Below are positions 1 to 64,000 of a DNA stretch of 64,000 nucleotides, in pieces. Positions within the stretch are counted from its first letter, which is position 1. The number at the start of each line of letters is the position of its first letter. The DNA lies in contig JACADZ010000099.1 in NCBI GenBank assembly GCA_013389105.1, forward strand, positions 1-64,000, read 5' to 3'. The notes beneath the pieces were generated by a model. That model worked only from the letters and a program-made list of their open reading frames with translations. It was not told the DNA's origin and did not search any database. The DNA is from Parvularculaceae bacterium. Lineage in GTDB: Bacteria; Pseudomonadota; Alphaproteobacteria; Caulobacterales; Parvularculaceae. Position numbers and translations under genes: made by a program.

Positions 1-441
1 CGCGCCGCCGGCGCCGCCGCCGAACGCGCGGGCGACATGCGGCTCGAGCCACTCCGGAAAGTCACCCGCGACAGGCGCGGGGGCGCCGGCCGGCAGCAGC
101 GTCGCGCCGGCTAGCTTCTCGGTCTCGGACGCGGTCAAGGGTCCCGGACCATGCGGCGCCTCGGCGGCCAGCGCCGAGACCGTGTCGAGAGCGTATCCCC
201 AGAGCCAGCGAAGGCCGGCGAGCGCGGCGGCGCGGGGCGAATCGTCGTCCATCGCCGCGGCGAGCGACCGACGCCGTCGCAGCACGTCGAGACAAAGCCC
301 CGACACGAAGGCGCGGTCCCTGGCGCCCGCATAGCGCGCGCTGCGGGCCCAGTCGGCGAGAGCGATCTTCAGCGGCACGCGCCGGCGCTCAAAATCGTCA
401 AGTATCTCAATGGCGGCGCCGAGCCGTCCGCTGTCGCGCAT
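1..441 (-). CDS. RsmB-family 16S rRNA (cytosine-C5) methyltransferase, N-terminal part (truncated by window edge)
   Basis: Own translation of the reverse strand from ATG at 441: MRDSGRLGAAIEILDDFERRRVPLKIALADWARSARYAGARDRAFVSGLCLDVLRRRRSLAAAM..., open to the window edge; resembles the NusB-like N-terminus of alphaproteobacterial RsmB-type proteins. Absent from the ORF track because it has no stop in the window. Confidence 0.65.
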   Translation of the reverse strand, partial: MRDSGRLGAAIEILDDFERRRVPLKIALADWARSARYAGARDRAFVSGLCLDVLRRRRSLAAAMDDDSPRAAALAGLRWLWGYALDTVSALAAEAPHGPGPLTASETEKLAGATLLPAGAPAPVAGDFPEWLEPHVARAFGGGAGGA

Positions 442-529
442 GATGGTTTCCTCAAGGCCTCCTCAACAGAAACCGGCTCCGCCGGCAAGCGGGGTTGATC
501 CGGCCCGGCGGAAGTCCTAGGCACCTGAA

Positions 530-1888
530 ATGTCCCAAACCGACGCCATCACGCTCGATCAGGCGATCGAGCAAACCGTAACGCTCCTCAATGCGGGCGA
601 TTCCGCCAGCGCGCGTCTCCTCGCCGAGCGCGCCCTCGCCGCGGCTCCTCAGAACGCAAGCGCCGTCAACGCCATGGGCCTTGTAGAAATGGCGCAGCAC
701 AATTTCGAGGCGGCCGCGAAGCTGTTCCGGGCCGCGGCGGCGCATGCGCCCGCAGAGCCCGGCTTCGCCGTCAACCTCGCCTATGCCTGCATCACGGCCG
801 GCGACTTCGACGAAGCCCGTGCGCACCTCTACCGCGCTCTCGAACTTGATCCCCAGAATGCGAGCGCCTATCAGAACCTCGCCTGGATCACCAAGGCGCG
901 CCCCGGCGACGCCATCATCGACCGCATCCGCGCTGCGATCGCGCGGGCGCCGGAGGGAAGCGAACCTTTCATCAAGCTCGCCTACGCCCTCGGCAAATGC
1001 CTCGACGATGTCGGCGACTATGACGCGGCGTTCGACTGGTTCCGCCGGGCCAACGAATGTCAGCCCTCGCGCTACGACGCGGCCCGCCACGAGAAATTCT
1101 TCAGCGATCTGAAGCAGTCCTTCGACGCCGACCGCATCGCCGCCCAAAAGCCGAACGGCTTCGACAGCCGCAAGCCCATCTTTATCGTCGGCATGCCGCG
1201 CTCGGGCTCGACCCTGCTTGAGGAAAAGCTCTGCGCGCATGAAGGCGTCGTCGGCCTCGGCGAGACTGGCGACATCATCACTTTCTCAAACGCCATGGCT
1301 GCGGCGCATCCCCGCCGCGCGCCCTTCCCAGAGTGGGTCGCCGACGCCCCCGAGGGAACCTTGCGCGGACTCGGCAAGCATTACGTCGAGAAGTACTCCA
1401 AGCGGCATCCGCAGGCGGAGCGGCTCGTCAATAAGGCGCTCCTCAATCACGCCTATGTCGGCCTCATCGCCATGATGCTGCCGAACGCGATGATCGTCGA
1501 GACGCGGCGCAATCCGATCGACACCTGCCTCTCCTGCTACTTCAAGGACCTGAAGCCGATCCATCACTACGCGATCCGGCTTGAGACGCTCGGCCATTTT
1601 TATCGTCTCTATGCGGATCTGATGGCGCACTGGCGCGAGGTCCTCCCAGGACTTGCGACCGTCCAGTACGAACAATTCATCGACGACGCGCCGGGCGCCG
1701 CATCGGCGCTGCTCCAGTCGTCAGGACTTATGCCGAAGCGGGGCGGCGGCCGCGCGGCGCCGCGCCATGTGCAGACGTTCAGCGCCTGGCAGGTGAAACA
1801 GCCCGTCTACCGACATGCGGTCGAGCGCTGGCGGAATTACGAGAAGCACATAGGTCCGCTGATCGACTCCCTTGGCGACCTCGCGTGA
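530..1888 (+). CDS. TPR-repeat sulfotransferase family protein
   Basis: N-terminal TPR-like repeats (ALAAAPQNASAVNAMGLVEMAQHNFEAAAKLFRAA), then sulfotransferase motif PIFIVGMPRSGSTLLEEKL. Confidence 0.85.
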   Translation: MSQTDAITLDQAIEQTVTLLNAGDSASARLLAERALAAAPQNASAVNAMGLVEMAQHNFEAAAKLFRAAAAHAPAEPGFAVNLAYACITAGDFDEARAHLYRALELDPQNASAYQNLAWITKARPGDAIIDRIRAAIARAPEGSEPFIKLAYALGKCLDDVGDYDAAFDWFRRANECQPSRYDAARHEKFFSDLKQSFDADRIAAQKPNGFDSRKPIFIVGMPRSGSTLLEEKLCAHEGVVGLGETGDIITFSNAMAAAHPRRAPFPEWVADAPEGTLRGLGKHYVEKYSKRHPQAERLVNKALLNHAYVGLIAMMLPNAMIVETRRNPIDTCLSCYFKDLKPIHHYAIRLETLGHFYRLYADLMAHWREVLPGLATVQYEQFIDDAPGAASALLQSSGLMPKRGGGRAAPRHVQTFSAWQVKQPVYRHAVERWRNYEKHIGPLIDSLGDLA

Positions 1889-1897
1889 GGCGCCTGA

Positions 1898-2347
1898 TCA
1901 GGCTGTCAGGAGCTTCTCGATCTCCGACACCGGGTGCTTGGTGAGATCCTTGTCGATCTCCGCCTTCAGCTTGCTGCGCAACGAGGGCGAGTAGCCCTTC
2001 CGGAGATCCGCCAGCGTGGCGGGCGGCGCAGCAACGACAAGCGCGCTGACCTTGCCAATGCGATCATGCTCGTTCAGCGCCGCGGCGACCGACCTCGCAA
2101 AGTCTGCTTCCGCCAACTGGTGGTAGTCCGTCGACTCCATCGCGCTTCGCCGGCCGTCGGGCATGTTCCACTGCCGACCGGGACGGTCGGCCCCTTGCTC
2201 GGATGTCCGCGGGTTCGGAGCTCCAGTCAGCACTTCTTCCACGCGCAGATCGGGCAGCTCCGCATCCCCGCGATTGCGAAGGAAAAGAGCCTTCCTTCCG
2301 TCGGCGACCAGAACCAGGTCGTCATGTTCGATCTTCAGCGCAGCCAT
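1898..2347 (-). CDS. Host attachment family protein (baeRF-like)
   Basis: MAALKIEHDDLVLVADGRKALFLRN...HQLAEADFARSVAAALN...LVVAAPPATLADLRKGYSPSLRSKLKAEIDKDLTKHPVSEIEKLL is typical of the host-attachment family; start chosen at 2347. Confidence 0.75.
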   Translation of the reverse strand: MAALKIEHDDLVLVADGRKALFLRNRGDAELPDLRVEEVLTGAPNPRTSEQGADRPGRQWNMPDGRRSAMESTDYHQLAEADFARSVAAALNEHDRIGKVSALVVAAPPATLADLRKGYSPSLRSKLKAEIDKDLTKHPVSEIEKLLTA

Positions 2348-2431
2348 CCATGCCTCGGTTGTCTTTAGAGGATATGCGTCGCGGAGAACCACCCCTTGAC
2401 CTGCATCAAGCGACCGCCAGCCGCGTCGCGT

Positions 2432-3208
2432 TCATGGCTTCTTCGGCTTGACCAGGGTCGCGGGCCGACGCGCCCGGGCCTCCGCGAACAGCGAGAACGT
2501 CTTGTTGACGTAGTTGCTGACATCAACGATGGAATTCACATAGGCGTCAAGCTCTTCCGAAGGCTCCTGCTCGACAAGCCGCACGCGGCCCGCCGGATTT
2601 TCAGTCTCGAAGTGGACGTAAAACCAGGGCTCGCCGCGCTTGAAGCTCAGGGGCTTCGTCATGTCGTGCCACTCAAAGCCCCAGCTCAAGGGGCGCGGCC
2701 ACACATGCACGGGGAAACGGCCGCAGACCTGCACGCCGGGCCGCGGCGTCGGCAGGTAGTGGAGATAGGGCGGCGACTGCACGACATAGCAGGGATCGTC
2801 GGCGATGAAGACGTAAGGGGCGATCATCTGCACGATCGGGCGCTCGGGATGGCGCCACTCCGCCTGCGGATGAAGCACCATGAGATCGCGCAACGCGCCC
2901 TGGCGGACGCCCGACTGAGGTCCGTCGGCGTCGATGAGCGAAAGCTGGCCGTTCGCTTGACGATCGAATTTCAAGGTCAGGTCCATCGGGAACGGAATAA
3001 CGAAGTGCCGCCGGTCGAAATCGACCGCGGCCGGACAGAACTGAACCGATTTGGACGACGCCGGCTTGCCCTGATGCGGCTCATAGGGCTTCGGCGGCGC
3101 CCACATCACCGCTCCCTTCTGCGCGCGGACCGTCCAGCCGACGGTGACGATCCGCCCCCGCCCGCCGCGCTCGTCGAGCCCTTCCGCGAAATAGTCGTCC
3201 TGGTTCAT
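2432..3208 (-). CDS. Conserved hypothetical protein
   Basis: ORF in frame with good coding character; likely start MNQDDYFAEG at 3208; family not recognised. Confidence 0.6.
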   Translation of the reverse strand: MNQDDYFAEGLDERGGRGRIVTVGWTVRAQKGAVMWAPPKPYEPHQGKPASSKSVQFCPAAVDFDRRHFVIPFPMDLTLKFDRQANGQLSLIDADGPQSGVRQGALRDLMVLHPQAEWRHPERPIVQMIAPYVFIADDPCYVVQSPPYLHYLPTPRPGVQVCGRFPVHVWPRPLSWGFEWHDMTKPLSFKRGEPWFYVHFETENPAGRVRLVEQEPSEELDAYVNSIVDVSNYVNKTFSLFAEARARRPATLVKPKKP

Positions 3209-3228
3209 GGAGTTGCTTTCGGCGGCGT

Positions 3229-4116
3229 CTAGTTCTTGCGATTGAACACGAAGTCGGCCGCGCCTTTCAGCGGCTCTGCTCTGGGGCCGAAGCGGTCGAG
3301 ATGCGCCTTGCATTCCTCGATGAGGCGGCGCGCCTGATCGCGCGCGCCCTCAGCGCCGAGGAGCTTCACGAAGGTCGCCTTGTCCATATCCGCGTCCTGC
3401 CCGACCGGCTTGCCAAGCTCTTCGGCGGCCCCGAAAGCGTCGAGCAGATCATCGACGATCTGGAAGGCGAGGCCGAGATCCTCCGCATACGACGTCAGCG
3501 CCGCAATGTCGGCCTCGCTCCCTTCGCCGATGACGCCCCCGGCCATAGCCGAGAACCGGATGAGGGCGCCCGTTTTTAGGCGCTGAAGCTCTTCGATGCC
3601 GGCGAGATCGAACGACTTCTGTTCGGCGTAGATGTCGATCATCTGCCCGCCGACCATGCCGTCCTTGCCGGCGCCGCGCGCGAGTTCGAGAGCGAGACGG
3701 CAGCGCACCTCGGCGTTCGGGTGGGTGTCCCGGTGCGCAAGGATTTCAAACGCTTCAGTCAAGAGCGCGTCGCCGGCGAGAATGGCGGTGGCGTCGTCAA
3801 ACGCCTTGTGCACGGAGGGGCGGCCGCGGCGCAGGTCGCTGTCATCCATCGCGGGAAGATCATCGTGAATGAGGCTGTAGCAATGGATCATTTCGATGGC
3901 GCAGCCGGCCCGCACCGAACGCGTCCTTGGACAGTCGAACATGTCGGCCGCCGCAATCAGCAGAAACGGGCGCAGGCGCTTGCCCCCGTCGAGCGCGCCA
4001 TGGCGCATGGCGTCGACGACGCGGCCGAGCGGCCCGCTGCGGCGGGGCAGGAATTGATCGAGGGCGGTCTCGATGAGGCCGGCCGTTTCCCGGATCGTCG
4101 TGTCGAAATCCCGCAT
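3229..4116 (-). CDS. ispA: Polyprenyl synthetase (farnesyl diphosphate synthase)
   Basis: GGKRLRPFLLIAAA, DDLPAMDDSDLRRGRPSVHK and DDLLD Asp-rich motifs. Confidence 0.9.
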   Translation of the reverse strand: MRDFDTTIRETAGLIETALDQFLPRRSGPLGRVVDAMRHGALDGGKRLRPFLLIAAADMFDCPRTRSVRAGCAIEMIHCYSLIHDDLPAMDDSDLRRGRPSVHKAFDDATAILAGDALLTEAFEILAHRDTHPNAEVRCRLALELARGAGKDGMVGGQMIDIYAEQKSFDLAGIEELQRLKTGALIRFSAMAGGVIGEGSEADIAALTSYAEDLGLAFQIVDDLLDAFGAAEELGKPVGQDADMDKATFVKLLGAEGARDQARRLIEECKAHLDRFGPRAEPLKGAADFVFNRKN

Positions 4117-4164
4117 CTGTGACCGCCCGTTTGCGCGCCTCATAGCCGAGCGCGCCATGCTCTG

Positions 4165-4809
4165 CTAGCGCGTCGGGTCGATGAAGCCCCTTCCCTCGCA
4201 GTCGTCGCAGGCGCGCGCAAGAAATCCTCTCCTGCCGCGTCCTTCGCAGCCCGGGCAAAGGATTTGGGGCTCGTTGCGCCAGAAATAGGCCTTGCAGAAG
4301 GCCCCGGTCCTGCCCGCGATCGCGGCCGGCTCAAATCCGAGCATATCGGCAGCGTAGTCGGCCGGCGCGGCGGACGCCTGGTTCAAAGCCTGGAGGGCGA
4401 AAGACATGTCGCGCTTCCAGGCGCCCAGGATCAGCGCGAACTTGTTGTCGGAGAATTTCTTCCGCACCGCGATCTTGGCGAGCACGTACAGATCGCCCTC
4501 TTCGATGAAGGCGTCGGCAAGATGAAGTTCGCCATTCAGCTTTCGGAGCACCCGGTCGGTCGGCCGGAAGCCGACGAACCGCGCCAGGAAACCCACCTCC
4601 GTAACGCCGGCTTTCGGGCCGCCAACATGGACGAGCGCGACGACGAAGCGGAACGCCCGGTCGGCCACGTCGTAGACTGTGTGATCGTCGTCTTCTCCGA
4701 TGACGAGGATCGACTTGAAGGCGCGCTTCAGGCCCTCCTCAATTCGCGCGCGCGGCCAGGAGGCGACCGGTCTTTTCGCCTCGGACTTCTTGTCGGCGTA
4801 CCCTTGCAT
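4165..4809 (-). CDS. Hypothetical protein with C-terminal DnaJ-type zinc motif (paralog of the 4815-5486 product)
   Basis: C-terminus CPGCEGRGRRGFLARACDDCEGRG; body aligns with the adjacent ORF (SWPRARIEEGLKRAF, LHLADAFI, AWKRDMS). Confidence 0.75.
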   Translation of the reverse strand: MQGYADKKSEAKRPVASWPRARIEEGLKRAFKSILVIGEDDDHTVYDVADRAFRFVVALVHVGGPKAGVTEVGFLARFVGFRPTDRVLRKLNGELHLADAFIEEGDLYVLAKIAVRKKFSDNKFALILGAWKRDMSFALQALNQASAAPADYAADMLGFEPAAIAGRTGAFCKAYFWRNEPQILCPGCEGRGRRGFLARACDDCEGRGFIDPTR

Positions 4810-4814
4810 TGCAG

Positions 4815-5486
4815 CTAGCGGCGCCTCTCGATAAGGCCCGATCCGTCGCATTTCCCGCAGAGCCGGGCGATGAACCCGAGCTTACCTCGCCCGCCGCATT
4901 CCGTGCAAACAACCGGCTTGCGCGCCGGCCCGATGAAGGAAGCGAACAGCTGCGCCGCAGCCCCGTCGGCGCGCGCGGTATTGGTTGCAAGCGCCAAAAT
5001 CCGCTCGTCGCGGTCGAAACCGAAGGCGCTCGCGTAACTGGCGGCCCCCGTCAGCATGCCGATGACGATGGAGAGGTCGCGCTTCCAGGCGTCGAAGAAA
5101 GCGTTGAGCGCCGCTTCGCTGAACTCGCCGCTCGGCTCGACGCCCGCAAACATGTCGAGCGCCGCATCGCGAATCTGGACCGCCGCAAGATGCAAGTTGC
5201 GGTTCATGGCGGCAGCCTTGGCCCCATCCGCGCCGAACCCTTCAAAGCGCGTGTAGAAGATGATCTGGTCGATGTCGCCCGCGCGACCGACCGGATGGTG
5301 GAGCACGATGACGAAGGCGACATCATTCTCAAGAACGCCGTAGAGCACGAACTCGTCCCGAGCATGGGGTCCCTGGACGTCGCCAAACCGCTTCTTGATC
5401 GCCGCGTCGATCCGGACCCGCGGCCAGGACCCGCCGGAGAGCGCGCGCCCGGATGCGCCCGGATGCGAAAAAAGCCTTGAAAACAT
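4815..5486 (-). CDS. Hypothetical protein with C-terminal DnaJ-type zinc motif (paralog of the 4165-4809 product)
   Basis: C-terminus CTECGGRGKLGFIARLCGKCDGSG; SWPRVRIDAAIKKRF and AWKRDLS shared with the neighbour; 5-bp gap suggests an operon. Confidence 0.75.
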   Translation of the reverse strand: MFSRLFSHPGASGRALSGGSWPRVRIDAAIKKRFGDVQGPHARDEFVLYGVLENDVAFVIVLHHPVGRAGDIDQIIFYTRFEGFGADGAKAAAMNRNLHLAAVQIRDAALDMFAGVEPSGEFSEAALNAFFDAWKRDLSIVIGMLTGAASYASAFGFDRDERILALATNTARADGAAAQLFASFIGPARKPVVCTECGGRGKLGFIARLCGKCDGSGLIERRR

Positions 5487-5593
5487 GTGCCTGCCGATCC
5501 CTGCCATCCCCGGTAGCAAGCCTACACGAGCGCACGGACCGCGCAACGCACCTCACTTGGAGTCCTACGTAATATCGCGCCGAAATCCGTGTG

Positions 5594-5621
5594 TTGCAGT
5601 GCGGCGACAGGCTGTTATAGA
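5594..5621 (+). promoter_or_regulatory. Candidate sigma70-type promoter upstream of ispH
   Basis: TTGCAG, 16 nt, TATAGA; about 125 nt upstream of the ispH start. Confidence 0.4.
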
Positions 5622-5746
5622 AGGCCGGCCGTTATTCCCCAGCAGGGCGCTGTGGGATAAGGAGCAGAGCAATTGGTTTCTTCCGGCGCGTCGGTGCGGG
5701 CCTGCGACCGGAACGCGACCGAAAGAGGTGTCGGAGGGGTAAGGCC

Positions 5747-6739
5747 ATGGGCGAAGCGACCAAGCCGCTGCGCGTCATTCTCGCTCAGCCGCGCGGGTTT
5801 TGCGCGGGCGTGGAGCGCGCCATCGACATCGTCGAACGGGCGCTGGAGAAGTATGGGGCTCCGGTCTATGTGCGACACGAGATCGTCCACAACAAGCGCG
5901 TCGTCGATACCCTCAAAGCGCGGGGCGCGATCTTCGTCGAAGAGGTTGACGAGATTCCGACCGGCGCCGTCACGATCTTTTCAGCGCATGGCGTCGCCAA
6001 GAAAGTCGAAGACGGGGCCGGGTTCCGCGACCTTGACGTCATCGACGCGACCTGCCCGCTTGTGACCAAAGTGCACAAGGAAGGCCGTCGCTACGCCGAG
6101 AAGGGCTACGACATCGTCCTCATCGGTCATCTCGGCCATCCGGAGGTCGAGGGAACGCTCGGCCAGATTCCAGGAACCGTGCATGTCATCAGCGAGCCGC
6201 ATGACGTGCATTCGCTCGAGGTGGCGGATCCGGACAGGGTGGCTTTCGTCACGCAGACCACGCTTTCGGTGAACGACACCAAGGACGTGATCGCCGCGCT
6301 GCGCGCCAAATTTCCGAAGATCGTCGGTCCTGATACGCGCGACATCTGCTACGCGACGCAGAATCGGCAGACCGCCGTCATCGAGCTCTCGAAAAAGATC
6401 GACATGCTCCTCGTCGTCGGCGCCAACAACTCGTCGAACTCCAACCGCCTGCGCGAGATCGGTCAGAATTTCGGCATCCCAAGCTATCTGATTGAGGACG
6501 CCACCATGTTCGACCCCGCCTGGCTTAACGGGGCCGAGACGATCGGCATCACGGCCGGCGCATCGGCGCCGGAAACCTTGGTGCAGGAGACGATCCGGCG
6601 CCTCAAGATGTATCGGACGGTCAGCGTCGAGACTCTCGACGGCGTGCAGGAGAATGTGCACTTCAAGCTGCCCGCCGAGCTGGCCGACGTGCCCCGGCCG
6701 AAAGACGCGATGGACGTCTGGGCCGTTGAGCCGGCCTAG
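5747..6739 (+). CDS. ispH: 4-hydroxy-3-methylbut-2-enyl diphosphate reductase
   Basis: [56 protein letters not shown]. Confidence 0.97.
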
Positions 6740-6769
6740 GCCCGCCCCCAGGATTTTACGGAGATCAAG

Positions 6770-7924
6770 ATGGGTATTTCATTTCACCAGGCGGCCCGCG
6801 TCGGCGCTTACGTCATGAAGCAGACCTTGGCGGGCAACAAACGCTATCCGCTGGTCCTCTTCCTCGAACCGCTGTTCCGCTGCAACCTTGCCTGTCCCGG
6901 CTGCGGCAAGATCGATTACCCGGCCCCCATCCTCAACAAGCGCCTGTCGGTGAAGGAGTGCCTCGACGCGGTCGACGAGTGCGGCGCGCCGGTCGTCGCC
7001 ATTCCGGGCGGCGAGCCGTTGATCCACAAGGATATCGGCGAGATCGTCGCAGGTATTGTCGCGCGCAAGAAGTTCGTCTCGCTGTGCACGAACGCGCTGC
7101 TGCTGGAAAAGAAACTTCACCTGTTCAAGCCCTCGCCGTTCCTGTTTTTCTCGGTGCACCTAGACGGGCTTGAAGAGCATCACGACCGAGCGGTCGATCA
7201 GAAGGGGACGTTCCAGATCGCGGTCAAAGCGATCAAGGCCGCACAGGCCAAGGGCTTCCAAGTCAACGCCAACGCCACCATCTTCAACAACATGCCGGCG
7301 AAGGACGTGGCCGACTTTTTCGATTTCGCCACCGACCTCGGCGTCAACATCACCTTCTCGCCGGGATACGCCTATGAGCGCGCCGCCGACCAGGAGCACT
7401 TCCTGTCGCGCGAGAAGACGAAGAACCTGTTCCGCGAAGTCTTCCGCATGGGAAAGGAACGCGGCCGCAAGTGGAATTTCAGCCAGTCGCCGCTGTTCCT
7501 CGATTTCCTCGCCGGCAACCAGGACTATCTGTGCACGCCCTGGGGCTCGCCGACGCGCAACGTCTTCGGCTGGCAGAAGCCCTGCTATCTTCTTGGCGAG
7601 GGCTACGTCTCCTCCTTCAAGGAATTGATGGAGACGACCGATTGGGATTCCTACGGCACCGGCCGATATGAAAAATGCTCGAACTGCATGGCGCATTGCG
7701 GCTACGAACCGACCGCCGCAATGGATGCAGTGAAAAATCCGCTCAAGATGATGAAGCTCGGCAGCCTCGCCGCCATCCGCACCGAAGGCCCGATGGTCCC
7801 CGAGATCGATCTGTCGAAGGCCCGCAAGGCGGTCGACGTGCACGAGAAGCTCGTCGCCGAACAGATGTCAAAGATCGAGGCCGAGAAGAAGGCCGCCAAG
7901 GAGCCGGTCGAGGCTGCGGCCTAG
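6770..7924 (+). CDS. hpnH: Adenosyl-hopene transferase (radical SAM)
   Basis: Radical-SAM motif CNLACPGC; overall HpnH sequence (MGISFHQAARVGAYVMKQTLAGNKRYPLVLFLEPLFRCNLACPGCGKIDYP). Confidence 0.95.
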   Translation: MGISFHQAARVGAYVMKQTLAGNKRYPLVLFLEPLFRCNLACPGCGKIDYPAPILNKRLSVKECLDAVDECGAPVVAIPGGEPLIHKDIGEIVAGIVARKKFVSLCTNALLLEKKLHLFKPSPFLFFSVHLDGLEEHHDRAVDQKGTFQIAVKAIKAAQAKGFQVNANATIFNNMPAKDVADFFDFATDLGVNITFSPGYAYERAADQEHFLSREKTKNLFREVFRMGKERGRKWNFSQSPLFLDFLAGNQDYLCTPWGSPTRNVFGWQKPCYLLGEGYVSSFKELMETTDWDSYGTGRYEKCSNCMAHCGYEPTAAMDAVKNPLKMMKLGSLAAIRTEGPMVPEIDLSKARKAVDVHEKLVAEQMSKIEAEKKAAKEPVEAAA

Positions 7925-8674
7925 CGTCTTCAGCGCGGCGCCGCTGTCTCGCCCCAATAGCAAAAGCGCCGGGAAATCGCCTGGCGCTTTCGCGCATTTA
8001 AGGAGCGTCGCTATCACCCGTGTCGAGCCGTCCATGGCGACGGCGCCAAGCGCGGCTTTCGGCAGCGCCCGCCCCGCGGGGTCGGCGATCGCGCGGATCG
8101 CCGCAAACGGAACGTCGGCCGCCTTAGCGGCGCGCGCCGCGCCGTGAGACTCCATATCGACCGCGACGGCGCCGTAGGACGCGAAAAGGCGCGCTTTGTC
8201 CTCGGCCGATGCGATAATTGAGTCAGCGCCGAGCAGTACGGCGTCGAAATGAACGCCCGTCCCCTCCTTCCGCTCATCCCGGCGAAAGCCGGGATCCAGA
8301 CTTTGATGCAGCGCATGAAGGGGTTCTGGGTCCCGGCTTTCGCCTTGATGAGCGGGCGGAGAGAGCGCCGTTTTCAACATTGAAATCAGCGCCGCGTCGC
8401 AATCGAACCGCTCGCCGCGTTCCGACGCCACCCGCCCGCCGATCAGCAGGTCTCCCGGCCGCAGCGCCGGCGACAAGGCGCCGGAGACGCCGACCGAGAG
8501 CATGGCGGCGATCTCGTCCTCCTCGATCGCCGTGCGCGCCATGTCCTCCGCCCGCTGAGCGGCGGCGCCGGGTACCCACACGCCGGCGCGCTCGCCTGCA
8601 TTTACGGCGGCGAGCGCGCGGCCGATGACGGCGGCCTCTGACTTCAGGCCGCAGATGATGGCGAGGGACCGCAC
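7868..8674 (-). CDS. hpnG: Hopanoid-associated phosphorylase HpnG (carries an in-frame palindromic-repeat insertion)
   Basis: Phosphorylase-type motifs SVGVSGALSP and VAVDMESHGAARAA; next to hpnE; overlaps the hpnH 3' end by 57 nt. Confidence 0.85.
   Translation of the reverse strand: MRSLAIICGLKSEAAVIGRALAAVNAGERAGVWVPGAAAQRAEDMARTAIEEDEIAAMLSVGVSGALSPALRPGDLLIGGRVASERGERFDCDAALISMLKTALSPPAHQGESRDPEPLHALHQSLDPGFRRDERKEGTGVHFDAVLLGADSIIASAEDKARLFASYGAVAVDMESHGAARAAKAADVPFAAIRAIADPAGRALPKAALGAVAMDGSTRVIATLLKCAKAPGDFPALLLLGRDSGAALKTLGRSLDRLLGGLLLGLDL
8270..8355. repeat. Imperfect palindromic (REP/RPE-like) element inside hpnG
   Basis: Arm 1 CCGCTCATCCCGGCGAAAGCCGGGATCCAGA (8270-8300), 24-nt loop, arm 2 TCTGGGTCCCGGCTTTCGCCTTGATGAGCGG (8325-8355); arms are reverse complements apart from about 3 mismatches. 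Confidence 0.8.
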
Positions 8675-9951
8675 TACGCAGCCGTTCGCTCAATGATTTC
8701 CGCCGCCCGGTCCCCCGAGCGGATCGAACCTTCGATGGTCGCCGGCACGCCCGTGTCGGTATGATCGCCAGCGAGCACCAGATTGCGCCAGCGCGTTTCC
8801 GGTTTGAGCCTTTTGGCGACCGCCGCGGGCGACTGATTGGGCGTCGCGCGGCGTTCGCGGATGACGCGCACGGCCTCATAGGGCTCGTTGCGGATGTCGA
8901 GGGCGACCTGCGTCTCGCGCCAGAGGTCGGCGACCGCTTTCTCGTTCGGCACGTCGTCCATGCCGATGGCGTGGCTCGCCGATACGGTCAGCGAGACGAC
9001 GTCGTCGCGCACGAACGCCCATTGCGCGTCCGCCGACACCAGGCCGAGGAACGGCGATTCCCCAAGTGCGCCGTTTGAAAGCGGCGCGCGGAGCCGATAG
9101 TGAACGTTGAGGATCGAAGCGTCGTCGTCCGGCGGATCGAGTTCGGGGATCAGCTGCTTCAGGCGCGACGGCGGCACGGCGAGGATCACATGGTCGCGGG
9201 GGCCGATGTCGATCGTCCCTTCAGGAAAATCGAGCATCGACACCCGGTCGCCGGCAAACGTCACCAGGCGAAGCCGCCGGTTCAGCAGCACTTCGGCGCC
9301 TTTTGACCGGAGATGGGCAAGCGCCGGATCGATGAAGGCGGGACCCAGTCCCTTCTTCGCCACCAGCGGCCGCGACGGCCCTCCCCCAAGCGCGAAGGTC
9401 TCGCGGATGACCGACCACAACAGCCGAGCCTGGCCGAGCCGCGGGGTCGTGTTCAGAACAGCGAGCGTCAGCGGCTCCCAGAACGTCCGGTAGAGAGGAC
9501 CGTCCGTGTCCACCACATCGGCGACGGTCTGGTCCTCGCGCGCGGCGGCGATTCCGGCGGCCTTCAGATAGTCGATCAACCTCGTTCCCGGAACGCGCGC
9601 CTTCGGATCGAACACCCAAGCGGGAAAGAGTCCGTCGGAGATGCGCACGGTCCAGCGCGCCCCGCTCTTGATGTCGACAAAGGGATAGCTCGCGGTCGCC
9701 GGGCCGGTCAGCGCGTCTTTCGAGCCGATGCGCCCAAGATAGGAGAGCGCGTGGCGATTGCCCGACATGATCAGGTGATTGCCGTTGTCGATGACCCGGT
9801 CGAGCGTCTTGTCGTAGAACGACCGGCAGCGCCCGCCTGCATGCCCCGCGGCGTCATAGACAATGACGCGCCGTCCCGCATCCGCAAGCCGGACGGCGGC
9901 AGAAAGGCCGGAGAGCCCGGCGCCAATGATGTGGATCCTGCTTTCGGGCAT
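8674..9951 (-). CDS. hpnE: Hydroxysqualene dehydroxylase HpnE
   Basis: IIGAGLSGLSAAVRLADAGRRVIVYDA FAD motif; position next to hpnD. Confidence 0.92.
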   Translation of the reverse strand: MPESRIHIIGAGLSGLSAAVRLADAGRRVIVYDAAGHAGGRCRSFYDKTLDRVIDNGNHLIMSGNRHALSYLGRIGSKDALTGPATASYPFVDIKSGARWTVRISDGLFPAWVFDPKARVPGTRLIDYLKAAGIAAAREDQTVADVVDTDGPLYRTFWEPLTLAVLNTTPRLGQARLLWSVIRETFALGGGPSRPLVAKKGLGPAFIDPALAHLRSKGAEVLLNRRLRLVTFAGDRVSMLDFPEGTIDIGPRDHVILAVPPSRLKQLIPELDPPDDDASILNVHYRLRAPLSNGALGESPFLGLVSADAQWAFVRDDVVSLTVSASHAIGMDDVPNEKAVADLWRETQVALDIRNEPYEAVRVIRERRATPNQSPAAVAKRLKPETRWRNLVLAGDHTDTGVPATIEGSIRSGDRAAEIIERTAA

Positions 9952-9956
9952 CTCGC

Positions 9957-10868
9957 TCAGTCCGGCGGCGGCGCCAAATAGTAACGCGCCGCTACGGCCG
10001 TCTTCTCGAGTTTCGACAGGCTGACCGCAGAGCCAAGCCTCTCCCAGCCGCGGGTTTCAAGGCGCTTCAGATAGGCCTCGTAGACGCCCATCATGAGCAG
10101 GGCCGGGCGCACCACCCGCCAGTCGAGCGACTTCAGCGCCGCGCGTGCGCTTAAAAACTTCTCCCGTGCGAGGGCGCCGAGGTCGCGACCGACCAATGCG
10201 AGGCCGGCGCGCCGCTTCGCGAGGTTTTCAGAATTCCCTGAGCGCACGACTTCGAGGACGCCCGGCGCGTCGAGCGGCGCGGCGTATTTCTCCAGAAGCT
10301 CCCGCGGCAGGTAAACCCGGCCGATCCCGGCGTCCTCGCCGACGTCGCGCAAGATGTTGGTGAGCTGCAGCGCGTCCCCGAGCGCGAGCGCGAACTCGCG
10401 GCTCGCCGCGTTCTTGGGCGCGCCGAAGGTCGGCATCGACAGCATGCCGACGGCGCCGGCCACGCGCCGCGTATAGGCGAGAAGCGTTTCCATCGGCGGC
10501 GCCACGATCGGACCCTCGGCGTCCATCTCCATGCCCTCGATCATGAGCAAGAACTCGGCGCGATCTAGATCAAATTGCTTGACGGGCTCGACCAGCGCAA
10601 TCCCGACCGGCGTCTGCGGATTGCCGGCAAAAACGCGGTCGATCTCGGCGCGCCAGGCAGCCAGCGAGAGGCGCTTGTCGCCAACGGACTGGTCGCCGTC
10701 GGCGATATCGTCGACCTCGCGGCAAAAGGCATAGATCGCGTGCATGCCCTCGCGGCGCGGGCGCGCAAGGATGCGCATGCCGGCCCCGAAGGAGGTGCCG
10801 GAGCGCTTGACCGCTTCGCGCGCGTGCCGGCGCGCCGCGTCAGTCGTAATCGCTGCCGTTGCCGACAA
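9957..10868 (-). CDS. hpnD: Presqualene diphosphate synthase HpnD
   Basis: SGTSFGAGMRILARPRREGMHAIYAFCREVDDIAD and QLTNILRDVGEDA; TTG start at 10868 inferred because the upstream ORF extension overlaps another gene. Confidence 0.9.
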   Translation of the reverse strand: MSATAAITTDAARRHAREAVKRSGTSFGAGMRILARPRREGMHAIYAFCREVDDIADGDQSVGDKRLSLAAWRAEIDRVFAGNPQTPVGIALVEPVKQFDLDRAEFLLMIEGMEMDAEGPIVAPPMETLLAYTRRVAGAVGMLSMPTFGAPKNAASREFALALGDALQLTNILRDVGEDAGIGRVYLPRELLEKYAAPLDAPGVLEVVRSGNSENLAKRRAGLALVGRDLGALAREKFLSARAALKSLDWRVVRPALLMMGVYEAYLKRLETRGWERLGSAVSLSKLEKTAVAARYYLAPPPD

Positions 10869-11304
10869 ATTCGCCGTCCTCCCACCGCGACCTAAGCCCG
10901 CCGTCATCGTACATGTCGAGCCGGAGCGTGAGGCCGCGCGCAGAAATCGCCTCAAGCGTCGCCGGCGACAGCTCAACCTCGTTATTAAATCCCGACATGA
11001 AGAGCCCGCAGAAGACCTCGCCATGAAAACTGCCGGCGAGATCGCGCCAGACGGCGAGATCGCCGCTGAGGCCGCCGAACAGCTCCTTGATCTGACTATC
11101 GAGGTCGCCCGGCTTGCGATCTTCGACGCCATGTCTCCAGACGCCGATTTCGGCCACTTTCGTCTTGCCGCGGGGCCGCCGGATGATCTCGCCCTTGCGC
11201 ACGCCGTCCGCCCTTTTCTGACCCAGCTGGCGGGCGATTTCGTGGGGATCGACCTCGTCGCCGATCAAGCGAACGCTGGCGCACGACATTCTGAGGCGGA
11301 CCAT
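10840..11304 (-). CDS. DUF4279-like protein
   Basis: VRLRMSCASVRLIGDEVDPHEIARQLGQKRADGVRKGE...SGDLAVWRDLAGSFHGEVFCGLFMSGFNNEVELSPATLEAISARGLTLRLDMYDDG resembles the DUF4279 pattern. Confidence 0.65.
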   Translation of the reverse strand: MVRLRMSCASVRLIGDEVDPHEIARQLGQKRADGVRKGEIIRRPRGKTKVAEIGVWRHGVEDRKPGDLDSQIKELFGGLSGDLAVWRDLAGSFHGEVFCGLFMSGFNNEVELSPATLEAISARGLTLRLDMYDDGGLRSRWEDGEFVGNGSDYD

Positions 11305-11306
11305 GA

Positions 11307-12197
11307 TCAGGCGCCGCGAGCCGAGAAGAAGCCGGTTACCGCGCCGCCGATTCCGCATCGCGCGAAGTCGAGCTTCGACAGCGCAACGCGCGAGGCGAGC
11401 GGATCACCCTTGCGCAACAGCGTAATGAGTCGCGCGGCGAGGTTGACGATGACGGCGGACTCCATCGCCAGATGACGGCTCTTGAGGGCCCCCGGCAGGC
11501 GGCGAGCATCCGTCATCAGCGCGTCGCACCCGTCGAGCATGCGATCGACGACCCGGCGAAGGCCGGGCGTGAGCGCATTCCGGTCGAGATCCTCAACCGA
11601 GGCCCCTTCCGCCGCCATCCACTCGCCGATCAGATAAACGCGGTCGAGGTTTCGGCGATCGTTTCCGCAGTCCTGCAGATGATTGATGATCTGAAGCACC
11701 GTGCACAGAGCATCGGAGTATCGGTAGCCGGCCCGATCCTCGCCATGGAGATCCAGCAGATATCTGCCGACAGGATTGGCGGATAGCGCGCAATAGCCGA
11801 GAAGCTCCTCCCAGGTCCGGTATCGCAGCTTGACCGAGTCCTGAACGAAGGCGGCGACGAGATCCGAGCCGTGGACGGTCGGGACGCCCGTCTGGCGCAT
11901 GCTCTCACGGAGCGCATGCGCCTTGGCGTACGCCTCCCCGTACCCGGGCTCGCCCTTCAGCGCCGCGTCGAACGCCCTCAAGCGGGCGATTTTCTCGTTG
12001 GCCGAAAGGTCGCCGTTATCGGCGATGTCGTCGATAGCCCTGGCGAAAGCGTAATAGGTCGCCACATGCGGCCGCAGGCGCTTCGGCAGCAGGAACGAGC
12101 CGACGGGAAAGTTCTCGTCCCTGGCGCCTTTGCCCGAAGGGGTTTCGGCGCCGGCGAGCGGGGCGGCGGCGGCTTTGGAGTCGGCGAGGACAGTCAT
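11307..12197 (-). CDS. hpnC: Squalene synthase HpnC
   Basis: DENFPVGSFLLPKRLRPHVATYYAFARAIDDIADNG; QIINHLQDCGNDRRNLDRVYL. Confidence 0.93.
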   Translation of the reverse strand: MTVLADSKAAAAPLAGAETPSGKGARDENFPVGSFLLPKRLRPHVATYYAFARAIDDIADNGDLSANEKIARLRAFDAALKGEPGYGEAYAKAHALRESMRQTGVPTVHGSDLVAAFVQDSVKLRYRTWEELLGYCALSANPVGRYLLDLHGEDRAGYRYSDALCTVLQIINHLQDCGNDRRNLDRVYLIGEWMAAEGASVEDLDRNALTPGLRRVVDRMLDGCDALMTDARRLPGALKSRHLAMESAVIVNLAARLITLLRKGDPLASRVALSKLDFARCGIGGAVTGFFSARGA

Positions 12198-12281
12198 GAC
12201 GCCGGTTTCTAGGGCTTTTTTTGCGCTGCCGCAAAGGCGGCGGATTTCCGGCGCTCCCCGCGGCGGAACCGCCAGATGACC

Positions 12282-12806
12282 TCACTCTTCCGAGTCGATC
12301 GCCTCGATCGCTAGGGTCGCTTCGTCGAGGGCTTCCTGCGCCCGTTCAAGGCGCTGGAGCAGCGCGCTCAGCGTTTCGCGCAGCGCCGGCGATAGATCGC
12401 CTGCTCCGGTCGCAGGGGCGGCCGTCGCAACCCGCCTTTCAGCAAACGGATTACGAGGCGGCGGCGCGGCCCGATCGTCGGTCTCCTCGTCGAGCAGCGG
12501 CCGGCGCTCGAATGGCTGGCCCGCCGCCACCATCCGCCCGATTTCGGCGACGTATTTCACGCCGTGGTCGCGGAAAATCTTCTGAACGCCCTTGGTCGTG
12601 TAGCGCTCGTCATAGAGCAGCGCTTTGACGCCCCTCAGCACGTCGATGTCGAACGAACGGTAGTAGCGCCGTCCGCCCGCCCGCCGCATGGGGCGGATCT
12701 GGCCGAAAACCTCCTCCCAGTGACGCAACACATGCTGGGGCGCATCCACTTCAGCGGCGGCTTCACTAATCGTCCGAAATGCGTCGGCGGCTTTCGTGAC
12801 CGGCAT
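12282..12806 (-). CDS. MerR-family transcriptional regulator
   Basis: FRTISEAAAEVDAPQHVLRHWEEVFGQIRPMRRAGGRRYYRSFDIDVLRGVKALLYDERYTTKGVQKI; adjacent to ihfA as in many alphaproteobacteria. Confidence 0.9.
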   Translation of the reverse strand: MPVTKAADAFRTISEAAAEVDAPQHVLRHWEEVFGQIRPMRRAGGRRYYRSFDIDVLRGVKALLYDERYTTKGVQKIFRDHGVKYVAEIGRMVAAGQPFERRPLLDEETDDRAAPPPRNPFAERRVATAAPATGAGDLSPALRETLSALLQRLERAQEALDEATLAIEAIDSEE

Positions 12807-12818
12807 CTAGGCGCCTTC

Positions 12819-13133
12819 CTATTCGGCGGCGTCTCGCGCGACCGAAGCGTTGATCGACTCTTTCAGCACATGCGAGGCGCGGAATGTAATCACCCGTCTC
12901 GGCGTGATCGGCACTTCCTCCCCGGTCTTGGGGTTGCGCCCCATGCGCATCTTCTTCGAGCGGACCGAGAACGTGCCGAACGATGAAATCTTCACCGATT
13001 CGCCGCGTTCGAGAGCGGCCGAGATCTCCTCGAGAATCCGTTGCACGAAATCAGCCGATTCGTTCCGGGAAACGCCGAGGTGGCGATAGACCGCCTCGGT
13101 CAGATCGGCGCGGGTCGTCGTCTTGCCGGCCAT
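12819..13133 (-). CDS. ihfA: Integration host factor subunit alpha
   Basis: [87 protein letters not shown]. Confidence 0.95.
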
Positions 13134-13285
13134 GCGCTTAAGCCTCCGGTTTGGCTTTGCGAGGTCAGACAATAGCGAGCGCGCACGAACGCGGTCAAGC
13201 TATTGAAATTACAGGAAACTTGTGGGTCAGGTTGAGCGGTCGCCGCAGAATTCGCCGTTTGCGCGGCGGCCCGCGCCCGCGCCGC

Positions 13286-14257
13286 TCAAGCCCGGAGCAG
13301 CGCCGCGCCCCAGGTGAGGCCCCCGCCCATGCCCTCGATCATCACAAGATCGCCCTTCTTGATCCGACCGTCGGCGACGCCCTGGCAGTAGGCGAGCGGG
13401 ATCGACGCCGCGGACGTATTGCCCTGGCCGGCGATGGTCGACACGACTTGATCAGGACGCAGATCAAGTTTTTTCACGACGCCCTGGATGATGCGCTCGT
13501 TTGCCTGGTGAGGCACGAACCAGTCGATCTCGGTCGGGCTGATTCCGGCCTGACGCGACACCGTTGTCATCGCCTCGGAGATGCGCTCGATCGCCTCGCG
13601 GAAAACCTTGTTCCCCTGCATCCGCACATGCCCCACCTGCCCGGTCGAGGAAACGCCGCCATCGACATAGAGCAGATCGACGAGGCTTCCGTCCGTCCGC
13701 AGATAGGAGGCGATGACGCCGCGCTCGCCCGCCGCCTCTTCCGGGATCGCCTCGACCACGAAGGCCCCGGCGCCGTCGCCGAAGAGGACGCAAGTCGCGC
13801 GGTCGCTCCAGTCAAGGATGCGCGAGAAGGTTTCGGCGCCGATGACGAGGGCGCGCCGGTGCTGGCCCGAAACCAGAAACTTCTCGGCAGTCGCCAGAGC
13901 GTAGATAAATCCGGTGCATACCGCCTGGATATCGAAGGCGGCCCCCTGGAGCACGCCGAGCTTGGCCTGCACGATGGCCGCCGTTGCGGGAAACGTAAGG
14001 TCCGGAGTCGTCGTGGCGACGATGATCAGGTCGATGTCGGCGGGATTTACGTCCGCAGCGCGCATGGCGGCCCGCGCCGCGTTGACCGCGAGATCGGAGG
14101 TGCGCTCTCCTGGACCGGCGATGCGCCGTTCGCGAATGCCGGTGCGCTCGCGGATCCATTCATCGCTGGTGTCGACCTTTTTAGCGAGATCGACGTTGGT
14201 CAGGACGTGCTCGGGAAGATACGCCCCGCACCCGGTCACTACGGCCTTCAATGTCAT
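13286..14257 (-). CDS. fabH: 3-oxoacyl-ACP synthase III
   Basis: [21 protein letters not shown]...[27 protein letters not shown] active-site region; [12 protein letters not shown]. Confidence 0.96.
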
Positions 14258-15327
14258 TCGGCCGCCGCCTTGGGCCCGCTTGCGGAAAGAAGGTCTCCGC
14301 GGCGGTTGGCCACTTCGGAAACGGTTTCGGCGATCTCTCCCAGAATCGGGCGCTGCGCGAGATTGGCGGCCATCTCGACGGCGCTCCTGACGCCCCGCGC
14401 ATCGGCGCCGCCATGACTCTTGACCACAATCCCGTTGACGCCGAGCAGGAGACCCCCGTTCATCGACGATGGGTCCATGCGCGCCTTCAGCTTCTTCAGA
14501 CCACGGATCATCAGCAGCGACGCAAGCTTCGAATTCAGAGACGTGTTCAGCGCTTCCTTGATCCACGAGCCGACCAGGCGCGCGGCGCCCTCGGCGGTCT
14601 TGAGCGCAATGTTGCCGGTAAAGCCGTCAGTCACGACCACATCGAGCTTGCCGCTCGATATGTCGTTGCCCTCGACGAAGCCGACGAACGCCATCTCGGG
14701 ATCGGCCTCGCGGAGCACCCGCGCCGCCGAGCGGATGAGCTCGTGGCCCTTGAGCTCCTCGGCGCCGACGTTGAGGAGCCCGACGCGAGGCTTCTCCTTC
14801 GCCGTCAGCGCCCGCGCGAACGCCTCGCCCATGATGGCGAACTGGACCAGTTCGTTTTCCGTCGCCTCGACATTGGCGCCCACGTCCAGGACGACCGTCC
14901 GTCCTGAATTGGTCGGCCACAGCGCGGTGAGCGCCGGACGGTCGACGCCGGCGATCATGCCGAGCTGCATGCGGCTCACCGCCATCAGCGCCCCAGTATT
15001 GCCCCCGGAAACCAGGGCCTGGGCTTCGCCGCTTTCGAGGGCGGCGACCGCCAGCCACATCGAGCTGTCGCGGCCGCGTCTGAGGACGTGCATCGGCTTG
15101 TCGGTCATCGAGACCGCCGTCGGCGCGTGCCGGATCTCGATGGCGCCGGCCGCGGCGCGGCGGGCGACGAGCGGGCGCAGCCGGTCCTCCTGCCCGAACA
15201 GCAAGACACGCGCCTTCAGGCCCTTGTCCAAGGCCGCAAAGACGCCCTCCACAACCGGGGTCGGACCGCCATCGCCGCCCATCGCGTCAACGGCGAGGGT
15301 CAGCAGGCCGGCTGTCTTTTCGCTCAA
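14254..15327 (-). CDS. plsX: Phosphate acyltransferase
   Basis: [51 protein letters not shown] start at 15327 inferred. Confidence 0.93.
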
Positions 15328-15445
15328 GGCGTCGGTCTCCCTGCGGACCGGGGGAAGATACTCCGGTCGCAGCCCGACGCAATGGCGACAAAAGGCGGGC
15401 TTCCTGGGGGCTCCCCCCGGAAAATGAGTGCGCCCGCCATTGCGA

Positions 15446-15958
15446 TTAGGCCTTGGAACCCTTCTCAAGCGCCGCCTTCAGCCCCGCGAATGGCGAAACC
15501 TTCGCTTCGGGCGCGTACTCCGTTGCGAGGGATCTCGCCCCCGGCTTGCGCGGATAGGGATCCATCGCCAGCGACAGTTGCTGGATGAGGATTTCGCCGA
15601 GATCAATTGCGTCGCCTTCAAGCGGCTCCGGCGTCTCCTCGTCGATCTCGACCTCGGTCTGCGGCGCGCCCTCCCGCACAAAGCTCAGCCTGAAGGTTTC
15701 GAAGATGCGCTCCTCGAACGGCTCCAGGCTCGCCACGCACTCGCGCGTGACGGCCGCGTCCATCGCAGCGTCGACATCAACGCCTCTAGCGGTCAGCGCA
15801 AGCGCGAACGCGCCCTTTAGCCGGATGACGTTCGGAACGGCGAGCCGAGTCGCAATCGCGGCGCGCTCCAGCGGGCCCGCTTCGATCTCGATGTCGAGAC
15901 CCTGCGGCGGAATGCTGTCGACGACGACGACATCCCGGCTCGAGACCGAATGCGTCAT
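15446..15958 (-). CDS. DUF177 (YceD-like) protein
   Basis: CVASLEPFEERIFETFRLSFV; EPLEGDAIDLGEILIQQLSLAMDPYPRKPGA; precedes plsX. Confidence 0.85.
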   Translation of the reverse strand: MTHSVSSRDVVVVDSIPPQGLDIEIEAGPLERAAIATRLAVPNVIRLKGAFALALTARGVDVDAAMDAAVTRECVASLEPFEERIFETFRLSFVREGAPQTEVEIDEETPEPLEGDAIDLGEILIQQLSLAMDPYPRKPGARSLATEYAPEAKVSPFAGLKAALEKGSKA

Positions 15959-16494
15959 GGGGCGTCCTCCATCGGGTCCGGGAACTCAGCGGATCCGCCG
16001 CTGAATTTCGACATCGGCTGGGCCGCGAGGGCGGCAAGCGCCCGCCGCACGTAGGCCGCCAGTCCATCCCCCACCGTCACATCCGCCGAGAAATAAACAT
16101 TCCGCGCGAGGGCGGCCGACAGCGCGGCGGGCTCGGCCCCGTGGGCGACCGCCGCGTCATAGGCGGAAAGGCGGCCCTGGAAATCCTCGGCGATCTTGCG
16201 GATTCTGCGACCGACCGACAGGTCGCCGACGCCCGCTTCGCGCAGCGCGTCGTCCATATTCTCGAAGAACGCCTCGCTAAGCTTGAGGGCGAGCGCCCTG
16301 CCCTCCGGCTCATTCTTGAGCCGCGACAGCAGCAGGAAGACATGGAGCATGACCAGCTCGGTCCGGCCCTCGACTGTGTCCGCGACCCCGAGACGTGCGT
16401 AGAAACTGGGCGACCGCGCCTGTTCCACCGCGCGGCGGTAGAGCGTCTCAGCCTGGGCGCGAACCGGGTCTTTCCTTAGGAGCGACAAAATCAT
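15955..16494 (-). CDS. Ubiquinol-cytochrome c chaperone family protein
   Basis: ARSPSFYARLGVADTVEGRTELVMLHVFLLLSRLK; LSEAFFENMDDALREAGVGDLSVGRRIRKIAEDFQGRLSAYD. Confidence 0.88.
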   Translation of the reverse strand: MILSLLRKDPVRAQAETLYRRAVEQARSPSFYARLGVADTVEGRTELVMLHVFLLLSRLKNEPEGRALALKLSEAFFENMDDALREAGVGDLSVGRRIRKIAEDFQGRLSAYDAAVAHGAEPAALSAALARNVYFSADVTVGDGLAAYVRRALAALAAQPMSKFSGGSAEFPDPMEDAP

Positions 16495-16559
16495 ATGGTC
16501 CGGCTCGCCTGAGGTCTTGCGATTCCCACGTAGGAGCCGGGGTGAAAAGGATCAAGCGG

Positions 16560-17030
16560 ATGGTTCGGTCGGTAATTGCGTTGTCTCTGGCGGCGGCGGC
16601 GCTCTCCGCCTCCGGCTGCGTCTCTGTTCGCTCTTCCCACGGTTATATTCTGGAGCGCGGCGAGACCGAACTGACCGGCCGGGTCGGGCTCGACACCAAG
16701 GACAGCATCATCGCCAAATATGGCGAGCCGTCGATGGTCGGCACGTTCGATCCCAACGCCTGGTATTATCTCGCGAGCTTCGACCAGTCGCGCGCCTTCT
16801 TCCGCCCCCGGGTCAAGGACCGGGCTGTCGTCGCCTTCAAGTTCGACGAGACCGGTCTGGTGAAATCGGTGGACACGCTCACGGTCGATGAGGGCATCGC
16901 CGTGAAGATGGCCTCGCGCGAGACGCCGACGCGCGGCAAGGAACTCTCCGTCTGGGAACAGCTCCTTGGCAACGTCGGCCAGCTGCCGGCCGGCGCGCTC
17001 GGCGGCGACCAGCAGGTGCCGGGGCAGTAG
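16560..17030 (+). CDS. bamE: Outer membrane assembly lipoprotein BamE (SmpA/OmlA)
   Basis: Lipoprotein signal ...LSASGC; RGETELTGRVGLDTKDSIIAKYGEPSMVGTFDPNAWYYLAS; GTG at 16542 is an alternative start. Confidence 0.85.
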   Translation: MVRSVIALSLAAAALSASGCVSVRSSHGYILERGETELTGRVGLDTKDSIIAKYGEPSMVGTFDPNAWYYLASFDQSRAFFRPRVKDRAVVAFKFDETGLVKSVDTLTVDEGIAVKMASRETPTRGKELSVWEQLLGNVGQLPAGALGGDQQVPGQ

Positions 17031-17262
17031 CTTCGGCGCAAGGCGCCAAGTGCGCCGTGGCGCTGAATCCTTTGGCATTGAGCGTACGCCCTCCCCCATG
17101 ATCGGACGCGCCTCGCCGTCGAGGCCTCGCCCGAAGTCAACTGGGACCGCGCCATCTTGCCGACCTGGCGTTCGCCCCCGGGCGCCGGGCTGATTTCCGG
17201 TTCCCACTTCTGATCCGATCGCGCTAAGGAAGCGCCGAGCAATCGGACGAATCCGGAACCGC

Positions 17263-20010
17263 ATGACCATCACGCCCGACATCGTGGCCGAGCACGGCCT
17301 CAGCCCCGAGGAATACGACCTCGTCAAGCGCCAGCTCGGTCGCGAGCCCAACCTCCTCGAACTCGGCATTTTTTCCGTGATGTGGTCGGAGCACTGCTCC
17401 TACAAGTCCTCAAGGATCCATCTGAAGAAGCTGCCGACCTCTGCTCCGTGGGTCGTTCAGGGCCCGGGCGAGAACGCCGGCGTCATCGATATCGGGCCTG
17501 ACGCCGACGGCGTGCCGCTCGTCGCCGTATTCAAGATGGAGAGCCACAACCACCCCTCCTATATCGAGCCCTATCAGGGCGCGGCGACCGGCGTCGGCGG
17601 CATCATGCGCGACGTTTTCACCATGGGCGCGCGGCCTGTCGCCAACCTGAACGCCTTGCGTTTCGGCTCTCTCGATCATCCGAAGACGCGTCATCTCGTC
17701 GCCGGCGTCGTGGCCGGGATCGGCGGATACGGCAACTGCATGGGCGTGCCGACGGTCGGCGGCGAGACCAATTTCGACGCCCGTTACAACGACAACATCC
17801 TCGTCAACGCCATGACCGTCGGCGTCGCGCCCAAGCACAGGATTTTCTATTCGGCGGCTCGCGGGACCGGCAATCCGGTCGTCTATGTCGGCTCCAAGAC
17901 AGGCCGGGACGGCATACACGGCGCCACCATGGCGTCGGCGGAGTTCGACGACACGAGCGAGGAGCGACGACCGACCGTCCAGGTCGGCGATCCGTTTACG
18001 GAGAAAATTCTTCTCGAAGCGTGCCTTGAGCTCATGGCCTCGGACGCGATCATCGCCATCCAGGATATGGGCGCGGCGGGCCTCACCTCGTCGTCAGTCG
18101 AGATGGCGGCCAAGGGCGGCGGCGGCATCGAGCTCGATCTCGATCGGGTGCCCCAGCGCGAAGCGAACATGACCGCCTATGAGATGATGCTTTCCGAAAG
18201 CCAGGAACGCATGCTCATGGTGATCAAACCCGATCGCGAAAACGAGGCCCGGGCCGTCTTCGAGAAATGGGGTCTCGATTTCGCCGTCATCGGTCGAACG
18301 ACGACGCATGGTCGCCTCATCGTCAAGCACAAGGGGGCCGTTGAGGCGGACATCGTGCTCAAGGGCCTAGTGGACAACGCGCCCCTCTATGATCGGCCCG
18401 TTGCGCCCCGCGAGAAGCCCGTCGCCCTCGACGACCCTCAGTTGGTCGTCCGCGAAGCGATGGCGACGCTCAAAGCTCCGGGAAAGTCCGAAGCTGAAAT
18501 GAGGTCCCTCGCGCAGGCGCTCGTCGACGACCGTATCGCGGCGATCGAGGGGGCCGAGGCCGCCGGCTTCGATGCGAGCGGCGGATTCGCGCGCGTTTAC
18601 GTCCGCATGAGGCCGGGCGCCGACGCGAATTTCGCCGCATTCGAGGATGCGGCGAACAACCTGAAGTCCGCGGGCCTCGTCGCCGATGCGCGTTTCGAGA
18701 CCCATGAGGAGCAGGTCGATCTCGCCGATTGCGCCGGCTCCCTGCCGCTGACGACGGCGCTTGCGACGCTGATGGCCTCGCCCGACCTCTGCTCGCGCCG
18801 CTGGATCTGGGAACAATATGACTCGACGGTGATGGGCGACACCGTCCTCGGCCCGGGCGGGGACGCCGCGCTGGTGCGCGTGCATGGCTCGAACCGCGCG
18901 ATCGCCCTGTGCGCCGACGTGACGCCGCGCTACGTCGCCGCCGACCCGCACGAGGGCGCCAAGCAGGCCGTCGCCGAGACCTATCGCAACATCTGCGCAA
19001 CCGGCGCGGCCCCGCTCGCCGTCACCAACTGCCTCAACTTCGGCAATCCGCAGCGCCCCGAAATCATGGCCGAGATCGTCGGCGCCATTGCGGGCATGGC
19101 GGAGGCGTGCGAGGCGCTCAATTACCCGGTCGTTTCAGGCAACGTCTCGCTTTACAACGAGACCAACGGCGTCGCTATTCCGCCGCCGCCCGCGATCGGC
19201 GGCGTCGGCGTGCTCGAAGACGCGACCCGCACGGCGCGCGTCGGCGGCGCCGAGGCAGGAGACGAGTTGATCGCCGTCGGCGTCACCCGCGGCTGGCTCG
19301 GTCAGTCGCTGTATCTGCGCGATCTTTTCGGCATCGTCGACGGCGCGCCCCCGCCCGTCGATCTCGCCGCCGAGCGGCGCAACGGAGAACTGATCCGCAA
19401 GCTGATCGCCGAGGGGCTCGTCACCGCCTGCCACGACGTCTCGGACGGCGGGCTCCTCGTCGCCGCCGCCGAAATGGCGCTCGCCTGCGGCGAGGGGCTT
19501 GAGCTGAAGACGCCGGTCAAGCAGCGCCGCGCTGCCTTCTGGTTCGGCGAGGATCAGGCTCGTTATCTCATCGCCGCCGCCCCCGGCGCCGCCGACACGC
19601 TGCTCCTCAAGGCGGCGATGGCGGGCGTCCAGGCCTCCAAGATCGGCCGCTTCGAGGGCAGCTTCATTCGTCTCGACAACGGAGACGCCATCGCCCTCCT
19701 CGATCTCGCCGACCTTCACGACGCCCCCCTCTCCGACTACATGAGCGGCCCGACCGCGTCCTCAGAAAGCTCCGCCATGCCGATGAAAGCCGACGCCATC
19801 AAGGCGATGATCCTCGAAGCGCTCCCCGACGCGACCGTCGAGATTGAAGACCTCGCCGGCGACGGCGACCACTATCGCGCCCGCGTTATCTCCGCGGCGT
19901 TCAAGGACAAGAACCGCATCTCGCAACACCAGCTCGTCTACCGCGCGCTCAAGGGCAAGATGGGCGGCGAACTGCACGCGCTGGCGCTCGAGACCGAGGC
20001 GCCGGAGTAA
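17263..20010 (+). CDS. purL: Phosphoribosylformylglycinamidine synthase subunit PurL fused to a C-terminal BolA domain
   Basis: Pur[56 protein letters not shown]-terminus (19777-20010) [73 protein letters not shown] is a complete BolA-type domain in the same frame with no stop between. Confidence 0.93.
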
Positions 20011-20011
20011 G

Positions 20012-21058
20012 TCACTGGTCGGCGAGCAATCCGGCGATCCTGTCCGCCGCCGCGTCTAACGACGCCTCCGAAAGGTCTGCCAGCCCGACTTCCCCGACGC
20101 TGCGCCCTTTGGCCGCGCCCCGCGCGTAAAGAGGGTCGTAGTGGACGCGCATGAGGTCGATCGCAAGCGGCCGAAGATCGCCGGCTGAGGCCAACGCACG
20201 CCATTCGGCGATTTTTTCTTTGGCGTGAAACGGCTTCAGACGCTCGACTGCGGCGGCGATACGGGTGCGGTCCGAGGTCATATCGGCATAGGCCGAGAGG
20301 ATATGGTCCGCGCGCGCCTCGATCGGCGCCGTCACGGTCACATGACGCGCCGCGCGCATGGAGCGCCACAAGCGACGTGGGAGCACGAGACGGCCGATCT
20401 GCGCCGACTCCGCTTCCACGATGATCGTGCGCTCGAGATCGAGCCGCGAGAGGCGATCCCACAACAAGGATTCGAACAGCTTCTGCGGCGGCTGCGGCTC
20501 GTCCACGGCGCCGAATACGGAGCCGCGATGCGCGGCGAGAGCTTCAAGGTCGACGGCGGGCGCGCCGATATCGATCAGCTTACGGATGATGGCGCTCTTT
20601 CCAGTACCAGTCGCTCCGCTCACCAGCAGCAGATCGAACGATGCCTCGCCGTCATGCAGTCCGGCGACGACATTGCGTCGCCACGTCCTGTAGCCGCCCT
20701 GAAGCACGCCGACCCGCCAGCCGATCTGCGAGAGGATCGTCGCCATGGCGTTGGAGCGCTGCCCGCCGCGCCAGCAGTAAAGGATCGGTCGCCACTTCGC
20801 CGGTTTGCCTGCGAGCGCCGTCTCCAGATGCCGGGCGACGTTGCGCGCGACCAGCGCCGCGCCGAGGCGCCGGGCCCGGAAGCGCGATTCCTGAACGTAG
20901 ATCGTGCCGACCTCGGCGCGTTCCTCGTTGGACAGCACCGGCAGATTGATGGCGCGCGGCAGCCGGTCCTGCGCAAACTCCGCCGGCGACCGCACGTCGA
21001 TGACGTCGTCGTAAACGCCGAGCGTTTGCGGATCGACGGAGGCGACGGGCTCGATCAT
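20012..21058 (-). CDS. selU: tRNA 2-selenouridine synthase
   Basis: Rhodanese domain IDVRSPAEFAQDRLPRAINLP...LYCWRGGQRSNAMA, then P-loop VSGATGTGKSAIIRKL. Confidence 0.92.
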   Translation of the reverse strand: MIEPVASVDPQTLGVYDDVIDVRSPAEFAQDRLPRAINLPVLSNEERAEVGTIYVQESRFRARRLGAALVARNVARHLETALAGKPAKWRPILYCWRGGQRSNAMATILSQIGWRVGVLQGGYRTWRRNVVAGLHDGEASFDLLLVSGATGTGKSAIIRKLIDIGAPAVDLEALAAHRGSVFGAVDEPQPPQKLFESLLWDRLSRLDLERTIIVEAESAQIGRLVLPRRLWRSMRAARHVTVTAPIEARADHILSAYADMTSDRTRIAAAVERLKPFHAKEKIAEWRALASAGDLRPLAIDLMRVHYDPLYARGAAKGRSVGEVGLADLSEASLDAAADRIAGLLADQ

Positions 21059-21140
21059 GGTCGCGTTTTAGGCGGGAATGGACGATCAGCAATGGAATTG
21101 CGACTATTGCCTGTCGCGCCCGAACCTTTACCAACGCCCC

Positions 21141-22187
21141 ATGACGACAACTGCCGACCCCCCCCTCACCTCGCTCGCCCATGGCGGCGGCTGCGGCTGC
21201 AAGCTCGCGCCAAACGTTCTCGCCGAGATCCTGGCCAGGACCCCGCTCGCGGTCGCCGGCCCCGACCTCCTTGTCGATGCGGCGACCAGCGACGACGCCG
21301 CCGTCTACCGGGTGAGCAATGACGCCGCGATTGTCGCCACGACCGACTTCTTCATGCCTATCGTCGATGACCCTTTCGAGTTTGGACGCATCGCGGCGAC
21401 TAACGCCTTGTCGGACGTCTATGCCATGGGCGGCCGGCCGATCTTCTCGCTCGCGCTCCTCGGCATGCCGATCGGCAAGCTCAGCGTCGAAACGATCCAG
21501 AGAATTCTGGAAGGCGGGCGGCAGGTCGCGGAAGCCGCGGGCGCGCCGATCGCCGGCGGCCACTCCATCGACTCCGTTGAGCCGATCTATGGGCTCGTGG
21601 CGCTCGGGCTCGTGCATCCGGACAGGATCCTGCGCAACAAAGGCGCGGCGCCCGGCGATGTTCTCATCCTCGGCAAGCCGCTTGGCATCGGCATTTTCAG
21701 CGCGGCGCTGAAGCGCGGGATTCTCGACGCCGCGAGCTACCGCGACATGATCGTCTCGACTACGCGCCTCAATACCCCGGGAGCGGAGCTTTTCGACATA
21801 GGGGGCGTTCACGCCGTGACCGACGTGACCGGCTTCGGCCTCCTCGGCCACTTGAGCGAGATCTGCCGGGCGAGCGGCGTCGCCGCCGTCATCGACCGGC
21901 TGGCGCCGATATTCCAAGCGGCTGAGGCGCTCGCGCGCGACGGCGTAAAGACCGGCGCCTCGGCGCGCAACTGGGCGAGCGTTTCGGCTATGGTCGAGGC
22001 GCCTTCAGATTGGCCTCCCCATCTCCGCGACCTGTACTGCGATCCCCAAACCAGCGGAGGCCTTCTCGTGTCAGTCGCCCCAAATCGGGTCGACGCCCTC
22101 CTCGAACTATTTCATCGGCACGGACACCACGACGCCGCCGTCATCGGCCGCGTCGAAGCCGGGTCTCCGCGAATCTCGATCGCCTGA
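21141..22187 (+). CDS. selD: Selenide, water dikinase (Cys form)
   Basis: LAHGGGCGCKLAPNVLAEIL; TTDFFMPIVDDPFEFGRIAATNALSDVYAMGG; VTDVTGFGLLGHL. Confidence 0.95.
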   Translation: MTTTADPPLTSLAHGGGCGCKLAPNVLAEILARTPLAVAGPDLLVDAATSDDAAVYRVSNDAAIVATTDFFMPIVDDPFEFGRIAATNALSDVYAMGGRPIFSLALLGMPIGKLSVETIQRILEGGRQVAEAAGAPIAGGHSIDSVEPIYGLVALGLVHPDRILRNKGAAPGDVLILGKPLGIGIFSAALKRGILDAASYRDMIVSTTRLNTPGAELFDIGGVHAVTDVTGFGLLGHLSEICRASGVAAVIDRLAPIFQAAEALARDGVKTGASARNWASVSAMVEAPSDWPPHLRDLYCDPQTSGGLLVSVAPNRVDALLELFHRHGHHDAAVIGRVEAGSPRISIA

Positions 22188-22199
22188 CTTGCGAGCCTC

Positions 22200-23669
22200 T
22201 TACGCCGGCCTGACGCCGATCTGCCCCGCCGGCATTTTGAGCAGCGTCTCGCCTTCCATCGAAGCGACCGGATAGGCGCAGTAGTCGGCGGCGTAATAGG
22301 CGCTCGGCCTGTGATTGCCGGATAGTCCGAGGCCGCCGAAGGGAGCCGCGCCGGAAGCTCCCGTCGTCTGCCGGTTCCAGTTGACGACGCCGGCGCGCGA
22401 GAGCGCGAAGAACTGCTCCCATTTTTTCACATCGTCGGAGAGAAGACCGGCGCTCAGACCGAAGCGCGTGGCGTTGGCGCGCGCGATGGCGGCGTCGAAG
22501 TCCTTGACGCGCCACACCTTGAGCAGCGGCCCGAAATGCTCCTCGTCCGGAACTGCGTCGACCGCGGTCACATCGACAACGCCCGGCGATACGAAGGCGG
22601 AGCCCTCGTCCTGCACGGACAAGGCGAGAATCGCCTCTCCGCCCTGGTCAACGAGCCGGTCGAAGGCGCGCTCAAGCCCCTCCGCCGCTTTGGCGGTGAT
22701 CAAAGGACCCATGAAGGGCTGCGGCTCCGAGAACGGCGGGCCGACGATTAGGCGCTTCGTCAAAGTGCGAAGCGTTTCAAGATAGCGCTCGCCGCGCGGG
22801 TCGTCGGGGACGATGAGGCGGCGCGCACACGAACATCTCTGCCCGGACGTGAGAAACGCCGACTGCACGACCGTGAAGGCGGCGGCCTCGATATCCTCCG
22901 TATCCCACCAGATCAGCGGATTGTTGCCGCCGAGCTCGAGCGCCAGGATCTTCTCCATCCGGTCGGCGAAGAGCTTGTGAAACGACTGTCCGGCCCTGAC
23001 GCCGCCCGTGAAAAGCAGGCCGTCGATGCGCTCGTCGTCCACCAGCGCCTCGCCGGTCTCGCGCGGTCCCTGAACCAGATTGACGACGCCCGGCGGCACG
23101 CCCGCCTCCGCCATGGCGTGCGCCATGAACGCGCCAGGACCAGGCGCAAGTTCCGACGGCTTGAACACAACCGTGTTGCCGGCGATCAGCGCCGGCACAA
23201 TATGGCCGTTCGGCAGGTGGGCCGGGAAATTGAAGGGCCCCAGCACCGCCATCACACCATGCGGCTTGTGGCGGAGCACGGCGCGCGTCGCCCCCGGCGT
23301 CTCCTTGACGCCGGTCCGCTCATGGTAGGCGCGCACCGAAAAATCGACTTTGCCGGCGACGGTCTGCGCCTCGGTCTTCGTCTCCCAGAAAGGCTTTCCG
23401 GTCTCGACCGAAATCAGCCGCGCGAGCTTCTCCGCATCACGAGTGATGATGTCGCGATAGCGCTCGAGAATGGCGACCCGCTCCGCGACGGGCGTCAGCG
23501 CCCACTTCGGAAAGGCGGCGCGCGCGGCGCCGACCGCGTCGGCGCCATCAGCGCGCGCCGCGGCCATGCCGGAAAAGGCGACTTCGGCGGTCGACGGATT
23601 GGTTGACGTGAAGACCCGGCCGGACCCCTCGCGCCATTCCCCGCCGATGAACACCGTCGCGGTCGTCAT
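22200..23669 (-). CDS. astD: Succinylglutamate-semialdehyde dehydrogenase
   Basis: ALDH family; VFKPSELAPGPGAFM, LELGGNNPLI, FLTSGQRCSCARRLIVP; adjacent to astA. Confidence 0.93.
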   Translation of the reverse strand: MTTATVFIGGEWREGSGRVFTSTNPSTAEVAFSGMAAARADGADAVGAARAAFPKWALTPVAERVAILERYRDIITRDAEKLARLISVETGKPFWETKTEAQTVAGKVDFSVRAYHERTGVKETPGATRAVLRHKPHGVMAVLGPFNFPAHLPNGHIVPALIAGNTVVFKPSELAPGPGAFMAHAMAEAGVPPGVVNLVQGPRETGEALVDDERIDGLLFTGGVRAGQSFHKLFADRMEKILALELGGNNPLIWWDTEDIEAAAFTVVQSAFLTSGQRCSCARRLIVPDDPRGERYLETLRTLTKRLIVGPPFSEPQPFMGPLITAKAAEGLERAFDRLVDQGGEAILALSVQDEGSAFVSPGVVDVTAVDAVPDEEHFGPLLKVWRVKDFDAAIARANATRFGLSAGLLSDDVKKWEQFFALSRAGVVNWNRQTTGASGAAPFGGLGLSGNHRPSAYYAADYCAYPVASMEGETLLKMPAGQIGVRPA

Positions 23670-23701
23670 GATTTACTCTCCCTTGCGGCAGGCGCCTGAT
23701 C

Positions 23702-24715
23702 TCACCATGCCGCCCAGCGGACCTCGGCGCCGGGCTCGGCGTTGAGCGCAACCGCCGCGGCTCGAGGCAGCGTCAGCCTGTCGCCGTCGATGCGCGCCTT
23801 CGATTTCGTCGCGCGAAAGCTCGCGACCGCGCCGGTCGCCAGCAACGCTTCCGGTCCGTCGACATCGTCCTTGAGGGCGGCAAGCGTGAAGACCCTGCTG
23901 TCCCGGATGGTGCGTATCTGCGCCTGCCGTGCGTCGACAAGCGGGCCGCCGTCGAATACGTCGACATAGTTGTGGAACGAGAAGCCTTCCTCCTTCAGCA
24001 TCTTTAGAGCCGCCGCCGCGCCGTCATGCGGGCGACCGAGGCACTGGCGCGCATCTTCGGGAAGCATGTCCACGTAAATCGGATAGCGCGGCATCAGGTC
24101 TTCGATAAACTGATTGCCGTAGGCGGCGTTATAGGCGTCCGCCTCTTCAAAGCCCATGTCGAAAAACCGTCCGCCCACGGCGTTCCAGAACGGCTGCGCG
24201 CCGTCGGGGGCCCGCCAGCCTCGCAGCTCTGCGCACACCGGATCGGCGATGATCGCGGGTTTTTGCGCAATGAAAAGATAGCGCGAACGAGCGAGCAGGC
24301 GGCCGAGCCCGCCCCCGCGAGCCTGCGGCGATATGAAAAGCGAGCCGACTTCCGCGGCGTCGGTGAAGTCATGGGTCGGCACGAGCACGTCGCGCTCGAC
24401 GCGCCGCTTCGTCGACTCGGAGTAATAGAACTCGCGGTTGATCTTGTAGTTCACGAAGCCATAGGTGTCCCCGATCGAGGCGAAGACGGCGGCCGTCCCC
24501 ATGGCTTTTCCGCCGACGTCGAGCACAAGCATGTAAAATTCGCCGCCCGGCTTCCTCGCGTCCTTATTGAAGCTCGCCACCGACCGCTCGATCTTCTCCC
24601 TGAGAGTTTTCTCGCTCGCCGGAAGGTTGGTCATGCCGCCGCCCGCCTGCACGGCGAGAGCGTGAACCGCGTGCAGGTCGGCGAGCGTGACGGGACGCAT
24701 GAAAGGATGGCTCAT
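23702..24715 (-). CDS. astA: Arginine N-succinyltransferase
   Basis: MRPVTLADLHAVHALAVQAGGGMTNLPASEKTLREKIERSVASF; LRGWRAPDGAQPFWNAVGGRFFDMGFEEAD. Confidence 0.93.
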   Translation of the reverse strand: MSHPFMRPVTLADLHAVHALAVQAGGGMTNLPASEKTLREKIERSVASFNKDARKPGGEFYMLVLDVGGKAMGTAAVFASIGDTYGFVNYKINREFYYSESTKRRVERDVLVPTHDFTDAAEVGSLFISPQARGGGLGRLLARSRYLFIAQKPAIIADPVCAELRGWRAPDGAQPFWNAVGGRFFDMGFEEADAYNAAYGNQFIEDLMPRYPIYVDMLPEDARQCLGRPHDGAAAALKMLKEEGFSFHNYVDVFDGGPLVDARQAQIRTIRDSRVFTLAALKDDVDGPEALLATGAVASFRATKSKARIDGDRLTLPRAAAVALNAEPGAEVRWAAW

Positions 24716-25956
24716 GCCGCGCGGCTCCGAAGGCCCGGATTGGGAATGTCGCCCGCGGCGACGCGCAGCAGGAGGAGCGCCGAGAGCTTCGCCCGCTCCT
24801 CAAGGGAATCGAGTCTTGCGATCTCGTCCGAGCTATGAATGTTCGCGCCGCGCACGCCGAGCGTGTCGATGACAGGAATCCCGGCGGCGGCGATGTTGTT
24901 TCCGTCGCAGACGCCGCCCGTCGATTTCCACGAAACGTCGACGCCGAGTTCGGCGCCGAGCTCCTTCAGCGCACGGAAGAACGCCTCAAGCTCCGGCGTC
25001 ATCGGCTTGGGGGGCCTGTTGAACGCGCCTTCAAGACTGGCCGAAAACCCGTCGCGGCCGCCGATGTCCGCGAGTATCGAGCGCGTCTGCGCTTCGAACC
25101 ATTGGGCGTCTTCAGCCCGCTCGGGCCGCGCATTGAACCTGACCACCGCCAGGTCGGGCACGACATTGTTCGGTCCGCCGCCTTCGATCTTCGCGACGTT
25201 TACGGTAAGCCCATCCCTCGCGCCCGCGAGCGCCGCGATCCGCGACACGAACTCGGCGGCGGCGACGACGGCGTTGCGCCCCGCCTGCGGGTCCCGTCCC
25301 GCGTGAGCGCTTCGTCCCCTGATGATCGCTGAGAAATTACCGCTGCCCTTGCGAGCCCCGGCGAGCGTTCCTTCGGAGAGCGCCGGTTCGTAGGCGCAGG
25401 CGAACTGCGCGCGCGAGGCGGCGTCGACGAGGAGACGCGCGGACCCCGGCGAGCCGATTTCCTCATCGGCGTTGATAACGATCTCGTAACCAATGCGCTC
25501 GGCGAAGCGGGATCTCTCGACCGCCTTGAGGGCGTAGAGCATGACTAGGAGCCCGCCCTTCATGTCGGCGGCGCCAGGCGCGTTCAGCGTGTCGGCGTCG
25601 AGCAGGCGCCCGTTCTGAAACGGATGATCGGCGGCGAAGACCGTATCCATGTGGCCGGCGAGGAGAACGCGCACGGGGGCCTGCGGCCGGCGAACCAACC
25701 GCAGCGACGGACTGACGGCCCGGTCCTCGACCTCGCCGCGCACCGTCACCACCCGTTGCCGGTCGGAAGACGTCTCCTCGACAGCGGCTCCGAGTTCCGA
25801 AAACCGCGTCCGCAGGACCGCGCGCATACGCGCAAGCCCGGCGGCGTTATGACTGCCAGTGTTGATGGCGCACCACTCTTGCAGAGACGTCGCCATCTCC
25901 TCGCGTTTTCCGTCGAGGAACGAAAGTTCCGCTGAAACGTCTGTTTTTGTTGCCAT
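24712..25956 (-). CDS. M20-family peptidase/hydrolase associated with the ast cluster
   Basis: LAGHMDTVF; GAADMKGGLLVMLYAL; NADEEIGSPGS; overlaps the astA start. Confidence 0.88.
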   Translation of the reverse strand: MATKTDVSAELSFLDGKREEMATSLQEWCAINTGSHNAAGLARMRAVLRTRFSELGAAVEETSSDRQRVVTVRGEVEDRAVSPSLRLVRRPQAPVRVLLAGHMDTVFAADHPFQNGRLLDADTLNAPGAADMKGGLLVMLYALKAVERSRFAERIGYEIVINADEEIGSPGSARLLVDAASRAQFACAYEPALSEGTLAGARKGSGNFSAIIRGRSAHAGRDPQAGRNAVVAAAEFVSRIAALAGARDGLTVNVAKIEGGGPNNVVPDLAVVRFNARPERAEDAQWFEAQTRSILADIGGRDGFSASLEGAFNRPPKPMTPELEAFFRALKELGAELGVDVSWKSTGGVCDGNNIAAAGIPVIDTLGVRGANIHSSDEIARLDSLEERAKLSALLLLRVAAGDIPNPGLRSRAA

Positions 25957-26140
25957 AACGGGTCAGACCTAGCCTCAGCCGAGGGGTCGGGGCAAGCGCG
26001 CGAGCCCGCCGATGGGCGTTGTCCTTTGGGATTGAACCTCCCTATAGTTTCGGACAAGCGACGCGCGCGCTCAACGGGGGGCGGCTTCGCAGCGAGGAAG
26101 CAAAACCGGCTCCAGGCGCCGGGCAGACGAGTTCACCCTA

Positions 26141-28699
26141 ATGCTGCGGCTTATCGAGCGGTTTCTAATTGTCTGGGCCGAAGGGTCGCGACGGCTTGGA
26201 TGGCTGGTCGTGCTCCTGTTCGCGACGGCGGCCGCATTCGCCGGGTTCTACGCCTTCAAGAACCTGAAGGTGAACACCGACACGAGCCAGATGCTCGACC
26301 CGGACCTGCCGTTCCAGAAGAACGCGGCCGAGCTCCGGTCCGCCTTCCCTCAGATAAAGGATGACCTCGTCATCATCGTGCGGGCGCCGACGCTCGATGA
26401 AGCCGACGCATTCGCGGGCGACCTTCGCGAGAAGCTGCTTGCAGACGCCAAAAATTTTAGCGCCGTCTTCGCACCCGCGGAAGACCCCTTCTTCAAGCAG
26501 AACGGGCTGCTCTATCTCAGCAAGGAAGAGCTTTCCTCGCGCCTGACGCAGATGTCGAAGGCATCCGGCCTCATTGAAACGCTCGTCAAGTCACCGACCG
26601 TCGACACGCTGTTTTCGCAGCTCGCGACCAATGACGAGCTCGCCGAAAGATCCGAGCTCGGCAAAGACACGCTCGAGAAGATCTATGAGGAACTCGGCGA
26701 CGTGGTCGAGGCGAGCCTTGAGGGTGAACGACGGCCCTTCTCCTGGCTGGGCGCGCTCGACACCAGCGGGGCCGAACGGGATAGCTACACGCGGCTCGTC
26801 AATGTAACGCCGGTTCTCGATTATTCCCGCCTGCAGCCGGCCAAGCCGGCGGTCTCGGAGGTCCGCCGGCTGATCGACGACCTCAAGTCGACCTATGGCG
26901 ATCGCGTAGACACGTACATCACCGGCGACCCGGCGCTGCGCGCAGAGGAACTGCAGTCCGTATCGACCGGCATCGGCCTGTCGTTTCTCATCTCCTTCCT
27001 GTCGGTCGGCGTGCTGCTCCTCATCTGCTACCGCTCGATCAGCCTTTCCGTCATAACCCTGATCGCGCTTCTCCTTACGCTCATCCTGACTGCAGGCTTC
27101 GCCGCTGCGACCGTCGGACAACTGAACCTTATTTCTATCGCATTTACCGTGCTCCTGACCGGGCTCGGACTCGACTTTGCGATTCACCTCCTCCTGCACT
27201 TGCAGGATCACCGCTTCGCCGGCCATGAAACGCCGCGGGCCCTCCGGGCGTCCCTGCGTGAGGTGGGTTCGGGCCTGTTTCTGGCCGCGATCACCACCTC
27301 GATCGCATTCTTCTCTTTCATTCCGACGAAGTTCGAGGGCATCGCCCAGCTCGGAATCATCGCCGGCGCCGGCGTGCTGATCGCGCTCGCCGTGTCCGTC
27401 ACCTTCGTTCCGGCGGCGCTCGGGGTTTACCCGAAGTCGTCCGCAGGCAGGAAATTCAGGAGCGGCGGCGGCGGATTCTTCACGCGGATTCGCGACCCGC
27501 TCGCCGTGGTGGTGATTCTCGTCGGCCTCGGATCGATTTTTTTCATTCCTCAGTCGCGCTTCGACGCCGATCCGATGTCGCTGCGCGATCCCGAGACGGA
27601 ATCCGTCAAGGGCTTCAACATGCTGTTCGCGGATCCCGAGAGCGCGCCTTATCGCCTAACGCGCCTCGTCGACAGCGCCGAAGCGGCGCAGGCGACGGCG
27701 ACCGCAGCCAGGGCCCTGCCCGGCGTTCGGGGCACGCGGTCCCTCCCGGACTTTGTCCCGAAGGACCAGGAAGAAAAGCTCGACCTGATCTCATACGCGC
27801 AAGGCTCGCTTCTATTCGCCCTTGAGGCGGAACCTGAGCCCGCCGCCTCAACAGGCGAAGGCGCCGCCCGGCTCCAGGCGCGCCTGTCGGCGGCCTATTC
27901 GGAGGGGCCTGCCGCGCGGCTCGCTGGTCTCTTGGGCAAGCTTGCCAATGAGCCCGCCGCGGCCGCGCGGGTAGAGGAAAACGTTTTCCTTTTCTGGCCG
28001 CATCTCATCGAACTCCTGCAGGCGCAGATGACCGCGGAGGAAGTGACGTTCGAGACGCTCCCGCCCCCGCTTAAGGAGCGCTACCTCTCGAAAGAAGGAC
28101 AGTGGCGGGTCGACATCCTGCCCAAGGAAGACCTTCGCGACCACCGGGCGCTGGAGCGCTTTGTCAGCTCGGTCGAGGGTTCCTTTCCCGACGTCTCGGG
28201 CGGCGCCATTCAGACCCAAAAGGCAGGAGACACCATCTCGGAGGCGATGCTGCAGGCGACGACGATCGCCCTTGGCGTCATCGCGGTCTTTCTCTTCCTT
28301 CTGGTGCAGCGGATAACCCAGGTGCTGCTGATGATCCTGCCTCTGGCGCTCGCCGCGCTGCTGACAGCGGCGGCCGGGGTCGTCTTCAACATCCCGTTCA
28401 ATTACGCGAACGTCATCGTGCTGCCGCTCCTCCTCGGCCTCGGCGTCGACAGCGGCATCCATCTTGTGCTCAGAAACCAGCAGATGAAAACCGGTGACGA
28501 CGTCTATGACACCGCAACCCCCCGCGCGGTCATGTTTTCGGCGCTGACCACCATTGCCTCATTCGGAAGCCTGATGCTGTCGCCGCACCGAGGGACGGCG
28601 TCCATGGGCGAACTCCTGTCGATCGCCATCTTCTTTTCTCTGGTCTGCGCGCTGATCGTGCTGCCGGCCGCCTTTGCCTTCGGCGAGCGGCGGAAATGA
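26141..28699 (+). CDS. hpnN: Hopanoid-associated RND transporter HpnN
   Basis: RND/MMPL architecture with two TM blocks (GLGLDFAIHLLLHLQDHR; LLLGLGVDSGIHLVLR); followed by an MlaC/HpnM-like gene. Confidence 0.9.
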   Translation: MLRLIERFLIVWAEGSRRLGWLVVLLFATAAAFAGFYAFKNLKVNTDTSQMLDPDLPFQKNAAELRSAFPQIKDDLVIIVRAPTLDEADAFAGDLREKLLADAKNFSAVFAPAEDPFFKQNGLLYLSKEELSSRLTQMSKASGLIETLVKSPTVDTLFSQLATNDELAERSELGKDTLEKIYEELGDVVEASLEGERRPFSWLGALDTSGAERDSYTRLVNVTPVLDYSRLQPAKPAVSEVRRLIDDLKSTYGDRVDTYITGDPALRAEELQSVSTGIGLSFLISFLSVGVLLLICYRSISLSVITLIALLLTLILTAGFAAATVGQLNLISIAFTVLLTGLGLDFAIHLLLHLQDHRFAGHETPRALRASLREVGSGLFLAAITTSIAFFSFIPTKFEGIAQLGIIAGAGVLIALAVSVTFVPAALGVYPKSSAGRKFRSGGGGFFTRIRDPLAVVVILVGLGSIFFIPQSRFDADPMSLRDPETESVKGFNMLFADPESAPYRLTRLVDSAEAAQATATAARALPGVRGTRSLPDFVPKDQEEKLDLISYAQGSLLFALEAEPEPAASTGEGAARLQARLSAAYSEGPAARLAGLLGKLANEPAAAARVEENVFLFWPHLIELLQAQMTAEEVTFETLPPPLKERYLSKEGQWRVDILPKEDLRDHRALERFVSSVEGSFPDVSGGAIQTQKAGDTISEAMLQATTIALGVIAVFLFLLVQRITQVLLMILPLALAALLTAAAGVVFNIPFNYANVIVLPLLLGLGVDSGIHLVLRNQQMKTGDDVYDTATPRAVMFSALTTIASFGSLMLSPHRGTASMGELLSIAIFFSLVCALIVLPAAFAFGERRK

Positions 28700-28817
28700 A
28701 GGCTCACGAGATCGTCAACCGGAAACCGGCTGGGCATTGGTCGTCGCCGAATTCCCGACTAGTTTGCGCCCCAATCGCCGCCCATATGCGCACTTCGTGA
28801 CGAAAGGACTTGACGTG

Positions 28818-29456
28818 ATGACGAAAAATCACTTGGCGTTGGTCGCCATCCTGCTCGCGTCGACGCTTCCGCCGGCAATGGCCGCACCCGCAGCCGCCCC
28901 GGCGACCGCGACCGCGCCCGCCCTGTCTCAAACCGAGGAAGCGAGCCGCTTTGCCAAGCAGATGCTGTCCGACGCCACCGCCGCCCTCACCAAGCAGGGC
29001 GCGACCGAGGCGCAGAAAATCGCGGCATTCCAGGAGGTGCTGAAAAAGTCTCTCGCGCTCGACGTCGTGGGCCGTTTCATGCTCGGCTCAACCAGGGACA
29101 AGATGACGGCGGCGCAGCTCGCACGCTATGACGCTGTCTTCCCGCAATACATCACCCGCCAGTACGCCCAGCAGTTCAAGGATCTGGTAGGCCGGCCCAT
29201 GGAGGTGACCGAGGCTCGGGCCCTAAATACCAGAGATTCGATCGTTCGCGCGAAGATCAAGCGCAAGGACGGCGCGAGCATCAACATCGACTGGCGCGTA
29301 CGCAAGCTGAAGGACGGCTCGCTCAAGATGATCGACATCATCGTGTCGGGCGTCTCGATCATGCTGGTGAAGCGTGAGGAATTCGCCGCCTTTATTGCGA
29401 AGAACGGCGTCGATCCGCTGCTGGCGCGTCTGGAAAAAGAAGCCAAGGGCGCCTGA
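28818..29456 (+). CDS. hpnM: MlaC/toluene-tolerance family protein HpnM
   Basis: Signal peptide; KKSLALDVVGRFMLGSTRDKMTAAQLARYDAVFPQYITRQYAQQF; downstream of hpnN. Confidence 0.85.
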   Translation: MTKNHLALVAILLASTLPPAMAAPAAAPATATAPALSQTEEASRFAKQMLSDATAALTKQGATEAQKIAAFQEVLKKSLALDVVGRFMLGSTRDKMTAAQLARYDAVFPQYITRQYAQQFKDLVGRPMEVTEARALNTRDSIVRAKIKRKDGASINIDWRVRKLKDGSLKMIDIIVSGVSIMLVKREEFAAFIAKNGVDPLLARLEKEAKGA

Positions 29457-29661
29457 CGAGCGTTGGTAGGAACTGCCTATCAAAAATAATTGAGGACTCG
29501 ATCAAAATAGTCGTCGCGCTCTCTTTTCAGGCGGTCGGCGCGACCCCACCTCATGATGCGGGTCCGGGCCCCTCTGGCGCAAGCGGCGGCTGCGCGATGT
29601 CGGACCGTCGAACGAACCGCGCGGACGCGGCGCATTAGGGCGGGCAAGGTCAGGGGCGATA

Positions 29662-30693
29662 ATGGACGCGCCAGCGATTGCGGTGTTTGGCGAGCTGTTG
29701 CTTGGCAAGCCGGTTTGGATGTGGCTGCTTTTCCTCAGCGTCATCATATTTCTGCTCTGGCTCGACCTAGGCGTTCTCCACAAAAAGACCCATGCCGTCA
29801 GCGCGCGCGAAAGCGCCCTGATGTGGAGCATGTTCGCGCTCTGCGCTGTGGCCTTCGGGACGTGGATCTGGATCGATCAGGGACAGGAGGCGGGCGCACA
29901 ATTCTTCACCGGCTACGTCCTCGAAACCAGCCTCGCCTTTGACAACATCTTCGTCATCTCGACGATCTTCGCCTACTTCGCGGTCCCGCGCGAATATCAG
30001 CACCGCGTGCTGTTCTGGGGCATCATCGGCGCGATCGTATTCCGCGCGATCTTCATCGGGGCCGGCGCCGCGATCATCGAGAACTATATCTGGGTGCTCT
30101 ACGTTTTCGCCGTCTTCCTGATCGTCACCGGCTTCAAGATGGCGACGGCCAAGAGCCACGGTCCAAACATCGGTAACAATCCCGTCGTCAAGATCGCGCG
30201 TCGTCTGATGCCGTTCACCGACCGGATTGAGAGCGACCGCTTCTTCGTCAGGCTGCCGCACGGGACCAAAGGACGGCTCAAGACCTTCGCAACGCCGCTA
30301 TTTCTCGCCCTGCTCGTCGTCGAGTTCGTCGATATCATCTTCGCGATCGACTCGGTGCCGGCGATTTTCGCGGTCACGCAGGATCCGTTCATCGTCTACA
30401 CGTCGAACATCTTCGCTATCCTCGGCCTGCGGTCGATGTATTTCATGCTCGCGGCCGCGGTGGAGCGCTTTGAGTACCTTAAGTTCGGGCTGTCGATCAT
30501 CCTTGTCCTGATCGGACTGAAAATATTCTGGAACTTCGGCATCAAAGACCTTGGGCTCGACAAGTCCATGGGCTTCGACAAGCTCGATCCCATCGTGGCG
30601 CTTGCGGGGACGCTTTCAATCCTGGCGGGCTCAATCCTCTATTCGCTGTGGCGCACGCGAACGGGAGACGCGCGCCAACAGGCGGCTGAGTGA
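29662..30693 (+). CDS. TerC-family integral membrane protein (Alx-like)
   Basis: LETSLAFDNIFVISTIFAYFAVPREYQHRVLFWGIIGAIVFRAIFI; FVDIIFAIDSVPAIFAVTQDPFIVYTSNIFAILGLRSMYF. Confidence 0.93.
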   Translation: MDAPAIAVFGELLLGKPVWMWLLFLSVIIFLLWLDLGVLHKKTHAVSARESALMWSMFALCAVAFGTWIWIDQGQEAGAQFFTGYVLETSLAFDNIFVISTIFAYFAVPREYQHRVLFWGIIGAIVFRAIFIGAGAAIIENYIWVLYVFAVFLIVTGFKMATAKSHGPNIGNNPVVKIARRLMPFTDRIESDRFFVRLPHGTKGRLKTFATPLFLALLVVEFVDIIFAIDSVPAIFAVTQDPFIVYTSNIFAILGLRSMYFMLAAAVERFEYLKFGLSIILVLIGLKIFWNFGIKDLGLDKSMGFDKLDPIVALAGTLSILAGSILYSLWRTRTGDARQQAAE

Positions 30694-30706
30694 CGACAAG
30701 GGAGCT

Positions 30707-31729
30707 TCAGCCCTTGAGAACGACGTCCTGGTAGGCGAAGAGCGACGGCAGCCCGCCGGTGTGCAGAAACAGGATGCGGTCGCGCGGCTTCCAGAAACCC
30801 TGACGGGCAAGGCCGATGAGGCCCGCCATCGCCTTGCCGGTGTAGACCGGATCTAGGAGTATCGCCTCTGTGCGCGCGAGGAGGCGGACGGCTTCGATCA
30901 TCATGGGGTTCGGGAGCGAGTATTTCGGCTGCCAATAACCACCGATACAGCGGACGGCGTCCGCGGACACGTCGATGCCTAGCCCGAGCAGATCGCACAC
31001 CGCCTGCGCCTCGCGTCTGACGAGCGGCGTCTGGTCCTGCGGATCGCGCGATACACCGACGCCGATGATCGGCGTTTCGATCCCGAGCGCCAGGAATCCG
31101 GCCAACAGGCCTCCATGGGTTCCGGAACTCCCGGATCCGAGGACCACGCCGTCGAAGCCGTGTCCGATCTCGTGCGATTGCCGCTGCAGTTCCGCGGCGC
31201 AATCGACGTAACCAAGCCCGCCGAGCGCGTTGCTACCGCCGCCAGGGATGACATAGGGCTTGCGACCGCGCGAACGCAGGACCCCCGCCACGCGGTCCAT
31301 CGCGCCCGCCATGTCGGTTCCTGCTGGAACGACGGTCAAATCCTCGACCCCCATGAGGCGGAAGAGAAAATGGTTGCCGCCCGCGCCGTCGCTGAAGCTG
31401 CCGGGCACGCGCTCCTCAATCACGAACTGGCACTTCAGGCCTTCCTTCACGGCCGCCGACAGCGTCGTCCGGCAATGATTGCTCTGCGGCGCGCCGCAGG
31501 TGACGAGCGTGTCGCAGCCCTGCGCCAACGCCTCGGCGACGAGGAACTCGAGCTTGCGCGTCTTGTTGCCGCCGGGCGTCAGTCCGAGCATGTCGTCACG
31601 TTTGATCCAGACTTCGGGCCCCGCGCCGCCGGGACAGGTCGCGGCGAGCTCGGCGGAGAAGCGCCGCAGCAGTTCGATCGGGGTGGCCCCTTGCGAATAA
31701 CGGCGGCGCGGAAAGCGCGCGAGGTCCAT
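30707..31729 (-). CDS. PLP-dependent D-cysteine desulfhydrase / ACC deaminase-like protein
   Basis: WIKRDDMLGLTPGGNKTRKLEFLVAEAL; VTCGAPQSNHCR; VLGSGSSGTHGGLLAGF. Confidence 0.88.
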   Translation of the reverse strand: MDLARFPRRRYSQGATPIELLRRFSAELAATCPGGAGPEVWIKRDDMLGLTPGGNKTRKLEFLVAEALAQGCDTLVTCGAPQSNHCRTTLSAAVKEGLKCQFVIEERVPGSFSDGAGGNHFLFRLMGVEDLTVVPAGTDMAGAMDRVAGVLRSRGRKPYVIPGGGSNALGGLGYVDCAAELQRQSHEIGHGFDGVVLGSGSSGTHGGLLAGFLALGIETPIIGVGVSRDPQDQTPLVRREAQAVCDLLGLGIDVSADAVRCIGGYWQPKYSLPNPMMIEAVRLLARTEAILLDPVYTGKAMAGLIGLARQGFWKPRDRILFLHTGGLPSLFAYQDVVLKG

Positions 31730-31733
31730 CGGG

Positions 31734-32678
31734 TCACTCCACGAAATCGAGCCCTATGGCGCGATAGCGCGCCGGATCATCAGCCCAGTTTTCCTTGACC
31801 GTCACGTTGAGAAAAAGGTGCACCGGTTCCCCGAGGAGCTCGCCGAGTTCGGCGCGCGCGGCCGTCCCGATGGACTTCAGCGTCTGTCCGTCTTTGCCAA
31901 GCACGATCGGCCGGTGGCTCTCGCGCGAGACGTAGATCGTCTGTTCAAGTCGCAGTTCGCGCTTCTTCGTGCGTTCCCATTTCGTGGTCTCGACCGCCGC
32001 CTGATAGGGAAGCTCTTCGTGCAGGCGGAGGTAGAGCTTTTCACGGGTCACCTCAGCCGCCATCAGTCGCTCGGAAATGTCCGAAAGCTGGTCTTCAGGA
32101 TAAACCCAGGGGCCCTCGGGCGCCCGCGTCGCCAGCGCGTCCTTCAGCTGCTCGATCCCGTCGCCGTCCCTGGCCGACACAAACCAGGTGTCGCCGAAGG
32201 CGAAAGTCCTGTTGAGGTCCTCGACCAGCGGCAGCAGCTTCAGTTTCGATGTCTTGTCGATCTTGTTGACGGCAAGGTCGCAAGCAAACCGTCGCTCCTT
32301 CAGCGCCGAAAGGATCGCCTCGGTATCCTCGGCCGCCCGGCGCGCCGCCGCGTCGCCAGCGCCATCACGGTCGGAGAGGAGGCTTGGCGCGTCGACGACC
32401 AGCAAAACCTGGTCGGCGCCGTCGAGGGCGTCCCAGGCGGCCCGCACCATGGCGCGGTCGAGGCGCCGTCGCGGCGCGAAAATTCCGGGCGTGTCGATGA
32501 AGACAAGTTGCGTCGGTCCCACCGCTGCAACGCCGCACACGCGCGTGCGCGTGGTCTGGACCTTGTGCGTCACGATGGACACTTTGGCCCCGACCAGGCG
32601 ATTCACCAGCGACGATTTCCCGGCGTTCGGCGCGCCGATGACGGCGACGACGGCGCATCGTTTGGTCGCGTCATCCAT
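31734..32678 (-). CDS. era: GTPase Era
   Basis: VIGAPNAGKSSLVNRLVGAKVSIVTHKVQTTRTRV; FIDTPGIF; KNWADD-type C-terminus. Confidence 0.95.
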   Translation of the reverse strand: MDDATKRCAVVAVIGAPNAGKSSLVNRLVGAKVSIVTHKVQTTRTRVCGVAAVGPTQLVFIDTPGIFAPRRRLDRAMVRAAWDALDGADQVLLVVDAPSLLSDRDGAGDAAARRAAEDTEAILSALKERRFACDLAVNKIDKTSKLKLLPLVEDLNRTFAFGDTWFVSARDGDGIEQLKDALATRAPEGPWVYPEDQLSDISERLMAAEVTREKLYLRLHEELPYQAAVETTKWERTKKRELRLEQTIYVSRESHRPIVLGKDGQTLKSIGTAARAELGELLGEPVHLFLNVTVKENWADDPARYRAIGLDFVE

Positions 32679-33363
32679 GGCGCGGCCATATCTTCTCGCG
32701 GACAAGAAACGTCTGAGCCGCTTCGGCCTGCGCTTCGCGCTTGGAACGCCCGGCGCCGCGCGCCGGCTGATGCCCTTCAACGCGCACCTCGACCTCGAAC
32801 GCCGGCGCATGCGGCGGGCCGTCCGAGGAGATAACGACGTATTGCGGCGCGCGCCGGCGATCCTGCGCCCATTCCTGCAGCGCCGTCTTCGGGTCGCGGT
32901 GCGACTGCGCCAGCGCGTCAAGATTGGGGGTCCAGAAGAGATTGAAGGCGGCGCGCGCGGCGTCGAGGCCGCCGTCGAGATAGAGAGCGCCGAGGAACGC
33001 CTCTGCGACGTCGCCGAGGATCGCGGTCTTTTGGCGCCCGCCAGCCGCCGCCTCATTGGCCGACATGCGCACCAGCTGATCGAGGCCAAGCGCGACGGCC
33101 GCGCTCGCGCATGTCTCCGTGCGCACAAGCGCGTTCAGGCGCGGCGCAAGCTCACCCTCGACCATGTCGGGATGGCGCCGATAGAGCGCTTCGGCGGCGA
33201 GCAGGCCGAGCACGCGATCGCCGAGAAACTCCAGACGTTCGAGGTCGTGACCGCGTTCGGCGCCGGAGAGACTGGAATGCGTCAACGCCCGCTCCAGCAG
33301 GGCGCGATCCTGAAACTGGCGGCCGATGCGCGCTTCCAGCGCTTCGAGCCCTTCCGTGGTCAT
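32671..33363 (-). CDS. rnc: Ribonuclease III
   Basis: ERLEFLGDRVLGLLAAEALY; KTAILGDVAEAFLGALYLDGG; dsRBD C-terminus. Confidence 0.95.
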   Translation of the reverse strand: MTTEGLEALEARIGRQFQDRALLERALTHSSLSGAERGHDLERLEFLGDRVLGLLAAEALYRRHPDMVEGELAPRLNALVRTETCASAAVALGLDQLVRMSANEAAAGGRQKTAILGDVAEAFLGALYLDGGLDAARAAFNLFWTPNLDALAQSHRDPKTALQEWAQDRRRAPQYVVISSDGPPHAPAFEVEVRVEGHQPARGAGRSKREAQAEAAQTFLVREKIWPRHG

Positions 33364-34154
33364 TTCACCGGATCGAAAATGCGATCGTAGCGGATCGCGA
33401 ACGGCCACTTCCAGATTTCCCAGAACTCAGTCTTTGCGCCGTCCACGGAGAAAAACAGACGCTCGGCCTTTCCAACTATGTCGTCCAGCGGCACATAGCC
33501 CACGGCCTCGAGCACGCGGCTGTCCTGGCTCTGATCGCGATTGTCGCCCATCATGAAATAGTGTCCGGCCGGCACCTGATAGGGCCCGCGATCGTCCAGC
33601 CCGCCATCGTCCCCGTAGCACTCGTCGACGACAAACGAAACGCCGTTCGGCAAGGTCTCGCGGTATGTCGGAATCTCGGCGGCGCGTCCGTCGCAGATCG
33701 CCGCCTTGTTGCCGATGAACTCCTTGACCGTCGGTACGCCGTTGATGTGCAGATGCCCGCCGATCATCCGGATCTCGTCGCCGGGAAGGCCGATCACCCG
33801 CTTGATATAGTCCTTGTTGCCGTCCTTGCGGTTCTTGAACACGACGATATCGCCGCGCTCCGGCCCATGCGCCATAATGCGCCCCTCGATCGGGAGCCGG
33901 GTCAGGGGATAGACAAGCGACGCGCGCGAATAGCCGTAGGTCGGCTTCGAGACGATGAGGAAATCGCCGATCAGCAGGTTGGGCTTCATCGAGCCCGATG
34001 GAATATTGAATGGCTGGAACACGATGATGCGCAGCACGAGCGCGATCGCAACGGCGTAGAAGACGGTCTTGGCGAGATCCCACGCTTCTTCGGTCGCCGT
34101 CATTTTCTTTTTCTCGCGCGGCCCCGCTGCGCCGGCGCTGGTCTCAACCGTCAT
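33360..34154 (-). CDS. lepB: Signal peptidase I
   Basis: NIPSGSMKPNLLIGDFLIVSKPTYGYS; GDIVVFKNRKDGNKDYIKRVIGLPGDEI; MGDNRDQSQDSR. Confidence 0.96.
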   Translation of the reverse strand: MTVETSAGAAGPREKKKMTATEEAWDLAKTVFYAVAIALVLRIIVFQPFNIPSGSMKPNLLIGDFLIVSKPTYGYSRASLVYPLTRLPIEGRIMAHGPERGDIVVFKNRKDGNKDYIKRVIGLPGDEIRMIGGHLHINGVPTVKEFIGNKAAICDGRAAEIPTYRETLPNGVSFVVDECYGDDGGLDDRGPYQVPAGHYFMMGDNRDQSQDSRVLEAVGYVPLDDIVGKAERLFFSVDGAKTEFWEIWKWPFAIRYDRIFDPVK

Positions 34155-34159
34155 TTTAC

Positions 34160-34579
34160 TTACCTACCCGCTGCGTCCCCCGACTTCGGTCTAGCGTAAA
34201 TGATTACGATAGCCTGAGCGAGGGGGAACTCGTCCGTAATCGTGAGATGAATATCCGCCTCATGCCCCGGCGGGAGGATTTTCTCAAGTCTCGCCTGCGC
34301 GCCGCCCGTGAGCGCCAGGGTCGGCTTGCCGCCGGGCAGATTGACGACGCCCATGTCGCGCCAAAAGACCCCCTGGCCGAGGCCGGTGCCGAGGGCCTTG
34401 GCGCAGGCTTCCTTGGCGGCGAAACGCTTGGCGTATGATGCAGCGCGAAGGCGGCGACGGTCGGATTTCGCCTGCTCCACATCGGTAAAGATGCGCTTCA
34501 CGAAGCGCTCGCCATGCCGTTCCAGCGTCTTTTCGATGCGGCGGATATCGATGAGGTCGTTGCCGATACCGATGATCAT
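34160..34579 (-). CDS. acpS: Holo-ACP synthase
   Basis: [55 protein letters not shown]. Confidence 0.95.
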
Positions 34580-34583
34580 GCGC

Positions 34584-35333
34584 TCACGCAAACTGCGTCA
34601 TGGGACCGCGGCGCGGCGGCTGGTCGACGGCCAGCGTCTCGGCCGTCACCCGGACCCCGAGCGCCTTCAACGCGGCGCGCTGCTCGAGGACAGGAACGCG
34701 GATCAGCGCGTCGGCCCAGTCCCCGCAGGTTGCAAGCGCAGGGTGCGCTTCAGCAGCGGCGATCCAGCGCGCGCTCTTCGGCCAACGTGAAGCGTCCGGC
34801 GTCCAGCGCGCGTAACGCATGTTGCGGAACATCATCGCGGCGGAGATGTCGGCGAGTCCGAAGTCGTCGAACAGGAATCCCGACTCCGGGGCGAGCGCCT
34901 CAAGGCAGTCCATGACCGGCGGCACCTCTTCGGCCAGCACGCGTTGCAGCCTGTCGAGGTCGCGCTCGCGTCCGAAAACGCCCGGCAGCAGGACGGCGGT
35001 GCTGAAGGCGCGCCAGAGGAAGACGTCGGCCATGCGCGTGTCGGCGAACTCCTCGATCCACCGCGCCCTGGCCCGTTCCCGCGGCGTCGCGGGCAGCACC
35101 GGCGGCTCGGGATGCTTCTCCTCGAGATATTGGACGATGACGGAGCTGTCGGCGACGACCTCGCCGTCGTCGATCAGAAGCGGAATCCGGCGCAACGGGT
35201 TGAGCCGAGTGAAGCGGTCGTCAGTATAGAACGCAACGACCGGATCAATCTCGAAGTCCAGCCCCTTGACGGCCAGCGTCGCAAGGACCTTTCTGACATA
35301 GGGCGAGACCGGACTCCCGATGACCGTCAGCAT
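34584..35333 (-). CDS. Glutathione S-transferase family protein
   Basis: Thioredoxin-fold N-terminus [47 protein letters not shown]. Confidence 0.88.
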
Positions 35334-35340
35334 CTCGTCC

Positions 35341-36087
35341 TCAATAGAGCCCGCCGGCGCGGGCGTCGCGCATCAGGCGCTTCATTTCCTTCACCGCTTC
35401 GGCGAGGCCCATGAACAATGCCTCGCCGACGAGGAAATGACCTATGTTGAGTTCGACGATCTGAGGGATGGCCGCGACGGGCTGCACGTTCTTGAAGTCG
35501 AGCCCGTGGCCGGCATGGACCTCAAGTCCGATTTCGGCGGCCTGCGCCGCTCCGGCGCGGATGAGGTCGAGTTCGCGCGCGATACGTCGGGGATCCGTCG
35601 ACTCGCAAGCCGCCTGGTAGGCGCCGGTATGGATCTCGATGACGGGCGCGCCGATCTTCCTGGCGGCTTCAATCTGCTCCGTAATCGGATCGACGAACAG
35701 CGAGACACGAATCCCGGCGTCGCCGAGGCCGCGAACGAATGGGGCAAGGACGCCGCGCTGACCGGCGGCGTCGAGCCCCCCCTCGGTCGTCCGCTCCTCG
35801 CGCTTCTCGGGAACGAGGCAGCAGGCATGCGGACGGATGGCTGTCGCGATCTTGAGCATCTCCGGCGTCGCCGCCATCTCGAGATTGAGCGGCAGGTCGA
35901 TCTCGTGCCTGAGACGGCGCATGTCGTCGTCGCGGATGTGACGGCGATCCTCGCGCAGATGGGCGGTGATGCCGTCAGCGCCGGCGCTCATGGCGATCTC
36001 GGCGGCGCGCACCGGATCAGGATGAACGCCGCCGCGCGCATTTCTGAGCGTGGCCACATGGTCGACGTTGACTCCGAGTCGGATCAC
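35341..36087 (-). CDS. pdxJ: Pyridoxine 5'-phosphate synthase
   Basis: [56 protein letters not shown]. Confidence 0.97.
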
Positions 36088-36671
36088 TGGCTGACGCCCC
36101 GGCTGCCGGGCTTAACGGGCGGAAGGCGCTTCAGATGCTCCGGCAGCGCATCCGCCGGCCAGGCCTCCACGCTCATCTCGGCGAGCGCGACCATCGGGGC
36201 GCCGACCTCAGCCTTGCCGCCCGAACGGTCTATGAGACAGGCGAGACCGACGACTTCAGCGCCGAGCGCGCGCACCGCGTCGATGCACTCACGCGACGAC
36301 AGCCCCGTTGAAACGATATCCTCGACAATGAGCACGCGGTCGCCTTCATTTAACGTGAATCCCCGGCGCAGCGCGAACGCCCCGTCGACCCGCTCGACGA
36401 ACATGAAGGGGACGCCGAGATGCCGCGCCGTCTCGTAACCGTAAATGATCGCGCCCATGGCCGGCGACACGACGAACCGGATATCGCCGGCGAACGCCTT
36501 CTTCGCTTTCGCGGCAAGGGCCCGGCACAGGCGCTCGGTTCTGTCGGGGTGCATGGAGACCAGCGACTTGTTGAGATAGGTGTCGCTGTGCAGGCCGGAT
36601 GACAGGACGAAATGGCCGCGCAGGAGCGCGCCGCACGCCGCGAATTCGGCCAGCACGTCGTCCCTATTCAT
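36084..36671 (-). CDS. pyrE: Orotate phosphoribosyltransferase
   Basis: [40 protein letters not shown]. Confidence 0.95.
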
Positions 36672-39138
36672 TGCCGGGCGCCTCGGCCTGGACTTCGCGG
36701 CGTTTCGCGCCGACAACCGCGGAGAGCGTGAGCAGGTTGCCGAGCATTTGAACAAGCTGGCGTTCGTTCTTCACCTCAAGATCGATCAGGAGCGTGACGA
36801 AATCCGTATCCTTGTCGCCGCTCATGTTGATGTTGGCGATCGAGACGCCATGACGGGCGATCACCCCGGCGACGTCGGACAAAACGCCGATCTCGTTGCG
36901 CACCTCGACTTCGATCTGCGCGAACCCGAACAGGTCGCCGCTGTCGCGATCCCAGCTCAAGTCGACCAGCCTGGACTCAGGCGGGTCGTCGCGCGCCCAC
37001 ACCTCGCAGGAGATGGCGTGCACCGCGAGCTGACCGCCCTCCTCGCGCACGCCAAGGATGCGCTCGCCCGGCACTGGCGAACAGCAGGTCGCCATCCGCA
37101 CCCTTGATCCGGCGGGGAGCCCGACGAGCGCCGCCTGCGGATCGAACTTGCGTCGCGCAGCGGGCCTGATCTCGCTCTCGGCCTCGATCACCGCTCCCGG
37201 ATAAGCCGCCGCCACGAGCGCTTTGACTTCGATCTTGCCTTCGCCGACCTTTGCGAGAACGTCTTCCACCCGCGTGGCCCTGAACTTCTTCAAGGCCGCC
37301 TTCAGGACTTTCGGAGAAAAATCGAGCTTGGCGCCGGCGAACGCCGCCTCGGCTCTCTTGCGTCCGATCTCGACTTTCTCCTCATGCCTCATGCGGTTCA
37401 CGCGCTTCTTCAGGGCCGCCTTGGCCCGGCCCGTGATCGCGAGCTTGTCGCCGTCGGGCGGGACCGGCGCGTTATCCGAGGTGTGGATCTCAACCACGTC
37501 GCCGTTCTTCAACGGCGTGCGCGGCGGCATCCAGATCTTGTTGATCTTAGCGCCGATCCAGCGGTCGCCGAGCGAGGAGTGAACCGCATAGGCGAAGTCG
37601 ATCGACGTCGCGCCCTTGGGCAACGAAATCAGTTGGCCCTTCGGCGTAAAGCAGAACACCTGATCGTGGAAAAGTTCGATCTTGGCGTGCTTGAGCGCCT
37701 CCTCCGGGTCGTCGCCCTGCTCCATCATTTCCGCGAGCCGGCGCGGCGTCTCATACGGGTCGTATTGCGCGCGCGGAAACAAGTAGTCCGGGGCGCCGCC
37801 GCTGTTGATGATGTCCTTGTACTGCCAGTGGGCCGCGACGCCGCGCTCCGCCAGTTCATGCATGTCGCGAGTGCGGATCTGGATCTCGATGCGCTGATGC
37901 TCGCCCCCGGGACGCGGCGGCCCGACCACGGCGGTATGAATCGAACGGTACCCGTTCGGCTTGGGCGAAGAGATGTAGTCGTCGAACTCTTCCGGCGCCA
38001 TACGCCAAAGGCCGTGAATGACGCCGAGCGCCCGATAGCAGTCTTCAACGCGATCGACGATGACGCGAAACGCATAGATGTCGGCGAGCTGCTCGAAACC
38101 GACATTCTTCAAGGTCATCTTTCGCCAGATCGAATAGGGCTTCTTCTCCCGGCTGTGGACCTCGACGCTGACTCCCGCCTTTTCAAGATTGGCGCGCAGG
38201 TCCTCGCCGAGCGCCGCGACCTTGGCGGCGGTGCTCTCTCTCAGCGCGGTCAGTTTTTCATTGATCGCTTGGTAGGCGACAGGGTTCAACTCTGCGAAGG
38301 AGAGGTTCTCGAGTTCCTCGCGGAACTTGTGAACCCCGATGCGGCCCGCGAGCGGCGCATAGATTTCCATCGTCTCCTGCGCGATGCGCGCCCGCTTTTC
38401 GGCGTTATCGAAGAAGTGGAGCGTGCGCATGTTGTGCAGTCGGTCGGCGAGCTTGACGAGCAGGATGCGCACGTCGTTCAGCATCGATACGACGAACTTG
38501 CGGAACTGCTCGAACTGCACCGCGTGATTGACCATCTCGGGCGGCGCGTCGCCGACGCCCGGTATTTTTCCAAGCTCGAACTTCGATAGCTTGGTGACGC
38601 CGTCGACAAGCCTTGCGATTTCTTCGCCGAAATACCGCTTGATGTCTTCGAGCGAGACGTCGGTATCCTCAACGACGTCGTGAAGGAGCGCTGTCGCGAC
38701 CGTGGCCGGATCCGCCCGGATGCCGGTCAGGATCTCCGCGACGGCGAGGGGGTGCGAGAAATAGGGGTCGCCGGATTTCCGCAGCTGCCCGCCATGCGCT
38801 TTCATGGCGAAGACATAGGCGCGGTTCAGAAGGTCCTCGTTCGCGTCAGGGTGATACCGCTTGACGAGATCCACGAGTTCAAACTGGCGGATGAACCCTA
38901 CCGGCCGAGCCGGGGGCGCCGACGGCGAAGCAGCCGGAACAGCCTCGAATGCATCAGCCGCCGCCGTTTGTCCATGAGCGCCAGCTTGCGACGGCGGCGC
39001 GCCCGCACCAGCGCCGAGCGCCGCTCCCGCTGTTGTCTCGACTTCTGCATGCGCAACCGAGGCGTCCGACCGCGAGGCCGCGCCGATCAACGACCTTGTC
39101 CCGACGGCGCCGTTATCATCGTGACGGTCGTCACGCAT
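36664..39138 (-). CDS. rsh: Bifunctional (p)ppGpp synthetase/hydrolase (RelA/SpoT, Rsh)
   Basis: HD domain HDVVEDTDVSLEDIKRYFG; KLADRLHNMRTL; synthetase region; TGS and ACT domains; start uncertain because of an Ala/Pro-rich N-terminal extension. Confidence 0.93.
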   Translation of the reverse strand: MRDDRHDDNGAVGTRSLIGAASRSDASVAHAEVETTAGAALGAGAGAPPSQAGAHGQTAAADAFEAVPAASPSAPPARPVGFIRQFELVDLVKRYHPDANEDLLNRAYVFAMKAHGGQLRKSGDPYFSHPLAVAEILTGIRADPATVATALLHDVVEDTDVSLEDIKRYFGEEIARLVDGVTKLSKFELGKIPGVGDAPPEMVNHAVQFEQFRKFVVSMLNDVRILLVKLADRLHNMRTLHFFDNAEKRARIAQETMEIYAPLAGRIGVHKFREELENLSFAELNPVAYQAINEKLTALRESTAAKVAALGEDLRANLEKAGVSVEVHSREKKPYSIWRKMTLKNVGFEQLADIYAFRVIVDRVEDCYRALGVIHGLWRMAPEEFDDYISSPKPNGYRSIHTAVVGPPRPGGEHQRIEIQIRTRDMHELAERGVAAHWQYKDIINSGGAPDYLFPRAQYDPYETPRRLAEMMEQGDDPEEALKHAKIELFHDQVFCFTPKGQLISLPKGATSIDFAYAVHSSLGDRWIGAKINKIWMPPRTPLKNGDVVEIHTSDNAPVPPDGDKLAITGRAKAALKKRVNRMRHEEKVEIGRKRAEAAFAGAKLDFSPKVLKAALKKFRATRVEDVLAKVGEGKIEVKALVAAAYPGAVIEAESEIRPAARRKFDPQAALVGLPAGSRVRMATCCSPVPGERILGVREEGGQLAVHAISCEVWARDDPPESRLVDLSWDRDSGDLFGFAQIEVEVRNEIGVLSDVAGVIARHGVSIANINMSGDKDTDFVTLLIDLEVKNERQLVQMLGNLLTLSAVVGAKRREVQAEAPGNE

Positions 39139-39163
39139 CGCACTCGCTTACGCTCCTTAGGGC

Positions 39164-39526
39164 TCACCCCTTGGGCAGCGACTGGGGGGTCGTCATGCCG
39201 GAAACCTTCAGGGCCCTGACATATTCTTCTTCAGTAACCTTGTCGAATTCGGGGGCGTCCACGCGCTCGGAGGCCGAGGCTTCCTCGCCCTGCTCGGCGT
39301 CAATCTGCTTCTGGAGCGAGCTGATGAGATCCTCTTCGAGCGCGGCAGGCTTGAGTCCGCCGTCGGCGATCTCACGCAAGGCGACGACCGGATTCTTGTC
39401 GCGGTCGCGATCGACCATCAACTCGGCGCCCGAGGACAGAAGCCGCGCCCGGTGCGCGGACAAAAGCACGAGCTCGAAACGGTTCGGAACCTTTTCGACG
39501 CAGTCTTCTACGGTGACGCGAGCCAT
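39164..39526 (-). CDS. rpoZ: RNA polymerase omega subunit
   Basis: [33 protein letters not shown]...[12 protein letters not shown]. Confidence 0.95.
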
Positions 39527-39626
39527 TGAAACTCCTGAGGATCGGGAAACAAGTCACATATGCCGCCGGGGCGCGGAAGACAACTGTTGCAGCGCAATAT
39601 GGCGATCCCGCGAGGCGGTCATCCCC

Positions 39627-40115
39627 CTAGATTGGCCTCGCCCGGACCGCCGAAAGGCGCGACAGAAGCGCCCGGGCCGTCGCGCCGCTGACCGGGTGCC
39701 GCCATTCGGGAGCGATCTCGGCCAGGGGAGCCAGCACGAAATCCCGGTCGGAGAGGCGCGGATGCGGGAGTTCGAGCAGGGATTTAGGGGTCCGCATCCA
39801 GATCCGGCCGTCAAAGTCGAGGAGGTCGAGGTCAAGGGTTCTTGGCGCGTTCCGCCGACCCTGGCGTCGCCCGAAGCCAGCCTCGATGCCATTGAGGGCC
39901 GCGAGAAGCGCCTTGGGCCCAAGATCGACCGAGACTGCCGCCGCCGCATTCACAAAGGGGGGATCGCTTTCGTTCGGCCAGGCCGGAGAACGATACAGCG
40001 AGGAGGCGCGTTCCAGGCGGCCGAGCCGGCCAAGCGCCTCGATCGCGCGCCGCACGAGGTCCTCGGGCGGCTGTCCGAGGAACGGCAGGCTGGAGCCTAA
40101 TCCCACGAGAATCAT
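39627..40115 (-). CDS. folK: 2-amino-4-hydroxy-6-hydroxymethyldihydropteridine diphosphokinase
   Basis: GLGSSLPF; NAAAAVSVDLGPKALLAALNGIEAGFGR; RNAPRTLDLDLLDF; LPHPRLSDRDFVLAPLAEI. Confidence 0.93.
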   Translation of the reverse strand: MILVGLGSSLPFLGQPPEDLVRRAIEALGRLGRLERASSLYRSPAWPNESDPPFVNAAAAVSVDLGPKALLAALNGIEAGFGRRQGRRNAPRTLDLDLLDFDGRIWMRTPKSLLELPHPRLSDRDFVLAPLAEIAPEWRHPVSGATARALLSRLSAVRARPI

Positions 40116-40189
40116 GTATTTAAGGCGCAGCGCTCAGGCGGATCGCAACCATAGTTGGGCGCGCCTCCATTTTTGAAAGGGATGAGATC

Positions 40190-40813
40190 ATGGCTGGGTT
40201 TCTGGGTCTTCGGGCGAACGAGAAAACCGCGCTCTTCATCGACGGCGCCAATCTCTACAAGGCTGCCCGAAACCTAGGTTTCGACATGGATTACAAGGCG
40301 CTGCTGGCCAAATCACAGGACGCCTGCATGCTGGTGCGCGCGTATTATTACACCGCGATCCAGGAGGACAAAACGCAGGATTATTCCCCGCTTCGACCCC
40401 TGGTCGATTGGCTCGACTATAACGGCTACACAATGGTGACCAAGCTGTCGCGGGAATACACCGACGCGACCGGCAAGCGGCGATTCAAAGGCTCGATCGA
40501 CATCGAACTCGCCGTCGACATGATGGCCCTCGCCCCGAAGCTCGATCACATCGTCCTCTTCACCGGCAATGGCGACTTCCGGCGCGCCATCGAGGCGCTG
40601 CAGCAATCCGGGGTCCGCGTGACAGTCGTTTCTACGGTCAAGTCGCAGCCGCCCATGGCGTCCGATGAACTTCGTCGTCAGGCCGATCGATTTATCGATC
40701 TCGCCGATCTGGAGAACGTCATCGGCCGCGCCGCCCAGCCTCGCAAACCGCGGCCGACGGACGACGACCCAGATGACGATCTCGACGACGATTACGACGA
40801 GGACGTCGATTGA
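40190..40813 (+). CDS. NYN-domain (LabA/DUF88-like) protein with acidic C-terminal tail
   Basis: TALFIDGANLYKAARNLGFDMDYKALL; KGSIDIELAVDMMALAPKLDHIVLFTGNGDF; C-terminus DDDPDDDLDDDYDEDVD. Confidence 0.9.
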   Translation: MAGFLGLRANEKTALFIDGANLYKAARNLGFDMDYKALLAKSQDACMLVRAYYYTAIQEDKTQDYSPLRPLVDWLDYNGYTMVTKLSREYTDATGKRRFKGSIDIELAVDMMALAPKLDHIVLFTGNGDFRRAIEALQQSGVRVTVVSTVKSQPPMASDELRRQADRFIDLADLENVIGRAAQPRKPRPTDDDPDDDLDDDYDEDVD

Positions 40814-41487
40814 CGGCGGCGCGGCGCATGGCCGCCGAGCACGCCGCCGAACCCGGCAAGGCGTGCCCATTGTGCTCGCGACTGGTCGGCTACCGGGCCA
40901 GCAACGCCGCGACCCATGCCGACTGGTTCAACGGCGCGGTGCCGTCGTTCGGGGACCCCAGAGCCCGTCTCCTCGTGGTCGGGCTGGCGCCCGGCGTTCA
41001 GGGGGCGAACCGCACCGGCCGGCCCTTCACCGGGGACTATGCCGGAGTCCTCCTCTACAATACTCTCGCGAAGTTCGGCTTTGTGCAGGGAACCTATGAC
41101 GCCCGGCCCGACGACGGGGTCGAGTTGCGCGACGCCATGATCACCAACGCCGTGCGCTGCGCCCCGCCGGAAAACAAACCGACCCCCGCCGAGATCGCGT
41201 CATGCCGGCCGTTCCTCGCTGCGCGCCTGTCGAGCCTGCCCCGGCTGCGCGCTGTGGTCTGCCTCGGGCGCATCGCCCATGATTCGACTGTCGTCGCCCT
41301 CGGCCTCAGGAAGGCCGCCACGGTCTTCGCCCATGGCGCAAGGCACCGGGCCGACGGGTTGACGCTCTTCGACAGCTATCACTGCTCGCGCTACAACACG
41401 AACACCGGACGGCTGACCGAGGCGATGTTCGAAGACGTTTTCGCCGCCGTGCGCGGCCATTTGGACGGCGCCCGCCCGATCGACTAA
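40810..41487 (+). CDS. Uracil-DNA glycosylase, family 5 (UdgB-like)
   Basis: CPLCSRLVGYR; LLVVGLAPGVQGANRTGRPFTGDYAGVLLY; DAMITNAVRCAPPENKPTPAEI; ATG at 40828 is an alternative start. Confidence 0.88.
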   Translation: MTAARRMAAEHAAEPGKACPLCSRLVGYRASNAATHADWFNGAVPSFGDPRARLLVVGLAPGVQGANRTGRPFTGDYAGVLLYNTLAKFGFVQGTYDARPDDGVELRDAMITNAVRCAPPENKPTPAEIASCRPFLAARLSSLPRLRAVVCLGRIAHDSTVVALGLRKAATVFAHGARHRADGLTLFDSYHCSRYNTNTGRLTEAMFEDVFAAVRGHLDGARPID

Positions 41488-41508
41488 GAACCGAAACCGG
41501 AGGCGATC

Positions 41509-41982
41509 ATGACCCGGAACTGGGGACTGCCGCAAAAGCCGGACGGCGCCGGCTTCAGGCGCGCGCGCTCGGAGAACCCGGTCGCCACCCTGTCGCTTTC
41601 CGTCGTCTACGGGGCCATCGGCGCGGCTGTCGCCGCCATCAGCTTCAACGAAGCGCGCGACCTGATCGTCGGCCTCTTCCGCGGTCCGTCGCTCATCGCG
41701 GCGATCGTCGCCGGCGGCTTCGGCTGCTGGGCCTATGTCTGGCTCGCGCGACCGCGCTTTGCCGCGCATTTCACCGGAAAGGGCGACGCCTTTTCGGACC
41801 TCCTGCGCTTTTACGTCGTCGGCGCGCTCGTCCTTGCCGCGCTGTTCGGGGCGGCCAAAGGAGCCGAACTCCTCGGAGTCAATCTGCTGAGCGTCCTGCT
41901 CTTGTGCATCGCCGGCGGGGCCGGGGCGGCGGCCGCGTTCCAGACCGTCCTTGCCTTCGTGCCTAATTACGCCAGCCGGTAG
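41509..41982 (+). CDS. Hypothetical membrane protein
   Basis: Predicted TM segments by hydrophobicity; SD-like GGAGGCGATC before the ATG. Confidence 0.65.
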   Translation: MTRNWGLPQKPDGAGFRRARSENPVATLSLSVVYGAIGAAVAAISFNEARDLIVGLFRGPSLIAAIVAGGFGCWAYVWLARPRFAAHFTGKGDAFSDLLRFYVVGALVLAALFGAAKGAELLGVNLLSVLLLCIAGGAGAAAAFQTVLAFVPNYASR

Positions 41983-42183
41983 TCAATTCGTCTCCTGACG
42001 ATGATCCCCGGTCTCTGCGTCCTCGCCCGCTATCTCGTCTGTCGGAATCGCATAGCCGCCGCTGAGCCAGCGATGAAGGTCGATATCGGCGCATCGCTTT
42101 GAACAGAACGGCGCATAGGGAGCTGCGGCGACCTTGCTGCAGATCGGGCAGCGCGGCGTCCCGGAGTCATTCGACGAGGTCAA
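41983..42183 (-). CDS. yacG: DNA gyrase inhibitor / zinc-binding YacG family
   Basis: [41 protein letters not shown] start at 42183 inferred from overlap with the RNase G-like stop. Confidence 0.88.
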
Positions 42184-43348
42184 AATCGCGCCTCCCCAGA
42201 TGGTCGCGGGCTTCGATCGCGAAGCGGCCGCCGTGGCGCTGCAACAGGCGATCCCGCCATTGCGGCCGCTCGACCGCCAGATAGTCCGCGAGCTCGCGGC
42301 CGGCAAGGAGCGTTGGTCGCGCTTTCGGAAGCCGGCGAAGCTTTGATTCAAGGGCGCGGATCGCCGCCTTGGCCTGCCAGTCGAGCGTAAAGCGGCGCCC
42401 CGGTCGCGGGCGGGCGCCATCCGGCTCGCTCGCCTGCTCGAGAAGAGACCGGCGGCGGCGCGGCGCGGTCAGGTCGAGCAATCCGTCGGCGGACAAAACG
42501 CCCAGTCGATACTCATAGCCGCCGCGCGGGGCCTCGGCGAGCCGCCTCAGAAGCGTCAGGCGGGCCTGTTTCCCTTTCGGCGCAATGAAATCGACCATGA
42601 TGCGGCCGCCGATCGCCCGTCGAGAAAGTTCCAGAAAAACCACGTTCGCAGCCGCTGCGTTCACAAGGTCGCCGGCGCTGGGGCGTCCTTCGGCGGCGGC
42701 GCCTGCATCGACGTCGACGACGGCGCCGCCTTCGGTTTCGTCCACCGTGAGGCGCGCGCCGCCCGGCAAGGCGACCGTCCTCTCGAGCGCACGGTCGAGC
42801 GCGTCATTGATCGTATCGGCAAAATCGGGGTCATCACGCAATGTCGCATCGGGCGGCAGCGCGGCGGCCGCCTCGAGAGAGACGGCCTCGACGCGGTCGA
42901 GTTCGCAGACGTGGAGGGCGCGCAGGGCGAGCATCGCCGCACTCGTGGGGTTCATGAGGCCGCGAGCCTGCGCCGCGCGCGCCTCGATCGCGGCCCGCTG
43001 TTCCGGCGAAAGGCCCTCTCCCCATGCTCTCGAAACGAGGGCGCCCTTCCTGCCGAGCGGCGGACGGCGCACCGCGACGAGGAGCCGCTCTCCCTCGACC
43101 GGCGCGGCCGCGCCCTCGGCCAGCGCCAGAAAGGCGTCGCGATCGGCGCCGATGTCGATGAACGCGCCGTGCAACCCGGTCGACGTCCTGGCGACACGCC
43201 CGCAAAAGATGTCGCCGGCCTCGGGGGCCCGTTTCAGGGATTCATCGCCGGGCGCCGGGCCGAACCAGAATTCGACGATGTCGTCGCCCTCGAGCCGCAC
43301 CGCTCTCGTCTCGGCGACCCCGCAGTCGAGGACGACCCGCCGGATCAC
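42167..43348 (-). CDS. Ribonuclease E/G family protein
   Basis: S1-like [52 protein letters not shown] start overlapping the maf stop by 4 nt. Confidence 0.85.
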
Positions 43349-43920
43349 GCGACGCCCGCGCCCCTCAAAATTCCGGCGGTTTCGTAGAGCGGCAGGCCGA
43401 CGATGTTGGAATAGGATCCAATGATCGTTATGACGTAGGCGGAGAACCTGCCCTGTATCGCGTAGCCGCCCGCCTTGCCGCGCCACTCCCCGGAGGCGAG
43501 ATAGTCCTCGATCTCGGCCGCCGCGAGCCGCTTGACCTTGACGCGCGTTTCAACGAGACGCTCGATAAGGCGTTGATCGGGCATGGCGAGAGCGACAGCC
43601 GTGTGCACGCGGTGCGCGCGCCCGCTCATGAGGGCGAGGCAGCCGCGCGCCTCCTCCTCGGTCTCCGCCTTGGGCAGGATGCGGCGACCGCACGAGACGA
43701 CGGTGTCGGCGGCCAGGACGGCCGCCCCTCGGCGCTTAAATGCAACCGCCGCCGCTTTTTCCCGCGCCAAACGCTGCGCATGCAGCCCCGGGAGTTCGCC
43801 CGGCCTCACGCTCTCATCGATATCAGCCGAAACGATTTCCGAGGGAACAATGGCGATTTGCGCGAGAAGGTCTTTGCGTCGCGGGCTTGCGCTCGCCAGG
43901 ATGAACCCGCGCGCGGCCAC
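43345..43920 (-). CDS. maf: Maf-like nucleotide pyrophosphatase
   Basis: FILASASPRRKDLLAQIAI; AADTVVSCGRRILPKAETEEEARGCLALMSGRAHRVHT. Confidence 0.94.
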   Translation of the reverse strand: MAARGFILASASPRRKDLLAQIAIVPSEIVSADIDESVRPGELPGLHAQRLAREKAAAVAFKRRGAAVLAADTVVSCGRRILPKAETEEEARGCLALMSGRAHRVHTAVALAMPDQRLIERLVETRVKVKRLAAAEIEDYLASGEWRGKAGGYAIQGRFSAYVITIIGSYSNIVGLPLYETAGILRGAGVA

Positions 43921-43923
43921 GGC

Positions 43924-44142
43924 CTATTTGAAGCGGAAGGTGACGCGGCCCTTGGTGAGGTCGTAGGGCGACATTTCGACGAGCACCTTGTCGCCGGCGA
44001 GGACGCGAATGCGGTTCTTTCGCATCTTGCCTGCCGTGTGAGCGATGATCTCGTGACCGTTTTCGAGTTTGACGCGGAAATTGGCGTTGGGCAGCAGCTC
44101 CTCGACCGTGCCTTCAAATTCCAGCAATTCTTCTTTCGCCAT
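43924..44142 (-). CDS. infA: Translation initiation factor IF-1
   Basis: [72 protein letters not shown]. Confidence 0.97.
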
Positions 44143-44572
44143 TCGCTCGCCTATGGGCCTTTTCTTCCGCGCCGGCCGCGGGGGCGGCCCTTAAAGTCGG
44201 GCCGGAAAATGAGCGTGACGGCGGCCAAAATCAAGGCTTGTGATCAAGCTGACGATACCGCGAACGAGATCGAACATCCTCGCCCAGAACTCGCCCGGCG
44301 AGACGCCCATGGTCGCGAAGAACATCCCAACCCGCACGCTTGCAACCGCAAGCCGGATCGCCGTCCGGCGCGGCCGAGGTCCTAGAACCGTGGAGGAAGG
44401 GAAGATTTCGTCATGACGCCCTGATGCTCTGCAATCGGATGGAGAATAAGGCGCGGCGCCAGCGGCCGAAAGGCTGGCCACGCTTGGGCGGCACAGGCCC
44501 GGTTTCAGTATTTTGGTTTCTGTGTTATCCTTCGCGCGGAGAAAGGTAGGGAAGACGGCGGGAAGACAGACA

Positions 44573-45499
44573 ATGAAGGGGCTCCTGATAGCGTTGTCAT
44601 TCCTGGTTCTTGCCTCTGCGCCGGCGGCCGCCGCCGATGTGAAGGGCGCCGCCGATTATCCGGGCATTGGCCGCTTCGCCGGGAGCGAAGTCACCGGCTA
44701 CGAGGTGCGGGATTTCGACGCCGAGGTCGTGCAGGCCACGGCGTTCAAGCAGGGCAAGCCGGTCGACGCGCGCACGGTGCAAGGCAAGGTCACGCGCATC
44801 GCCTATAAGGCGCCCGATGGGGCGTCCATGCTCGAAGTCTTCGCAAATTATCGCAATAAAGCCGCCGCGGCCGGCTTTGAAATCCTGCTCGACTGCGAGA
44901 CCGATGTCTGCGGCGGCATGGACTTTGCCGCCGCCGTCAGACTTCTGCCCATTCCTCAGATGTGGTTCGACGGCTTCAACTACCGCTATCTCTCGGCGCG
45001 CCGGAGGGCCGGCGCTTCGGGGCCCGAGGCTTGGGTGGTCGTTGTGACGAGCCAGAACAACGACACTGTCTACACCCAGGCGACGGTCGTCGAACTCGGC
45101 GCGCTTGAAAACAAGATGATCGACGCCGCTGCGATGAAAAAGGGTCTGAAAGAAGAGGGCCGCATTGCGCTCTATGGCGTCTACTTCGACACCGCGAAGG
45201 CGGACGTGAAGCCGGAATCAGCGCCCACGCTCGCCGAAATCGCGAAGCTGCTGAAGGGCGATGGATCGCTCACGACCGTCTACATTGTCGGGCACACGGA
45301 CAGCCAGGGCGGCTATGACTATAATATCGACCTCTCGCGCCGCAGGGCCGCGGCCATCGCCGCGGAGCTGGTCTCAAAGCACGGAGTCGCCGCGGGAAGG
45401 CTCAAGACCGCCGGAGTCGGATTCCTGGCGCCGATTGCGTCAAACGCCACGGAAGACGGTCGCGCCCTGAACCGGCGCACGGAACTTGTGGTCCCGTGA
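44573..45499 (+). CDS. DUF4892-like / OmpA-domain outer membrane protein
   Basis: Signal peptide MKGLLIALSFLVLASAPAAAA; DVKGAADYPGIGRFAGSEVTGYEVRDFD; C-terminal OmpA motif VYIVGHTDSQGGYDYNIDLSRRRAAAIAAEL. Confidence 0.88.
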   Translation: MKGLLIALSFLVLASAPAAAADVKGAADYPGIGRFAGSEVTGYEVRDFDAEVVQATAFKQGKPVDARTVQGKVTRIAYKAPDGASMLEVFANYRNKAAAAGFEILLDCETDVCGGMDFAAAVRLLPIPQMWFDGFNYRYLSARRRAGASGPEAWVVVVTSQNNDTVYTQATVVELGALENKMIDAAAMKKGLKEEGRIALYGVYFDTAKADVKPESAPTLAEIAKLLKGDGSLTTVYIVGHTDSQGGYDYNIDLSRRRAAAIAAELVSKHGVAAGRLKTAGVGFLAPIASNATEDGRALNRRTELVVP

Positions 45500-45624
45500 G
45501 CTGAGCGCTTCAAGCCGGCCGTCAAACCCGGACGACGCCGTTGTTGCAGTTGCGCAGGCTTGTCGGTGGCGGGCCGTCATCGAAAGCATGCCCCTGACGG
45601 CCGTCGCATCGCGCGCAATGTTGC

Positions 45625-46056
45625 TTAGTACGCGGGACGATCAAAAAGTGCCTTGAATCGCCTTGCGAGGCGCTCGGAAAGGTCTTCGCGCACGGCGCGA
45701 TAAGCTGCGAGGATCGCTTCTCTTCCGCCCGCCGAGCCTGACGGGTTCTCAATGTTCCAGACCTCAACGTTCGCGCCGGGTCGACGCTTGCGGACCTCCT
45801 CGGCCGCCTGTGGCGTCAACGCCACCACGACGTCGAAGTCCTCCAGGCGCACCTGATCGAGCGTCTTTGGTTCATGGCCGGCGATGGCGAGCCCGACCTC
45901 GCCCAGCGCCGCCTCCACGAACGGATCGAGCGCGCCTTCATAAACGCCGGCGGAATCGATCCTGAGCGCACTCCCCGCCTCGGCCTTGAGCAGGGCCGCC
46001 GCCATCGGCGAGCGCACCGAATTCATATTGCACACGAAAAGAACCGAGCCTGTCAT
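45625..46056 (-). CDS. Low-molecular-weight protein-tyrosine phosphatase / arsenate reductase-like
   Basis: VLFVCNMNSVRSPMAAALLKAEAG P-loop. Confidence 0.92.
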   Translation of the reverse strand: MTGSVLFVCNMNSVRSPMAAALLKAEAGSALRIDSAGVYEGALDPFVEAALGEVGLAIAGHEPKTLDQVRLEDFDVVVALTPQAAEEVRKRRPGANVEVWNIENPSGSAGGREAILAAYRAVREDLSERLARRFKALFDRPAY

Positions 46057-46057
46057 G

Positions 46058-46546
46058 TCAGCGCATGTGGAAGCTGCAGATGAGCGTGAAAAGTCGTCGC
46101 GCGGTGTTCTGATCTAGCTCGACCTTGTCTCTCAGCCGCTCGCTCAGGATGTCCGAGCCTTCGTTGTGCATGGCGCGGCGGGCCATGTCGACGGTTTCGA
46201 TCTGGGCCGGGGCGGCGTTGCGGATAGCCTCGTAATAGCTCTCGCACAACATGAAGTAGTCCTTGATGATCTTGCGAAATGGCGTCAGCGACAGATGGAT
46301 CTGCCCGAGCGGGGCGCCGCCCTCGCGCTTCACCTCGAAGACGAGGCGCTGTTCGATGATCGAGAGGCGCAGCTCGAACGGCCCTTCGCCGGCGCCGGCA
46401 GGGGCGAAGTGGTTTTCTTCCAGCAGATCGTAAATCGCGACCTTGCGTTCGTGTTCGATATCGGCGGTCGCGCGCGCAAGGCTGCGCTCGTCAAGCTCAA
46501 TCTTGACGATTCGGCGCGTCGGCTTCTGATCGCCGTTACCGGACAA
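46058..46546 (-). CDS. UPF0262 family protein
   Basis: RIVKIELDERSLARATADIEHERKVAIYDLLEENHF; LTPFRKIIKDYFMLCESYYEAIRNA. Confidence 0.93.
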   Translation of the reverse strand: MSGNGDQKPTRRIVKIELDERSLARATADIEHERKVAIYDLLEENHFAPAGAGEGPFELRLSIIEQRLVFEVKREGGAPLGQIHLSLTPFRKIIKDYFMLCESYYEAIRNAAPAQIETVDMARRAMHNEGSDILSERLRDKVELDQNTARRLFTLICSFHMR

Positions 46547-46641
46547 TTTTCCTCACCTCGATTGGTCTCGAGGGTCATAGCCCGGTTTTCTCGGGCTCGT
46601 CACGTAGTGGACCCGCGGGCAAGGGCGTTTATATTGACGGA

Positions 46642-47094
46642 ATGGAGCTCGTCGCCATCACGCCGGCTGGCAGACCGGAAAGAAACGTCGGCGACATCCC
46701 CGCCGCGATTGAGCAGACCTTCGACCAGACCCGCAGCCTGTATCAGCGCACGGGCTACGCGAAGCCATGGGTCAGCTATATCGGCGTCTCAGGCGGCCGC
46801 GCCGTCGGGCTCGGGGCCTTCAAGTCGGCGCCGAAGGGCGGCCGCGTCGAAATCGCCTACATGACCGCGCCCGAGTTCGAAAACCGCGGCTTCGCCGCAG
46901 CCATCGCGCGCGAACTTGTCGCCCTCGCTCGCCGCGCCGCGCCGCTCATCGACATTCGCGCGCAGACCCTGCCCGAGGAGAACGCCTCGGTGTCCATCCT
47001 GAAGAAGCTGGGCTTCGAGTTCGCCGGAAACGTTCAGCATCCGGAAGATGGCCCCGTATGGGAGTGGTCTCTGAGCGACTGGAAACGGTCCTAG
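46642..47094 (+). CDS. GNAT-family N-acetyltransferase
   Basis: [43 protein letters not shown]. Confidence 0.88.
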   Translation: MELVAITPAGRPERNVGDIPAAIEQTFDQTRSLYQRTGYAKPWVSYIGVSGGRAVGLGAFKSAPKGGRVEIAYMTAPEFENRGFAAAIARELVALARRAAPLIDIRAQTLPEENASVSILKKLGFEFAGNVQHPEDGPVWEWSLSDWKRS

Positions 47095-47732
47095 ACCTTC
47101 AATCCGAGCCGGGCGTGCATCGCCGCCGCGACGTCGGCGGCGACCGCCGCGACGGAACGCGAGGCGTCGATGACGGCGCACCGCTCGGGGTGCGCGGCGG
47201 CGATCTTCAGGAAGCCCCGGCGCACGCGCTCGTGATAGTCGACGCCCTTGGCTTCGAATCGATGCGCGCCCCCTCGCGCCGAGGTGCGTGCAAGACCGGT
47301 CGCCGCCGGCGCATCCAGAATCAACGTGAGGCTCGGGCCGTCGGTCCCGACGACGAGGCGTTCTAGCGCGGCGACCGGACCCTCGCCGAGCCCGCCCGCG
47401 TATCCCTGATAGGCCATGCTGCTGTCGGCGAACCGGTCGCAGAGAACGACGGCGCCCCGCGCGCGCGCCGGATTGACCGTCTTCTGGAGATGATCCGCCC
47501 GCGCCGCATACATGAGCAGCGCCTCGGTCAGCGGCGACCAGCGATCCGGCTTCCCGGTGACGAGCAACTCGCGGATTGCCTCAGCGCCCGGCGAGCCGCC
47601 GGGCTCGCGCGTCGTCACGACCTCATGACCGGCGTTGCGAAGACGCTCGGCAAGAAGCGCCATCTGGGTGGATTTGCCGACGCCGTCGCCGCCCTCGAAG
47701 GTGATGAACGCGCCTCGGCCCTTCCCGGTCAC
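47091..47732 (-). CDS. tmk: Thymidylate kinase
   Basis: FITFEGGDGVGKSTQMALLAERL; VVTTREPGGSPGAEAIRELL; DRFADSSMAYQGYAGG. Confidence 0.95.
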   Translation of the reverse strand: MTGKGRGAFITFEGGDGVGKSTQMALLAERLRNAGHEVVTTREPGGSPGAEAIRELLVTGKPDRWSPLTEALLMYAARADHLQKTVNPARARGAVVLCDRFADSSMAYQGYAGGLGEGPVAALERLVVGTDGPSLTLILDAPAATGLARTSARGGAHRFEAKGVDYHERVRRGFLKIAAAHPERCAVIDASRSVAAVAADVAAAMHARLGLKV

Positions 47733-47735
47733 GGC

Positions 47736-48908
47736 CTACTGCGCGCCTTCGGGCGCCGGTTCGGTCGACGGGGCGCGCTTCGGCAGCAGCAGGGTCTTGG
47801 CGGCGAGCGCGATCTTGCCGAATGGGCCGATTTCTCTGACCGCCTTGCCTGCATAGAGCGGGTATTCGCGCCGGTCGCCCGAGGGAGTCTCGATGCGAAG
47901 GTAACCGATCTCCTGACCCTCGGCGATCGGCGCCCTAACCGGTCCCTCGTAGATCACCGTCGCCTTGACGGCGTCGGCGACGGACCGATGCAGGATCGCC
48001 GAAATCTTCTCTTTCACGACCAGGGGCGTCGTCTTGTCGGCCCCCTTGAAGACGAGCGCGTCGCCGACGATGTCGCCTTCGTCGTAGAGAACGCGGTTGG
48101 TGAAATCATTGAACGCGATGCGCATCAGCCGCTGGGCTTCGACCGAACGGTCCTTCTCCGAGGCCATGCCGTGGAACACGACGATGCGGCGGACGCCGTC
48201 CTGCACCGCCGTTCCCGCAAGGCCGTAGCCGGCTTCCTCCGTATGCCCGGTCTTGAGACCGTCCGCCCCCGGAAAGCTCCCGAGGAGGGGGTTGCGGTTC
48301 GGCTGCTTGATGCCCTCCCAGGTGAAATCGCGCTCGGAATAGATTTTGAAATAGTCGGGGTATTCCTTGATGATCCGGCGCGAGAGAAGCGCAATGTCGC
48401 GCATGCTCATCAGCTGTTTGGGATGCGGCTTGCCATGGGCGTTGCCGAAAGTTGAATTGTTGAGGCCCCATTCCCGCGCCTTCTTGGTCATGAGGTCCGC
48501 GAACGCCTCCTCGGACCCGGCGATGTTCTCGGCGACGACGATGCAGGCGTCGTTGCCCGACTGGATGATGATCCCGCGCAGAAGGTCGATCACCTTGATC
48601 CTGGTGTCGACGCGCACCCACATCGACGAGCCTTCCTTTTCGCGCCAGGCGTTTTCACTGACAACGAATTCGTCGGTCGGCTTCAACTGACCCGACTTGA
48701 TCCGGTCAAAGACGATCGCCGACGTCATGAGCTTGCTCATCGACGCCGGCGGCGTCGGCTCATCAGCGTTTTTTTCGAAGAGAACGGCGCCGGTCTCATA
48801 GTCCATGATCACGGCGAATTTCGCCGGCGTGGCGACCAGGTCGTCCTGCGCCAGAGCCGACCCCGCCGCAAAAAGGGCGGCCAACGCGACAACAACCACT
48901 CTCAGCAT
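47736..48908 (-). CDS. D-alanyl-D-alanine carboxypeptidase (PBP5/6-like)
   Basis: Signal peptide; PPASMSKLMTSAIVFD (SxxK); SGNDACIVVAENIAGSEEAFADLM; DGLKTGHTEEAG (KTG). Confidence 0.94.
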   Translation of the reverse strand: MLRVVVVALAALFAAGSALAQDDLVATPAKFAVIMDYETGAVLFEKNADEPTPPASMSKLMTSAIVFDRIKSGQLKPTDEFVVSENAWREKEGSSMWVRVDTRIKVIDLLRGIIIQSGNDACIVVAENIAGSEEAFADLMTKKAREWGLNNSTFGNAHGKPHPKQLMSMRDIALLSRRIIKEYPDYFKIYSERDFTWEGIKQPNRNPLLGSFPGADGLKTGHTEEAGYGLAGTAVQDGVRRIVVFHGMASEKDRSVEAQRLMRIAFNDFTNRVLYDEGDIVGDALVFKGADKTTPLVVKEKISAILHRSVADAVKATVIYEGPVRAPIAEGQEIGYLRIETPSGDRREYPLYAGKAVREIGPFGKIALAAKTLLLPKRAPSTEPAPEGAQ

Positions 48909-48924
48909 CTCTTCTCCCGGCGGT

Positions 48925-49854
48925 CTATTTGCTTGCGCCCGCGGCTGTCCGTCCTGCGAGCCGGGCCTCAAGATAACCTGCTTCGCGAAGCGCGGCCAAG
49001 CGAGCCTCGGCGGCCGTGCGGGCGGCGTAGGGTCCGATCTCGAAGCTGTATCGGGCCCGCGATCCGGGGCTGGTTATTCGGACCTGTTCGCCCGGCGCGA
49101 CAATCGACCGGGCGACCTCGGCCGCAGCGAGATCATCGAACTCGTCAAGCACGATCCAGACCTCGCTGGTCGCCGGCTCGAACGGAATGGGGCCTTCGGC
49201 GACCGAAGGGCGCGGCGGCGCGGCGACGGGGGGCAGCGCATCTTCGGTCACCGGCGTCGGCGGCGCGGGCGTTGCTAAAGACGGAGGCGCCGCGTCGCTG
49301 GGGGACGGCCCCGTCGCGGGCCGCGGCGCCGACGAAGCGGCCGCCGCAAAGCGCTCGCCGAGCAGCGGGGCCTGCGCGTAGAGATCGGCGCGCCCGACAT
49401 AGCGGACCCGCACCGGGGCGAGCCCTTGTTTTTCAAACCCGAGCGCAATCGCAGACGCATGCGACAAGTCGATGATACGATCACCCACGAACGGCCCGCG
49501 GTCGTTCACGCGCAGAATCGCGCGGCGTCCGTTGTCGAGGTTCTCGACCTCGACCAGCGAGGGCAATGGCAGGGTCGTGTGTGCGGCGGACAGGCGGCGC
49601 TTGTCGAAAATCTCCCCGTTCGCCGTCGATTTCCCGTGGAACTCGTCGCCATACCAAGACGCCGTGCCCACGGCGACATAGTCGGGGTCCTCGCGCGGGA
49701 CGTATCTGCGTCCGTTAATCTCGTACGGCGCGCCAAGCTTGTAGTGGGGATTCGGCCGCCCGGCCTCCCGGGGCGAGGAGGCGCACGCCGCCAGGACCGT
49801 CGCCGCAACGAAAAAAAACCACGGCCGAAACTGCGGATAACAACGCGCGCTCAT
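48925..49854 (-). CDS. rlpA: RlpA-like lytic transglycosylase with SPOR domain
   Basis: Lipobox LAAC; GTASWYGDEFHGKSTANGEIFDKRRLSAAHTTLPLPS; C-terminal SPOR-like region. Confidence 0.93.
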   Translation of the reverse strand: MSARCYPQFRPWFFFVAATVLAACASSPREAGRPNPHYKLGAPYEINGRRYVPREDPDYVAVGTASWYGDEFHGKSTANGEIFDKRRLSAAHTTLPLPSLVEVENLDNGRRAILRVNDRGPFVGDRIIDLSHASAIALGFEKQGLAPVRVRYVGRADLYAQAPLLGERFAAAASSAPRPATGPSPSDAAPPSLATPAPPTPVTEDALPPVAAPPRPSVAEGPIPFEPATSEVWIVLDEFDDLAAAEVARSIVAPGEQVRITSPGSRARYSFEIGPYAARTAAEARLAALREAGYLEARLAGRTAAGASK

Positions 49855-50050
49855 GAATCGCCTATCGTTTATTTTGTCGAGGCTGACAATGGCGGAAATA
49901 TCAACTCAGTCATCGACCTGATCGATAGTCGCCATAGAAACAATCTGTTTTACGGAACAAGCGAGCCATCGTATCTGGCAAGTCGGAACCATTAGCCGTC
50001 GTTACCGGGCGCCCACCCCGCAGAGCGGCTCATAGAAGGGAGCGAACCAC

Positions 50051-52381
50051 GTGAACGGAAACCTGAAAAGCATCTTCATGGCGACCGCCGCCATGCTGAC
50101 GGTCGGTCTCATCGCCGGCTGTGCGAAGAAGCCGGAAAAGGCCGAGTCGCCGAAAGCCGAAACCGAAGTCGCCGCGGGCGAACCCGCAGTCGAAGCCGCC
50201 CCGGAAGCGACGCACACGGCGGCGGCGCAACCTGCGCCCGGCGTGAGGACGAACGCTTTCTGGTGGCCGGAGCAGCTCGACCTCAGCCAACTCCGGCAGA
50301 ATGAAATGGAACGCGTCCTCAGTCGGGATTTCGACTACCCCGCGGCCTTCGCCAAGCTCGACCTCGCCGCCGTCAAGAAGGATATCGAGGCGGTGATGAC
50401 GACATCGCAGGACTGGTGGCCGGCCGACTACGGCCATTACGGACCGTTCTTCATCCGCATGGCGTGGCACAGCGCCGGCACGTACCGCACTTTCGACGGA
50501 CGCGGCGGGGCCGCCGGCGGCCAGATTCGCTTCGAGCCGCTGAACAGCTGGCCGGACAACGCCAACCTCGACAAAGCCCGCCGTCTCTTGTGGCCGGTGA
50601 AGCAGAAATACGGCGACAGCCTCTCCTGGGCCGACCTGATGGTCCTCACCGGCAACGTTGCACTCGAATCGATGGGCTTCAAGACCTACGGCTTCGCGGG
50701 CGGCAGGCGCGACGATCAGCAGGCGGAACTTGTGAACTGGGGCCCGGAAGCCAAGATGCTCGCTGATGAGCGCTATCACGGCGACAGGCAGCTGCAAAAG
50801 CCGCTGGCCGCCGTGCAGATGGGCCTCATCTACGTCAATCCGGAAGGCCCGAACGGCAATCCCGACCCGCTTGCCGCGGCCAAGGACATTCGCGAGACTT
50901 TCGGCCGCATGGCGATGAACGACGAAGAGACCGTCGCCCTGATCGCCGGCGGGCACACATTCGGCAAGGCCCACGGCGCCGCAAAGCCGGCTGATTGCGT
51001 CGGCGTCGAGCCGGCGGCTGAAGCGGTGCACGCGCAAGGCTTCGGGTGGAACAACAAATGCGGAACCGGCGTCGGCGCCGAGGCCATCACCAGCGGCCTT
51101 GAAGGCGCATGGTCGGCGAACCCGGTCTCCTGGTCCAACCAATACCTCGACAACCTCTTCGCCTTCGAGTGGGTGCAGACCAGGAGCCCCGCGGGCGCGA
51201 TCCAGTGGGTCCCGAAAGAGGAAACGGCGAAGGACCTCGTGCCGGATGCGCACGACCCGAATAAACGTCACGCCCCGATCATGTTCACGACCGACTTGTC
51301 GCTGAAGTTCGATCCGGCCTACGCCAAGATCGCCAAGCGCTTCCAGGAAAACCCGGATGAGTTCCAGGCCGCTTTCGCCAAGGCCTGGTTCAAGCTCACC
51401 CACCGCGACATGGGTCCGCGGGCCCGGTACGTCGGCGCCGAGGTTCCGGCCGAGCCGCTGCTCTGGCAGGACCCGGTGCCGGCCGTCGATCATCCGCTCG
51501 TCAACGCGGCCGACGTCGCGGCCCTGAAAGCCCGCATCCTCGCCTCGGGATTGTCCGTGCCCGAACTGGTGCGGACCGCATGGTCGTCGGCGGCGAGCTA
51601 TCGCGACACCGACATGCGGGGCGGGGCCAACGGCGCGCGCGTACGCCTGGCGCCGCAGAAGGACTGGGAGGCGAACAGCCCGGCGGAACTCGCCAAAGTC
51701 GTCGCCAAGCTCGACGAAATCCGCACGGCGTTCAACGCCGAGCCGCATGGCGGGCGCAAGATCTCCCTCGCCGACATGATCGTTCTCGGCGGCGCGGCCG
51801 CCGTCGAAAAGGCGGCGAAGGACGCGGGCAAGACTATCGTCGTTCCGTTCTCGCCCGGCCGCACCGACGCGACGCAGGAGATGACCGACGTCGAGAGCTT
51901 CGCGGTGCTGAAGCCGGTCGCTGACGGATTCCGCAATTTCCATTCGCCGGAATCCGCCCTTTCTCCTGCCGACGCGCTCGTCGAGAAGGCGGACATGCTG
52001 GGCCTTACCGTGTCGGAGATGACGGCGCTCGTCGGCGGTCTTCGGGCGCTCGACGCCAATGTCGGCGGCGCAGACCATGGCGTCTTCACCAAAACGCCGG
52101 GCGCGCTCACCAACGACTTCTTCGTGAACCTGCTCGACATGTCGACCAAATGGCAGCCGACCGCGGACGGATATGTCTTCGAGGGCCGCGATCGCAAGAC
52201 CGGCGACCTCAAGTGGACGGCGACCGAAGTCGATCTCGTCTTCGGCTCCAATGCCGAGCTCCGCGCCGTCGCCGAAAGCTACGCCTACGCCGACGCCGGG
52301 GACGCCTTCGTCAAGGACTTCGTCGCCGCGTGGAACAAGGTCATGAACGCCGACCGGTTCGACCTGAAGCAGAAGGCCTGA
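50051..52381 (+). CDS. katG: Catalase-peroxidase KatG with predicted lipoprotein signal peptide
   Basis: [90 protein letters not shown]-terminus [27 protein letters not shown] start with GAAGGGA upstream. Confidence 0.96.
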
Positions 52382-52402
52382 CCGACAAACTTTTCAGGGT
52401 GG

Positions 52403-52436
52403 AACGGCGGCCGCGAGGCCGCCGTTTCGTTTTTCG
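52403..52436. terminator. Rho-independent-type terminator between katG and the converging HerA-like gene
   Basis: AACGGCGGCC-GCGA-GGCCGCCGTT followed by TCGTTTTT. Confidence 0.8.
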
Positions 52437-52450
52437 CCGATGGCTGCGGC

Positions 52451-54133
52451 TCAAACTTCGGGCAGCAGCAATTTCTGCGCACGCCACTGCTCGACGATTC
52501 GGTCGATGAACCCGCTGTCCTCGACATCGACCGACCACCCGTCGGTGAAGCTCGCCGTGAGACTTCGCGGCACGAGCTCGCGGTGCAGCGCGTCGAAGCG
52601 GATGCGCGTCGGCAGCGGCACGCCCTCGCCCACCGCAATCGCCTCGCCGAGGCCGAGCGAGGGCAGGCAGTTGAGGAGGCTGGTCGAGGCGTCGGGGATC
52701 GCAGCCCTGAGCGCGTCCTGGTCGGCCTGATTGGCGAGACGCATTGCGAATATCGTATTGCACTGGGACAGAATGGTCGGGTCGAGCTCGGTCGGCCGCT
52801 GCGACACGATCCAGAGCGACACGCCGGTCTTGCGGCCCTCCTTGGCGATGCGGATCAGCGCCTTGCGCGTCGGCCCGAAGCCCGCGTCGCGATCGGCGGG
52901 CGCATATCTGTGCGCGTCCTCGCAGACGAGCGCGATCGGCGCCGCGCCATGGCTCCACAAGCCGAACTCGAATGCAAGCCGCGCTACGACCGAAACGACG
53001 ACTTGCGCCACTTCCGCCGGCAGGCCGCCGAGTTCGATGATCGACACGGGACGACCTTCGACCGGAATTCGGAACAGAGTCGACAGGAAGTTCGACATCG
53101 TATCCTGGACCGTCAGCCCGCCGAACATGAATGCGTAACGCGCGTCCTGGCTGATCGCGAACAGGCGGTTGCGAAGCCGCTTGAAGGGCGCGATCGAGCG
53201 AGTCGAGTCGAGACCGCCGAGTGATTTGTCGATCAGGCCGAGCACGTCGGAAATCCGGTACGGCAGAGGCGTATCGACGGTGATCGCCGCCGTGTCGCTG
53301 CGGGTCGCGTATATCTTCGAGCCGTTCGCCGCGGTGTGCAGGCTCAACTTCTTGGCCGCTGGAATGAGGTCGGCGAGGATCTCGATTTCCTCGTCATAAC
53401 CCTTGCGCCCGGGATAGAGGATCTCGACCAGTTCCTCGAAGGTCAGCATCCAGTAAGGCATGGTGAGCGTCGTTGAATCGAATATCACGGCGGTGTCGCC
53501 GAAGCATTGCGAATACTCGTTATGCGGATCAAGAATGACGACGTGGCCGTTGGCGTAGCGATCGAGCACCGCCCGCAGCATGAGCGCGACCGCGCACGAC
53601 TTGCCCGCGCCTGTGGTCCCCAGCAGCGCGCAATGCCTTTGGAAGAGATCGTTGACGCCGACCGTCGCCGGGATGGCCTGGTCCTGCTTCACGACTCCGA
53701 CTCGGACGCTCGCAGTTCCGTTGACGGCGAACAGCGCCGCGAGCTCATCGCGCGTCGCGACATGCGCTTCGTCGCCGAGCGTGGGATAGGCGGAGACGCC
53801 GCGCCGGAATCGCGCCGGCGTCTTGGGCGTCGCTTTCGTGAACTCGCCGATGAGCTCAAGTTCGACGATGCGCATGTCGCCGCCCTCCGCGGTCGGCGCC
53901 GGGACGCTCATCGCCGAAACGATCCCGAGCACCACGGTCGCGCCGGAATCGACGCTGACGATGGCTCCCAGCTGCGGCTTGGCTCCTCGATCCTCGTCAG
54001 GTCGGGTCGGATCGAGCATGATGAGGGCGTGGCTGCCGGTCACGGAAATGACCGAGCCGATCCGCTTCCTTTCCGGCGTCAGTCTGATCGGCTGAGGCGT
54101 GGCGGCTCTGGCGACGGATTCACTTTGCGACAT
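52451..54133 (-). CDS. HerA-like ATP-binding protein (DUF87-type)
   Basis: Walker A ALLGTTGAGKSCAVALMLRAVLD; HVVILDPHNEYSQCF; ALVCEDAHRYAP; VSLWIVSQRPTELDPTILSQCNTIFAMRL; SD GAGGAGAAA before ATG at 54133. Confidence 0.88.
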   Translation of the reverse strand: MSQSESVARAATPQPIRLTPERKRIGSVISVTGSHALIMLDPTRPDEDRGAKPQLGAIVSVDSGATVVLGIVSAMSVPAPTAEGGDMRIVELELIGEFTKATPKTPARFRRGVSAYPTLGDEAHVATRDELAALFAVNGTASVRVGVVKQDQAIPATVGVNDLFQRHCALLGTTGAGKSCAVALMLRAVLDRYANGHVVILDPHNEYSQCFGDTAVIFDSTTLTMPYWMLTFEELVEILYPGRKGYDEEIEILADLIPAAKKLSLHTAANGSKIYATRSDTAAITVDTPLPYRISDVLGLIDKSLGGLDSTRSIAPFKRLRNRLFAISQDARYAFMFGGLTVQDTMSNFLSTLFRIPVEGRPVSIIELGGLPAEVAQVVVSVVARLAFEFGLWSHGAAPIALVCEDAHRYAPADRDAGFGPTRKALIRIAKEGRKTGVSLWIVSQRPTELDPTILSQCNTIFAMRLANQADQDALRAAIPDASTSLLNCLPSLGLGEAIAVGEGVPLPTRIRFDALHRELVPRSLTASFTDGWSVDVEDSGFIDRIVEQWRAQKLLLPEV

Positions 54134-54148
54134 CGGGTTTCTCCTCAA

Positions 54149-55033
54149 TCAGCCGGCCCGGCGCGCCGGCGCGACAACCGCCTCTGTCCTGGTTTTGACG
54201 CCGGCGGCGTCCGCAAGCGGCAGCGCGACGCGAACAACGGTGCCCTCGCCGGTGCGGCTCTTGATGTGGAACTGGCCGCCCTGCATTTCGACAAAGGTCT
54301 TTGCGATTGCGAGTTCGACGCCGGCGCCGCTGAAGGACCGATCGAGACCCCGATGAACTTCGTCGAAGACTCCGAGCGCCTTGCGAAGGGCTTCGGGCTC
54401 GTAACCGGCGCCATGATCGCGCACGGCGATTTCAGGGGCGCCGTCCTTGCCGACGGCGGCGCGGATGAGAATGCGGCCGCCCTTGGGTGATGATTTGACG
54501 GCCGTGCGCAGCAGGTGGTCGACGGCCTGGCCGAGCCGCTCAGGATCGGCCCACGCGGCGGGGACTGATCCCGCCGTCTTGTTCTCAACGGCCGCACCCG
54601 CGGCGCTCGCCGCAACTGACGCGCGCGCAACGGCGGCCGAGACGACCTCGGCAAGATCGGTCGCCCCCTTGCGCATGGCGACGCCGCCCGAGTCGAGCGC
54701 TGCGATTTCGAGGATCGTGTTGATATGACCGAGCAGAAGATCCGCCGACTGAAGCACATAGTCGGCATAGGCGGCGCGCTGTTCGTCCGACAGGCGGTAG
54801 GTCTCCCCCTCCTTCAGCATGGTGGAAAAACCGATGATGGCGTTGAGCGGCGTTCGAAGCTCGTGGTTCATGTTGGCCAGGAATTCGGACCTCGCTCGGA
54901 TCGAAAGCTCAGCCTCGGCCCGCGCGGCGCGCGCGGCCGCTTCTGCCCGGCGCACGGCGCCGCCCTCGGCCAGCCGCGAGGAGAATCCAGCCAAAAGACT
55001 TCCCTGGGACGCAAATGGGTTAAGCCCGCGCAT
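54149..55033 (-). CDS. Soluble histidine-kinase-like protein with degenerate N-box
   Basis: H-box EFLANMNHELRTPLNAIIGFSTMLKEG; HATPase region IAVRDHGAGYEPEAL; N-box position reads HLLRTAVKS; no TM segment evident. Confidence 0.85.
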   Translation of the reverse strand: MRGLNPFASQGSLLAGFSSRLAEGGAVRRAEAAARAARAEAELSIRARSEFLANMNHELRTPLNAIIGFSTMLKEGETYRLSDEQRAAYADYVLQSADLLLGHINTILEIAALDSGGVAMRKGATDLAEVVSAAVARASVAASAAGAAVENKTAGSVPAAWADPERLGQAVDHLLRTAVKSSPKGGRILIRAAVGKDGAPEIAVRDHGAGYEPEALRKALGVFDEVHRGLDRSFSGAGVELAIAKTFVEMQGGQFHIKSRTGEGTVVRVALPLADAAGVKTRTEAVVAPARRAG

Positions 55034-55282
55034 CGCTCCTCCAGCGGGCGAGGCTAAGTGGGAAGCTGCTAAAGCGCCGTTAAGGAAGTCGCCCGCCGAG
55101 AACCCCGGGCATGCCGCGCGCCGCCGGATCCAAGCGCGTCACGACGTGTAACTGGTTGATTATGAAATGAAAAAAACAGGCGCGTGTCAGCTTTCGGGGA
55201 TGCCGTTGGCCGTCATCGGGGAGGTCGGCGTCTTGAACAGCGGCCGCAAAACCCCTATTCTCTTGCGCCTGCACACGCACGG

Positions 55283-55306
55283 GGCCGCGCGATTGATCGC
55301 GCGGCC
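55283..55306. promoter_or_regulatory. Perfect 10-bp-stem hairpin in the greA 5' region
   Basis: GGCCGCGCGA-TTGA-TCGCGCGGCC, about 34 nt upstream of the greA ATG. Confidence 0.55.
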
Positions 55307-55339
55307 GACGCGTTTCTTAGTCATTGCACGAGGAGGAGC

Positions 55340-55813
55340 ATGGAAAAATTCCCCATGACTGTCACCGGCTACCAGAAGCTCGAGGAAGAGCTCCGCCGCC
55401 TCAAGCATGAGGAGCGCCCGGCCGTGATCGCCGCAATTTCGGAAGCGCGAGGCCATGGCGACCTCTCGGAGAATGCGGAATATCACGCCGCCAAGGAGCG
55501 CCAAGGCTGGATTGAAGGGCAGATCCGCGAGCTTGAGGACCGGTTCAATCGAGCCCAGGTCATCGATGTCGGCAAGCTTTCGGGCAAATCCGTCGTGTTT
55601 GGCGCAACCGTGACCCTGATCGACGAGGAGACCGAGCAGAAGAAGAAGGTGCAGATCGTCGGCGAGTTCGAGTCCGACGTTAAGCTGGGCCGGATCTCGA
55701 TCGCGTCCCCGCTCGCGCGCGCCATGATCGGCAAGACTAAAGGCGACACCGTCGAGGTCTCGGCGCCTGGCGGCGCGCGATCCTATGAGATCGCCAAGGT
55801 CGAATTCGTCTAG
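55340..55813 (+). CDS. greA: Transcription elongation factor GreA
   Basis: [67 protein letters not shown]. Confidence 0.97.
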
Positions 55814-56223
55814 TGCCCGGTTATCGCCCCGGCGTCGAGGGACCGCGTTCTTGGGTTTCGGCCTTGGCGCGGGGTCTCTCCAAGCGATGTCCGGCCTGCG
55901 GCCGGGGTAGGCTGTTCGCGGGATACACGCGGATCGCCAAGGCTTGCTCGGAATGCGGCCTCGACTTTACCGGACACCGGGCCGACGACGCGCCGCCCTA
56001 TGTGACCATTCTGGTGGTGGGCCATGTCGCCATTCCGCTGGCGCTCGCTGCGAAGCAGGCGTTCGATCCACCCCTAGGACTCCAGTTCGCGGTTCTCACG
56101 CCCATTATGCTGGTGGCCGCTTATCTCATGCTGCCGATCTCCAAGGGCGGACTGGTCGGCCTGCAATGGGCGAACAGGATGCACGGTTTTGGCGAGGAAC
56201 CAGCGGGCGGCGGCGCCGTTTAG
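55813..56223 (+). CDS. DUF983 family protein
   Basis: GLSKRCPACGRGRLFAGYTRIAKACSECGLDFTGHRADDAPPYVTILVVGHVAIPL. Confidence 0.93.
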   Translation: MPGYRPGVEGPRSWVSALARGLSKRCPACGRGRLFAGYTRIAKACSECGLDFTGHRADDAPPYVTILVVGHVAIPLALAAKQAFDPPLGLQFAVLTPIMLVAAYLMLPISKGGLVGLQWANRMHGFGEEPAGGGAV

Positions 56224-56287
56224 GCGCCATCCTTGACAGTCCATCCCCCCTCGTCTACCTCCCCTCGCCTTCTCCAAGGAGCTTCCC

Positions 56288-56455
56288 ATGGCCAAGCCGA
56301 CCACCGTCAAGATCCGCCTCAATTCGACGGCCGGCACCGGCTATTTCTACGTGGCGAAGAAGAACACGCGCACCATGACCGAAAAGATGGTCTTGAGGAA
56401 ATACGACCCCAAGGCGCGCAAGCACGTCGAATTCAAGGAAGGCAAGATCAAGTAG
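56288..56455 (+). CDS. rpmG: 50S ribosomal protein L33
   Basis: Own translation (too short for the track): [62 protein letters not shown]. Confidence 0.96.
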
Positions 56456-56480
56456 CGGGGCTCTTATGGCCCGCTGGACA

Positions 56481-56520
56481 AAAAACCCCGGTCGAGCATC
56501 GCGCTGGACCGGGGTCTTTG
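56481..56520. terminator. Terminator hairpin downstream of rpmG
   Basis: AAAAACCCCGGTC ... GACCGGGGTCTTTG; 9-bp stem flanked by A and T runs, possibly bidirectional. Confidence 0.75.
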
Positions 56521-56572
56521 GGCTGGCCGTCCGCCGAGGGCTGAGGCGGACGACTTTGGCGCAGTGTCGCGC

Positions 56573-56662
56573 CTAGGCAAGCGAGACGGCGGTGTAGGCG
56601 GCGGGCGCGAGCGCGGCGATCGCCACCGCGAGCACGGTCAAGATCGAAATCAGTTTGGCCAT
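56573..56662 (-). CDS. Candidate 29-aa small hydrophobic protein
   Basis: Own translation: MAKLISILTVLAVAIAALAPAAYTAVSLA*; preceded by AAAAAAAGGAGAGACCAA (strong SD). Confidence 0.5.
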   Translation of the reverse strand: MAKLISILTVLAVAIAALAPAAYTAVSLA

Positions 56663-56813
56663 TTGGTCTCTCCTTTTTTTGTTTCTTGTAGGCGGGAGAT
56701 AGGGCGCAGCCGGCATGAATGAAAGGGGCCTGCGACGCCGCCCGGCCCGCTTGAAAAACAGCTCGTCGCACAAGCGTTTGTGAGGAGTCAGTTCGTCCTT
56801 CGAGAGACCCGTT

Positions 56814-57308
56814 TCAGCGCGCGGCGAACGCGTCGAGCAGGGCCCGCTGCTGGGCCGCGGCGTCCTGCTTGGGCTCCGAGGCGCGGGCGGACGCAAACAG
56901 CTCCCGGTCTATCCGGGCGATGCGCGAGTAAAGCTGCGCGGCGTCCATCACCAGCCGGATCAGCGTTTCCGGGAGCCCCTCTTCGTGAAGATCGCCAAAC
57001 TGAGGCTCCTTCGGCTTGAGGCGATATTTTTCTTCGCCGGCTTCATCGACCGTCATGTCGCCTTCGCGCACAGCGCGCATGACGAGCAGCCAGGAAGCGA
57101 TCTGCATCAATTGCGTCGTAAGCCGCATGGACGAGCCGGCGTAGACGAGCGCTGCGGAGCGTGAGAGGTTTCGCGACGCCTCGCGGCCAGCGCCGTCCAG
57201 ATAGTTGGCGGCCTCCTCGACCAGGGTCATCCCCTCCCGGAAGGTCCTGGCGAAGAGTTCCGACTGAACGAAGCCGGACGCATTGTCGTTTCTGGGCGTC
57301 GCCGCCAT
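56814..57308 (-). CDS. DUF1465 (RcdA-like) family protein
   Basis: SELFARTFREGMTLVEEAANYLDGAGREASRNLSRSAALVYAGSSMRLTTQLMQIASWLLVMRAVREGDMT. Confidence 0.85.
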   Translation of the reverse strand: MAATPRNDNASGFVQSELFARTFREGMTLVEEAANYLDGAGREASRNLSRSAALVYAGSSMRLTTQLMQIASWLLVMRAVREGDMTVDEAGEEKYRLKPKEPQFGDLHEEGLPETLIRLVMDAAQLYSRIARIDRELFASARASEPKQDAAAQQRALLDAFAAR

Positions 57309-57446
57309 CTCAATTCCTGCCGCCCCTGCTGCGCATCGCAGCATGCCTTTGGAAGGCGCCGCGCGGCAACTGGAAATAGGTTAACGCCGACCCGTCGACG
57401 CCTTTGCCGAATTAAAGAGCAATCGTTGTGCCACGGGACCGGATGG

Positions 57447-58757
57447 TCACGACTTCAGCGCCGCCGCGGTGGCGTCGGCGAAAATCGCGAGGCCCTCGTC
57501 GAGCAGCCGATCGCCGATCGTGAGCGGCACGAGACAGCGAAGGCACTGAGCATGGGCGCCGGCCGTTGTCAGGATCAGCCCCCGATCGCGGGCCTCGGTC
57601 TGGATTTTGGCCGCGAGGTCGCCGTTCGGGCGATGCGGGTCGCCATCCTTGACGCATTCCACCGCGATCATGCCGCCGATCTGGCGCACGTCGCCGAAAT
57701 GCCCGCTGGCGACGCCGAGCTGCAACGATCGCCAGCTCTCGCGGACCCGCCGGCCGATTTCGTCCGCACGCTGCAGGAGTCCCTCTTCCTCGAAGATGTC
57801 GAGCACGGCGAGGGCTGCCGCGCAGGCGACGGGATTGCCCCCATAGGTCGAGCCCATGCCGCCTTGCGCGATCTTGTCCATGAGCTCGGCCTTGCCGGTC
57901 AACGCCGACAGCGGCAGCCCCGCGGCGATCGATTTGGCGATGCAGATGAGGTCCGGCTCGACACCCGAATGTTCGATCGCGAACATTTTTCCGGTACGGC
58001 CCATGCCCGACTGGATCTCGTCGACGATCATCAGGGCGCCGATGTCGTCGCAGATCTTGCGCAGGCCCTGAAAGAATTCGGGCGGCGCGGCGTTGAAGCC
58101 GCCCTCCCCCTGCACCGGCTCGACGATAATCGCCGCGACCTCTTCGGCCGGGATGGCGGTCTTGAAGATGTGGTCCAGGCAGGCGAGGCAGGTTCGGACC
58201 GAGACGCCATGATAGGCGTCGGGATAGGGGGCGTGGAAAATTCCGGGCACCAGCGGCCCGAAGCCCTGCTTGTAGGGCTTGGACTTGCCCGTCAGCGTGG
58301 TTGCGAGCAGCGTGCGGCCGTGAAACGCCCCCTCGAACGCGATCACGCCAGGTCTTCCGGTAATGCGGCGGGCGAATTTGATCGAATTTTCAACAGCCTC
58401 GGCGCCGGAATTGAACAGGGCCGTTTTCTTTTTGGTCGGGCCCGGAGCCAGCCGGTTCAACCGTTCGGCAAGCTCGACATACACCTCATACTGGGCGATG
58501 CCGAAGCTGGTGTGCAGGAAGCTATCGACCTGCTTCTTGATTGCAGCGACGACCTTGGGATGCCGGTGCCCGACATTGAGGACGCCGATGCCGCCGATGA
58601 AATCGATGTAGCGCTTGCCCTCGACGTCCCACAGTTCGGCGCCCTCCGCCCGGGCGACGTAGACCCCGGATTTTGAGGGCAGCCCGGCGGGAAGGGCCTC
58701 GTTCCGACGCGCCCGCAGGGCCTCATTTGAAATGAACTCGTTCCGGCCGTGATCCAT
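57447..58757 (-). CDS. Class III aminotransferase (4-aminobutyrate aminotransferase-like)
   Basis: FNSGAEAVENSIKFARRITGRPGVIAFEGAFHGRTLLATTLTGK; ALMIVDEIQSGMGRTGKMFAIEHSGVEPDLICIAKSIAAGLPLSA. Confidence 0.9.
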   Translation of the reverse strand: MDHGRNEFISNEALRARRNEALPAGLPSKSGVYVARAEGAELWDVEGKRYIDFIGGIGVLNVGHRHPKVVAAIKKQVDSFLHTSFGIAQYEVYVELAERLNRLAPGPTKKKTALFNSGAEAVENSIKFARRITGRPGVIAFEGAFHGRTLLATTLTGKSKPYKQGFGPLVPGIFHAPYPDAYHGVSVRTCLACLDHIFKTAIPAEEVAAIIVEPVQGEGGFNAAPPEFFQGLRKICDDIGALMIVDEIQSGMGRTGKMFAIEHSGVEPDLICIAKSIAAGLPLSALTGKAELMDKIAQGGMGSTYGGNPVACAAALAVLDIFEEEGLLQRADEIGRRVRESWRSLQLGVASGHFGDVRQIGGMIAVECVKDGDPHRPNGDLAAKIQTEARDRGLILTTAGAHAQCLRCLVPLTIGDRLLDEGLAIFADATAAALKS

Positions 58758-59000
58758 GGGCGCTCCCGCAGGCTTTTTCGCATTTCGCCGGGCCTTAACA
58801 CGTTCCGCCCGGGAGGTCGCCACCCCGCGCGTCTCTGCCGCAGCAGCGGAACTGCCCCCGCGCATTGCCCAGACATGATTTTCCGGCTTGAATGGAGAAG
58901 TCGCGTTTCCTGATAGTTTTGACCTTTGCGTTCACCGCTCGCGAAGCTTTCTTACCAAGACTGACGAACGAAAGGGCGGATTCGTCCAAGGAGACCCGAT

Positions 59001-59198
59001 ATGACGGATGATGCGATTACCAAGGTGAAGATCCTCAAGTTCGTCAGGCTGCTCGACGGCGGCGAAAACGAAGCGACGGTCATCGAGCAGGCGATCAATA
59101 GGAACTGGCTGGATCAGCTGGGCTCGCCCACCCGTGACGGCCGACAATTGGTCAGCTCTTTCGACAAGATGCACCGGTCGGTCGAGCCCGAAATTTAG
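59001..59198 (+). CDS. Small hypothetical protein (65 aa)
   Basis: SD AAGGAGACCCGAT before ATG; MTDDAITKVKILKFVRLLDGGENEATVIEQAINRNWLDQLGSPTRDGRQLVSSFDKMHRSVEPEI. Confidence 0.6.
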   Translation: MTDDAITKVKILKFVRLLDGGENEATVIEQAINRNWLDQLGSPTRDGRQLVSSFDKMHRSVEPEI

Positions 59199-59452
59199 TT
59201 CGTAGTCGTATTTGTTTGCCGCGCAGGATCGTCCTCAATCGTCGTGTAATCCCCCGATGGCCAGAGAGCGGCCGATCCGTCGCTCGGTCTTCAGCCCCGC
59301 CCGCCGCGTCCCGACCCTATTTCTCAAAGAGTCTGCGCCATTGAAGGCGCCCGCAGTCGCCTGAAACGCTTGTAAGATTCCGGTTTCGGAGTAGTTTCCG
59401 CCCCGGGCAGATCAAAGGGAACCTGCGCGCGGCGCGGGGGCAGGGAGACAGC

Positions 59453-61012
59453 ATGGACCAGAAGAATGCGGCCAAACCCGGCGCAAGCCTCGCCGGGGGC
59501 ATGATGCGGCGCAAGTCGATCGAACAGGTGCAGGCCGAATACGGCACAAGCGAACTCAAGCGCACCCTCGGTCCGATCAATCTCATCTTCCTCGGCATCG
59601 GGTGCATCATCGGGGCTGGCATCTTCGTTCGAACGGGCAACGCCGCGGCGCTCCACGCCGGACCCGGCGTGATGCTGTCATTTCTGGTCGCCGGGCTCGT
59701 GTGCGCCTTCGCCGGCCTTTGCTATGCGGAACTCGCCTCGGTCCTCCCGGTGTCGGGATCTGCCTATACCTACTCCTATGCGACTCTCGGCGAGTTCGCG
59801 GCTTGGATCATGGGCGCCCTGCTCCTGCTCGAATACGGCCTCGCGGCGTCGGTGGTCGCCGTCGGTTGGTCAGGCTACGCCGTCAGCCTCATGCATGATT
59901 TCGGGATCAATATCCCGCCGGAATATACCGGACCCGCAGGGCACCTGCTCGGAGCCATGGTCAACGGCGAATTCGTGCCAGCCACCACTTTCGTCAACGG
60001 CGAGCTTCCGGCCGGAGGCGCCGCCGTAACCGGCGTCTTCAACCTGCCGGCGCTCGCCGTCTCGCTGACGCTGATGCTCATTCTCGTAGTCGGCGTGTCC
60101 GAGTCCGCAAACTTCAACAACGTCATCGTGCTCATCAAGGTCGCGGTGATCGTCGCTTTCATTGCGATCGGCGGCATGGCCATTCTGGGCGACATCCCCA
60201 AATACGCTCCGAACTGGGATCCCTTCATCCCGGAACCGACCGGCGAGCAGGGCGAATACGGCATCGGCGGCGTCCTCAGGGCCGCATCGATCGTCTTCTT
60301 CGCCTATATCGGATTCGAGGCGGTCTCGACCGCTGGCCAGGAAGCGAAGAACCCCAAGCGCGACATGCCGATCGGCATTCTCGGCTCGCTCATCATCTGC
60401 ACCATTCTCTACATGCTGACCGCGGCGGTGCTGACCCTTCTCGTCAACTACACCGAACTCAATACCCCGGCGCCGGTCGCGGAAGCCGTCAACCGGCTCG
60501 GCCCCGAATATGGCTGGTTCAAAATGGCCGTGAAGATCGGCGCCATCGCCGGCCTCACATCGGTCATCCTGGTTCTCATGTACGGCCAGACCCGGGTCTT
60601 CTACGCGATGGCGCGCGACGGCCTCATCCCTGGCCTGTTTGCGAGCGTCCACAAGGGATTCAAGACGCCCTGGATCAACACCCTGATCGTCGGCGCCCTC
60701 GTCTCCATCGCGGCGGCGGTCTTCGACATCAACACGCTCGGCGACCTGACCTCGGTCGGCACGCTCGCGGCTTTCGCCATCGTGTGCTTCACCGTCATTT
60801 ACCTGCGCCGGACTCGCCCCGACCTTGAACGCGGCTTCACGGTGCCGCTGTTCCCGGTGCTCCCCGCCATAGGCATCCTGTCCTGCCTCGGCCTCATCTT
60901 CACCGTCGAGCAGCGCGTGCTGAGTTTCTTCGGCTACTTCCTCGCCGGTGCGATCGCGGTCTACTTCGTCTATGGCGTGTGGAACTCAAAGCTCGGCCGC
61001 GCCAAGGCCTGA
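59453..61012 (+). CDS. APC-family amino acid permease
   Basis: ELKRTLGPINLIFLGIGCIIGAGIFVRTGNAAALHAGPGVMLSFLVAGLVCAFAGLCYAELAS; multiple TM segments. Confidence 0.95.
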   Translation: MDQKNAAKPGASLAGGMMRRKSIEQVQAEYGTSELKRTLGPINLIFLGIGCIIGAGIFVRTGNAAALHAGPGVMLSFLVAGLVCAFAGLCYAELASVLPVSGSAYTYSYATLGEFAAWIMGALLLLEYGLAASVVAVGWSGYAVSLMHDFGINIPPEYTGPAGHLLGAMVNGEFVPATTFVNGELPAGGAAVTGVFNLPALAVSLTLMLILVVGVSESANFNNVIVLIKVAVIVAFIAIGGMAILGDIPKYAPNWDPFIPEPTGEQGEYGIGGVLRAASIVFFAYIGFEAVSTAGQEAKNPKRDMPIGILGSLIICTILYMLTAAVLTLLVNYTELNTPAPVAEAVNRLGPEYGWFKMAVKIGAIAGLTSVILVLMYGQTRVFYAMARDGLIPGLFASVHKGFKTPWINTLIVGALVSIAAAVFDINTLGDLTSVGTLAAFAIVCFTVIYLRRTRPDLERGFTVPLFPVLPAIGILSCLGLIFTVEQRVLSFFGYFLAGAIAVYFVYGVWNSKLGRAKA

Positions 61013-61038
61013 CGGAGATCAACAACCAGCCTTCCAGA

Positions 61039-61068
61039 AAAGCGCCGCCATGTGCGGCGCTTTTTTTC
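61039..61068 (+). terminator. Rho-independent terminator after the APC permease
   Basis: AAAAGCGCCGC-CATGT-GCGGCGCTTTTTTT. Confidence 0.9.
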
Positions 61069-61181
61069 CCTACCCCGCAGACTTCATGCTCTCCGCGTCG
61101 GGCGGCACGGCTTGGCGCAGGAGGCATTGCGTCGGGAATTCGGGGGGCGTAGCCTTGTTCGCCTCAGCCAGGGAGAGAGCC

Positions 61182-61613
61182 ATGGGCAAAGTCCACGCAA
61201 CGACGCCGGTGATGCCGCACATCACGGTCAGCAATGCGAAGACGGCGATTGAGTTCTATCAAGAGGCCTTCGGCGCCAAGGAGATCTTTCGCGCCGACGC
61301 CGAAGACGGCAAGCGCCTGATGCACGCCGCGATCGAACTGAACGGCGGCGGCATCGTCATGCTGAATGACGACTTTCCCGAATTTCGCGACGGGACGAAA
61401 TCGACGCCCGAAGCGCTCAGGGGAACGCCGGTGACCATTCACCTGGAGCAGGACCGCGCAAAGGACGTCGATGTGCTGTTCCTGCGCGCAACCAAGGCCG
61501 GCGCGAAAACAGTCATGAAGCCCGACGATATGTTCTGGGGCGACCGCTACGCCGTTATTGAAGACCCGTTCGGCCACCGTTGGTCGATTGCTGCGCCGAC
61601 CGACGCCAAATAG
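61182..61613 (+). CDS. VOC/PhnB-like glyoxalase-fold protein
   Basis: VMPHITVSNAKTAIEFYQEAFGAKEIFR; DMFWGDRYAVIEDPFGHRWSIA. Confidence 0.92.
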   Translation: MGKVHATTPVMPHITVSNAKTAIEFYQEAFGAKEIFRADAEDGKRLMHAAIELNGGGIVMLNDDFPEFRDGTKSTPEALRGTPVTIHLEQDRAKDVDVLFLRATKAGAKTVMKPDDMFWGDRYAVIEDPFGHRWSIAAPTDAK

Positions 61614-61617
61614 CCCC

Positions 61618-62337
61618 CTATCTTCGGGCCATCCCGGCGTGTTGACGGCGACTCCCACGCTGATCAGGAGCGCGCAGCCGCCTCGCCAGCAGCAGGAGCA
61701 GCGCCGTCCAAGCCACCCCGAACCCCCAGCCGGCGATCACATCGGTCGGGTAATGGACGCCGAGCGCGACGCGGCTCATCCCGACAAGCAGCGCAAGGAA
61801 GATCGCGCATCCAAGCACGTAACCTCGCGCCGCGCGGCCCGGCAGGTCCGGCGCGAGCATCGCCGCGACCAGAAAAAAGACGCACGCGGAGCTTGCCGCA
61901 TGTCCGCTCGGAAAGCTTCGCGTCGAAATCTCGACGAGCTTCGGCGCGACGTCCGGACGCGGACGATCGAATAGCGATTTGAGCGCATCGACGGCGAGCG
62001 CTTGTCCGACGACGGCGCCGATCAGAAGACTCAAGATCCCCCAGCGCCGGTGCAACGCCAGATATCCGGCGAGCATTGCGATCAGCAGGGTCAGCACCGG
62101 CGTCCCGCCGAGCGCGGTCACATCGCGCATGAGGAGACCGAACCACTCCGGTCCGGCGATGACGGCTGGATCGCCCGGCGCCCTGAACGCGCGGATCGCG
62201 GCGCCGTCGAACGTCGCGGCGTGCGGCGACCGCGCGGCGAGCGCGGCGGCCGCAAAGACGACGAGGCCCCCGACCGCGAGACCCGCCAGCATGGCGCGGC
62301 CCTCGCGCGCGCCTGTCCGCGCAGGCGGCCTAGTCAT
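61618..62337 (-). CDS. PAP2-family phosphatase
   Basis: KSLFDRPRP; RSFPSGHAASSACVF; SRVALGVHYPTDVIAGW. Confidence 0.92.
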   Translation of the reverse strand: MTRPPARTGAREGRAMLAGLAVGGLVVFAAAALAARSPHAATFDGAAIRAFRAPGDPAVIAGPEWFGLLMRDVTALGGTPVLTLLIAMLAGYLALHRRWGILSLLIGAVVGQALAVDALKSLFDRPRPDVAPKLVEISTRSFPSGHAASSACVFFLVAAMLAPDLPGRAARGYVLGCAIFLALLVGMSRVALGVHYPTDVIAGWGFGVAWTALLLLLARRLRAPDQRGSRRQHAGMARR

Positions 62338-63604
62338 TCTTGTAGATTTCGCCGGCCTTCATGACGAAGGAGACGGCCTCGAGCGCGGTCACATCCGTCA
62401 GCGGATCGCCGCCGACGGCGATGATGTCTGCGGCGCAGCCGGCGCGCAGGCAGCCAAGCTCGGCCGGCCGGCCGAGGGCTTCGGCCGCCACGCTCGTCGC
62501 CGAGCGGACGGCCTGCAGAGGGGTCATGCCGTACTTCACCATCCACGCGAACTGCCGCGCGTTGTCGCCATGCGGATAGACGCCGGAATCCGTGCCGAAG
62601 GCGAGCCGGGCGCCGGCCTTGACCGCGGCCCGAAAGCTTTTGCGCTGCACTTCGGCGATTTCGGCGTCCTTGCGCAGGAACTCCTCGAGTTCGCCGTTCT
62701 TGCGCCCTTCGGCCTGCGTGTATTCGCTATTGTAGATATCCATGACGAGATAGACGCCGCGGCCCTTCGCCATCCGGATGGCTTCATCATCGAGAATGCT
62801 CGCATGTTCGATCGTATCGACGCCGGCGCGGATGGCGTTCTTGATCCCCTCCGTGCCGTGCGCGTGACTGGCGACCTTGATGCCGCGTTGATGCGCCTCC
62901 GCAACGATCGCAGCGATTTCCTCAATCGAATTCTGGGAGGCGCCCGGCGTCGTCCCCTTGGAAAAAACCCCGCCGGTCGAGCAAGTCTTGATGACGTCGG
63001 CGCCGAACTTGATGTTCCGCCGGACCTTCTCGCGCATGCCCCAAGGACCTGTTGCGACGCCCTCGCCGACGGCTTCCGCGTCATTCGGCATGAGATTGTT
63101 GTCCGAGCAATGTCCGCCGACGATGCCGATCGACGGACCGGAGGCGAAAATGCGCGGGCCGGGCACGACGCCCGCATTCACCGCGTCGCGCAGGGCGACG
63201 TCGGCGAAGCCGTCATTGCCGACATCGCGCACCGTCGTGAAGCCCGCGAGCAACGTCGCGCGCGCATTGGCGACGGCGTAGATCGCGCCGCTCTCCCGTG
63301 ACTGCGCAAGCGCGTTGTAGCCGCCGAGAGTCGCATCCCCCACGAGATGCGTGTGCAGGTCGATGAGCCCGGGCAGCAGCAGGCGGTCGCCAAGATCGAT
63401 GACTTTCGCGCCTGCCGGCGAAGGAACCATCGCCATCGTCCCGACCGCGACGACCTTGCCGCCGTCCACCACCACGGCGGCATCGACGACCGCCCGTCCG
63501 GTCGCCGGATCGAGAAGGCGCGAGGCCGTCAGGTAGACCGGCTCAGCCGCCAGCGGCGTCGCCGCGAGGGCGAAGCTGAGAGCGGCGCTTGCAGCGAGGC
63601 GCAT
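62330..63604 (-). CDS. Secreted amidohydrolase family protein
   Basis: Signal peptide; LLLPGLIDLHTHLVGD; TLLAGFTTVRDVG; IKVASHAHGTEGI; LAFGTDSGVYPHGDN. Confidence 0.93.
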   Translation of the reverse strand: MRLAASAALSFALAATPLAAEPVYLTASRLLDPATGRAVVDAAVVVDGGKVVAVGTMAMVPSPAGAKVIDLGDRLLLPGLIDLHTHLVGDATLGGYNALAQSRESGAIYAVANARATLLAGFTTVRDVGNDGFADVALRDAVNAGVVPGPRIFASGPSIGIVGGHCSDNNLMPNDAEAVGEGVATGPWGMREKVRRNIKFGADVIKTCSTGGVFSKGTTPGASQNSIEEIAAIVAEAHQRGIKVASHAHGTEGIKNAIRAGVDTIEHASILDDEAIRMAKGRGVYLVMDIYNSEYTQAEGRKNGELEEFLRKDAEIAEVQRKSFRAAVKAGARLAFGTDSGVYPHGDNARQFAWMVKYGMTPLQAVRSATSVAAEALGRPAELGCLRAGCAADIIAVGGDPLTDVTALEAVSFVMKAGEIYKND

Positions 63605-63665
63605 CGGATCCTCCCGGAAGGAGCCGATGCTCGGCTGAAAGCCGCGGCCCGGTCAACCGCCGGGA

Positions 63666-64000
63666 TCAGGTCGCAAGACAGGTCTGCAGGGCCGCGTCGT
63701 AGCGCGCCTTGGCTTGATTCCAGGCCGCGACCTCGGCGTCGTAGCGCTCGTCGGCCGCTTTCTGCTTCTTCTTCTTGATGACATGGCCGCCGAGCGCGCC
63801 GGCTGCGGCGCCGACCGCGGCTCCCTTGCCGGCGCGATCGACGATGAGTTCGCCGCCGACTGCGCCGACGGCGGCGCCCGCCGCGGCGCCCTTAAGCACC
63901 TGATGATTGCCGGCGTCCTGCCGCGTCGGATAGGGCGTCGTCGCCGGGTCGAAGCCCGTGTCGGCTGTTGCGATCGCCGAACAGTTCTTCGGCGCGGCGG
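63666..64000 (-). CDS. Glycine-zipper (YMGG-like) protein, N-terminus beyond the window edge
   Basis: KGAAAGAAVGAVGGELIVDRAGKGAAVGAAAGALGGHVIKKKKQ; frame stays open upstream of the track start (KNCSAIATADTGFDPATTPYPTRQDAGNHQVLKGA) to the edge. Confidence 0.7.
   Translation of the reverse strand, partial: AAPKNCSAIATADTGFDPATTPYPTRQDAGNHQVLKGAAAGAAVGAVGGELIVDRAGKGAAVGAAAGALGGHVIKKKKQKAADERYDAEVAAWNQAKARYDAALQTCLAT

Follow-up and report, generated by a model that had tools for sequence, protein, structure and literature searches.

Which role could two small adjacent genes play that lie between ispA and ispH in a hopanoid neighbourhood, and whose products end in a zinc motif of the DnaJ type? 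This question is raised by the window, a 64,000-nucleotide stretch of DNA from a Parvularculaceae bacterium, in which an earlier note had described such a pair as tandem paralogs of a family that its author did not recognise. Can sequence, predicted structure and gene neighbourhood indicate what these proteins, here called ZnA and ZnB, might do?

Two paralogous genes upstream of ispA

Both genes lie on the minus strand. ZnA (4815..5486; 223 residues) runs from an ATG at 5486 to a stop codon at 4815-4817, and ZnB (4165..4809; 214 residues) from an ATG at 4809 to a stop codon at 4165-4167. They are 5 bp apart, as had been described, and 6 bp separate ZnB from the start of ispA at 4158. ZnA is composed of a predicted YbjN/secretion-chaperone-like body (approximately residues 18-146), a variable linker and a putative zinc hairpin at the C-terminus with the cysteine pairs C194-C197 and C210-C213. 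ZnB is of identical architecture, with the pairs C185-C188 and C201-C204. A BLASTP comparison of the two gives 28% identity over 204 residues (E=1e-27) and includes the SWPR, LHLA and AWKRD blocks, by which the earlier note had recognised diverged paralogs, together with the zinc tail. A likeness confined to the tail is ruled out, since the alignment spans both body and tail.

The gene for farnesyl diphosphate synthase, ispA (3229..4158, minus; NF045485 over cut-off and synteny), is the probable co-transcribed downstream neighbour of ZnB. Divergent from ZnA follow the hopanoid-locus copy of ispH (5747..6739, plus; NF002188 over cut-off) and hpnH, which encodes the radical SAM enzyme adenosylhopene transferase (6770..7924, plus; TIGR03470 over cut-off). 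Beyond these, on the minus strand, lie hpnG for a hopanoid-associated phosphorylase (7868..8674), hpnE for hydroxysqualene dehydroxylase (8674..9951), hpnD for presqualene diphosphate synthase (9957..11132; its true start is probably inside the ORF) and hpnC for an enzyme of the squalene/phytoene-synthase family (11307..12197). While hpnE (TIGR03467) and hpnC (TIGR03464) exceed their cut-offs, hpnG (TIGR03468, 163 bits vs 187) and hpnD (TIGR03465, 269 bits vs 279) fall slightly short, and the hopanoid setting claimed for the pair holds. The squalene-hopene cyclase gene is found on another contig (G000:C173:20011-21834), outside the window's hpn locus. On the far side, a minus-strand ORF adjoining ispA (2432-3313) remains without a match in Pfam (E up to 1) and in NCBIfam (E up to 1e-10).

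A single putative zinc hairpin without a J domain

Both proteins carry one CxxCxGxG-x8-CxxCxGxG pair at the C-terminal end, in ZnA at 4836..4907 (minus; CTECGGRGKLGFIARLCGKCDGSG) and in ZnB at 4186..4257 (minus; CPGCEGRGRRGFLARACDDCEGRG). By motif, this is the single DnaJ-type site per C-terminus that had been reported, with the pairs as quoted, and such a tail would bind zinc. Among 40 homologs the spacer is x8 in 36 and x6 in three, and the four cysteines and the glycines are kept in 39, while none of the remaining 2,320 ORFs in the loci has the pair. Close ortholog pairs show dN/dS ratios of 0.06-0.18 in eight of nine cases and 0.35 in the ninth, which indicates that the family evolves under purifying selection. 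Taken together, the cysteine pair, its absence from the other ORFs and the low dN/dS exclude a chance origin. The Zn proteins are real, conserved and restricted to one bacterial family, with an unusual but understandable architecture. An ortholog with a degenerate site (LCDESGDRDERGLIARLRGDGEGRGF) exists in Parvularcula sp. BBD 1991-13 (genome G020; L084 10001-10648 and L191 5977-6624), where one of four cysteines is left and the body is intact.

Which known proteins share such a tail? Searches of Pfam and NCBIfam with ZnA and ZnB returned only weak matches, to the zinc motif and, in ZnB, below threshold to YbjN. The nearest named match of the tail is RtpA, the anti-TRAP protein of Bacillus (E 0.004), with DnaJ also among the matches; the RtpA model (cut-off 65 bits) is not reached by ZnB (17.2 bits) or ZnA (12.8 bits). 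In anti-TRAP, too, two neighbouring CxxCxGxG motifs, a short spacer apart, make up one zinc site, a likeness which for the Zn proteins is one of motif only. The two motifs of anti-TRAP bind zinc; however, it is a 53-residue trimer and has no YbjN-like body. DnaJ (Hsp40 type I) combines four CxxCxGxG motifs and two zincs with a J domain, whereas the Zn proteins have two motifs and no Pfam or NCBIfam match to a J domain. This agrees with the earlier note and rules out a J-domain protein. A J domain is likewise missing from ORANGE, BSD2 and ZnJ2 of plants and algae, which carry CxxCxGxG motifs of the DnaJ type. The target of ORANGE is phytoene synthase, and models of the phytoene synthase family match HpnC and HpnD as well. 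Yet ORANGE and BSD2 (DnaJE1) have four motifs instead of two (PMC12063368). The bodies of all three are unrelated to that of the Zn proteins, and the comparison is an analogy only.

A predicted body fold close to YbjN and secretion chaperones

The structure work was based on a family alignment of 35 relatives. AlphaFold predicts the same body for both proteins, helix-beta4-helix-beta2-helix, with pLDDT mostly above 90; the complete models reach a mean pLDDT of 79.5 and a pTM of 0.63 for ZnA, and 84.5 and 0.77 for ZnB. When either model is compared with the PDB by Foldseek, YbjN proteins and class I secretion chaperones rank top. They make up nearly all hits at a probability of 0.9-1.0, namely 2plg, 8q8o, ExsC (3kxy), SycE (1k6z), SycT, Spa15, DR1245 (4h5b) and E. 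coli YbjN (6vu7), at modest E-values of which the best are 0.003 and 0.008 and none is below 0.001. A YbjN/secretion-chaperone-like fold with the architecture described above is thus highly probable as predicted.

The relation to YbjN can also be followed in sequence. The YbjN family (Pfam PF10722) includes E. coli YbjN, Erwinia AmyR, Deinococcus DR1245 and tll0839. Its gathering threshold of 22 bits is not reached by ZnB (14.2 bits), and ZnA has no match; 14 of the 35 members match at E up to 10, all below cut-off, with a best E of 0.0014. In hhalign, the body was aligned over 127 columns with a pooled profile of YbjN proteins proper from the same bacterial family. The alignment scored 33.9, and 100 shuffles of the columns reached 19.3 at most (P 1e-4); the score also exceeds that of the reversed profile, while the single subfamilies Y1, Y80 and Y9 were not significant. 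An invariant asparagine (N95) ends helix 2 in the Zn family, and YbjN proteins tend to have a conserved asparagine there too.

The predicted fold, the body length and weak profile matches recall YbjN proteins, and a distant descent of the Zn body from them is probable, with support short of proof. There are differences as well. The Zn proteins carry a zinc hairpin where the C-terminus of YbjN is disordered, they remain below the Pfam cut-off, and by eye they have no signal peptide, while several local YbjN paralogs seem to have one. YbjN proteins are characterised by a homodimer via helix 2, and a Zn dimer would be the corresponding assumption. We therefore do not file the Zn proteins under PF10722 but speak of a YbjN-like fold, and the statement that sequence places them in no well-characterised family stands. 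The class I type III secretion chaperones (SycE, SycT, ExsC, Spa15) resemble the predicted body in fold but show no sequence similarity to it; in the window the Zn locus contains no secretion genes, and the zinc tail is an addition. In titles and abstracts of the YbjN literature on zinc or DnaJ we found no such combination, and at this level a YbjN/secretion-chaperone fold joined to a DnaJ-type zinc site appears to be unreported.

Parvularculaceae genomes have several YbjN paralogs each, some with apparent signal peptides; the copies in the window genome are at G000:C199:28017-28400, C33:4259-4651 and C80:12151-12498. A protein in genome G002 (L220 1360-1881) matches the body part of the Zn family profile (E 2.9e-7) and has neither a zinc tail nor a Pfam match.

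Distribution and conservation of the locus

How widespread are the Zn genes? They were found in 42 of the 62 sampled Parvularculaceae genomes, as a single copy in nearly all; the window genome has exactly two, ZnA and ZnB. The tandem pair is real in the window but not the rule, as it recurs in only one other genome (G041, locus L075), and G039 has its copies on two contigs. In a tree, both window copies and one of the L075 copies, but not the other, sit on long branches, a pattern that fits fast divergence after duplication. A test of the window pair as one clade, that is as a recent duplication, gave p-AU 0.388 with both branches long. True relatives outside the Parvularculaceae were absent from samples of the order and class and from a genome-collection scan, and relatives labelled just Alphaproteobacteria come from genomes that fall in the same family (f1). 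The order and class searches otherwise returned short zinc-motif stretches inside ORFs of approximately 380-390 residues, which we read as probable DnaJ itself. A mobile, plasmid or phage gene is disfavoured, as a plasmid search with ZnA gave no match and the PHROGs matches of the Zn proteins are all weak and mainly to the zinc motif.

The neighbourhood proved more constant than a single window could reveal. In all 34 loci of the collection, which were searched for the window's own neighbour genes only, the Zn gene is on the ispA strand, and it lies directly upstream of ispA in 33, which are all those whose contig has ispA, at a distance from its stop of mostly 6-220 bp. Wherever the contig reaches, ispH is divergent and followed by hpnH, and hpnE-D-C lie beyond on contigs that are long enough; hpnD was undetected in L070, and hpnG was found in part of the loci. 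One distant Zn branch, that of genus g8, is not part of the hpn locus; in the two genomes with long contigs it is about 11 kb from a second ispH. This second gene, at about 50% identity to the hopanoid-locus copy, is located elsewhere in the genome (in the window genome at G000:C37:45027-45956, 51% identical to 5747-6739), and the searched family genomes without HpnH have only this second kind.

The Zn gene and HpnH occur together in 41 of the 62 genomes, HpnH alone in three, the Zn gene alone in one and neither in 17 (Fisher p 2.6e-11, which ignores relatedness and is not independent evidence); this co-occurrence is confounded by shared ancestry. The Zn-only genome, G003, is 72% complete, and the HpnH-only genomes are G001, G006, whose contig ends inside ispH and whose Zn absence is uncertain, and G053. 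G001 is a close relative. Its locus (L182) has ispA at 9281-10156 and ispH at 10540-11517 with a short intergenic gap free of a Zn gene, along with hpnH, hpnG and at least part of hpnE, and no Zn gene is detectable anywhere in its genome. Since G001 keeps the locus and G053 has hpnH without a Zn gene, the gene is not required for the pathway.

Do these patterns call for a functional link at all? Gene order may be conserved simply because it was inherited, and the Zn proteins could be general stress or housekeeping YbjN-like proteins that merely inherited their place beside ispA. The conservation of the order as a block, the confinement to a single bacterial family, the separate location of the g8 branch and the natural absences in G001 and G053 would all suit such a scenario. 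However, the Zn gene and HpnH go missing together in genera g2, g4 and g9, as they do within g8, and we consider a protein without any link to the locus possible but, on balance, somewhat unlikely.

A protein-binding partner for a local enzyme?

The reading we favour is that the Zn proteins are non-catalytic, probably dimeric, protein-binding adaptors or holdases for an enzyme of the same locus, and for this statement as a whole, from fold to function, we estimate a probability of about 40%. They would act through protein binding and without catalysis, and would thereby stabilise or regulate an enzyme encoded at the isoprenoid/hopanoid locus; first candidate clients would be IspA, from the same operon, and the hpn enzymes. 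This reading joins the protein contacts typical of YbjN, the existence of zinc holdases without J domain and the operon-like placement before ispA. YbjN proteins have been described as working via protein-protein interactions with no enzymatic action (PMC5398634), and DdrB is a specific binding partner of DR1245 (PMC3575483). DnaJ-type zinc proteins without J domain are client-specific holdases in plastids, among them ORANGE, whose client is phytoene synthase (PMC12063368), and ZnJ2 (PMC5818400). That the Zn proteins dimerise and bind a client, and which client this would be, is what we infer here.

A bolder version, to which we attach low odds, sees a bacterial ATP-independent chaperone dedicated to hopanoid/isoprenoid synthesis, in which a secretion-chaperone-like fold is fused to a DnaJ-type zinc hairpin, as a convergent counterpart of plant ORANGE that would exert post-translational control of flux into membrane triterpenoids. 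For hopanoid synthesis, we know of no chaperone of its own and of no regulator that acts after translation. If the link holds, the Zn proteins would allow protein stabilisation specific to one pathway to be tested in a bacterium. A culturable relative such as Marinicaulis flavus, the natural absence in G001 and the G020 ortholog with its naturally degenerate site make this tractable. On present evidence they are not a new kind of system.

Might the bound partner instead be a regulator? A Zn protein could bind a transcription or RNA-binding regulator, comparable to the pairs anti-TRAP-TRAP and ExsC-ExsE, and tune the expression of the divergent ispH-hpnH and ispA units according to zinc or redox state. 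The tail is closest to anti-TRAP, a zinc-requiring protein antagonist, ExsC is among the nearest folds, and the gene sits at the divergent ispH/ispA intergenic region. Yet no regulator gene adjoins, and a promoter/terminator scan, a weak test, recognised no sigma-70-like site in the ispA-ispH region, so that we regard this role as unlikely.

Within the conserved block, the divergently placed neighbours IspH and HpnH are both 4Fe-4S enzymes, whose cluster sites the hairpin might protect, reduce or deliver to. Weak thiol-reductase activity has been reported for DnaJ, whose four CXXC motifs bind zinc (PMC4428491), but such a thiol or metal helper is improbable here, as the hairpin corresponds to a zinc site of the structural kind and not to a cluster scaffold, the hpn copies of ispH lie at a great distance from the g8 relatives, the L084/L191 ortholog has lost most of its cysteines, and ZnJ2 retains its holdase activity without its cysteines (PMC5818400).
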